Virus record (IMG/VR): IMGVR_UViG_3300017987_000251
Span: 1-32,004 of that record
Reading direction: 5' to 3' (one strand)
DNA from: a virus
Length of the DNA stretch: 32,004 nucleotides
Shown here: positions 1 to 32,004 of the stretch, piece after piece
Numbering within the stretch: the stretch's first letter is position 1
How the letters are laid out: each line of letters starts with the position of its first letter
Notes under the pieces: generated by a model
Databases searched by the model: none
What the model saw: only the letters and a program-made list of their open reading frames with translations
Told to the model about the DNA's origin: nothing
Made by a program: the position numbers and the translations under genes

Positions 1-234
1 TATCAAATCGTTAATCGAAAAAGGCTTTGATGTGTTGTCGTCAATCAATCTATCGATTGCTTTTTGATACAATTCATAAATTAGATTATGATTTAATTTT
101 AAATCATCATAGGTAAAATTTCTTTCCTTGCAAATAGTTTGAAAAGACTTTGTCACCCGTTCTGATGACTTAAGACATACAAATAAATCATTTGTGGACA
201 TACTGCCGATACTGGTGTTTTTTGGTGTGTTCAT
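1..234 (-). CDS. Hypothetical protein, partial (C-terminus beyond window edge)
   Basis: An open minus-strand frame begins with ATG at 234 and stays open for 78 codons to the left edge. The start is preceded by GGGGGA about 4-5 nt upstream (within 235-246), a good ribosome binding site; an in-frame ATG at 246 is possible but lies before that site. The peptide begins MNTPKNTSIGSMSTNDLFV and is polar with a charged, helical middle; I recognise no domain. It is the only supported minus-strand gene, so it is transcribed away from the structural genes. A 9-bp inverted repeat at 263-290 sits just upstream and could be its operator. A regulatory or early gene is a guess from position only. Confidence 0.55.
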   Translation of the reverse strand, partial: MNTPKNTSIGSMSTNDLFVCLKSSERVTKSFQTICKERNFTYDDLKLNHNLIYELYQKAIDRLIDDNTSKPFSINDLI

Positions 235-246
235 AAAATCCCCCAT

Positions 247-1169
247 AATTTAATAAATTTAATTTAATGGCCAAAATTAAAGCCATTAAAAAACGGGGGA
301 AATAATCGGATATAATATTAATCAAGCCATTCAATCGGTGATTGATGGGGAGTCAATCCCGATGTGCTGAATTAAATCAGTCCTGTTTTCAAAGAACTAC
401 AATTATAATTTACGGATAGTAAACAATAGAAACAAGTATTTTTTTTAATTTGACAGAAAAAAAAGCAAAAAACGATCGAAAAACTACTAAACATAGGGTT
501 TAATGGTCAGTATGATTACTAAAAGGATGTGTAGTCCAGGGTTGAACAATCATTGAAAAGTATTCAAATTTGAATCGAAAACAGCAGTATTTTATTAAAC
601 ATTGTTAAACAATAATATTAATATGTTATCATACATTCAAGGTGATTTAAAAACGAGGATTTTATATTTTGTTTAGTACTACACAAACGCCAGGCAAACA
701 GATGTTTAGTATTACCAGTAAATCCAGCAGTCAACCCAGCCATAAACACCCATCATCAAGTAATTATAGAAGCATGAAAGTATTATTTTCTCAATCGTAC
801 AGTAAAGCAAGGAATACGACACAATATTAAAATAGAGCAGTTCTTTATTTATCCAGTCAATTGTGCCGGTATTACTCCACAGTATCATAGAGCAAGTAGT
901 CAATTAAGAGAGTAAAGCAAGTCAATGTAGTTTATCGGTTATTACTCAATTATTGAATTATAGTTCTCAGTGAAGAACACCGTACAAATTAGAATAGACT
1001 GTGCGTGCACATTAGAGTAAAGCAGGATAGACAAGAGTACACCAAACAAGTGTATAGTAAACTGGAGTATACTAAACCAATGTGTAGTAGAGTAGGTAGG
1101 GGCACCGTATCGGCCTCACCCGTTTTTATTGAGATAACACCCCACACCCACCACACACCAAATTTACAC
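247..1169. other. AT-rich, mostly non-coding region
   Basis: About 0.9 kb without a convincing gene and visibly far more AT-rich than everything from 1217 on. It holds small dyads: TCAATC/GATTGA/TCAATC half-sites at 331, 340 and 353; ATTCAAATTTGAAT at 562-575; ATTGTT-A-AACAAT at 601-613; TCAAT-T-ATTGA at 946-956. AGTAAAGCA occurs three times (801, 911, 1017), spaced 110 and 106 bp. A TATAAT lies at 311-316 without a good -35, and a TTGACA at 450-455 without a good -10. Short frames exist (for example a Ser-rich one at 702-830) but none is convincing. It may be a regulatory or intermodule region, or the edge of a differently derived segment. Confidence 0.5.
263..290. promoter_or_regulatory. 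9-bp inverted repeat upstream of the minus-strand gene
   Basis: TTTAATGGC (263-271) is matched perfectly by GCCATTAAA (282-290) across a 10-nt AT-rich spacer. It ends 29 bp upstream of the start codon at 234 and has no T-run that would make it a convincing terminator. An operator for the divergent minus-strand gene, or a 5' leader hairpin, are the likely readings. Confidence 0.35.
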
Positions 1170-1198
1170 TTGACATCCGTTCAGTATTTCAGTAATAT
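1170..1198 (+). promoter_or_regulatory. Sigma70-type promoter for the packaging/structural operon
   Basis: TTGACA at 1170-1175 and TAATAT at 1193-1198 with an exact 17-bp spacer. The predicted transcription start near 1205 lies about 12 nt before the first small ORF at 1217. TCAGTA is directly repeated (1181 and 1189) inside the spacer and around the -10, a possible regulator contact. It is the only good forward promoter seen ahead of the terminase/portal genes. Confidence 0.65.
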
Positions 1199-1216
1199 GT
1201 ACTCAGAGTTCATATT

Positions 1217-1333
1217 ATGAAGATGAAAGAAGTTCAAGCATGGCTGTATAAGTATGGCTGGACCCCGACGATGATTACCGAGCTGAACAAGGAGCGTGTA
1301 GCTCTCGGGTATCCTCCGCTATGGGATGAGTGA
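1217..1333 (+). CDS. Small hypothetical protein (38 aa)
   Basis: ATG at 1217 opens a 38-codon frame ending TGA at 1331-1333, about 12 nt after the predicted transcription start of the promoter at 1170-1198. The peptide starts MKMKEVQAWLYKYGWTPTM and ends PPLWDE; it is aromatic-rich and compact, unlike a random frame. Composition switches here from the AT-rich left region to the balanced composition of the phage genes. It overlaps the next frame by one base (TGATG), typical of translational coupling. No family recognised. Its position upstream of the terminase suggests a packaging-proximal or regulatory micro-protein, but nothing in the sequence proves a role. Confidence 0.5.
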   Translation: MKMKEVQAWLYKYGWTPTMITELNKERVALGYPPLWDE

Positions 1334-1488
1334 TGATACAGAAACGAAACGGCTACTGGTGAGTAGTCCACGGTCATCCCAGGAAGAAGGGAAGCAAGAC
1401 CGATAAGCCGAAGGGTTCGGTGATAAAGTGCCACAAAACGAAGGAAGCGGCGGTAAAGCACCATAGGGCTATAATGGCGAATAAGTAA
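1333..1488 (+). pseudogene. Small basic protein frame interrupted by in-frame TGA
   Basis: ATG at 1333 overlaps the preceding stop (TGATG). The frame reads MIQKRNGYW, then TGA at 1360-1362, then continues VVHGHPRKKGSKTDKPKGSV and on to TAA at 1486-1488, 51 codons counting the TGA. The post-stop part is compositionally protein-like (Gly, Lys, His, Pro; CHKTKEAAVKHH), and its stop abuts the ATG at 1488. The codon before the TGA is TGG and a second Trp would fit, so one substitution or sequencing error (TGG to TGA) explains it simply. Readthrough is possible; a changed genetic code is not, because neighbouring genes end in TGA. The 9-residue product alone would be an unusual gene. Confidence 0.45.
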
Positions 1489-1808
1489 TGGCTAAGAAGA
1501 ACACCGAGTACGTCATAGAGGCGTTGAAGCAGGAAGGCCAGAAGAAGATACACGGCCACAAGAAGATTCACGCCCTGGCGAAGGCTCTCTGGAACATAGC
1601 CATCAACGACAAGGACATAGACGGAGAGCACCCGTATTCGGCCAGAGACCAACTGAAGGCTGCTGAGTTCATCACGACCATGATGGAGGGCAAGGCTACC
1701 GAGAAGAGGCAGCACACCCTTGACATATTCCATCACTACCCGGAGCTCGAAGACAGGGTAGACGACGACAAGTACAAGGTGGTTGAGATTGAAAGTCGTA
1801 CTGTATGA
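1488..1808 (+). CDS. Hypothetical protein, possible small terminase subunit
   Basis: 106 residues beginning MAKKNTEYVIEALKQ; ATG overlaps the preceding TAA by one base. The peptide is charged and largely helical. The middle segment (roughly residues 38-70) with DQLKAAEFITTMMEGKA resembles the ARLKAAELLLDRxxG pattern common in small terminase-like and phage DNA-binding proteins. Its place two small genes before the large terminase fits a small terminase subunit, which would recognise the packaging site and recruit the ATPase. No clear helix-turn-helix can be asserted by eye, so the assignment rests on position plus weak similarity. A generic phage DNA-binding protein is the main alternative. 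Confidence 0.5.
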   Translation: MAKKNTEYVIEALKQEGQKKIHGHKKIHALAKALWNIAINDKDIDGEHPYSARDQLKAAEFITTMMEGKATEKRQHTLDIFHHYPELEDRVDDDKYKVVEIESRTV

Positions 1809-1968
1809 GGACAGAGACCTGAACTGCGAGTTCACCCTTGAGCCCGTAGAGAAGATGAAAGCAATCCTCCGGGAGAAGTTTCCCGAGGCGAAGAACTTCG
1901 ATATAGCGATAAACCGTGTGCCGAGCCGACAGGTCCGCATTGCGGTCGAAGGAGAAATCGATGGCTAA
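1789..1968 (+). CDS. Small hypothetical protein (59 aa)
   Basis: Starts at TTG 1789 (MKVVLYEDRDLNCEF) because AAGGTGG at 1776-1782 lies 6 nt upstream; an in-frame TTG at 1783 would touch that ribosome site. The start overlaps the end of the previous gene by 20 bp. The product looks like a compact alternating strand/helix domain: VEKMKAILREKFPEAKNFDIAI followed by a strand-rich end, VRIAVEGEIDG. I do not recognise the family. It overlaps the next gene by 8 bp, so the five small genes 1217-2098 read as one coupled set ahead of the terminase. Confidence 0.6.
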   Translation: MKVVLYEDRDLNCEFTLEPVEKMKAILREKFPEAKNFDIAINRVPSRQVRIAVEGEIDG

Positions 1969-2098
1969 GAAACGACCAGCAAACAACGGCTCAGGCGGAG
2001 GCAAGAGGCTTAACCGGAACACTGGCGGCTGCAAGAAAGGAGGCCCCGGAAAAGGCAAAGGCCAGAGGCGGGGCAAGGGCACAGGCCGAACCAAGTGA
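1961..2098 (+). CDS. Small Gly/Lys/Arg-rich basic protein (45 aa)
   Basis: ATG at 1961 opens a 45-codon frame ending TGA at 2096-2098; GGAGAAAT just upstream can serve as ribosome binding site. The product is almost entirely Gly, Lys, Arg, Asn and Thr with one Cys (MAKKRPANNGSGGGKRLNRN at the start), is strongly basic and probably disordered, and may bind nucleic acid. It overlaps the preceding gene by 8 bp and the terminase GTG by 4 bp. Low-complexity frames can arise by chance in GC-biased DNA, but the tight coupling on both sides supports it. No function recognised. Confidence 0.5.
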   Translation: MAKKRPANNGSGGGKRLNRNTGGCKKGGPGKGKGQRRGKGTGRTK

Positions 2099-3666
2099 AA
2101 GAGTTCACGTTTGAAGACAAGGGCGCCCGGTACAAGTACAAGTACGCCCGTATAGTCAAGGACCTGAACAGGGCCCGGGACCAGGGCGATACCGAGGCGG
2201 CAATAGGCATTATCAGGCGCTACTGCAAGAAAGACCTCTTCTTCCTGCTCTACTTCATTCTGAACATCCGGCAGTGCAACCATCCCTGGGTTGTCGAGAG
2301 AATCAAAGAGGTTGAGGACCAGAACGACATGACCCTTGACCTGTGGGCCCGGGAGCACTGGAAGACCACCATCTGCACCATAGCGTTAAACATTCAGGAA
2401 ATACTCAAAGACCCCGAAGTCACCATCTGCATATTCTCAGAAACACGAAACATAGCGAAGGCGTTTTTACGCAGAATAAAATTTATCCTTGAGCAGAACG
2501 AACTGCTGAAACAGTCCTTCCCGGACGTCTTGTGGTCCAACCCGGCGAGCCAGAGCCAGTCACTCGCCTTTACCTGGAGCGAGGACTCCGGGCTCATTGT
2601 CAAGAGAAAAGGGACATTCACCGAGGCGACCGTTGAGGCATGGGGAACCGACAGCCTCCCGACGGGAAAGCACTTCGCCATTCTCGACTTCGACGACATG
2701 GTAAACGAGAAGACGGTCAACACCCCCGAGCAGATGGACAAGCTCAAGAACTCATTCCAGCTCGCACAGAACCTTACCCGCCTCGGCGGAAAGGTCCGAA
2801 TAAAGGGAACCATCTACCACTTCGCAGACCTTCACCAGCACCTTGAGGAGACCGGCGAATGGTTTGTCAGGAAGTACCCGGCAGAGGATGAGGACGGCCA
2901 CGGCGTTTACATGGACGGCGAGACACTCCGGCGGAAGCGGAAAATCATGGGCAAGTACGTCTATGCGTCGCAGATGCTCCTGCGCCCCTTCGCCAAGGAA
3001 GACCAGGTCTTTGACGTGCAGTGGATTAAATACTATTCGCAGAGGGCCCCGTCCACCAACCGTGCCATATTCGTTGACCCCGCGCGGACATCAAAGCCGC
3101 AGGCGGACTACTCTGTCTTCGGCGTAATCGACCTTGACCCCCTCAACAACTACTTCCTTACCGACCTTGTCCGAGACAGGCTTGACCTCCAGGACCGATG
3201 GCGGACTCTCCGGGAACTGGTCAGGACGTGGAACTGCAAGGACGTCTACTACGAGAAAACAGGCTCCGGCATAGTGGACATACAGTACATCGAGGAGAAG
3301 ATGGACCAAGAGGGGATTTTCTTTAACCTGGTTCCCATCGACCACCAGAAGGTTCCGAAAGAGGAGCGGATAAAAAAGATTCTCGTTCCCCTGTTTCAGG
3401 AAGGGCTGTTTCGGATGCCTCACGCAATTATTTATTACGATAAAGACGAGAAGCGGCACGACCTTATTCACGAGTTTATAACCGAGGAGTTTACCCGGTT
3501 TCCGTTTTCCACGCATGATGACATGATGGACCTGCTCTCTATGGTGAAGTCTGCCGACGTGGATTTTTATCCGCCGATAACCATAGAGCCGGAGATTCAC
3601 ACAAAGGCGTGGAACCCGCTTGAATCAGACCGTTATGACGACGGCGTAACATGGATGGCAGGATGA
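2095..3666 (+). CDS. terL: Terminase large subunit
   Basis: 523 residues, normal length for the family, starting at GTG 2095 in a GTGA overlap. The packaging motor ATPase and headful nuclease are both visible. The ATPase part has a deviant Walker A around residues 84-92 (WAREHWKTT), a strand with coupling-type residues at 109-116 (VTICIFSE) and Walker B at about 194-202 (FAILDFDDM). The RNase H-like nuclease part has an acidic strand AIFVDPAR (324-331, Asp328), a middle acidic segment VYYEKTGSG (384-392, Glu387) and a terminal acidic pair in FSTHDDMMD (471-479, Asp475/476). The enzyme docks on the portal, translocates DNA with ATP and cuts the concatemer. The portal gene follows immediately with an ATGA overlap. 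Assignment is firm; packaging strategy (cos or headful) cannot be told. Confidence 0.95.
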   Translation: MKEFTFEDKGARYKYKYARIVKDLNRARDQGDTEAAIGIIRRYCKKDLFFLLYFILNIRQCNHPWVVERIKEVEDQNDMTLDLWAREHWKTTICTIALNIQEILKDPEVTICIFSETRNIAKAFLRRIKFILEQNELLKQSFPDVLWSNPASQSQSLAFTWSEDSGLIVKRKGTFTEATVEAWGTDSLPTGKHFAILDFDDMVNEKTVNTPEQMDKLKNSFQLAQNLTRLGGKVRIKGTIYHFADLHQHLEETGEWFVRKYPAEDEDGHGVYMDGETLRRKRKIMGKYVYASQMLLRPFAKEDQVFDVQWIKYYSQRAPSTNRAIFVDPARTSKPQADYSVFGVIDLDPLNNYFLTDLVRDRLDLQDRWRTLRELVRTWNCKDVYYEKTGSGIVDIQYIEEKMDQEGIFFNLVPIDHQKVPKEERIKKILVPLFQEGLFRMPHAIIYYDKDEKRHDLIHEFITEEFTRFPFSTHDDMMDLLSMVKSADVDFYPPITIEPEIHTKAWNPLESDRYDDGVTWMAG

Positions 3667-5408
3667 GCGACAAAGATAAAATCAAAGACGTCAAAGAGTG
3701 CTTTGACAAGACTGCGACTGACCTCGACGGCCTGATGACGCAGATGGAAGAGGACTTCCAGATGTATCTCGGGGACCAGTGGGAGCAGGCAGACAAAGAG
3801 AGGCTTGAGAAGGAGAAGAGGCCGATACTCTCTATCAACAAAATCAAGAAGGGCATTGACGTTATCACCGGCTACCAGATGCAGAACCGGAATGAAATCA
3901 AGGTTCGCCCCATCGAGGGCTCAGACCAGGCTCTTGCCGACGTTTACACTGAGGTTATCAAGTGGGTACTAACGGACGGCGACAGCGGCTTTTCTCAATC
4001 CCAGGCTTTTAAAAACGCCTGTATCGGCGGGCTCGGGTGGCTCCATCCCCAACTGGTATATGACGACGACATTGTCAACGGGGACCTCATTGTCACCAGC
4101 GAGTCCCCCTTCCGCATGTACTTTGACCCTGACCTTACCCACCCCGGCCTCCGGGACTGCAAATACCTTATTCGCCACGCCTGGGTCGATAAAGACGCAC
4201 TCAAGATGGATTACCCGGAGTACAAGAAAGACATTGACGCAATGAAGGCTGGCAACGAGAACGCCTTCAAGATACAGCAGCCGAGGTCCACCACGAAGAA
4301 CCGCATGTCCGTTATCGAGAAATGGTATCGGGAATACGAGTTCAAGCATTTTATCCATGACGCAACCACCAACCAGATAACCGAGTGGACAAAGGACATG
4401 GAGAGTATCGGGAAGATAAAGAAGCTCATCGAGGAATACCCGGATGAGATGGTTCCAGAAACAGAGACAACCTACGGACAGCTTACCGTAATCAAGAGGA
4501 AGCTGCCGGTTATCAAATACATCATGGTTCTTGAGAATAAGCTGATTTTATCCGAGGGCCTTTCGCCGTATAAGTCCCGGCAGTATCCGTTCATCCCGGT
4601 ATGGGGATGGTTTGCGCCCGGATTCAACGACTGGGAGTGGAAGGTTCAGGGAATAGTCCGGGTCCTCAAGGATTCGCAGCGGGAAGTCAACAAGTCCCGT
4701 TCGGCCATTATGCACGCTGTTATGTCAATGCCCCTTTCCGGGTACTGGTTTGAAGAGGGTGCGGTTAAAGACCCCGCAGACCTTAAATCGGCGGGCGGCG
4801 GAGTCAAGACCATCGCCGTAAAGCCGGGGAAGAAGGTAAACGAGCTTCCTCCTCCGACACTGCCAACGTCAGTTGCGCAGATAGAGCAGCAGCACAACCT
4901 TGACATGAGGGAGATGGGGCCGAACCCCGACCTTCTTGGCATGATAGGCGGCGGCACGGGCGCTTCAGCGCCGGGCATTACCCTTCAGCTTCGACAGAAG
5001 CAGGGCATTATGTCCAACCAGGACGTGTTTGAGTCCCTGAGTTACGCAAACAGAAGATTCGGCAAGTTCGTTATTGACATTGTGAACAACCATTACTCAG
5101 CAGAAAAGATTTCAAGGATTATAAACCGGGAACTGCCGCCCCAGTGGGAAGAGGCCAAGGAAAACTCAAGGTACGACTGCATGGTGGACGAGGTTGCGAA
5201 CAGCCCGACGTACCGTGTGATGAACTTCATGGTGCTGACAGAGCTTGCCAAGCAGGGATTACCGGTTCCGATGACAACTCTGGTAGAAGCAACAGACCTG
5301 CCGATGAACACCAAGCAGGAAATTATACAGTATATTCAGCAGCAGCAGCAGATGGCAGCCCAGCAGCAGGGTGCTCCCCCGGGACCCCCGCAGGGACCGC
5401 CGCAATAA
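3663..5408 (+). CDS. Portal protein, P22-like family
   Basis: 581 residues from ATG 3663, which overlaps the terminase stop as ATGA; an in-frame ATG at 3651 would add four residues and overlap more. The portal forms the dodecameric ring at the head vertex used for DNA entry and exit. The N-terminal block RPILSINKIKKGIDVITGYQ and the following NRNEIKVRPIEG are characteristic of P22-type portals, as are the central segment ending in WGWFAPGFNDWEW and the helical block KVQGIVRVLKDSQREVNKSR. The C-terminus is a Gln/Pro low-complexity tail (runs of Q, then PPGPPQGPPQ). Position between terminase and head genes agrees. Confident at family level. Confidence 0.92.
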   Translation: MSDKDKIKDVKECFDKTATDLDGLMTQMEEDFQMYLGDQWEQADKERLEKEKRPILSINKIKKGIDVITGYQMQNRNEIKVRPIEGSDQALADVYTEVIKWVLTDGDSGFSQSQAFKNACIGGLGWLHPQLVYDDDIVNGDLIVTSESPFRMYFDPDLTHPGLRDCKYLIRHAWVDKDALKMDYPEYKKDIDAMKAGNENAFKIQQPRSTTKNRMSVIEKWYREYEFKHFIHDATTNQITEWTKDMESIGKIKKLIEEYPDEMVPETETTYGQLTVIKRKLPVIKYIMVLENKLILSEGLSPYKSRQYPFIPVWGWFAPGFNDWEWKVQGIVRVLKDSQREVNKSRSAIMHAVMSMPLSGYWFEEGAVKDPADLKSAGGGVKTIAVKPGKKVNELPPPTLPTSVAQIEQQHNLDMREMGPNPDLLGMIGGGTGASAPGITLQLRQKQGIMSNQDVFESLSYANRRFGKFVIDIVNNHYSAEKISRIINRELPPQWEEAKENSRYDCMVDEVANSPTYRVMNFMVLTELAKQGLPVPMTTLVEATDLPMNTKQEIIQYIQQQQQMAAQQQGAPPGPPQGPPQ

Positions 5409-5420
5409 GGGAGGTATGTG

Positions 5421-5810
5421 ATGCCTGAAAAGAAAAAGGAACAAACAGCGCAGGCCGAACTGGACTTTATGAACTCTATTTATCCCCAAGCCATGCGCAA
5501 CATGGTACAGCAGGCGGCAGCGAACCAGGCCCGGGGACTACAGGACCTTGTTCAGGGAGGCTTTCAGCCCGGTAGTGGCCAGATGTTGACGCCGCAAATG
5601 ATCGCTATGATGGAAAGGATGCGGGAGCAGAAGGGGCTCGAACACCTTGTCAATGCCGCAAATGCGGCAATGTATGAAACGCAGAATCCGCCTGGTAGTG
5701 CGGAAGCGGGAGAAGGCGGCTTTTTGCCTTTGGCCCCGAGCAGATATAACCCCAGGACTGAAACGGTTTCTGACCTGACGTATGAGCTAAACCGACTGTG
5801 GGGGAAATAG
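5421..5810 (+). CDS. Hypothetical protein next to portal (129 aa)
   Basis: Starts at ATG 5421, chosen because AAGGGAGG (5407-5414) is 6 nt upstream; an in-frame GTG at 5418 is less well spaced. The protein is helical and Gln/Ala/Met-rich in its first two thirds (MNSIYPQAMRNMVQQAAANQ), then ends in a Pro/Arg-containing segment RYNPRTETVSDLTYELNRLW. No family recognised. Its location between portal and a tail/surface protein, with conventional spacing, suggests a head or connector-associated virion component, but this is only context. Confidence 0.7.
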   Translation: MPEKKKEQTAQAELDFMNSIYPQAMRNMVQQAAANQARGLQDLVQGGFQPGSGQMLTPQMIAMMERMREQKGLEHLVNAANAAMYETQNPPGSAEAGEGGFLPLAPSRYNPRTETVSDLTYELNRLWGK

Positions 5811-5813
5811 AAA

Positions 5814-8099
5814 ATGGGTCTTGGGAAACATATAGTCGAACATGAAATTTTAGGTGTGGCTGACATCTCAGCCAGGCTTGCTGTTTTGGAGGGACAGGAT
5901 GAAATCTACGAAATTTACGAAAGTATTAACGCAGGCGCAGGTGCAGCAGCTATCCCGGTCAATGCCACCGTCCTCCTCAATCGATACCCCGCAGCAGGAG
6001 ACGCCCTCATTACCCAACTCGACGGCAACGGACGACCGATTGACGAGCCTGCGAGGACGGCTGGGGGTGTTGTCATTACGACAACGTTTGATGCAGGAGG
6101 GAATTGGGTCCTGTCAGGCGTACCTACGGCGTATCCGGTTGCTCTCATATATCAAGTTAGCATTGATAGGCAGTACGCTAGCAATATATCTATTGCACAG
6201 ATTGTCGACAAGTTCGAGCTTTACGAAGCTGATGAAATCGTTTATGACAATAGTGGGTCTGGACTAACCTCGAACGATGTTCAAGGGGCGATTGACGAGT
6301 TAAATACAGTAGTTGGTGGTGCTGGTTATTACAGCATGAAAAACAGTGTTCTTGTTAATCCTGATGTTGCAGAGGTAACGGGGAAAAGGTATCAGTCTAT
6401 TGCGAGCGCCCTGGCCTACATAGCGACCCAGACTCCCGGCCAAATTAACCGGTGGTCGGTGGTCGTTTCCGGTCACAACACGGAAAACTTTGCCATCCCC
6501 GCTTACGTGGCTATTGTTGGAATCGGGGAGGCTGCAACTCTTTGGGGAACAATAACCAGCGCCGGTATTTCTGGCGATTGGAGGCAGTATCTTATTTATA
6601 ATTGTACTGTATCGAACGTGAACCCTGGAGCGAGTCAGCAGATAGCCTGTGTTAATACTCATATTATAAATTCCACCGTAGCGAACGGCAGGCTTCGTCT
6701 TTATAATTGCTATATTGAAGATTGTGATTGGAGCGGTGCGAATGAAGTATTTGCCTTTAGTTGTGTGTTCAGGTCTGGCAGTGCTGCTAATATAAATGCT
6801 GCTGATGGACAGTTTCATAATTGCTATTTTGACTTATATCTTGATATATCCCAGGGTGATTTTTACAACTGTCGATTTGCGAACTCAATAGACCTTGAGC
6901 CGTCTGGAAATCTTAACCTGTATAATTGCAGATGTGACATGGTAAACAGGTTTTTTGTTAATGCGGGAACCACCTACGTTGAGAACTGCACGGTTAGAGA
7001 TGTTGACGTAGACAACGGGACAATCACGTTCAAGCAAAGTACGATTGAAGACCTGGATATGTCCGGCGGAACAGTAAATGTCTATAACTCCATAATGGCG
7101 TCATTGACAAATACCGGAGGAACACTGAATGTTTATGGCTTTTTCTTTGATAATTCAACCAATATTCTTACTGCGGATGAAGCGCAGGCAGCCATTGAGG
7201 AGCTTGCGGGAATAGCAGTCCGGAGGTTTACCACTGTCGCCAATGCGGAAGCGGCGAACGGAACGGATAACGATTTATGCTATGTTGTTGAAACAGAAAC
7301 ATTATACAGATACGAGTCGGCAGGAGCAGCCTACACGGATGATAATATGTACGTCCTGTCAACGGCGGATGCGGGAAATACAAGATGGCTTGGCGTTGCT
7401 GGACAATACGCTATCCTCCAGCCAAGAGTTCTTGCGACATACGCACGGCTCGGAGCGGAGGAAATAGATGGTGTTGGAAACGCAATCGACACGAACATCT
7501 CACTCTACCAAGTTCCGGCGTCAACCTATGCTGAGTCGGTCAAAGTTACGATTTGCAATAGGAATAACAGTGTTGTTGCCGTGCGGCTTGCTCATGTTGA
7601 TGGTGCTATTGGTGCTGTGGCTGATGAGGACTACATTCTTTACGACGCAGAACTCGAATCATACGAAACCAGAACAATCGTCATAGGCGGCATGGTCGCC
7701 ACAGACTCAATACTTATACGGTCAGATACGGTTGATGTGAATTTCGTTGCTACTGGTAAGACTTATGCTGCCGATGGTGGATGGAGGCGACTCGGGGCGA
7801 CCACGGTAGTTGCCGATACCGACACCGCCCTGTACACGGCAACCGGGTATGTCGAGAAGGTTTCGATTGTCGCATGTAACAAGGACGGGGTAAACGCTGT
7901 TAATGTTCGCATTGCCCTTATTGACGGAGCTATTGGAGCCTGGGCGGATGAGGATAATCTGGTATATGAGGATCCGCTTCTCGCAGGTGAAACAAAGGTC
8001 TATGACTTTGAAATAGACATGGCGAACTCGAATACTATAGGAGTTAGGTCTGATGATGCTGATGTAAACTTTATTGCGTATGGACGGGTGGCAGTCTAA
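5814..8099 (+). CDS. Large tail/appendage protein with beta-helix-like region and C-terminal repeats
   Basis: 761 residues. Residues 15-40 could form a short helical stem. Two fibre-type junction motifs are seen: SNDVQGAIDEL (about 153-163) and ADEAQAAIEEL (about 454-464), a pattern common where phage fibre modules join. Between them, about 259-445 is rich in short Cys/Asn/Val strand turns (LYNCYIEDCDW, FHNCYFDLYLD, FYNCRFANS, LYNCRCDMV), suggesting a right-handed parallel beta-helix such as tailspikes use to bind or cut host polysaccharide. Residues 544-650 and 658-761 are two diverged copies of one beta-rich domain sharing DGAIGA-ADED and VRSD/IRSD cores. The role is probably host-surface recognition; enzymatic activity cannot be inferred. 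Unusually it lies between portal and scaffold genes. Confidence 0.75.
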   Translation: MGLGKHIVEHEILGVADISARLAVLEGQDEIYEIYESINAGAGAAAIPVNATVLLNRYPAAGDALITQLDGNGRPIDEPARTAGGVVITTTFDAGGNWVLSGVPTAYPVALIYQVSIDRQYASNISIAQIVDKFELYEADEIVYDNSGSGLTSNDVQGAIDELNTVVGGAGYYSMKNSVLVNPDVAEVTGKRYQSIASALAYIATQTPGQINRWSVVVSGHNTENFAIPAYVAIVGIGEAATLWGTITSAGISGDWRQYLIYNCTVSNVNPGASQQIACVNTHIINSTVANGRLRLYNCYIEDCDWSGANEVFAFSCVFRSGSAANINAADGQFHNCYFDLYLDISQGDFYNCRFANSIDLEPSGNLNLYNCRCDMVNRFFVNAGTTYVENCTVRDVDVDNGTITFKQSTIEDLDMSGGTVNVYNSIMASLTNTGGTLNVYGFFFDNSTNILTADEAQAAIEELAGIAVRRFTTVANAEAANGTDNDLCYVVETETLYRYESAGAAYTDDNMYVLSTADAGNTRWLGVAGQYAILQPRVLATYARLGAEEIDGVGNAIDTNISLYQVPASTYAESVKVTICNRNNSVVAVRLAHVDGAIGAVADEDYILYDAELESYETRTIVIGGMVATDSILIRSDTVDVNFVATGKTYAADGGWRRLGATTVVADTDTALYTATGYVEKVSIVACNKDGVNAVNVRIALIDGAIGAWADEDNLVYEDPLLAGETKVYDFEIDMANSNTIGVRSDDADVNFIAYGRVAV
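7443..8096 (+). repeat. Intragenic tandem domain duplication in tail protein
   Basis: The last ~218 codons of the 5814-8099 gene encode two consecutive copies of a ~105-residue beta-rich domain (about 7443-7763 and 7785-8096). Shared landmarks in order: RLGA near the start, a strand with VKVTICN / VSIVACN, the core DGAIGA followed by ADED, a strand with ETRTIV / ETKVYDF, and SDTVDVNFVA / SDDADVNFIA near the end. The copies are well diverged, so the duplication is old. Confidence 0.75.
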
Positions 8100-8392
8100 T
8101 GGAACTGAGTCTGACTACAATTGTATCTATTATCAACACTCTGGTGGTGGCTATTATCGTGCCATTGTTAAAGTATATCTGGTCGAACAATATAAAGCAG
8201 ATTGACGCACGGTTCAAGGTTATTCAAGACGGCCAGAAGGACGAGAAGAGATTCTGGCAGGATGTTTATGCGAAGCACGACACTGCTATTCACGAACTGT
8301 ACGACCGGACAAAGGAGATATGCACCATGTCCGAGAAGAACGGCGAAAAGATAGCAGCGCAACGACAACTCTGTGACGAGAGGCACAAATAA
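8099..8392 (+). CDS. Membrane-anchored coiled-coil protein
   Basis: 97 residues; ATG overlaps the preceding TAA (TAATG) and its stop overlaps the next ATG. Residues about 5-28 form one hydrophobic segment (LTTIVSIINTLVVAIIVPLL), probably an N-terminal membrane anchor, followed by a highly charged helical region to the end (KQIDARFKVIQDGQKDEKRF, then TKEICTMSEKNGEKIAAQRQ), likely a coiled coil. This layout occurs in phage haemolysin XhlA-like and holin-accessory proteins, although XhlA has its membrane segment at the C-terminus. It sits among tail genes and not in the putative lysis cassette at 25 kb. A holin-like role is possible; a structural anchor is an alternative. Confidence 0.6.
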   Translation: MELSLTTIVSIINTLVVAIIVPLLKYIWSNNIKQIDARFKVIQDGQKDEKRFWQDVYAKHDTAIHELYDRTKEICTMSEKNGEKIAAQRQLCDERHK

Positions 8393-9783
8393 TGCCGACT
8401 ATACAATATCCATTCACCACACCAGGCAATTATACCTACAATACTGACGAGATTGAAGTCTCGGGTGGGACTGCTCACCTTACCGACCTTTTTAATCTTT
8501 ACATGACCAACGAGGGAGCGACCTTCTATAATGATTTCATCAGCCTTGACGGTCTTTTCGGAGCAGGGGTCCTGACCGGAACGGCTTTTAACGGAGCCGC
8601 CGTCGCCGCTGGCCTATTGGACCTTACCGGCGCAGTGAACAAATATGTCGATTATGCGGGGGCGGCCAATGCTGACTTTGCGCAGACCGGGTGCATAAGG
8701 TTTATCTATGTTCCCAACTACAACGGCAACCCTGCCAATGTTCAATTTTTCGTTAATATCAGTAACGGTGTAAACGCAAATAACGAAGTTACGATTTACA
8801 AAAATGTCGCCGGAAACCAGGTTGTAGCTCAGATATATAATTCTGCTGGCGGACTGCTCTGTCAGTTGACGGGAAATAATATAGACGCCGTTGGCGTTCC
8901 GGTTGAAGTCGAGTTGAATGTAGATACTGCAACAGGAGCGCACAGGCTTCTGATTAACGGTGTTACCGCAGATACTGACGCAACGGCAGGGACGAGGACT
9001 GCAACATCCACGCAGTTGAGAGTCGGTGAAAATAGAACACTCACCGGCAATGCGGACTACTCAATGGCAGACCTTTTGATATTCGACGAGGTTAAGCACA
9101 CTGCCGATTATACTCCCGATTGGAGCGATATACCACTCGTTCCGTATGACATCACCAACCCGACGATAAGGTTCAACTCCACCTTTATTACTGACGAGCT
9201 TGAAGGATTTGTCGAAACGTCCACAAAGCCCGGCACTGACGAGGTTAAGTATGTTCTTTCAAAGAATGGAACCGATTATTATTGGAGCGGGTTGGACTGG
9301 GTCGAGAGTGACGGAACCTATGCTCAGGCAAACACGGCGGCGGAAATAGAGACAAACAAAGCGACGTTTGTAACATCATCCACACTGGTGGGGATAAAGG
9401 CATTACTTCACAGCAACGACGGCTCTACCATGCCCTCGCTTGATGAGCTTGATGTTACTTACAGTTACGGCGGTGAGACGCCTGATACGATTGAGACTTG
9501 TATCGTGCATGGCTACAGCATAGACCCGGAGGGTAACCCGAGCACGGACACCTTCTCGGTGCAGCTTGAGAATGACGTAGTTGAGTATAAGACAAACACC
9601 ATACTCAGGCAGGAGAAAATCACGGTAACTCCTGATGCGGCAGGGTTCTTCGAGGTTATCCTGGTTGAGTGCGAAAACATGATTGGAACTAATTACTATC
9701 TTTTTGATTTTGGAAAGGGTTTAGAGTACAGGGTCTCCGTGCCGAACTCCGGCACAGCCAAGCTTAATGACCTTATACCATAG
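8392..9783 (+). CDS. Virion surface protein with LamG/concanavalin-like domain
   Basis: 463 residues, starting ATG 8392 overlapping the previous TAA. Residues about 55-240 have the strand pattern of a concanavalin A-like (LamG) jelly-roll: a Gly/Ala segment, KYVDYAGAANADFAQTGCIR, paired strands VQFFVNISNGV and NEVTIYKNVAGNQVVAQIYN, and VPVEVELNVDTATGAHRLLI, ending SMADLLIFDEVKHTADYTPD, a typical terminal strand. The remainder (about 255-463) is another beta-rich part with PTIRFNSTFI and a final domain ending FDFGKGLEYRVSVPNSGTAK. Such proteins bind glycans as tail or head decorations. Its target is unknown. It lies in an appendage block between portal and scaffold. Confidence 0.7.
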   Translation: MPTIQYPFTTPGNYTYNTDEIEVSGGTAHLTDLFNLYMTNEGATFYNDFISLDGLFGAGVLTGTAFNGAAVAAGLLDLTGAVNKYVDYAGAANADFAQTGCIRFIYVPNYNGNPANVQFFVNISNGVNANNEVTIYKNVAGNQVVAQIYNSAGGLLCQLTGNNIDAVGVPVEVELNVDTATGAHRLLINGVTADTDATAGTRTATSTQLRVGENRTLTGNADYSMADLLIFDEVKHTADYTPDWSDIPLVPYDITNPTIRFNSTFITDELEGFVETSTKPGTDEVKYVLSKNGTDYYWSGLDWVESDGTYAQANTAAEIETNKATFVTSSTLVGIKALLHSNDGSTMPSLDELDVTYSYGGETPDTIETCIVHGYSIDPEGNPSTDTFSVQLENDVVEYKTNTILRQEKITVTPDAAGFFEVILVECENMIGTNYYLFDFGKGLEYRVSVPNSGTAKLNDLIP

Positions 9784-9792
9784 GAGAATACT

Positions 9793-10071
9793 ATGTCACT
9801 GGTAGACGAAATATTTGCAAAGATGATGGACGCCGGGATGGGCGAGGCTCAGACCGTAGTCTGCATGGAGGACGCAGACATGGTGGTCGCCTCATCTCAG
9901 CGTATCGCTTTTCGGTATGAGATTATCGAACACGAATCTTCAAACAGGTATTACTGGGTTGAAATCGAGATAGGGAAAAATGCGGCGGGGACGACAGTCC
10001 GTGTCAAGCATAATAGTACGGCTATAACAAAGCCTGCCTGGGTTCCCTATTCCGATGCAGACCTTGGTTAA
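9793..10071 (+). CDS. Hypothetical protein (92 aa)
   Basis: ATG 9793 is preceded by AGGAGAA with proper spacing. The product (MSLVDEIFAKMMDAGMGEAQ at the start) has a short N-terminal helix followed by alternating strands (RIAFRYEIIEHESSNRYYWV, TTVRVKHNSTAI), suggesting a small mixed fold. I do not recognise a family. It is the last gene before a short hairpin-containing gap and the scaffold gene, so it is probably a minor virion or assembly protein, from context only. Confidence 0.65.
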   Translation: MSLVDEIFAKMMDAGMGEAQTVVCMEDADMVVASSQRIAFRYEIIEHESSNRYYWVEIEIGKNAAGTTVRVKHNSTAITKPAWVPYSDADLG

Positions 10072-10089
10072 TATAAATCGGTCGAAAAT

Positions 10090-10108
10090 GCTACCGCCGA
10101 CGGGTAGC
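10090..10108 (+). other. Short hairpin before scaffold gene
   Basis: GCTACC (10090-10095) pairs with GGTAGC (10103-10108) around a 7-nt loop in the 48-nt gap between genes, immediately before the ribosome site GAGGAG of the scaffold gene. No T-run follows, so it is not a convincing terminator; it could act as an RNA processing or stability element. Confidence 0.35.
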
Positions 10109-10119
10109 GAGGAGTAAAA

Positions 10120-10920
10120 ATGCCAGCACCAGATACGGGCTTTGAACAACCCACGCAGCCGGTGGGTACTGACGGGCAGCAGGGTGGGGACCAGCCGCCG
10201 GTTCAGACAAAAGAAGAAGGACACCAGGAGACCGTTCCCGAACTTATGGGGGAGCAGGCTCCCGAACTTCAATTAACCCCGGAAGAGTATGAGCAGCAGA
10301 TTAACGCTTTTAAAACGAAGAGTCAGGATGAAGTAAACAAGCGGCAGCAGCTTGAGCGTGAGCGGGACTACCTGTATCAGGTGCTCGCCCAGCAGCAGCA
10401 GCTGCCGCAGCAGCAGACAAAAGAGGACCCCCTTGCGGGGCTCAGTGACGAGGATATTGTTGATGTTGCAACCGTAAAGAAGATGGTTGGCCAAATGCTT
10501 GAGAGCCAGATTCAACAGCATGTTGACAGACCGGCCCAGGCCATACAGCAAACCCTCACGAAGTTGAGCATAAACCAGGCTAGGCTCGCCCATGATGATT
10601 ATAACGAGGTTTATAATCTCTGCGACGAGATGGTTAAGAATGACCCCTCGGGGCGCCTGTTCTCGTTCATCCAGAACTCGCCGGACCCTGGAGAAGAGAT
10701 ATATCGGATTGGGATGACCCATCAGAATTATATCCAGAACCAGGTACAGAAAGCGGGAAAGAAGGTTGCTCAGACTATTCAGCAGAATAGTAATAAGCCG
10801 CCAACCCTGAGTAATATGGGGGCGACTGGCAACCGAAAGGCTGATGCTGTCCGTCGTATAAAAGAATGGACGGCAGACGAAACGGAAGCCGAAATCACAC
10901 GAGTTATGAACGGAGAATAA
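10120..10920 (+). CDS. Putative head scaffolding protein
   Basis: 266 residues, directly upstream of the major capsid gene, the usual site for a scaffold. The first 50 residues are Gln/Pro/Gly/Glu-rich and probably disordered. A helical region follows (QQINAFKTKSQDEVNKRQQL into ERERDYLYQVLAQQQQ), then an acidic linker EDPLAGLSDEDIVDVATVKK, another helical block and a basic end (KADAVRRIKEWTADETEAEI). That arrangement, acidic/helical with a basic C-terminal capsid-binding helix-turn-helix, is typical of scaffolds that template the procapsid and leave before DNA fills it. No protease motif is visible. There is no direct sequence match I can claim, so the call rests on composition and position. 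Confidence 0.75.
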   Translation: MPAPDTGFEQPTQPVGTDGQQGGDQPPVQTKEEGHQETVPELMGEQAPELQLTPEEYEQQINAFKTKSQDEVNKRQQLERERDYLYQVLAQQQQLPQQQTKEDPLAGLSDEDIVDVATVKKMVGQMLESQIQQHVDRPAQAIQQTLTKLSINQARLAHDDYNEVYNLCDEMVKNDPSGRLFSFIQNSPDPGEEIYRIGMTHQNYIQNQVQKAGKKVAQTIQQNSNKPPTLSNMGATGNRKADAVRRIKEWTADETEAEITRVMNGE

Positions 10921-10921
10921 A

Positions 10922-11908
10922 ATGCCTAAGACAACTACCGTACAGGTGGACCCGGCCATATCGACCTTTTATGACAAGGTTCTTTTGGTTCGGGCACTCC
11001 CGGAGTTGTGCCATAACTTATTTGGACAAAACAGACCTCTGCCGACAGGTTCAGGGGATACAATCAAGTTTCGACGATATAATTCTTTGAACCCGGCGAC
11101 TGCCCCTCTGACCGAGGGCATTACGCCTGCGGCAGTGCAGTTGTCCAAGACGGACCTGACATCGACCATCAAGCAGTATGGTAACCTGGTTCAGATTACC
11201 GACATGGTAGAATGGACAAACCAGGACAAGGTTCTTACCGAAGCAGCAACCCTGCTCGGGGAGAACGCCGGACAGAGTCTTGATATTATCTATCGAGAAA
11301 CTCTGGTTGCTGGTACGCAGGTCAGGTATGGCACGGGCGTTGCGAATCGGCTGGCAGTCAACAACAAGATTGCCAACACCGATATGAACATCGTAATCCG
11401 GGCCTTGGAAAATGCAAACGCCAAGCATTTTACCAAGATGATTCAACCCATGAATAAGTATGCCTCTTCGCCTATCAGGGCAGCTTATTGGGGAATTATA
11501 CATCCAGATGTCCATTACGACATCCAGAGTATAACAGGGTGGACCCCGGTCCACGAATACGCCAGCCAGCAGGAGACCTATCCTAACGAGGTAGGAGCCT
11601 ATAAGAACATCAGATTCATTATGTCCACGTATGCCAAAGTTTTCGCTGACAGTGGTGCAGCAGTAGGTGGCGGTTGGAAATCAACCGGTGGTGTAACCAA
11701 TGACGTTTACATTACCCTGATTTTCGCCAAGAACGCTTACGGTATCTGTCCGCTTTCAGGCCATGCGCTTGAAAACATCAGAAAGCCGAGAGGTTCTGGA
11801 ACTGACTACCTCGACCAGTACAGCACGTCTGGCTGGAAGGCCGCAACCACCATTAAAATCCTGGACGACAGCTTCATGTACAGGATAGAAACTACGGCAA
11901 CGGCGTAA
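10922..11908 (+). CDS. Major capsid protein, N4-gp56 family
   Basis: 328 residues. The N-terminal half carries the family hallmarks in order: STFYDKVLLVRALPELCHNL and FGQNRPLP (about 14-41), then IKFRRYNSL-PAT-PLTEG (48-66), then TIKQYGNLVQITDMVE (82-97). These define the N4-gp56 type of HK97-fold capsid protein. The C-terminal half has an Ala/Gly-rich domain with SYAKVF-type strand (IMSTYAKVFADSGAA) and ends GWKAATTIKILDDSFMYRIE, also typical. It would assemble the icosahedral shell on the scaffold encoded just upstream. GGAGA lies 5-6 nt ahead of ATG. High confidence. Confidence 0.93.
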   Translation: MPKTTTVQVDPAISTFYDKVLLVRALPELCHNLFGQNRPLPTGSGDTIKFRRYNSLNPATAPLTEGITPAAVQLSKTDLTSTIKQYGNLVQITDMVEWTNQDKVLTEAATLLGENAGQSLDIIYRETLVAGTQVRYGTGVANRLAVNNKIANTDMNIVIRALENANAKHFTKMIQPMNKYASSPIRAAYWGIIHPDVHYDIQSITGWTPVHEYASQQETYPNEVGAYKNIRFIMSTYAKVFADSGAAVGGGWKSTGGVTNDVYITLIFAKNAYGICPLSGHALENIRKPRGSGTDYLDQYSTSGWKAATTIKILDDSFMYRIETTATA

Positions 11909-11921
11909 GAGGAGGATTAGT

Positions 11922-12623
11922 ATGGGTGAGCTAATAACAGGATATACAACCGGTACTGGTGCTTTGATTACGGTGGCATGTGGATTTAAGCCGACCTTGG
12001 TTCGGCTGTTTGATGCAATGGGCGGAAAGCTGGGAACTTGGCGTTCTGGAATGGCGGATGCGAGTTGCTTCCTTGAGGACCAGAGCCTCGACGGGGCAAT
12101 GACCGACCCCATTCCTGCGATAGGCACTACGGCTGCTAATGTGGCCAATAAAGCATTTACTTTCAGGATAGCGGGCGTAGGGTACAGCAAGGCTGCTGTT
12201 GCGGCTGGTACTGCACCTACGGCGACCACCATACCTCAGAACAAATGGGGTCTGTTTGGCTGGGAAATCGCAGCCGACGGAACCATTGACTCTGGTGCGG
12301 ATGCGGCGGGTAACGCTGCTGGTTACGCTTCCGAGGCGCTTGCAATCGCAGCCCTTCCGGCAGCGAGCGCAAACCACGTAATATTTATGTACGTGACGGT
12401 TATGAGCACAAACGTCGCAGGCTTTGTCGGGGCAACCGACGGGTTTGCTGACGCCGACGTTACTGCAAACTATTACACCAACTCGGACCTGCTTATCAAA
12501 AGTGGAGGTATCACTCCCCAGGATGAGAACGACAACACGACCGGTCGTGGCTTCACGATTGGAACCAATGCGTTTCTCAACAAGGTGGGCGACACCATCT
12601 ACTACGAAGCATTGCGAGAATAA
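11922..12623 (+). CDS. Probable accessory virion protein after major capsid
   Basis: 233 residues with a strong ribosome site (GAGGAGGA) 6-7 nt before ATG 11922. Ala/Gly/Thr-rich composition and strand-rich pattern (GYTTGTGALITVACGFKPTL at the start; NHVIFMYVTVMSTNVAGFVG; DGFADADVTANYYTNSDLLI). Immediate placement after the major capsid gene, strong translation signal and a hairpin after the stop suggest an abundant virion component such as a head decoration or minor capsid protein. I recognise no specific family; a tail-surface protein remains possible. Confidence 0.6.
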   Translation: MGELITGYTTGTGALITVACGFKPTLVRLFDAMGGKLGTWRSGMADASCFLEDQSLDGAMTDPIPAIGTTAANVANKAFTFRIAGVGYSKAAVAAGTAPTATTIPQNKWGLFGWEIAADGTIDSGADAAGNAAGYASEALAIAALPAASANHVIFMYVTVMSTNVAGFVGATDGFADADVTANYYTNSDLLIKSGGITPQDENDNTTGRGFTIGTNAFLNKVGDTIYYEALRE

Positions 12624-12629
12624 CCGGAC

Positions 12630-12651
12630 GGGGGAGGGGCGACTCTCCCCC
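12630..12651 (+). terminator. GC-rich hairpin after capsid genes (possible partial terminator)
   Basis: GGGGGAG (12630-12636) pairs with CTCCCCC (12645-12651) around an 8-nt loop, 7 nt after the stop of the 11922 gene. There is only a weak downstream T stretch (GGATTTTA at 12657-12664), so it is a leaky terminator or a 3' stabilising structure at best. Such elements often separate highly expressed capsid genes from lower-expressed ones. Confidence 0.45.
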
Positions 12652-12674
12652 ACCCCGGATTTTAGGAGGATTAA

Positions 12675-13175
12675 ATGATACCAGGAGCACGAGGCATAGA
12701 CCTCAGAAAACAAAACAAGGGAACCATCATCGTCTACAACAACGACATGCCGCAGGGTTCGGACATCGTTGTCGGCGTTAATGGCAACCGGTTCACCATT
12801 CAGGAAGGAAAAGAAGTAATTGTTCCCTCGTCAGTTATTGACGTACTCAATGATGCTATCATTGAAGAGCCCATTGTCGATGCGTTGGGCCGTATTCAGA
12901 CAGATGAAAACGGGAACATGAAGATGCGGAAGAAAAACAGGTTTATCGTAAACATCATCAAGGACCCGAAGAATACAAAGCGGGGAAGACCCAAGGTTAA
13001 ACAAGAGCCGGAGGTCGAAGATGAAACCCCGGAAATGAAGGTCCTGGACGAATACAAGGAACCGGAACATAAGAAGACTACCACTAAAAATATTGGTGGC
13101 GAGTTGGACGAGGAGAACCTTGTGGACGACTACGACGCAGAGGAAGAAGATGACACTGACGGAGATATACAATAA
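12675..13175 (+). CDS. Hypothetical protein with acidic C-terminus (166 aa)
   Basis: ATG 12675 follows AGGAGGA with 6-nt spacing. The N-terminal ~100 residues look folded, strand-rich (KGTIIVYNNDMPQGSDIVVG, then GNRFTIQEGKEVIVPSSVID), and the rest is a Lys-then-Asp/Glu-rich disordered tail ending EEEDDTDGDIQ. It lies between capsid genes and the putative head-tail adaptor, whose start lies inside it (26-bp overlap). No family recognised; a minor head protein is plausible from position. Confidence 0.65.
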   Translation: MIPGARGIDLRKQNKGTIIVYNNDMPQGSDIVVGVNGNRFTIQEGKEVIVPSSVIDVLNDAIIEEPIVDALGRIQTDENGNMKMRKKNRFIVNIIKDPKNTKRGRPKVKQEPEVEDETPEMKVLDEYKEPEHKKTTTKNIGGELDEENLVDDYDAEEEDDTDGDIQ

Positions 13176-13803
13176 AGTAGTCTGGTACGTATTTGGTGAT
13201 ACGGCCTCTATTCCCACGAGTGTTGCTGCCAATCTCCAGGGGGACGAAGGGCTTATCGCACAGATACACCGGCGAGTACAGGTGGAATGGGACTACTGGT
13301 TCCAGCAGTACGAAGATACAATGGCGGTAACGTCCGGGAACAACACCTATTTGATGCCGGGTACGTTCAAGAAGGAAATAGAGTTCTATTTTACGGACGC
13401 CAGCACCGGACACAGCAGAGAGCCTTTAACCAGGCTTATCCGGCACGAGAAGGTGGCAACCTTTCAGGACCCGACGGAGGAAGCGGAGTACCCGACTCAT
13501 TACGAAACCGTCAGGAACAGGCTGTACCTGTACCCAACGCCAAATCAGGACTTAACTTTAAACCGCCGGTACATCAGGATTCTACCGAACCCTGGCTGGC
13601 CCGACGGAGAGGACTTTGTGACGAACGAAGCCACAATGGTCCTCATTTATCTCGCAGTTATTGAGCTATGCAGCGTTCTTGATTACGACAAGAAGCTCAA
13701 TCTCTTTGCAACAAAGTATAAAATTGAACTCGATACCCTTCGGGAGCGTGATTGGGAATACAAGTTCCCGAGGGGTGGAGACATGAACTATAAGGGGTTT
13801 TAG
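13150..13803 (+). CDS. Putative head-tail adaptor/connector protein
   Basis: 217 residues. I choose ATG 13150 (MTLTEIYNKVVWYVFGD) because residues upstream in this frame are the shifted reading of the previous acidic tail and because GAGGAAGAAG precedes it. The N-terminus TLTEIYNKVVWYVFGD followed by a helix containing QIHRRVQVEWDYWFQ, a beta-rich middle (NNTYLMPGTFKKEIEFYF, RNRLYLYPTPNQDLTLNRRY) and a long C-terminal helix is the pattern of short-tailed phage adaptor proteins that ring the portal (P22 gp4 / SU10-adaptor-like). No catalytic motif is seen. It precedes the collar-protein block by a one-base overlap. Family assignment is by pattern and position. Confidence 0.6.
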   Translation: MTLTEIYNKVVWYVFGDTASIPTSVAANLQGDEGLIAQIHRRVQVEWDYWFQQYEDTMAVTSGNNTYLMPGTFKKEIEFYFTDASTGHSREPLTRLIRHEKVATFQDPTEEAEYPTHYETVRNRLYLYPTPNQDLTLNRRYIRILPNPGWPDGEDFVTNEATMVLIYLAVIELCSVLDYDKKLNLFATKYKIELDTLRERDWEYKFPRGGDMNYKGF

Positions 13804-14390
13804 TGGCCTACACAGAAACATGGAATGAGGCAAAACCCGCTGATACCGACTTCATATTTGACGGGTCCGGTCAGTTGCGCAAGTTTAAAGTTGCCATAAG
13901 GGAACGGCTTCTCGTTCTTAGTCCGATTGGTTCCATAATCGACTATGGTTCCGACACCCCGCCCGAGGGCTGGCTGGTTTGTGATGGGTCCGCTATTAGC
14001 AGGGCTACTTATGCTGACCTGTTTGCCGTAATTGGCACTGCTTTCGGGAATGGCGATGGGGCTACCACCTTTAATCTCCCGGACAAGAGGGGTAGGTTTT
14101 CCAGGGGACGGGCGAACGGCCAGGCTACCGACCCGGACCGTGCAACGAGGACGGCTATTTCCGGCGGAAACACCGGCGATAATGTTGGCAGCTATCAAAC
14201 CGACCAGTATCTTGCTCACAACCATACGCTATATCGACGTACCGCCGGTGGCGGTTCGACCGGATATTCGTCAGCACTTATTGGGCAGCCCAGTTATACT
14301 TACGCTTATACTTATAATGCTGGCGGTAACGAGTCAAGACCTATCAACGTGTACTGTACTTCTATCATAAAATATTCGGGTATATTCTAA
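13803..14390 (+). CDS. Tail collar-domain protein, copy 1
   Basis: 195 residues from GTG 13803, overlapping the prior TAG by one base. Residues 1-36 form an adaptor-like segment (TWNEAKPADTD ... LRKFKVAIRERL) and about 41-105 are a phage tail-collar domain: PIGSIIDYGSDTPPEGWLVC, DGSAISRATYADLFAVIG, GNGDGATTFNLPDKRGRF. The segment after NTGDNVGSYQTDQYLAHNH (123-141) differs from the sister copies and is Tyr/Gly/Ser-rich. Collar proteins sit at fibre tips or short fibres and contribute to receptor binding. First of three tandem paralogues (next at 14390 and 14974). Confidence 0.88.
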   Translation: MAYTETWNEAKPADTDFIFDGSGQLRKFKVAIRERLLVLSPIGSIIDYGSDTPPEGWLVCDGSAISRATYADLFAVIGTAFGNGDGATTFNLPDKRGRFSRGRANGQATDPDRATRTAISGGNTGDNVGSYQTDQYLAHNHTLYRRTAGGGSTGYSSALIGQPSYTYAYTYNAGGNESRPINVYCTSIIKYSGIF

Positions 14391-14977
14391 TGGCTTATGC
14401 TGAATCATGGGACGTTCTTGTTCCGAGAGACAACGACTACTATAAGGATGGAGCCAACCAGATACGCAGGTTTAAGACAGCCATTCGTGAACGCGCGAAT
14501 GACATTTATCCTGTAGGCACAGTTCTTGAATGGGGGAGCCATACTCCGCCGGATGGCTGGCTTATTTGTGACGGCTCGGCTATAAGCAGAGCAACTTACG
14601 CCATTTTGTTTGCAGTGATTGGCATTGCTTTCGGCAACGGGGACGGAGCCACGACGTTTAACCTGCCAGACACGAGAGGAAGGTTTATCCGTGGTCATGC
14701 AGATGGTCAGGCCACTGACCCCGACCGGGGAACAAGGGTAGCCATTGCTGGCGGTAATACTGGAGACAATATCGGTAGTTACCAGACGAATAACAATAGG
14801 TCTCATAAACACGAAGTTTATTGTGACGGTCTGGCCGGTGCAATAACCTGCTTTCAACTTAGCTTCGCCATTACAGCCGCTTGGGTCGAGAACACAACGA
14901 CCGATGGTGGAAACGAGAACAGGCCGAAAAACGTTTATGTGAATCATATTATAAAGTATGGGAGAGATGAGTTTTGA
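14390..14977 (+). CDS. Tail collar-domain protein, copy 2
   Basis: 195 residues; ATG 14390 overlaps the previous TAA. Same design as copy 1: MAYAESWDVLVPRDNDYYKD, then QIRRFKTAIRERA, then the collar domain with PVGTVLEWGSHTPPDGWLIC and DGSAISRATYAILFAVIG, NLPDTRGRFIRGHADGQATD, NTGDNIGSYQTNNNRSHKHE. The tail end (from about residue 143) diverges (CDGLAGAITCFQLSFAITAA) and has no counterpart in copies 1 or 3 except a final NRPKNVYVNHIIKYG motif. Equal length to copy 1 shows a clean duplication with divergence at the presumed tip. Probably another component of a short fibre complex. Confidence 0.88.
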   Translation: MAYAESWDVLVPRDNDYYKDGANQIRRFKTAIRERANDIYPVGTVLEWGSHTPPDGWLICDGSAISRATYAILFAVIGIAFGNGDGATTFNLPDTRGRFIRGHADGQATDPDRGTRVAIAGGNTGDNIGSYQTNNNRSHKHEVYCDGLAGAITCFQLSFAITAAWVENTTTDGGNENRPKNVYVNHIIKYGRDEF

Positions 14978-15555
14978 TTGAGACCTGGGATGAGGCGGCC
15001 CCTGCTGACGTTGACGACTTTTATCTTGGCGCAAGTGAGATAAGGGAGTTCAAGAGGGCCATTGCGGAAAGGGCGAATGTTTGTTCTCCTGTTGGTAATA
15101 TTGTGCCCTATGGGAACGCTGTCGCCCCAGCCGGATGGCTTATTTGTGATGGCTCCGCTATAAGTCGAACAACGTATTCTGACTTATTCTCCGTAATCGG
15201 AGCGGCTTACGGCAATGGGGACGGCTCCACAACCTTTAACTTACCAGACCTTCGGGGCAGGTTTATTCGTGGCCATGATGATGGTGCGGGCAATGACCCC
15301 GATGTAGGGACGAGAAGTGCTATTGCCGGAGGCAACACCGGGGATAATGTTGGCAGTTACCAGACCGACCAATACAAACAGCATAATCACGGGATTGCCA
15401 ACTATGTTGCTGGCGCTGCTGTCACAACGATGTATTTAAACACCAGGGATGCTTCCTGGGTTGATAATTATATGTCTTTAACCGGGGCTGGTGATACTCG
15501 GCCTGAGAATGTTTATTTCAAGTATATAATTCGCTATGCTATTTTAATTACATAA
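14974..15555 (+). CDS. Tail collar-domain protein, copy 3
   Basis: 193 residues; begins at TTG 14974 (MIETWDEAAPADVDD) with GGAGAGATGAG upstream, overlapping the previous TGA by 4 bp. The collar core is conserved: PVGNIVPYGNAVAPAGWLIC, DGSAISRTTYSDLFSVIG, GDGSTTFNLPDLRGRFIRGH, GGNTGDNVGSYQTDQYKQHN. The end again diverges (ANYVAGAAVTTMYLNTRDAS) but finishes with RPENVYFKYIIRYA, matching the closing motif of copies 1 and 2. Third member of the tandem family; same likely role at the adsorption apparatus. Confidence 0.88.
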   Translation: MIETWDEAAPADVDDFYLGASEIREFKRAIAERANVCSPVGNIVPYGNAVAPAGWLICDGSAISRTTYSDLFSVIGAAYGNGDGSTTFNLPDLRGRFIRGHDDGAGNDPDVGTRSAIAGGNTGDNVGSYQTDQYKQHNHGIANYVAGAAVTTMYLNTRDASWVDNYMSLTGAGDTRPENVYFKYIIRYAILIT

Positions 15556-15564
15556 GGAGAGACT

Positions 15565-16095
15565 ATGAAGATTTATCACATCCACCCAACAACCAAAGAG
15601 TTTCTTGAGAGCAGTTTCGCCCAAATTGACCCGGCGGAATCGTTAGTGCAGGACAAGGAAGTTTATCTTATGCCAGCAAACACCACAGACGTTGAGCCTC
15701 CAGAGGTTTCCGAGGGCCTTGTTTCCGTATGGGACGAAGACAAGAAGCAGTGGGCCGTTAAGCCGGACCATCGTGGAATTTATTATAACAAGCAGTCACA
15801 GGCTCGCCTCGAAGTACACCAGATAGGGTTTGAGGTTGGTGACGAGTATACCGTTATAGAACCCCCCGGGCCCGGCTATGTTTTTAATGGCGAGGTATGG
15901 GAAAAGGATATAAACAGCGTCAAGGAAGTAAGAAAAAGCGTACTTGCTGCTCAGAAGGGGTTTGCAGAAGAGCAGGCAGCTATCTTGAAGCGAATAATAG
16001 CGGGAGAGTCAGCCGATGACATACTCGCAGAAAAAGAGCAGGCTATTGACGCAGCTAAAACCATAGAGGAGGTTGAGGCAATAACGTGGAGCTAA
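15565..16095 (+). CDS. Probable tail fibre assembly-type protein
   Basis: 176 residues; ATG 15565 after AGGAGAG. N-terminal half: MKIYHIHPTTKEFLESSFAQ, PPEVSEGLVSVWDEDKKQWA, then YYNKQSQARLEVHQIG and PGPGYVFNGEVWEKD; the pattern SVWDEDKKQW plus GYVFNGEVWEK is typical of phage fibre-assembly/fibre-associated proteins. The C-terminal ~55 residues are a charged helix (VRKSVLAAQKGFAEEQAAIL; ILAEKEQAIDAAKTIEEVEA). It directly follows the collar paralogues, where chaperones of fibre folding usually lie. Whether it is a chaperone or itself a virion protein cannot be decided. Confidence 0.65.
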   Translation: MKIYHIHPTTKEFLESSFAQIDPAESLVQDKEVYLMPANTTDVEPPEVSEGLVSVWDEDKKQWAVKPDHRGIYYNKQSQARLEVHQIGFEVGDEYTVIEPPGPGYVFNGEVWEKDINSVKEVRKSVLAAQKGFAEEQAAILKRIIAGESADDILAEKEQAIDAAKTIEEVEAITWS

Positions 16096-16886
16096 CCACC
16101 AGAGATGATGAGGTTCTTGCGGACCCCGAATCTGAGAATTATGCGAAGGGGACCAATGAGCAGATAGAGGAGCAGTATAAGCGCATACACTCTGACCTCG
16201 GTTATCTGCTCGATATGCTTGAACACCTTAACTCGTATGGAGTCCTGTATAAAGACCTTACCATATCCAGGGCTACTGTTGCGACCGTAAGTATTTCCTG
16301 GACAACTCTCTTCATCGAGGGTATCAAGTCCGAGGGGTATAGCGGAACGGTTGATATAACAGCCAGCGGCGCTGGTGGCCTCGATACTGGAGCTGAGGCG
16401 GTAAGCACCTGGTATTATATCTGGGCCATACAGGGAGAGTCGGGAGTTTCATGCCTGTTGTCAGCCAGTCACACTGACCCGACAATGCCCACAGGGTATA
16501 CGAAGAAGAAACTGATAAGTGCTGTGTACAACGATGGGGCTGGTGATTTTAGAGTTTTTTACCAAGAAGGAAATTACATTAATTATGGTGCATATCTTAT
16601 GTTTCTTAACGCCGGTACAGCAGGAGCAACAACCGAAGTCGATAGTTCTGCTTATTTTCCAGAGAACACAAGAGACCTTGATGTAATGTATTATCAGACT
16701 GCTGCTGTGGTAGTTACTACAATTTATGGATATATGAATGGCGGTTATCGTTTTCAGGCTTACCCGTATTCAAGTGGGGGTGGTTTACAGGAGAAAGTGA
16801 CGATTGCTTCTGTGAATAGAAAGGTAGCTTATGACACAACGGGCACTCTTTATTTATATGCTTGTGGGTTTTGGTTTATGATATGA
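16086..16886 (+). CDS. Putative tail surface protein (266 aa)
   Basis: Starts GTG 16086, overlapping the previous stop by 10 bp; the following gene starts within its stop (ATGA). Residues about 1-52 are helical (ENYAKGTNEQIEEQYKRIHS, DLGYLLDMLEHLNSYG), resembling the adaptor segments of the collar proteins; the rest is beta-rich with GEAVSTWYYIWAI-like (actual AEAVSTWYYIWAIQ), SHTDPTMPTGYTKKKLISAV and a C-terminal part ending GTLYLYACGFWFMI. The TYYYIWAI / PTMPTGYTKKKLIS arrangement is common in phage tail proteins of unknown exact role. I place it with the adsorption apparatus on context and composition. Confidence 0.65.
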   Translation: MELTTRDDEVLADPESENYAKGTNEQIEEQYKRIHSDLGYLLDMLEHLNSYGVLYKDLTISRATVATVSISWTTLFIEGIKSEGYSGTVDITASGAGGLDTGAEAVSTWYYIWAIQGESGVSCLLSASHTDPTMPTGYTKKKLISAVYNDGAGDFRVFYQEGNYINYGAYLMFLNAGTAGATTEVDSSAYFPENTRDLDVMYYQTAAVVVTTIYGYMNGGYRFQAYPYSSGGGLQEKVTIASVNRKVAYDTTGTLYLYACGFWFMI

Positions 16887-18721
16887 AAGCGGTAAGACAC
16901 AACAGTAAAACATTTGTCCAGATAGAATCATTCAAGGGTGTCAACATAGACGACCATCCTCGAATGATTCCCGAGGACCAGCTATCTGACTGTAATAACG
17001 TATGGCTTACTTACGGTAAAATCAGACAGCGATTTGGGTATCGGGAACTGGGAACGAACCTTCCCCTGGCTGGTGTGCCCATACACGTAAAGTTCTTTGA
17101 CAAGCTCTCATCGACGAGCAATTTTCTATTAGCATTGACCTCTTCCGATATTTATTACCATCAAGGGAGCTCGGACACTTGGCTCTTTTTAACCCCTATC
17201 CACACCACCGGGCAGGCGGCCTGCGCAGGTACTACCGCAGTTACCGGTGCAGCCTCGGCATGGGACAACGTCAACTGGCCGTCCCTCGTTTACTATATCG
17301 GCTTTGGGACACAGGACCCGGACGCAGTTACCACATGGTACAGGGTTGCGAGCTTTGATACGCCGACAGCACTGACCCTTGAGTCTGCCGGACCTAACAC
17401 TGGCGGCAATGTCAATTATGTTATCCGCATGTGTTTCCGAGGAAACATATCGAACTATCAAAATGTTCCTGACTGGACCGTGGCCATCGACGGCTCGGTA
17501 AACGACAATATCTTTATAGTATCGAATGGCATTGACCCAGTTATGAAGTTCCGGGATTTAGCAGCTACCCCTCAGTTTACAGCGCTTGCGCCGGTAGACC
17601 TGGCGACTGTCCAAGGAAAGTTTGTGGAGTATTATGAAGACCATGTATTTCTTGCTAACATTGTTGATACCGGAACGCCTTTTCCTACGAGCATTGCTTA
17701 CTCGGTTAGAGGCGACCCTTCTGATTGGAGCGGTACTGGCTCTGGTATCACTATGCTTACTCGTGATGAGACCAAGATTACCGCTTTAAAGCTCCTCAAG
17801 AAGAGGTTATATGTCTTCAAGGAGCAGAGTATCACCGAGGTCTGGCATGACGCCAGGAACGCTGCTGCTCCATTCCTGTTTGATGAGAACAAGTTCTACA
17901 AAGTCGGGTGTCCTGCGGGACGGACTATCCAGGTAATCGAGGGCAAGTTTCTAATCTTTCTCGGGAACGATAACGTCTACGTGTTTGACGGCATGAATCT
18001 CCAACCCGTAGGCAAGGGCATATCTGACTATCTGATAGACAATATCAATAAAACTTGCATGAATAAGTTTTTTTCTATTGCCATGCAGGAGTATTCATTG
18101 TATCTTCTATTTGTAGTAGAAGGTTCGGGCACAGATATAAATAAGTGTTATTGCTTTGATTACAAAAAGAACGCTTGGACCATCTGGACCCTGAATGATA
18201 CCATGAGTGGGGGAGGGGATTATTCCCTGGATACGTCTGAACGATGGGTTGACGTAACCGTGGGGACGAGATGGCTTGATATGGTTGGAACCTGGGGAGA
18301 TGAGACCGTTGTCGGTGGAGTACCCGTACCGGCCTTATGCGGATTGAACGGGTATATCTATGACCTCGATGAGAACTATGTAACTGACAACGCAGCAGCG
18401 ATTAGCGCCGGGTTCACCACGGCGGACCTTGAGTTCGACGACCCGAAGCAGGCCAAGGGGTTTATCGAGATGCTGTTCACCCATTCGGTTCAGGCTTCTG
18501 GAGACATACAGATGAGGGTGTCTGTGGACTTTGGGGATAACTGGTCCGACTGGAGAACCATCACCATGACCGGGGATGGAGCAGTGGAGGACAAGGCGAT
18601 TGCGTGGATGCAGAGAGGCAAGCAGATTCGAGTGCAGATACAGAACGTGTCGGGCTCGATGTTTGAAATAGAAGACCTTATTGCAGGGTTTGAGGTTACA
18701 GGATTGGAGGTAAGGAGATGA
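16883..18721 (+). CDS. Tail hub / packaged-DNA stabilisation protein, P22 gp10-like
   Basis: 612 residues from ATG 16883, an ATGA overlap with the preceding stop; a TTG at 16862 in frame is less likely. The N-terminal FVQIESFKGVNIDDHPRMIP followed by DCNNVWLTYGKIRQRFGYRE is the hallmark opening of P22 gp10-like stabilisation/hub proteins, which plug the portal-adaptor after packaging. Successive beta-propeller-like blades follow: NIFIVSNGIDPVMKFRD, ALKLLKKRLYVFKEQSITEV, KFLIFLGNDNVYVFDGMNLQ, SLYLLFVVEGSGTDINKCYC. A C-terminal beta domain (MRVSVDFGDNWSDWRTITMT) closes the protein. Family usage fits a short-tailed phage. Good confidence for family, moderate for exact role. Confidence 0.75.
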   Translation: MKAVRHNSKTFVQIESFKGVNIDDHPRMIPEDQLSDCNNVWLTYGKIRQRFGYRELGTNLPLAGVPIHVKFFDKLSSTSNFLLALTSSDIYYHQGSSDTWLFLTPIHTTGQAACAGTTAVTGAASAWDNVNWPSLVYYIGFGTQDPDAVTTWYRVASFDTPTALTLESAGPNTGGNVNYVIRMCFRGNISNYQNVPDWTVAIDGSVNDNIFIVSNGIDPVMKFRDLAATPQFTALAPVDLATVQGKFVEYYEDHVFLANIVDTGTPFPTSIAYSVRGDPSDWSGTGSGITMLTRDETKITALKLLKKRLYVFKEQSITEVWHDARNAAAPFLFDENKFYKVGCPAGRTIQVIEGKFLIFLGNDNVYVFDGMNLQPVGKGISDYLIDNINKTCMNKFFSIAMQEYSLYLLFVVEGSGTDINKCYCFDYKKNAWTIWTLNDTMSGGGDYSLDTSERWVDVTVGTRWLDMVGTWGDETVVGGVPVPALCGLNGYIYDLDENYVTDNAAAISAGFTTADLEFDDPKQAKGFIEMLFTHSVQASGDIQMRVSVDFGDNWSDWRTITMTGDGAVEDKAIAWMQRGKQIRVQIQNVSGSMFEIEDLIAGFEVTGLEVRR

Positions 18722-19155
18722 TTTACAGAATAAGCAGTCCCGACAAAGTAAACTGGATTTTTAAATTTTTAAAGAAGTTTTGCAAGCGGGGAAAGGTGAA
18801 CTACTCCCCCGGGGAACTGGCCCACTGGATTCGGCTAAACATTAATAACCCGTCCTTGCGTATTTGTGTGAGCAAGAATGGTGAGGGCATTAAGGGCTTT
18901 CATGTATCTTATCTTGTACAGGAAATAATGACGCCCACATGTTTTGTTCAGAATTTTTATTCTGAAAACAAAGAGGCGAAGGAAGAACTGGTCAACGATT
19001 TAATTGATTGGGCCGCCGACCAGGGAGTCTATAGAGTGAAATATGAAACAGCGCATGAGCCCGACTGGATGATTGAACGCTTTGACCTCGTGGAAAAGTC
19101 CAAGGGGTTTAAGGTGTGCGGCCATGTGCTTGAGAAACATTTAGAGGAGGACTGA
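18718..19155 (+). CDS. GNAT-like protein encoded among tail genes
   Basis: 145 residues; ATG 18718 overlaps the previous TGA (ATGA). The pattern suggests a GCN5-related acetyltransferase fold: a strand LRICVSKNGEGIKGFHVSYL, then QEIMTPTCFVQNFYSENKEA, then a helix KEELVNDLIDWAADQGVYRV, a strand VKYETA and a closing KSKGFKVCGHVLEKHL, as in the GNAT motif B end. The usual acetyl-CoA pyrophosphate loop (Q/RxxGxG/A) is not evident, so catalytic ability is doubtful. Proteins of this type occur next to hub and ejection genes in other short-tailed phages, where their role is unclear. Confidence 0.5.
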   Translation: MIYRISSPDKVNWIFKFLKKFCKRGKVNYSPGELAHWIRLNINNPSLRICVSKNGEGIKGFHVSYLVQEIMTPTCFVQNFYSENKEAKEELVNDLIDWAADQGVYRVKYETAHEPDWMIERFDLVEKSKGFKVCGHVLEKHLEED

Positions 19156-19156
19156 T

Positions 19157-19741
19157 ATGGGTGGAGCAGGTAAATTTATACCGGGTCAGGGTGGCGGTGG
19201 TATCTTGGGGATGGCTGCCGGAGCAAAGGAAGGGAAGACCATGTCTTCTTCCGGCTGGACCCCTCAGCAGACCGCACTTGCGAACCAGATGTCGCAATAT
19301 TATGGTGAGAACCTCGGGGCATACAGGCCCCAACTTGACCAACTGATGTCAGGGCAGCCCTCAACGCAGGTTAATCCGGCAGCAACACGGGAGTTTTTTC
19401 AGCGAAATATATATGAGCCTGCCATGCAGGAGTACCAGGACGTAACCGTACCCACCCTTGGCGAGCAGATGGGTCAGAATTACTGGTCCACGGCGAGAAG
19501 GGGGGCTGAACAGAAGGCGTTGCAGGGAACACAGCAGATGCTGGCAAAGAACCTTGCGGACCTTCAATACAAGGACGAGCAGGCACGCAGGGGGCTCCAA
19601 GAGAGCGCAATGAACAGGATGCTCCAGGCTTATCAGTTCACTCCTGAGATGATGGCCACCAGGCTCCTGTCGCAGCAGCCAATAAGCACGGCCTATATGC
19701 CGAGCCAGGGAGCTTTTGGCCTTGGACTACTCGGGCTGTAA
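19157..19741 (+). CDS. Putative small internal virion (ejection) protein
   Basis: 194 residues; strong ribosome site GAGGAGG 6 nt before ATG 19157. Gly-rich N-terminus (GKFIPGQGGGGILGMAAGAK), long Gln/Ala-rich amphipathic helices (TPQQTALANQMSQYYGENLG; KALQGTQQMLAKNLADLQYK) and a small hydrophobic C-terminus FGLGLLGL. This composition is typical of P22 gp7 / T7 gp14-type ejection proteins that leave the virion first and insert in the outer membrane or envelope. It leads the block of virion proteins ending with the 1222-residue protein. No direct family match claimed. Confidence 0.6.
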   Translation: MGGAGKFIPGQGGGGILGMAAGAKEGKTMSSSGWTPQQTALANQMSQYYGENLGAYRPQLDQLMSGQPSTQVNPAATREFFQRNIYEPAMQEYQDVTVPTLGEQMGQNYWSTARRGAEQKALQGTQQMLAKNLADLQYKDEQARRGLQESAMNRMLQAYQFTPEMMATRLLSQQPISTAYMPSQGAFGLGLLGL

Positions 19742-19750
19742 GGAGGAATC

Positions 19751-20101
19751 ATGGACCCATTGACAATAGCAATGGCGGTGAACTCCCTGAGGAGGAAGCC
19801 CCAGGTAATGAGCGTGGGGGGCAAACTCAATGCCGCCCCTCAGCCAGATAAAATAGGGCAGGCGCTTTCTCTTGCCTCGCTGGGGACGAAGATATTTGGA
19901 GGGCCCCCGCCGGAGCTTCCCAACGCAGATTTGAGTGCCGGAGGAACGGGGCCTGGTCTTGCGCAACTGAACAATGTGCAGGCCATGACTGGCGGCCAGA
20001 ACTTCCCTAACCAATTGGCGAGTTTTGGTTCACCAGATAGCGACCTTGACTTATGGAAAAGGCTGTTTCCCGGTTATGGCTCCACCGGGCTAGGAGGTTA
20101 G
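19751..20101 (+). CDS. Hypothetical protein in ejection gene block (116 aa)
   Basis: ATG 19751 has AAGGAGGA 5 nt upstream. The product begins MDPLTIAMAVNSLRRKPQ and is Gly/Pro/Leu/Asn-rich with no clear domain; the end DSDLDLWKRLFPGYGSTGLG may form a short helix. It overlaps nothing and lies between two probable internal virion proteins, with the same low-complexity style. A minor ejection or connector component is the simplest reading; function unknown. Confidence 0.6.
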   Translation: MDPLTIAMAVNSLRRKPQVMSVGGKLNAAPQPDKIGQALSLASLGTKIFGGPPPELPNADLSAGGTGPGLAQLNNVQAMTGGQNFPNQLASFGSPDSDLDLWKRLFPGYGSTGLGG

Positions 20102-20102
20102 T

Positions 20103-21410
20103 ATGGCACTACAGGTAATTCAACCAAGAAGAAGTTCTCTTGCCGATTTGATGTCGGTATGGAACGCTTATACAGGCTATAAAAACATGCAGACACAGAG
20201 GGCTAACGTTGCAGCCAGGCAGGGCGATACGGAAGAGTATGCGAGACTCATGGGCCTTGATAGCATTTTTCGAGATAGGACTGTGAAGCCTTGGTATACC
20301 CGACTTGCCGAATGGGTTGCAGAGCCCGAGGTTGGTTCGGACGAATGGAAGAAGAGAATGAAGGAAAAACACGGGGTTACCGTATCGGAAAAACCCGGAG
20401 AAGAGGCTTTTAAGAAATCACTCGAAGGCATGAGCCGAGAGGACTGGCAGAAGTATTTGTCCATGAGGCCAACCGGGGGTGGCGATAATCGTGGAAGTAT
20501 TTACGATGCTCTTTACAGAGAAACCATTTCTCCGGAAACGGATAAGGATATGAAGGGAGAAAGGGTTGCCACTCGGGTAAGGGCGGCCACTCCTGATGTC
20601 GAGCCAACGTCTATTCCCGAAAAGGGCTTTACCAGGAAGGAGGCCCTGAAATGGATGAAGAAGGTTCAGGCTGAACAGAAAAAGTTTGCTACTCAAGAGC
20701 AGGCTGCGCTTGCCGAGAAGATGATGGACGACGCCTTGGAAAATCAGGACCCGCAGGATTGGCGGATGTTGCCGGGGGCCGGATATAAAAACAAAACAGC
20801 CAACCTCTACAACATGGTAATGAAGAAGGTTCGGGAAGCCAAGACCCCGGAAGAGGCACTGTCCTCACTGAACGAGGCTTATGACTGGCAAGAGCAGATG
20901 GACGCCGGAGCGGGCCGTATGGGTCACCTGAAAGCCGACCAGGCAGAAAGGCTTTACCTGAAAAAGATAAAGAAGTATGAAGATTTAATTAAAAAGCGTG
21001 GTCGAGGGGGGCTCGTACTTTATGACATCCGACCCGGCCAGAACGCACGACGCTTAACACCGGCTGAGGTACGACAAGTATTAAGGAAGCCCGGATGGAA
21101 CAGATGGTATCAGACGGCATGGCAGCTAAAGCGTCATAAGGCACACATTCTTCAAAACCGGAAGGATACCATGAAGGCTATAGACGTTATCAGTCGGTCT
21201 TGGGACCCCAACCAGTCGGCGGGAGCGAAGCAGTATCTCAGCAACTTGACAGAGGGCTCTGGAGTGAATATTAATGTTCCAAACAGGGTCGAGCAGGTAG
21301 TTCCTAATTATACAGGTATGCCAAGAGGCGGGACCCAATTTCCCTACAGAAAGCCCCAGGCAAATACTGGCGAAAGAGTCGTAAATGGAGTGAGGATATA
21401 TCCTAGATGA
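20103..21410 (+). CDS. Putative internal virion protein (435 aa)
   Basis: ATG 20103 preceded by AGGAGG. Highly charged, helix-rich protein: N-terminal segment SSLADLMSVWNAYTGYKNMQ, a middle rich in Lys/Glu helices (TRKEALKWMKKVQAEQKKFA, TQEQAALAEKMMDDALENQD), and a basic C-terminal end (NRKDTMKAIDVISRSWDPNQ) with a Pro/Gly tail. No transmembrane segment or enzyme motif found. Its place directly before the giant LPD38-like protein and the helical composition suit an internal virion core protein comparable in position to T7 gp15 or P22 gp20. It ends with an ATGA overlap into the next gene. Confidence 0.55.
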   Translation: MALQVIQPRRSSLADLMSVWNAYTGYKNMQTQRANVAARQGDTEEYARLMGLDSIFRDRTVKPWYTRLAEWVAEPEVGSDEWKKRMKEKHGVTVSEKPGEEAFKKSLEGMSREDWQKYLSMRPTGGGDNRGSIYDALYRETISPETDKDMKGERVATRVRAATPDVEPTSIPEKGFTRKEALKWMKKVQAEQKKFATQEQAALAEKMMDDALENQDPQDWRMLPGAGYKNKTANLYNMVMKKVREAKTPEEALSSLNEAYDWQEQMDAGAGRMGHLKADQAERLYLKKIKKYEDLIKKRGRGGLVLYDIRPGQNARRLTPAEVRQVLRKPGWNRWYQTAWQLKRHKAHILQNRKDTMKAIDVISRSWDPNQSAGAKQYLSNLTEGSGVNINVPNRVEQVVPNYTGMPRGGTQFPYRKPQANTGERVVNGVRIYPR

Positions 21411-24400
21411 GTTGGGAAGAAATTATAAGCCAGCCAGCGTACCAGGCATTAACCGACCCAAAGAAGAAAAAGGAAGTTGCTGACGCCTATATCGAGAGCA
21501 GGATTCAGCAGGACAATCCCTATATAACCCCGGAGCAGAAAGCCGAGGTCTATCAGGCCATGTATCAAATGATGGATGAAGTGGAGTCAAAAGGTGTTAT
21601 GGCTCCCCCGGCTGACCAGCCCGCCGAGTATGAAGGTTTCAAGATGCCTGAAGTTCTTGACACAGGCCAGGTTGTTGAGGGTGAGCCGGTAGTTAGCCCC
21701 GAGGATTCGGAAAGAGTCTGGCAAGAAACAACTACCCAGCAGGAAAAGGCGGCTTTCTTTCTTGAGCAGTTCCGAAATATGGATGCGGAGCAGCGACAGG
21801 CAATTTTAACCCAACTACCAGAAGAACAGCAGAGACAGATTCAGACAGCAGCCTTCGAGGGTAAAACCCAAAAATCCGTTTGGGAATCGCCTATTGTTTG
21901 GGGGCTGATTGATGCCATGACGATGGGTGCAGGAAGCAAGGTTGGAGCAATACTGCATGGTGTGGCGGGGGCGGTTATGGCCACGGAACCAAAATTGTTC
22001 CCAGCCTATATTGGCGGCATGGCCGGTACGGCGGTAGCAAAGGGTCTCGCCAAAAAGGCAGGTTCGGCCTTGGTTAAGAAAGCGTTTTCCCCAAAGCTGG
22101 CGATGGAAGACCTTGCGGCAATGTATCCCAAGGGATATAAGCCTGGCGTGGATTATATATCTACAATCAAGGCGTCCATACAAAAGTACGAGACCGAAGA
22201 AGCGAAGAAGATCGCAACAAAGATAGAGAAGCAGGTAGCCAAGGGGGAGAAGGTTTCGGCAATGGTCGAGAAACTCCCCGAGTTTGTGAAGAAGCCAGCG
22301 AGGGCAGTAAAAGAGGGCTATGGAATAGCGAAAGAAACCGTTTCTCGCCCCATACAAAAGATATTCCGGCCAAACGAGGAGTTCTATAGAAAGAACGCCC
22401 AAGCAGCTTTCGAGGATGGGAATGTAGGTGCTGCGAATGTTCTTGATATGTATGGACAGGCAACCAAGCAGAAGAGGGAGTTATTTGTCGAGAATATAAA
22501 CGACGGTATTATTGTATCGAAAGCGAAGGCCATTGCCAGGGGTTTCAATCTTGCGCTTTTCGACAGGTCAGGGACAGTAAGAAGGTCCCTGGAGGGGCTG
22601 GATAAGGCTCAGAAAAACCTGTATAAAGAAATGCTTCGTGAGGGCAAGATGACAAGGGAAGAGTTTATTGGCGCCTGGGGCAATTACAAAGACTTCGGTC
22701 ATAAGACGATTGTTCATCTCGTAAACTCAGCAGGAGCGCCTGGGGAAGCAAAGAGAATTGTAACAAATTTAAGAAATCAAATATTCAAGGGGACAAACAG
22801 AAACCAGCGAAGGATTATAGACACCATCCTTCAGTCAGAACGAACAATAGAGGTTGCGTCCAGGGTCAAGCAAATGCCCGGAGGCCGGTCTGTTGCCGAA
22901 CACCAAGAGGCTCTTGCGTTTTTGAAAAAAACATACCCGAAGGATTATGCGGCGGCATACAAAAAAGCCGAAAGGGTCTGGATGGCCTATCGAGAGGCCC
23001 TTTGCCAGTTCAGGGACGAGGGTTTAATATCTGCGGAAAGTTTTCAAAACCTGCTGAGGGATGGGTTAAAGTATAATCCCCGTGAAATAATAGAGCGCAT
23101 TGATCCGCTTGTGAAATCACCAAAGGGCGGTGGCCAAATATCAATTCACTCTTCTGGATTGAAGGCTATAACGGATAAGGGGACAGAAAAGCTCTTAAAT
23201 ATGGATTCATTTGAACTCCTTCAGAATTACATTGGGCGGATGCAGTCAAGAATATTCAAGAACAGGGCTGCGAAGTCCTTACACGACGTTGCGGTGAATG
23301 TTCCAAACAACGGCATAGTAAGGAGAGCGGCGGTACTGGAAAAAACCCCTGCGGATATGATGGAAATTGCTGCAATGGTAAAAGGAAAACCAGCCAAGAT
23401 GTTTGTTGACAAGAAGTTTGCAAAGGAATGGATTCTTGGAGACCCCGAGACCAATACCCTGCTTATCAAAAGCATCGGCTGGCTTTCGGGGGCAGTGCCG
23501 ACAAGGGCTGCTGCGACTGTTCTTAACCCACTCTTTGCCGTTGCAAACTTATTCAGAGATGTTCAGCATATCTACATGACTCTTCCAAAGCTCTATCACT
23601 CCAACCCTATTGTTTTTGCTGGACAAATGTTAAACGACTTGAACGCCGTAAAGGGTGATCTTCTTTTCAAGAGGGGACTTTATGTTAATGCTATCAAACG
23701 TGGCATGGACATGGATTACCTCACACAGCAGGGTGTTATTCAGATTCCAGGGCTTCGCAAATTGACCGAGGTCATGGGTTCGTGCAGTAGCTTCTCCGAG
23801 AAGTGGACTCGTCTTGCCATCGTCAAGAGGTGCTTGCGAAAAGACATGGGTATGGACGAGGCTGTTTTTCAAGCAAGAAACTATCTGGACTTTAACCAAG
23901 GCGGATGGTTTACCAAGGCGTTAAATAACGGTATTCCCTTTTTTAATGTTGGGTTCCTGGCTACCCGAGGCTTGGCAAGGGCAGCGAGACAAAGTCCAGT
24001 AGAGTTCGCAAAGAGGCTTGGGTATATGTGGCTTATGTCGACCGGGACTTATTATGCAAACAGGATGATGCCCGAGTGTTACCGGGCCATGCCCCATCAC
24101 TTCAAAGAAAATTATCTATCGTTTTGCTCCCCTTGGGTTGAGCGGGACGAGCACAAAGACTTGCAATATTATTTTTTTACGCTACCGATGGAGCAAACGG
24201 GGAGGCTCTTCCATACTTTTTTTACCCAGCTTTCCGCACGGATGATGGGGGATACTGATAACTTCGATGTGGCGTCCCTGGCACGAGCCAGCAGGGATAT
24301 ACTTGCCGTAACCCCTGAAAGTGTAATGCCAACAACTCTCCGGGCAGCCTTGGGTTATGGTATCAACTATGATTTCTGGAGGAACGAAGAGATATGGAAG

Positions 24401-25075
24401 GGGTGGAAAGATATTAAACCGTCCCTTGAGGTTGATAAATCAGTACACCCTTTTTTCCAAAACCTTGGCAAGAGCTATGAGGACCTTTCACCAAAGAGAT
24501 TCCAGCGTTCAATGGAGATGATATTCACCCGGAACAACCCGTTTATCTCGATGGTTGGGTACGGCTACAAAAAATTATTTGATGCCATGCCAGAGGAAGA
24601 GAGGTATCAAACTCAGAACGAAATGCTGACCCAACTCCCCCTGATAAGAAGTTATTATCGAAAGTCAAGTACGAGGTGGCTAGAGGAAGAGGCGTACAAG
24701 GGCCAGCGAGTCGAGGAGAGATCGAGGCTGTTTGTTCAGAACAAGACGATAGACGAAATGGCTGACGACGTGACTGCCGGAGGGTTTCAAAGGTTGCAGC
24801 AGTATGTTATGGGTCAGCCGGTGGAGGACAGGCAGCGGCTGGTCCGGCGATATAAAACAGCCAGGATATTATCTGGAGTACCGAATCGAAGTTGGATTTT
24901 GACATCGAGAAACCAGCCGGAGAAGGTAAGGGCACAAATGTTTTTTGATAAGTGGAGGGTCCTTGACAGTGAAGGGCGCACTCAGCTTTTCAGGAATGTT
25001 CACCGTTCACCGGGCTACCTGTCAAATAGGTTTAAATATTATTTTAACCGACTCAGAACTGAGGCGAAGTTATGA
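21407..25075 (+). CDS. Large internal virion/ejection protein with LPD38-like region
   Basis: 1222 residues, start ATG 21407 in an ATGA overlap. N-terminal ~150 residues are Gln/Glu-rich helices. About 158-225 is an Ala/Gly-rich hydrophobic stretch (WGLIDAMTMGAGSKVGAILH; AYIGGMAGTAVAKGLAKKAG) that may insert in membranes. A long basic helical region follows. Residues about 689-720 (AVPTRAAATVLNPLFAVANL, FRDVQ) and 824-862 (NYLDFNQGGWFTKALNNGIP, FFNVGFLATRGLARAA) resemble the LPD38 domain found in polyvalent phage and plasmid proteins. A muralytic motif was not seen. Last and largest gene of the morphogenesis block, it fits a gp16-type core protein that forms the DNA-entry channel. LPD38 assignment is from memory of the pattern. 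Confidence 0.6.
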   Translation: MSWEEIISQPAYQALTDPKKKKEVADAYIESRIQQDNPYITPEQKAEVYQAMYQMMDEVESKGVMAPPADQPAEYEGFKMPEVLDTGQVVEGEPVVSPEDSERVWQETTTQQEKAAFFLEQFRNMDAEQRQAILTQLPEEQQRQIQTAAFEGKTQKSVWESPIVWGLIDAMTMGAGSKVGAILHGVAGAVMATEPKLFPAYIGGMAGTAVAKGLAKKAGSALVKKAFSPKLAMEDLAAMYPKGYKPGVDYISTIKASIQKYETEEAKKIATKIEKQVAKGEKVSAMVEKLPEFVKKPARAVKEGYGIAKETVSRPIQKIFRPNEEFYRKNAQAAFEDGNVGAANVLDMYGQATKQKRELFVENINDGIIVSKAKAIARGFNLALFDRSGTVRRSLEGLDKAQKNLYKEMLREGKMTREEFIGAWGNYKDFGHKTIVHLVNSAGAPGEAKRIVTNLRNQIFKGTNRNQRRIIDTILQSERTIEVASRVKQMPGGRSVAEHQEALAFLKKTYPKDYAAAYKKAERVWMAYREALCQFRDEGLISAESFQNLLRDGLKYNPREIIERIDPLVKSPKGGGQISIHSSGLKAITDKGTEKLLNMDSFELLQNYIGRMQSRIFKNRAAKSLHDVAVNVPNNGIVRRAAVLEKTPADMMEIAAMVKGKPAKMFVDKKFAKEWILGDPETNTLLIKSIGWLSGAVPTRAAATVLNPLFAVANLFRDVQHIYMTLPKLYHSNPIVFAGQMLNDLNAVKGDLLFKRGLYVNAIKRGMDMDYLTQQGVIQIPGLRKLTEVMGSCSSFSEKWTRLAIVKRCLRKDMGMDEAVFQARNYLDFNQGGWFTKALNNGIPFFNVGFLATRGLARAARQSPVEFAKRLGYMWLMSTGTYYANRMMPECYRAMPHHFKENYLSFCSPWVERDEHKDLQYYFFTLPMEQTGRLFHTFFTQLSARMMGDTDNFDVASLARASRDILAVTPESVMPTTLRAALGYGINYDFWRNEEIWKGWKDIKPSLEVDKSVHPFFQNLGKSYEDLSPKRFQRSMEMIFTRNNPFISMVGYGYKKLFDAMPEEERYQTQNEMLTQLPLIRSYYRKSSTRWLEEEAYKGQRVEERSRLFVQNKTIDEMADDVTAGGFQRLQQYVMGQPVEDRQRLVRRYKTARILSGVPNRSWILTSRNQPEKVRAQMFFDKWRVLDSEGRTQLFRNVHRSPGYLSNRFKYYFNRLRTEAKL

Positions 25076-25692
25076 AGATGAAAAGACTTCCATGTGTTAC
25101 CTATAAAACACAGCGAAACAATAAATGGTATAAGCGTTCGGCCTGCTACAATACCTCAATGGCGATCTCCATGCAGGACTGTCTCGACTCAATCGGTATG
25201 ACCCCGCAGGACATTGGATGCGGAGAGGACCAGCAACTCGAAGACTATCTGTATGTGGTATCGCAGTCGGATGCCATGCAGAAATGGATGAAACAGGCGG
25301 CGTCACGGTATGGACGGTGGCTCCTTAAATACCTCAAGGCGGTACGAATGGTGGCGGTTGCCGAGGACGAGATATTCAACCGGCTTATGAATAAGCACGG
25401 ATTCAAGTCCACCTTCTATGAGAACATGCCCTGGGAAACGTTCAAGAGAAAGCTCGAATATCCCTCGGTTGTTCGTGGCAAGTTCCCAATCCTTCTTGGC
25501 GGCGGTCACATGTGCTGCTGCATTGGGTATCGGGAAGAAAGCAATGGCGATGACATTATTATTGTGCATGACCCATTTGGTAATGCACTGAAAAAATACA
25601 AGGACCACGACGGGAATACTATGGAGTACCCGGCAAAGAAGTGGTTCGTGAAAAAGAAAAGAATATTTACTAATTTGATTGAGAGGTTGTGA
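25072..25692 (+). CDS. C39-like cysteine peptidase
   Basis: 206 residues; ATG 25072 overlaps the preceding TGA. Papain-like catalytic elements are in the expected order: Cys25 in SACYNTSMAISM at the head of a helix, His146 in GGGHMCCCIGYRE starting a strand, and Asp167 in IIVHDPFGN, followed by the usual Y-D-xx-G-xxx-Y closing strands (YKDHDGNTMEYPAKKWF). This is the Peptidase_C39-like arrangement, though the Gln-Cys oxyanion pair seen in many members is replaced by Ala-Cys. Members cleave peptides or act on cell-wall cross-links. It starts the four-gene stretch after the virion genes and is followed by two small membrane proteins, so a lysis or virion-processing role is possible. Confidence 0.7.
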   Translation: MKMKRLPCVTYKTQRNNKWYKRSACYNTSMAISMQDCLDSIGMTPQDIGCGEDQQLEDYLYVVSQSDAMQKWMKQAASRYGRWLLKYLKAVRMVAVAEDEIFNRLMNKHGFKSTFYENMPWETFKRKLEYPSVVRGKFPILLGGGHMCCCIGYREESNGDDIIIVHDPFGNALKKYKDHDGNTMEYPAKKWFVKKKRIFTNLIERL

Positions 25693-25871
25693 TGCCAAAA
25701 ACATGGAAAGATAAGTTGATTGACAAGTTCCCTAAGTTGACACGGCAACAGGTGTTCCTGCTTTTCGCCCTGCTTGCCATCATAGCACTTATTATTTTTG
25801 TGCCGTTTACAATCGACTGGGGCAAGTTCCACTGTGAGAAGGGTGCGGTGAAAACAGAGGGTAAGAAATGA
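25692..25871 (+). CDS. Small single-TM protein, possible holin
   Basis: 59 residues from ATG 25692 (TGATG overlap); a GTG at 25689 is also in frame. Basic N-terminus (MPKTWKDKLIDKFPKLTRQQ), one strong membrane segment at about 20-38 (VFLLFALLAIIALIIFVPF), then a short charged tail ending KTEGKK. Size and topology fit a small holin or pinholin. It lies between the peptidase and another small membrane protein, which would make a compact lysis cassette. Nothing in the sequence proves holin function; the overlaps on both sides support coupled translation. Confidence 0.6.
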   Translation: MPKTWKDKLIDKFPKLTRQQVFLLFALLAIIALIIFVPFTIDWGKFHCEKGAVKTEGKK

Positions 25872-26251
25872 GGTTTCGATACGTCGCACTGATAGCGGTG
25901 GCCGCCTATGCCATTGGAATTATATCGTATCATTCTTATGTTAAGAGAACCAGTCGTATTATTGTGTCTCCTGTTACTCTTACTACTACTAAGATTCACC
26001 GAGTCAAAGAAGTCTTGACGTTGCCGGACGACGAGAGGCTGGTCGAGTTAAAGAAATGTTTCCTGAGCGAACTGACCATCGAGACGTACATGGTTAAGCG
26101 GACCCTGATGAGGGTCAAGGCTTACGACCAGTGCAAGACCGCCACTCGTGACTTCGAGATTGACGCAGTTGCTACCGCCGGAAACTGGAAGCTGTATTTG
26201 ATACCGCTTGGAGTCGGGATGGCAATTGGAGGATATTATCTATTAAAATAA
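25868..26251 (+). CDS. Membrane protein with N- and C-terminal TM segments, possible lysis accessory
   Basis: 127 residues; ATG overlaps the previous TGA (ATGA). N-terminal membrane segment at about 5-22 (YVALIAVAAYAIGIISYH), a soluble central part of strand then charged helix (SPVTLTTTKIHRVKEVLTLP, DDERLVELKKCFLSELTIET), and a C-terminal hydrophobic segment (LYLIPLGVGMAIGGYYLL). The order resembles proteins encoded after holins, such as spanin-type or holin-accessory proteins, but no lipobox is present. It is the last gene before the strong terminator. Lysis role is inferred from context. Confidence 0.55.
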   Translation: MRFRYVALIAVAAYAIGIISYHSYVKRTSRIIVSPVTLTTTKIHRVKEVLTLPDDERLVELKKCFLSELTIETYMVKRTLMRVKAYDQCKTATRDFEIDAVATAGNWKLYLIPLGVGMAIGGYYLLK

Positions 26252-26355
26252 AAATAGCCCTGAGAGGCGTTTTATTTCGCTTCGAGGGGTATTCCCTATG
26301 CTCTCCTTAAAAACCCCCTGAACACCCCTGTTTCGCAAGAGTATGGGGCTATTTT
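26251..26355 (+). ncRNA. Candidate structured RNA in the 3' region of the late operon
   Basis: AAAATAGCCC (26251-26260) is the exact reverse complement of GGGCTATTTT (26346-26355), giving a 10-bp helix closing a 105-nt segment directly after the last late gene. Inside, GAGAG (26262-26266) pairs with CTCTC (26301-26305), enclosing GCG/CGC (26267-26269 with 26278-26280) and AGGG/CCCT (26285-26288 with 26294-26297), a branched fold. No known RNA family is recognised. The segment is too short and too stop-filled to be coding. Confidence 0.35.
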
Positions 26356-26385
26356 GGGGCACATCTGTAACTTCTCCTATTGATT

Positions 26386-26421
26386 GAACCTCTGGATTCG
26401 GGACCCAGGGGTTCTTTTTTT
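26386..26421 (+). terminator. Rho-independent terminator of the late operon
   Basis: GAACCTCTGG (26386-26395) pairs with CCAGGGGTTC (26405-26414) through 10 bp with a single U-G wobble and a 9-nt loop, followed by a seven-T run (26415-26421). This ends transcription of the virion/lysis genes ahead of the next promoter at 26443. Confidence 0.88.
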
Positions 26422-26442
26422 CTTCCTTTTTGAAAAAAAAAG

Positions 26443-26471
26443 TTGACAACCGAAAACAATGTTTATATATT
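26443..26471 (+). promoter_or_regulatory. Sigma70-type promoter of the regulator/recombination operon
   Basis: Consensus TTGACA (26443-26448) and TATATT (26466-26471) with a 17-bp spacer. It begins 22 bp after the terminator's T-run, separating the two operons. The -10 box is flanked by an inverted repeat (26458-26487), so a repressor there would block initiation. Confidence 0.8.
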
Positions 26472-26487
26472 AACAATAGTAAACATT
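26458..26487. promoter_or_regulatory. Operator-like inverted repeat around the -10 box
   Basis: AATGTTTA (26458-26465) is exactly mirrored by TAAACATT (26480-26487); the 14-bp spacer contains the -10 box TATATT. The first gene of the operon encodes a ribbon-helix-helix protein, a class that normally binds such repeats, so autoregulation is a natural inference. An 11-bp match to the left arm lies at 596-606 on the other strand. Confidence 0.55.
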
Positions 26488-26502
26488 ATAAAAGGAGGGA
26501 AA

Positions 26503-26655
26503 ATGAAGAATGAAAAGGAACAACGGGTTTTCATGGGAGTCAGGCTGAAACCTTCTTTAAGGGAAAAGATTCTCAAGACCTGCGAAAAGGAAAACCGTAC
26601 CATGTCGAACGTTATCGAGATTGCCATTGAAAAATATTATGGAATAAAAAAGTGA
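26503..26655 (+). CDS. Ribbon-helix-helix (CopG/Arc-like) DNA-binding protein
   Basis: 50 residues. ATG 26503 is set by AAAGGAGGG (26490-26498); further in-frame upstream codons lie within the promoter and cannot be used. Residues 7-15 (QRVFMGVRL) form the DNA-contacting beta strand, about 17-30 helix 1 (PSLREKILKTCEKE) and 33-46 helix 2 (TMSNVIEIAIEKYY), the standard RHH layout; family members dimerise and read operators through the strand. The gene heads its operon and the promoter is overlapped by an inverted repeat (26458-26487), suggesting it represses itself. Antitoxins share this fold, but no toxin-like partner is evident next to it. Confidence 0.75.
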   Translation: MKNEKEQRVFMGVRLKPSLREKILKTCEKENRTMSNVIEIAIEKYYGIKK

Positions 26656-26789
26656 AAGAGGTATTTCACATCGACGGCAAGGAGATAACGATTGAAACCG
26701 ATGTTTATTTGAAAACAATAATCAATGGTTTCAAAAAAGAAGAAAGAGAAGAAATGAAAAAACAATTAAAGGAGAAGTCAGATGGATAA
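26652..26789 (+). CDS. Small charged hypothetical protein (45 aa)
   Basis: GTG 26652 overlaps the RHH stop (GTGA) and the frame runs 45 codons to TAA 26787-26789, overlapping the next ATG by 8 bp. The peptide begins MKEVFHIDGKEITIETDVYL, a likely beta hairpin, and ends in a Lys/Glu helix (NGFKKEEREEMKKQLKEKSD). No family is recognised. A fold with a strand and a charged helix next to an RHH gene could be a partner or toxin-like protein, but nothing specific supports that. The overlaps on both sides argue it is real. Confidence 0.55.
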   Translation: MKEVFHIDGKEITIETDVYLKTIINGFKKEEREEMKKQLKEKSDG

Positions 26790-28152
26790 AAATTATTATG
26801 TAATTGAGAATGACGGAGAAGCCTCACCGAAAAGTTTTTTCGTCATGGGTATGACTTCAAAGTCCGTGGAAGACGAAACCATCGGGCAGTTTGGAACCGG
26901 CAACAAGTATGGTCTCGCTGCGGTGCTGCGGTTCCAGGACAACATCACCATTACTACCGGGCTCAAGAGATTGAAGTTCTCTTTGCAGGAAGAGAAGTTC
27001 AGGGGAAAGACATGCAAGATGGTATATGTCAAGGTTGGCAGAAAGACCGTCCCCGCAGGATTCACTTCGGAGATTGGCGTTCTCAACTGGGACCTGGCGA
27101 GCGGTATCAGGGAGTTGATATGCAACGCCATTGACGAAGGTGGTTACCGATTTTTCACAGCGGACACCATTTCCGGGAAGAAAGGAAAGACAAGAGTCTT
27201 CCTTCCTGCTATCGAGGGAGTTAAGAATTACTTCGAGCAGGTATTGGACAAGACCTTCACATTCAACAGGAAGGCTGTATTCCAGAACGATCATGGTATT
27301 GCCTACGAGAAACAACCGGGCTCAGACGCCAGTGTTTTCAGGAAGGGCGTTCGGGTATATACCAACAAGGTAAACTCCGTTTATGATTATGACCTCTTCG
27401 ATGTTGCGGTGGGGGAAGACCGGTCTTCGAGCCTGTGGGATGTTCGATGGGAACTGCAAAAACTTCTGGATGATGCTCCGGTTCACGCCAAGAAGAAGAT
27501 ATTGAAACTTCTTCGGGAAGACCACGAGTGTCTGGAAGAGTGCAGCGCACTCGACCACTGTACCCCGAGCAGCGATTGGGCTATGGCCCTGGAGGACGCT
27601 GTTATTGTCACTCCCGAAGAGGCCAAGCTGTACCGGGACCACCTGGTATCGTTTGACCCGTTTGTTTTGCCGCTTTCATGGGTGGGCTATCTGTCCAAGA
27701 GGGAAGAAGTTCTCACCATCGAGAGCGTGTTATCAAAGCAGAGCTTGAAAGGCTGGGAGGATGTTTGCCTGAACGCCTATGATGAGGAGATTATCGAAGA
27801 GGCCGTTTCCATTCTCCACAGGGCTGGGTATGACATAGTGAGAAACGATGTGATTGTTGCCAACAACAACCAGTCAGACATACTCGGATCATACCTCGAA
27901 GGGGAGATATACATTAACCTCAAGGCCGTCCGGGGAGGATTGGACCTGACCCTCGAAACTCTGGCCGAGGAGTTGTTTCACAAAATGAGCAAGGCGTATG
28001 ACAACACTCGGGAGTTTCAGACTTTTTTAATCAGGCAAGCGCTGTATCATGTCAAACAACGATTATTTCTGGAGGATTTATATGGACGAAAAAATGAAAG
28101 GACTGTATGCGGACCTTCCCGAGAAGGCGGTTCAGAGGACCAAGGGGAATAA
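26782..28152 (+). CDS. GHKL-ATPase-like protein with apparently permuted motifs and degenerate zincin-like C-terminus
   Basis: 456 residues from ATG 26782 (AGGAGAA upstream). Residues 8-14 read IENDGEA (Asp11-Gly12, like the GHKL G1 motif), 34-44 read IGQFGTGNKYG (like G2), and 108-121 read GIRELICNAIDEGG (Glu111, Asn115, Asp118, like the N box). In ordinary GHKL proteins the N box precedes G1 and G2, so this looks like a circular permutation of the Bergerat fold. At 396-412, EELFHKMSKAYDNTREF resembles the HExxH...D-TREF pattern of phage zincin-like domains, but the first His is Glu396 or Glu397 in its place, so catalysis is doubtful. ATP-dependent conformational function is likely; substrate unknown. 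It lies between the RHH protein and the annealing protein. Confidence 0.6.
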   Translation: MDKNYYVIENDGEASPKSFFVMGMTSKSVEDETIGQFGTGNKYGLAAVLRFQDNITITTGLKRLKFSLQEEKFRGKTCKMVYVKVGRKTVPAGFTSEIGVLNWDLASGIRELICNAIDEGGYRFFTADTISGKKGKTRVFLPAIEGVKNYFEQVLDKTFTFNRKAVFQNDHGIAYEKQPGSDASVFRKGVRVYTNKVNSVYDYDLFDVAVGEDRSSSLWDVRWELQKLLDDAPVHAKKKILKLLREDHECLEECSALDHCTPSSDWAMALEDAVIVTPEEAKLYRDHLVSFDPFVLPLSWVGYLSKREEVLTIESVLSKQSLKGWEDVCLNAYDEEIIEEAVSILHRAGYDIVRNDVIVANNNQSDILGSYLEGEIYINLKAVRGGLDLTLETLAEELFHKMSKAYDNTREFQTFLIRQALYHVKQRLFLEDLYGRKNERTVCGPSREGGSEDQGE

Positions 28153-28573
28153 GACTGGCCGAGGGTACGACACCACCGGCTACTCGTACCAGTACGTCGC
28201 CGACATGCTGAATGAAGTTCTCGGTTTCGACTGGGGTTTCGAGATAGTCGTGGTCAATGCCGAGAAGGGAAAGTACAAGCAGTCAGGCAAGAACAAGTGG
28301 GAGATAACGGTCATGCTGAAAATCATCATTGACGGAAAGCCGAGCAGACCTATGGCAGGTGGACATGTCGCAATCCTGCACAGTGACGCACTCAAGGGGG
28401 CCATTACCAATGCCCTCAAGAAAGCAGCAGCACTGTATGGTGTCGGCTCCAAGGCGTTCCGGGATGAGATTGACGATGATAACGTTCCCATTACGGACCA
28501 GAAGTCGGACCTGGACAAGGGCGTGGACGCAGTAAAGGATGCCTTTAACGGGGAAGAGGTTCCCTATGATTAA
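28082..28573 (+). CDS. Rad52/Sak-type single-strand annealing protein
   Basis: 163 residues; ATG 28082 chosen because GGAGG lies 6-7 nt upstream, with an alternative ATG at 28049 inside the previous gene. The signature YDTTGYSYQYVADMLNEVLG (29-48) followed by WGFEIVVV and the later helix SDALKGAITNALKKAAALYG (101-120) are those of Rad52/22 (Sak) proteins, which bind single strands and anneal complementary DNA in phage recombination. A Cas4-like exonuclease and SSB are encoded downstream, completing an exonuclease-annealase-SSB set. The last ~35 residues are acidic and probably disordered. Confident at family level. Confidence 0.88.
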   Translation: MDEKMKGLYADLPEKAVQRTKGNKTGRGYDTTGYSYQYVADMLNEVLGFDWGFEIVVVNAEKGKYKQSGKNKWEITVMLKIIIDGKPSRPMAGGHVAILHSDALKGAITNALKKAAALYGVGSKAFRDEIDDDNVPITDQKSDLDKGVDAVKDAFNGEEVPYD

Positions 28574-28859
28574 GATATTCAAGAAGAAGCGTGAGAAGGG
28601 GGATGAGTTTCTCCCGAAGGAAAAGCGGAAGCAGGAGAAGGCTGAGGCGAACAAGAGCCGTGGCAAGTTCAGCCGGGGGATTGCCGATTTTCTTCGAGGG
28701 GGAAAGAAGCAAAAGTATCGTATCAGATACGTAACCCACTTCCGTATGTGGAAGTCAACATGCGACAAGTGTGGAGAGGTTTACGTAAAAATGATAAAGG
28801 ATGCACGAAGGAATTGTCCCAAGTGCATGAAAAAATTTGATAAGGAGAAGGGTATATGA
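28566..28859 (+). CDS. Zinc-ribbon protein
   Basis: 97 residues; ATG 28566 (GAAGAGG upstream) overlaps the annealase stop by 8 bp. The first ~50 residues are Lys/Glu/Arg-rich and basic, probably nucleic-acid-binding; the C-terminal part holds two CxxC pairs, Cys66/Cys69 (CDKCG) and Cys84/Cys87 (CPKC), a zinc-ribbon. Such domains are common in phage DNA-metabolism proteins. It lies between annealase and nuclease, so it may act with them, though no enzymatic motif is seen. Confidence 0.65.
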   Translation: MIKIFKKKREKGDEFLPKEKRKQEKAEANKSRGKFSRGIADFLRGGKKQKYRIRYVTHFRMWKSTCDKCGEVYVKMIKDARRNCPKCMKKFDKEKGI

Positions 28860-29677
28860 AAGTAATTGATGTGATTGAAAAGCAAATGATGGCCGAGGAA
28901 GAGGAGACCCGGGAGCGCAGGTCTTACTGGCCGTCGGAGGCAACCATGTGTCTCAGGAAACTTTTTTACAAGTGGACCGAGACACAAGAGTCTAACCCCA
29001 TACCGCCGTCCGGTCGATGGAAGATGGACATGGGGAACGCCGGTGAGTCAGTTTTGAGGGAGTGGCTCAGTAAAACCGGGCTTGAACTCCTCGGGAAAAT
29101 GAAGGCCGAACTTGACGTTGAAGACCTCAACTATCCCATCAGTGGAGAGGCCGACGAGATAATCAATGATGAGAAAGGACTGCTGGGTCCGATAGGGGAG
29201 CGGGTTGGTATTGAGGTTAAGACCAGTTATGGAAATGGAGTCAGGGCCATTAAGGAGAATGGAGCCAAGGACGATCACGTTGCCCAGTGCATACTGTATA
29301 TGCACATGTTTCACACCAGGGAATGGCGTCTTATTTATGTTAGCCGAGACGACGGCTATCGGTTAGAGTTCGTTATTACTCGTGACGATTTTGGCACTGT
29401 CTATGTTGACGGGAAAGAGTTTCCGAAGTCTTTGGGTAATTACCTTGACCGGTTCCGGGAGCTGGAAGTGGCCGTTGAGTTAGGGAAACTCCCGGATAGA
29501 GAGTACCGTGCTGCCATCAAGAATGGCGAAATCAAGACCAAGTTCCAGCAGGACAAGGTTGAGTACCGAACCGACTGGCAGTGTGGCTATTGTCAGTTCA
29601 GGAACCTGTGCTGGAAGGAAGAGCTTGAGCGCTATGCAGATTCAACAAACATAGAAATCTTTGCAGAGGAGGAGTGA
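28856..29677 (+). CDS. Cas4/RecB-like PD-(D/E)XK nuclease with Fe-S Cys set
   Basis: 273 residues; ATG overlaps the previous TGA (ATGA). Motifs are clear: GNAGESVLREWL (61-72), GEADE with Asp100, EVK at Glu120/Lys122 (GIEVKTS), and QxxxY at Gln144/Tyr148 (QCILYMHMF), the RecB-type PD-(D/E)XK set. Cys32 (TMCLRK) together with Cys243, Cys246 and Cys252 (CGYCQFRNLC) matches the four-Cys iron-sulphur arrangement of Cas4/AddB nucleases. It would resect or process DNA ends with metal ions, feeding single strands to the adjacent annealase. No CRISPR array or cas genes are nearby, so a phage recombination role is more likely. Confidence 0.85.
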   Translation: MKVIDVIEKQMMAEEEETRERRSYWPSEATMCLRKLFYKWTETQESNPIPPSGRWKMDMGNAGESVLREWLSKTGLELLGKMKAELDVEDLNYPISGEADEIINDEKGLLGPIGERVGIEVKTSYGNGVRAIKENGAKDDHVAQCILYMHMFHTREWRLIYVSRDDGYRLEFVITRDDFGTVYVDGKEFPKSLGNYLDRFRELEVAVELGKLPDREYRAAIKNGEIKTKFQQDKVEYRTDWQCGYCQFRNLCWKEELERYADSTNIEIFAEEE

Positions 29678-29678
29678 T

Positions 29679-30008
29679 ATGGCCATTGACCAAAATTCAG
29701 TAAATGTTGTAGGCAGGCTTACGGCGGACCCGGTGCTAAAGTATACCCAGTCGGGCAAGGGAGTGTGTGAGTTCTCCATCGCAAACAACAGGACGTTCGG
29801 GGAAAAGGAGAACGTATACTTCTTCAACTGCGTGGCGTGGGGAAAGGTAGCCGAGGTCGTCAGTGAGCACTTGAGAAAGGGCCACCAGGTCGCAGTCTCC
29901 GGGAACCTGGAACAGCGGCGATGGGAAACGGACGAGGGGGCAAAGAGAAGCATTATCCAGATAGTTGCCCGGGAAGTCCAGTTTCTCTCAAGGCCGAAGG
30001 GGGAGTGA
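29679..30008 (+). CDS. ssb: Single-stranded DNA-binding protein
   Basis: 109 residues; ATG 29679 preceded by GAGGAGG. OB-fold landmarks: NVVGRLTADPVLKYTQSGKG (9-28), VCEFSIANNR, VYFFNCVAWGKVAEVVSEHL (46-65), KGHQVAVSGNLEQRRWE (67-83). It coats single strands in replication and recombination. The bacterial acidic tail (DDDIPF) that recruits partners is absent; the protein ends FLSRPKGE right after the OB fold. It completes a set with the annealase and nuclease upstream. The next small gene starts in its stop codon (TGATG). Confidence 0.92.
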   Translation: MAIDQNSVNVVGRLTADPVLKYTQSGKGVCEFSIANNRTFGEKENVYFFNCVAWGKVAEVVSEHLRKGHQVAVSGNLEQRRWETDEGAKRSIIQIVAREVQFLSRPKGE

Positions 30009-30166
30009 TGGGGGATTATTTTAATTTTGATAACCACGAGCGTGACTTCGATGATTACGCCTTTATGGCTGGGGCAGCTATATTTGCTATTCTTACCTTG
30101 GCTATTCTTATTTTCATAGGGCGAGGGATTCTCGGGATTGTTTTATACCACTTGGGGTATCTGTGA
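30008..30166 (+). CDS. Small membrane protein (52 aa)
   Basis: ATG 30008 overlaps the SSB stop by one base; GGGGGA at 29999-30004 is a likely ribosome site. An acidic N-terminus (MGDYFNFDNHERDFDDYAFM) is followed by one strong hydrophobic segment at about 20-38 (MAGAAIFAILTLAILIFI) and a second hydrophobic stretch to the end (GRGILGIVLYHLGYL). No family recognised. It is followed at one-base overlap by a second tiny membrane protein. Confidence 0.6.
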   Translation: MGDYFNFDNHERDFDDYAFMAGAAIFAILTLAILIFIGRGILGIVLYHLGYL

Positions 30167-30261
30167 TGAGGCCCGGTGTAATCCTGTTTGCTGCGACCGT
30201 GATAACTCTTGCCAATATTATACTGCTCGTGATTCTTTTAATTATTGTGATAAGGATGTAA
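30166..30261 (+). CDS. Tiny hydrophobic peptide (31 aa)
   Basis: ATG 30166 overlaps the preceding TGA by one base (TGATG); the frame is 31 codons ending TAA 30259-30261. Nearly all residues after the first four are hydrophobic (VILFAATVITLANIILLVIL then LIIVIRM), one membrane helix. It is short enough to need peptide evidence, but tight coupling and membrane-like composition support it. It is the last gene before the promoter/terminator element at 30271-30416. Confidence 0.5.
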   Translation: MRPGVILFAATVITLANIILLVILLIIVIRM

Positions 30262-30270
30262 TAAAATTTC

Positions 30271-30298
30271 TTGACAATACCCCCTGGTGTGCTATTTT
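30271..30298 (+). promoter_or_regulatory. Promoter ahead of the small-RNA/attenuator element
   Basis: TTGACA (30271-30276) with TATTTT (30293-30298) at a 16-bp spacer; TG at 30290-30291 gives an extended -10. The predicted start near 30305 would yield a transcript of about 110 nt up to the strong terminator at 30358-30416. Confidence 0.5.
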
Positions 30299-30304
30299 GG
30301 ATTA

Positions 30305-30416
30305 TGCTAGGGCAGAGTGAAAGGTATGATGCTATTATTTTGTGGAGGAATAATAGGAAAGTGCCGACTGCTGTGTCCTAGCAAACATAGCATACCAAGT
30401 CGGCACTTTTTATTTT
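30305..30416 (+). ncRNA. Candidate small RNA or leader attenuator with long-loop terminator
   Basis: About 110 nt between the promoter at 30271-30298 and the terminator T-run. The 5' part has two segments complementary to the terminator loop: GCTAGG (30306-30311) to CCTAGC (30377-30382), and GGTATGATGCTAT (30323-30335) to ATAGCATACC (30387-30396) with a 3-nt bulge. Within the loop, GCTGTG (30370-30375) can pair with CATAGC (30386-30391). Alternative pairings of this kind could form a pseudoknot or switch. It ends 14 nt before the replication gene at 30430. Confidence 0.45.
30358..30416 (+). terminator. Strong intrinsic terminator with 28-nt loop
   Basis: AAAGTGCCGACT (30358-30369) is the perfect reverse complement of AGTCGGCACTTT (30398-30409), followed by a T-rich stretch (30407-30417). 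The 28-nt loop contains a smaller hairpin. It lies immediately upstream of the replication gene's ribosome site (GGGGGAG), so it would terminate or attenuate readthrough from the recombination operon. Confidence 0.8.
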
Positions 30417-30429
30417 TCAGGGGGAGTTT

Positions 30430-31242
30430 ATGAATAATGACGGGGGAGTATATCTTAACAATGATCTTATCTGGCTTACGGTATCAAAGTATGAATTGTT
30501 TATTGAACACGGGAGGATTGGAGTGGATGCAATGCAGCTTTATTTACATCTGATGTACACCGCCCGAAGACAAGCAACCAACTCTGTATGGGCCAACAAT
30601 AAGTATATACGGCAGGGCTTGAAGTGGGGCAAGGATAGGTTGCTCAAGGCAAAGAGTTTATTGTTTGACCTTGATTTAATCGAGCAGAGACAGAGGAAAA
30701 ACGAGGCTGGGAGGTTTGAAAAGACGTACATAATAGTCAAAACTTCAACAGTTTTACTTGAACCCAATACCGGTGGTCTCGAAACCGGTCACCCGTCCAC
30801 CCGCCTGCCGGTTTCAGACCCTAAATGCTTTAACCAAAAAGAGAAATGCTTTAACCAAAAAGAAAGTATAGTCCGAACAGTCCTTGAAGCGTGGAATAAC
30901 GAGGATATACTCATCAAGCACGAAGAAAAGGTGGTAAACCGATACCTTAAACTAAAGCATTTCGAGATAATAGAGATGTATGGGGTTGATAAGGTGGTTG
31001 AGGCTATCAAACTATATGCGCAGGTACTCCGTAATCCGTGGCAGAAATTTGATTATCGTTGGCAGCTATGGAAGTTTATCCAGCAGGACAACGCTTTACC
31101 CGTATTCCTGCCGGAGGCGAAACCTCTTGAGATGTTGATAGACGAGGAAAAGAAAGAGGAGTACGAGCGTAAGAAAAAGATGGATGTGTACCTGACTAAA
31201 GTCCAGAAGGAGGAAGCTGATGCTCGCAGAAGAACTGGTTGA
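30430..31242 (+). CDS. Putative phage replication initiator (winged-helix type)
   Basis: 270 residues; GGGGGAG is 4 nt before ATG 30430. N-terminal ~110 residues look like a winged helix-turn-helix initiator domain: LNNDLIWLTVSKYELFIEHG, a helix MQLYLHLMYTARRQATNSVW, then TNKYIRQ-like ANNKYIRQGLKWGKDRLLKA and SLLFDLDLIEQRQRKNEAGR, a typical wing. A Pro/Thr linker follows (PNTGGLETGHPSTRLPVSDP), then a tandem KCFNQKE repeat and a helical C-terminal half (VLEAWNNEDILIKHEEKVVN; VDKVVEAIKLYAQVLRNPWQ). DnaD/replisome-organiser-type initiators often carry their origin repeats in such linkers, and this one has direct repeats and a dyad here. Moderate confidence. Confidence 0.65.
   Translation: MNNDGGVYLNNDLIWLTVSKYELFIEHGRIGVDAMQLYLHLMYTARRQATNSVWANNKYIRQGLKWGKDRLLKAKSLLFDLDLIEQRQRKNEAGRFEKTYIIVKTSTVLLEPNTGGLETGHPSTRLPVSDPKCFNQKEKCFNQKESIVRTVLEAWNNEDILIKHEEKVVNRYLKLKHFEIIEMYGVDKVVEAIKLYAQVLRNPWQKFDYRWQLWKFIQQDNALPVFLPEAKPLEMLIDEEKKEEYERKKKMDVYLTKVQKEEADARRRTG
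30781..30815. repeat. 8-bp dyad in the replication gene linker
   Basis: GAAACCGG (30781-30788) is mirrored by CCGGTTTC (30808-30815) across 19 bp; a related CCGGT occurs at 30770-30774. It lies next to the 21-bp direct repeats in the same linker and is a candidate part of an origin. Confidence 0.4.
30823..30863. repeat. Tandem 21-bp direct repeats in the replication gene linker
   Basis: AAATGCTTTAACCAAAAAGA occurs at 30823-30842 and again at 30844-30863, period 21 bp, encoding the heptapeptide KCFNQKE twice. Repeated motifs in an initiator's linker commonly act as replication-origin iterons. Confidence 0.7.
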
Positions 31243-31783
31243 ATGGTTTGTCAATTACTACAAGGATGCAAACGAGGAGAACATCGAGGCTATCCGGGGG
31301 TGGGTCCGAAACAACGTGGCTCACGAGAACCTGGAGGAGTTCCGGGACGCACTCATCGAGGAGTACCCGTATAAGACCATACCAACCGTAGCTAAGATAC
31401 GGGAGATATGGGAGCTCAAGAGACCGGGTATGTCTATCTTTGGTTTTACTGCACCCTGGCTCAGGGTTGCGATGGTTACTTCCGAGTGGAGTATTCCGAG
31501 AATATTCCAGAGGTTCGTGGACTTGAGGAGTAAGGCGTGGAATGGCGAGGGGCTCAACTGGTCGCAGGAAGTATTCGTCACCATGTACGAGGACTTGTAT
31601 TATAACTACCAGATACTCCTTGAGAACGGCTGGGAAGAAAGCGATGTTATCAAACATCTTGAGGAGATGAAGATAGACCAGCTATGCCGGGACGGGGAAC
31701 GCTTTTGGGTGGACCCGGACGAATTGATTGGGCCCAAGACAAAGCGGATGCTCGACAAAGACCCGATACCGGAGCCGGAATGA
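31220..31783 (+). CDS. Hypothetical protein downstream of initiator (187 aa)
   Basis: ATG 31220 overlaps the initiator gene by 23 bp; AGGAGG at 31208-31213 is the ribosome site. The product is acidic and helical (MLAEELVEWFVNYYKDANEE; VAHENLEEFRDALIEEYPYK) with an aromatic-rich middle (WLRVAMVTSEWSIPRIFQRF). No Walker motif or zinc ligand is seen, so it is not an evident helicase or primase. By position it could be a replication accessory protein such as a helicase loader, but no family is recognised. Confidence 0.6.
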   Translation: MLAEELVEWFVNYYKDANEENIEAIRGWVRNNVAHENLEEFRDALIEEYPYKTIPTVAKIREIWELKRPGMSIFGFTAPWLRVAMVTSEWSIPRIFQRFVDLRSKAWNGEGLNWSQEVFVTMYEDLYYNYQILLENGWEESDVIKHLEEMKIDQLCRDGERFWVDPDELIGPKTKRMLDKDPIPEPE

Positions 31784-31920
31784 TTTTTCAGGTGTTGCGG
31801 ATTATAAATGACTCACCGATGTTCGTGAAACAGGAGTCGGAAGACCTATCGGAGGTTAAGTGTGAATACTGTGGTGGTGTTTGTGAGAGAGGGAAACGAT
31901 GTCAAGGCTGTGGGGCCTAA
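31780..31920 (+). CDS. Small zinc-ribbon peptide (46 aa)
   Basis: ATG 31780 overlaps the preceding TGA (ATGA) and runs 46 codons to TAA 31918-31920; a longer frame from 31684 would lie inside the previous gene. The C-terminal end holds Cys28/Cys31 (CEYC), Cys35 and Cys41/Cys44 (CQGC), a compact zinc-binding knuckle pair. Such micro-proteins are frequent in phage replication regions. Function unknown. Confidence 0.6.
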   Translation: MIFQVLRIINDSPMFVKQESEDLSEVKCEYCGGVCERGKRCQGCGA

Positions 31921-31923
31921 ATA

Positions 31924-32004
31924 ATGAGTGAAACAATTTTATACCCAATAAGACGCAGGTATATTGTTCCCGAGAAACTATCAGCACAGCCGGGAATGGA
32001 GGAA
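31924..32004 (+). CDS. Hypothetical protein, partial (N-terminus only)
   Basis: ATG 31924 opens a frame that remains open for 27 codons to the right edge (MSETILYPIRRRYIVPEKLS ...). It is 3 nt after the previous stop. Too little is visible to identify it. Confidence 0.5.
   Translation, partial: MSETILYPIRRRYIVPEKLSAQPGMEE

Follow-up and report, generated by a model that had tools for sequence, protein, structure and literature searches.

Why would a phage carry three collar genes of almost equal length, one directly after the other? The question is raised by the 32,004 bases of the virus record IMGVR_UViG_3300017987_000251, the whole stretch analysed here, which we call the window. Its terminase (2095-3666), portal (3651-5408), major capsid (10922-11908), adaptor and nozzle genes identify it as a short-tailed phage. 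The collar genes, here c1, c2 and c3, lie on the plus strand, as do all the neighbours described below, and they overlap at their ends. The GTG start of c1 (13803..14390, 195 amino acids) overlaps the stop of the adaptor gene, the start of c2 (14390..14977, 195 amino acids) overlaps the stop of c1 (TAATG), and the TTG start of c3 (14974..15555, 193 amino acids) overlaps the stop of c2.

The immediate 5' neighbour of the trio codes for a head-to-tail adaptor protein of the SU10 gp11 type (13150..13803, ATG at 13150; Pfam SU10_adaptor, 29.9 bits, cut-off 27). Its profile has as top match in SU10 a 255 amino acid open reading frame, the size of gp11, with an E of 1.2e-5. Downstream of c3 we find a tail fibre assembly (Tfa-type) protein of 176 amino acids (15565..16095; phrog_105, E 4e-25), whose relatives sit just 3' of collar genes in three of the loci that we fetched (L004, L009 and L019). 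It is followed by a fibre-like protein of 266 amino acids (16086..16886; phrog_17105), with a weak match to the second domain of Mtd (PF21916, 20.4 bits, below the cut-off of 24.6). The tail nozzle protein comes next (16883..18721, likely start ATG 16883), it is of the SU10 gp17, Pa223 and P22 gp10 kind. The interval between adaptor and nozzle thus contains the trio, the Tfa-type gene and the gene of the 266 amino acid protein. These last two separate c3 from the nozzle gene, which starts 1.3 kb downstream of the trio. Two other regions of the window may be mentioned. A 761 amino acid protein between portal and capsid (5814-8099) matches the tail fibre family phrog_11338 in its C-terminal part (E 2e-14), an odd position for a fibre. 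Positions 28856-29677 match Cas4-like exonuclease families (phrog_1706, E 1e-28; phrog_1990, E 3e-17).

All three proteins of the trio match the Pfam Collar family (PF07484), with 86.0, 81.3 and 91.2 bits for c1, c2 and c3 (cut-off 24), and nothing else in the record matches this family. Their pairwise identity is 54-58%. The N-terminus, the core, the GGNTGDN-GSYQT block and the final RPxNVYxxxIIxY are largely invariant, the divergent part is the tip, after residue ~137. DNA identity among copies is 31-45% in the tip, versus 63-71% in core plus block. Pairwise nonsynonymous differences follow the same pattern: 0.14-0.23 in core plus block, 0.34-0.37 in the N-terminus and 0.49-0.62 in the tip. 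Such a combination of shared core and divergent tip is far above chance. Reading frames, Collar matches and alignment all bear out the preliminary description of this locus, which spoke of three consecutive genes of 195, 195 and 193 residues with common parts and differing tips. An HxH motif is kept in the three copies (HNH, HKH and HNH) and aligns with the HKH of T4 gp12 (1ocy). Diversification of the tips by a diversity-generating retroelement, as in Mtd, was considered and rejected: there are no reverse transcriptase (PF00078) matches in the record, which may be a fragment.

What the shared N-terminus does is suggested by phage SU10. In a PDB profile search, residues 8-42 weakly match (E 0.11) chain I of 7z47, the SU10 tail; this chain of 267 amino acids fits the short tail fibre gp16. 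When a profile of the N-terminus, built from seven rows (the three window copies and four loci), is compared with the SU10 reading frames, gp16 ranks first with an E of 2e-4, over a short match of about 20 residues. A 39 amino acid stretch of c2, compared with 50,697 phage records, returned 67 of them with weak E values (4-8). By the first word of their names, 62 are Escherichia, 3 Shigella and 2 "phage"; the matches listed (60 of 67) include SU10, phiEco32 and similar records, and the match in SU10 falls inside the gp16 gene. The 39 amino acid N-terminus of c3, taken alone, matched only designed proteins in the PDB. In SU10, Tyr23-Ile24-Tyr25 of gp16 clamp a loop of the nozzle at Trp839, Trp847 and Trp857 (PMC9509320). 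The stretch aligned to this clamp is DYIYEG in gp16, DFIFDG in c1, DYYKDG in c2 and DDFYLG in c3.

If the fibres dock in the same way in this phage, the nozzle should offer a similar loop. The nozzle profile matches SU10 gp17 with an E of 1e-11. An AlphaFold model built from 27 sequences (pTM 0.73, mean pLDDT 67) has the Pa223 nozzle as best PDB match (Z 29.7, rmsd 2.8, 423 residues), followed by the SU10 nozzle (Z 28.3, rmsd 4.0, 471 residues) and then by the P22 and T7 nozzles (Z 18-21). A single-sequence fold was discarded, its mean pLDDT being 36. Residues 457-486 of the model form a loop with pLDDT below 50, flanked by confident strands. Just past the end of the conserved profile region the window nozzle carries SERWVDVTVGTRWLDMVGTWGDE, so placed that the three-tryptophan loop lies where the SU10 nozzle holds its fibre. 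The candidate dock loop is DTSERWVDVTVGTRWLDMVGTWGDETVVGG (18230..18319, tryptophan codons at 18245, 18272 and 18293).

The tryptophan triad tends to accompany this N-terminus. It is present at the aligned site in 8 of 8 nozzles whose locus has the N-terminus, versus 3 of 22 nozzles without it; this count covers the 30 of 54 distinct nozzle rows that are readable through the site, and the Fisher p of 3e-5 ignores relatedness among rows. Two of the three exceptions (L075 and L083) have a fibre gene directly upstream with an N-terminus which looks similar by eye, the other (L102) matches in spacing and lacks the repeated W-D pattern. Some other nozzles have triads farther downstream (L026, L033, L034 and L048, with two in L063), so a triad does not by itself mark this N-terminus. 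When the whole protein is shuffled, a triad appears in the slice used for the window in 3.4% of the trials, and the loop of the window, taken alone, is therefore weak evidence. We should also note that the two triads of L063 (12613-14202) are successive, at residues 439 and 469 of its nozzle: They may be two fibre docks. What had been called an N-terminal adaptor is indeed a shared segment, and the profile match and the tryptophan triad allow us to narrow its role to that of the segment by which short tail fibres of the SU10 type dock on the nozzle. The members of the trio are thus very probably short tail fibres docked on the nozzle, and by analogy with SU10 they would dock in this phage through that segment.

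The same slot has been compared in other genomes. Each of the complete-slot loci (L038, L041, L042, L123, L194, PaP3 and SU10) has one gene with this N-terminus, and among complete-slot loci only the window has three. In the nearest relative which reaches the slot, L044, a collar-like gene that starts with another N-terminal segment is followed by the first 68 residues of a gene with the dock segment, where the sequence ends. Scans with the adaptor and nozzle as single proteins found no relatives, while the capsid found two. Alignment scans gave many collar and capsid loci, none of them a second phage with three copies bearing this N-terminus. Some of these loci have unusual contents. Between fibre and nozzle, L042 (1756-5275, on the same contig as L119) has a cysteine-rich protein, two CxxxCxxC-type proteins and another gene; the CxxxCxxC-type motifs resemble by eye those of radical-SAM enzymes, and this might be a cassette for peptide modification placed in the slot of a tail fibre. 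L038 (4193-4981) and L041 (2-643) contain a long serine-rich, low-complexity protein (SSSSSS with C or R scattered in between), with the adaptor directly 3'.

A simple explanation of the trio would be a neutral or recent tandem duplication which has left redundant or decaying copies. Tandem arrays of collar genes are in fact common. The loci that we fetched yielded 213 runs of collar genes, grouped in 130 clusters, 102 of them with an uncensored run. These 102 have runs of one (81), two (11), three (8), five (1) and six genes (1); at least two genes are thus found in 21 of 102, a count which is only suggestive, since the loci were fetched by their likeness to the window and long runs are easier to hit, while some runs of two may conceal a third gene. 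The run of six consists of two trios. Within the window, silent sites are saturated throughout (pS 0.73-0.96 in core plus block), yet the cores are conserved and the reading frames of all three copies are intact. Saturated silent sites together with conserved cores indicate that no copy is decaying. Decay of the other copies, the sign named beforehand as speaking against the first reading of the trio, is accordingly not seen within this genome. Since the cores differ so little at nonsynonymous positions, the duplications appear to be old and all three copies to have been kept under selection. The longest DNA runs common to the copies have 12-14 bases, and with the saturated silent sites this leads us to reject a recent duplication or gene conversion. 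We consider neutral duplication highly improbable.

The trio appears instead to have arisen by an old duplication inside the line of this phage. In a tree of 113 collar rows the window cores form one branch (SH-aLRT 98), within which c1 and c2 are closest (SH-aLRT 98); the tree rests on few columns, with weak support for 55 of its 110 inner branches. This single branch, and the fact that the tip is the divergent part, support the earlier suggestion of a duplication followed by diversification of the tips.

If the three copies are maintained, they may have separate tasks. One of them could be the working short fibre, with the others placed on the capsid, on the side of another fibre, or used in assembly. 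The dock helix of c3 is the most acidic (EIREFKRAIAER, versus QLRKFKVAIRER and QIRRFKTAIRER), and in the relative L044 a collar-like protein whose N-terminus is different lies beside the gene with the dock segment. However, in the window all three copies have the dock segment, equal length and similar constraint, and we regard such a division of labour as unlikely.

The remaining choice is between one fibre made of three different chains and several fibres with different tips. Collar trios recur in unrelated genomes, runs of three (8) being almost as frequent as runs of two (11) among the clusters, and when a trio can be compared with a diverged one the copies mostly correspond position by position. 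Comparing L005 with the second trio of L010, identities are 68/70/75% on the diagonal and 52-57% off it, and the positional pairs are supported in the tree (SH-aLRT 97, 90 and 93). The first trio of L010 and L015 give 67/73/69% versus 35-45%, L282 and L265 88/90/85% versus 56-59%, L168 and L172 60/69/59% versus 47-56%, and L170 and L176 93/85/79% versus 53-65%. The match is less regular between L140 and L144 (48/75/77% versus 29-54%), where the first copy has its best match off the diagonal, and L134 has no simple positional orthology with either of them. Three tandem collar genes are also found in Bartonella genomes (L168, L170, L172, L173, L174, L176 and L181). L010 (3338-8212) and L012 have back-to-back trios with a gene of 114 amino acids between them. 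In S-CAM7 there are three collar places in the record, with no adjacent trio in the fetched stretch.

A biochemical precedent comes from the virophage DSLV2, where three consecutive PF07484 proteins are reported to co-purify 1:1:1 as a heterotrimer, with positional conservation (PMC12724248). In our literature searches this was the only relevant paper on collar trios. It was also the one found for tail-fibre heterotrimers, where two other papers describe baseplate wedges (PMC10811340, PMC10966104); for the tryptophan dock only the SU10 paper was relevant (PMC9509320).

The preliminary description had left two possibilities side by side: hetero-oligomeric fibres or a set of alternative receptor binders. 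As receptor binders, the three proteins would form three homotrimeric fibres with different tips, which share six nozzle docks. The virion would then carry a mixture, able to use several receptors. Dock segment, HxH pair and end strand are present in every copy, and each has all the parts a homotrimer needs. The tips change fastest, and in SU10 a dock of this kind receives a homotrimer, gp16 (PMC9509320), which counts against a mixed trimer. On the other hand, a set of alternative binders would be expected to differ in number between relatives, with copies lost or exchanged, but the trios that can be traced mostly keep three genes in the same order, and the only run of three collar genes examined experimentally, that of DSLV2, is a heterotrimer (PMC12724248). 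A mixture of homotrimers has a fair chance, though we find it less likely. The positional orthology of other trios and the DSLV2 heterotrimer (PMC12724248) make the hetero-oligomer, by analogy, the favoured reading.

Our proposal is that the three genes code for three subunits of a single short tail fibre docked on the nozzle, probably as a mixed trimer, a proposal to which we give an even chance. We are about equally divided on whether the trimer has exactly one c1, one c2 and one c3. From its N-terminus onward, each chain would consist of a dock segment (about residues 1-38), a collar like that of T4 gp12, whose histidine pair could coordinate a metal on the three-fold axis, a variable tip that binds the receptor, and a C-terminal strand that is conserved. 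The tip of the tail would be formed by the nozzle protein, probably as a hexamer with one three-tryptophan loop per subunit. As in SU10, the three N-termini of a trimer would dock on one loop, each clamping one tryptophan, with probably six loops per tail. The single-gene slot of the relatives would have been duplicated twice long ago in this line, and the most likely present form, judging from DSLV2 and the other trios, would be one c1, one c2 and one c3 per fibre. A mixed trimer would fit the dock, since its three tryptophan segments differ from one another, and the tip would then present three unlike faces instead of three equal ones. From their position, the overlapping start and stop codons may ensure that all three chains are made together, and the Tfa-type protein encoded immediately 3' of c3 probably aids folding. 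A stricter version, in which two duplications have led to an obligate 1:1:1 heterotrimer, each chain bound to its own tryptophan of the asymmetric loop, and in which the trios of unrelated phages and of bacterial genomes have repeatedly reached the same solution, seems to us somewhat less than evenly probable.

If the proposal is true, the usual picture of such a fibre as three equal chains would give way to one with three unlike faces. A receptor could then be recognised through three partial sites in combination, and this recognition could evolve in each chain separately. The nozzle loop with three tryptophans and the short N-terminal segment would together provide a sequence rule by which nozzle-docked fibres can be recognised in uncultured phages, and what collar-gene trios mean would become directly testable. 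Our computations support the gene structure, the age and constraint of the copies, the dock segment, the nozzle fold and the loop; docking in this phage, the composition of the trimer and receptor binding are inferred.

One of the closest known systems is DSLV2, of the Aquatic Virophage 1 lineage. Its three consecutive PF07484 genes are similar in length, with conserved collar and variable tip, as in the window (PMC12724248). DSLV2 is a virophage, for which attachment to the capsid via the collar is proposed there, while the window belongs to a tailed phage and each copy has a nozzle-docking N-terminus (PMC12724248). Instead of a virophage gene set with a minor capsid protein as neighbour, the window has terminase, portal, adaptor and nozzle. 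The Bartonella trios (L168-L181) also have three tandem collar genes, and the copies of L168 each carry one shared anchor segment. This anchor (STIYDWSL..DWSEGQ.PSSVN.SAR in L168) differs from that of the window; the proteins are mostly larger and the genomes cellular. The tip of T4 gp12 (1ocy, 1pdi) aligns with the collar core and HxH site (E 1e-11), and no match of T4 gp12 to the dock segment was reported. T4 gp12 is a homotrimer, part of the baseplate of a contractile tail.

PaP3 (Bruynoghevirus) is another close system. Its orf12 has the same kind of N-terminus and its nozzle the triad SNLWDDDSNPWDTDTSVWGEG, but it has a single fibre gene, of 215 amino acids, directly before the nozzle gene, where the window has three. 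The PaP3 nozzle is a full-length match of 9nwi (Pa223), and its fibre of 9nxk. The agreement with SU10 extends to the dock segment, the three-tryptophan loop, which has the same position in the two homologous nozzles, the kind of adaptor, and a collar-like central domain in gp16 (PMC9509320). The differences are in number and arrangement: SU10 has one gene and a homotrimer (PMC9509320), while the window has three genes. The gp16 gene directly precedes the nozzle gene, while the trio is parted from it by two genes, and gp16 has 267 amino acids with a gp37-like tip, while the window copies have 193-195. In summary, the trio occupies the SU10-type slot between adaptor and nozzle: The novelty of this phage is a known kind of short tail fibre, that of SU10, in triplicate.
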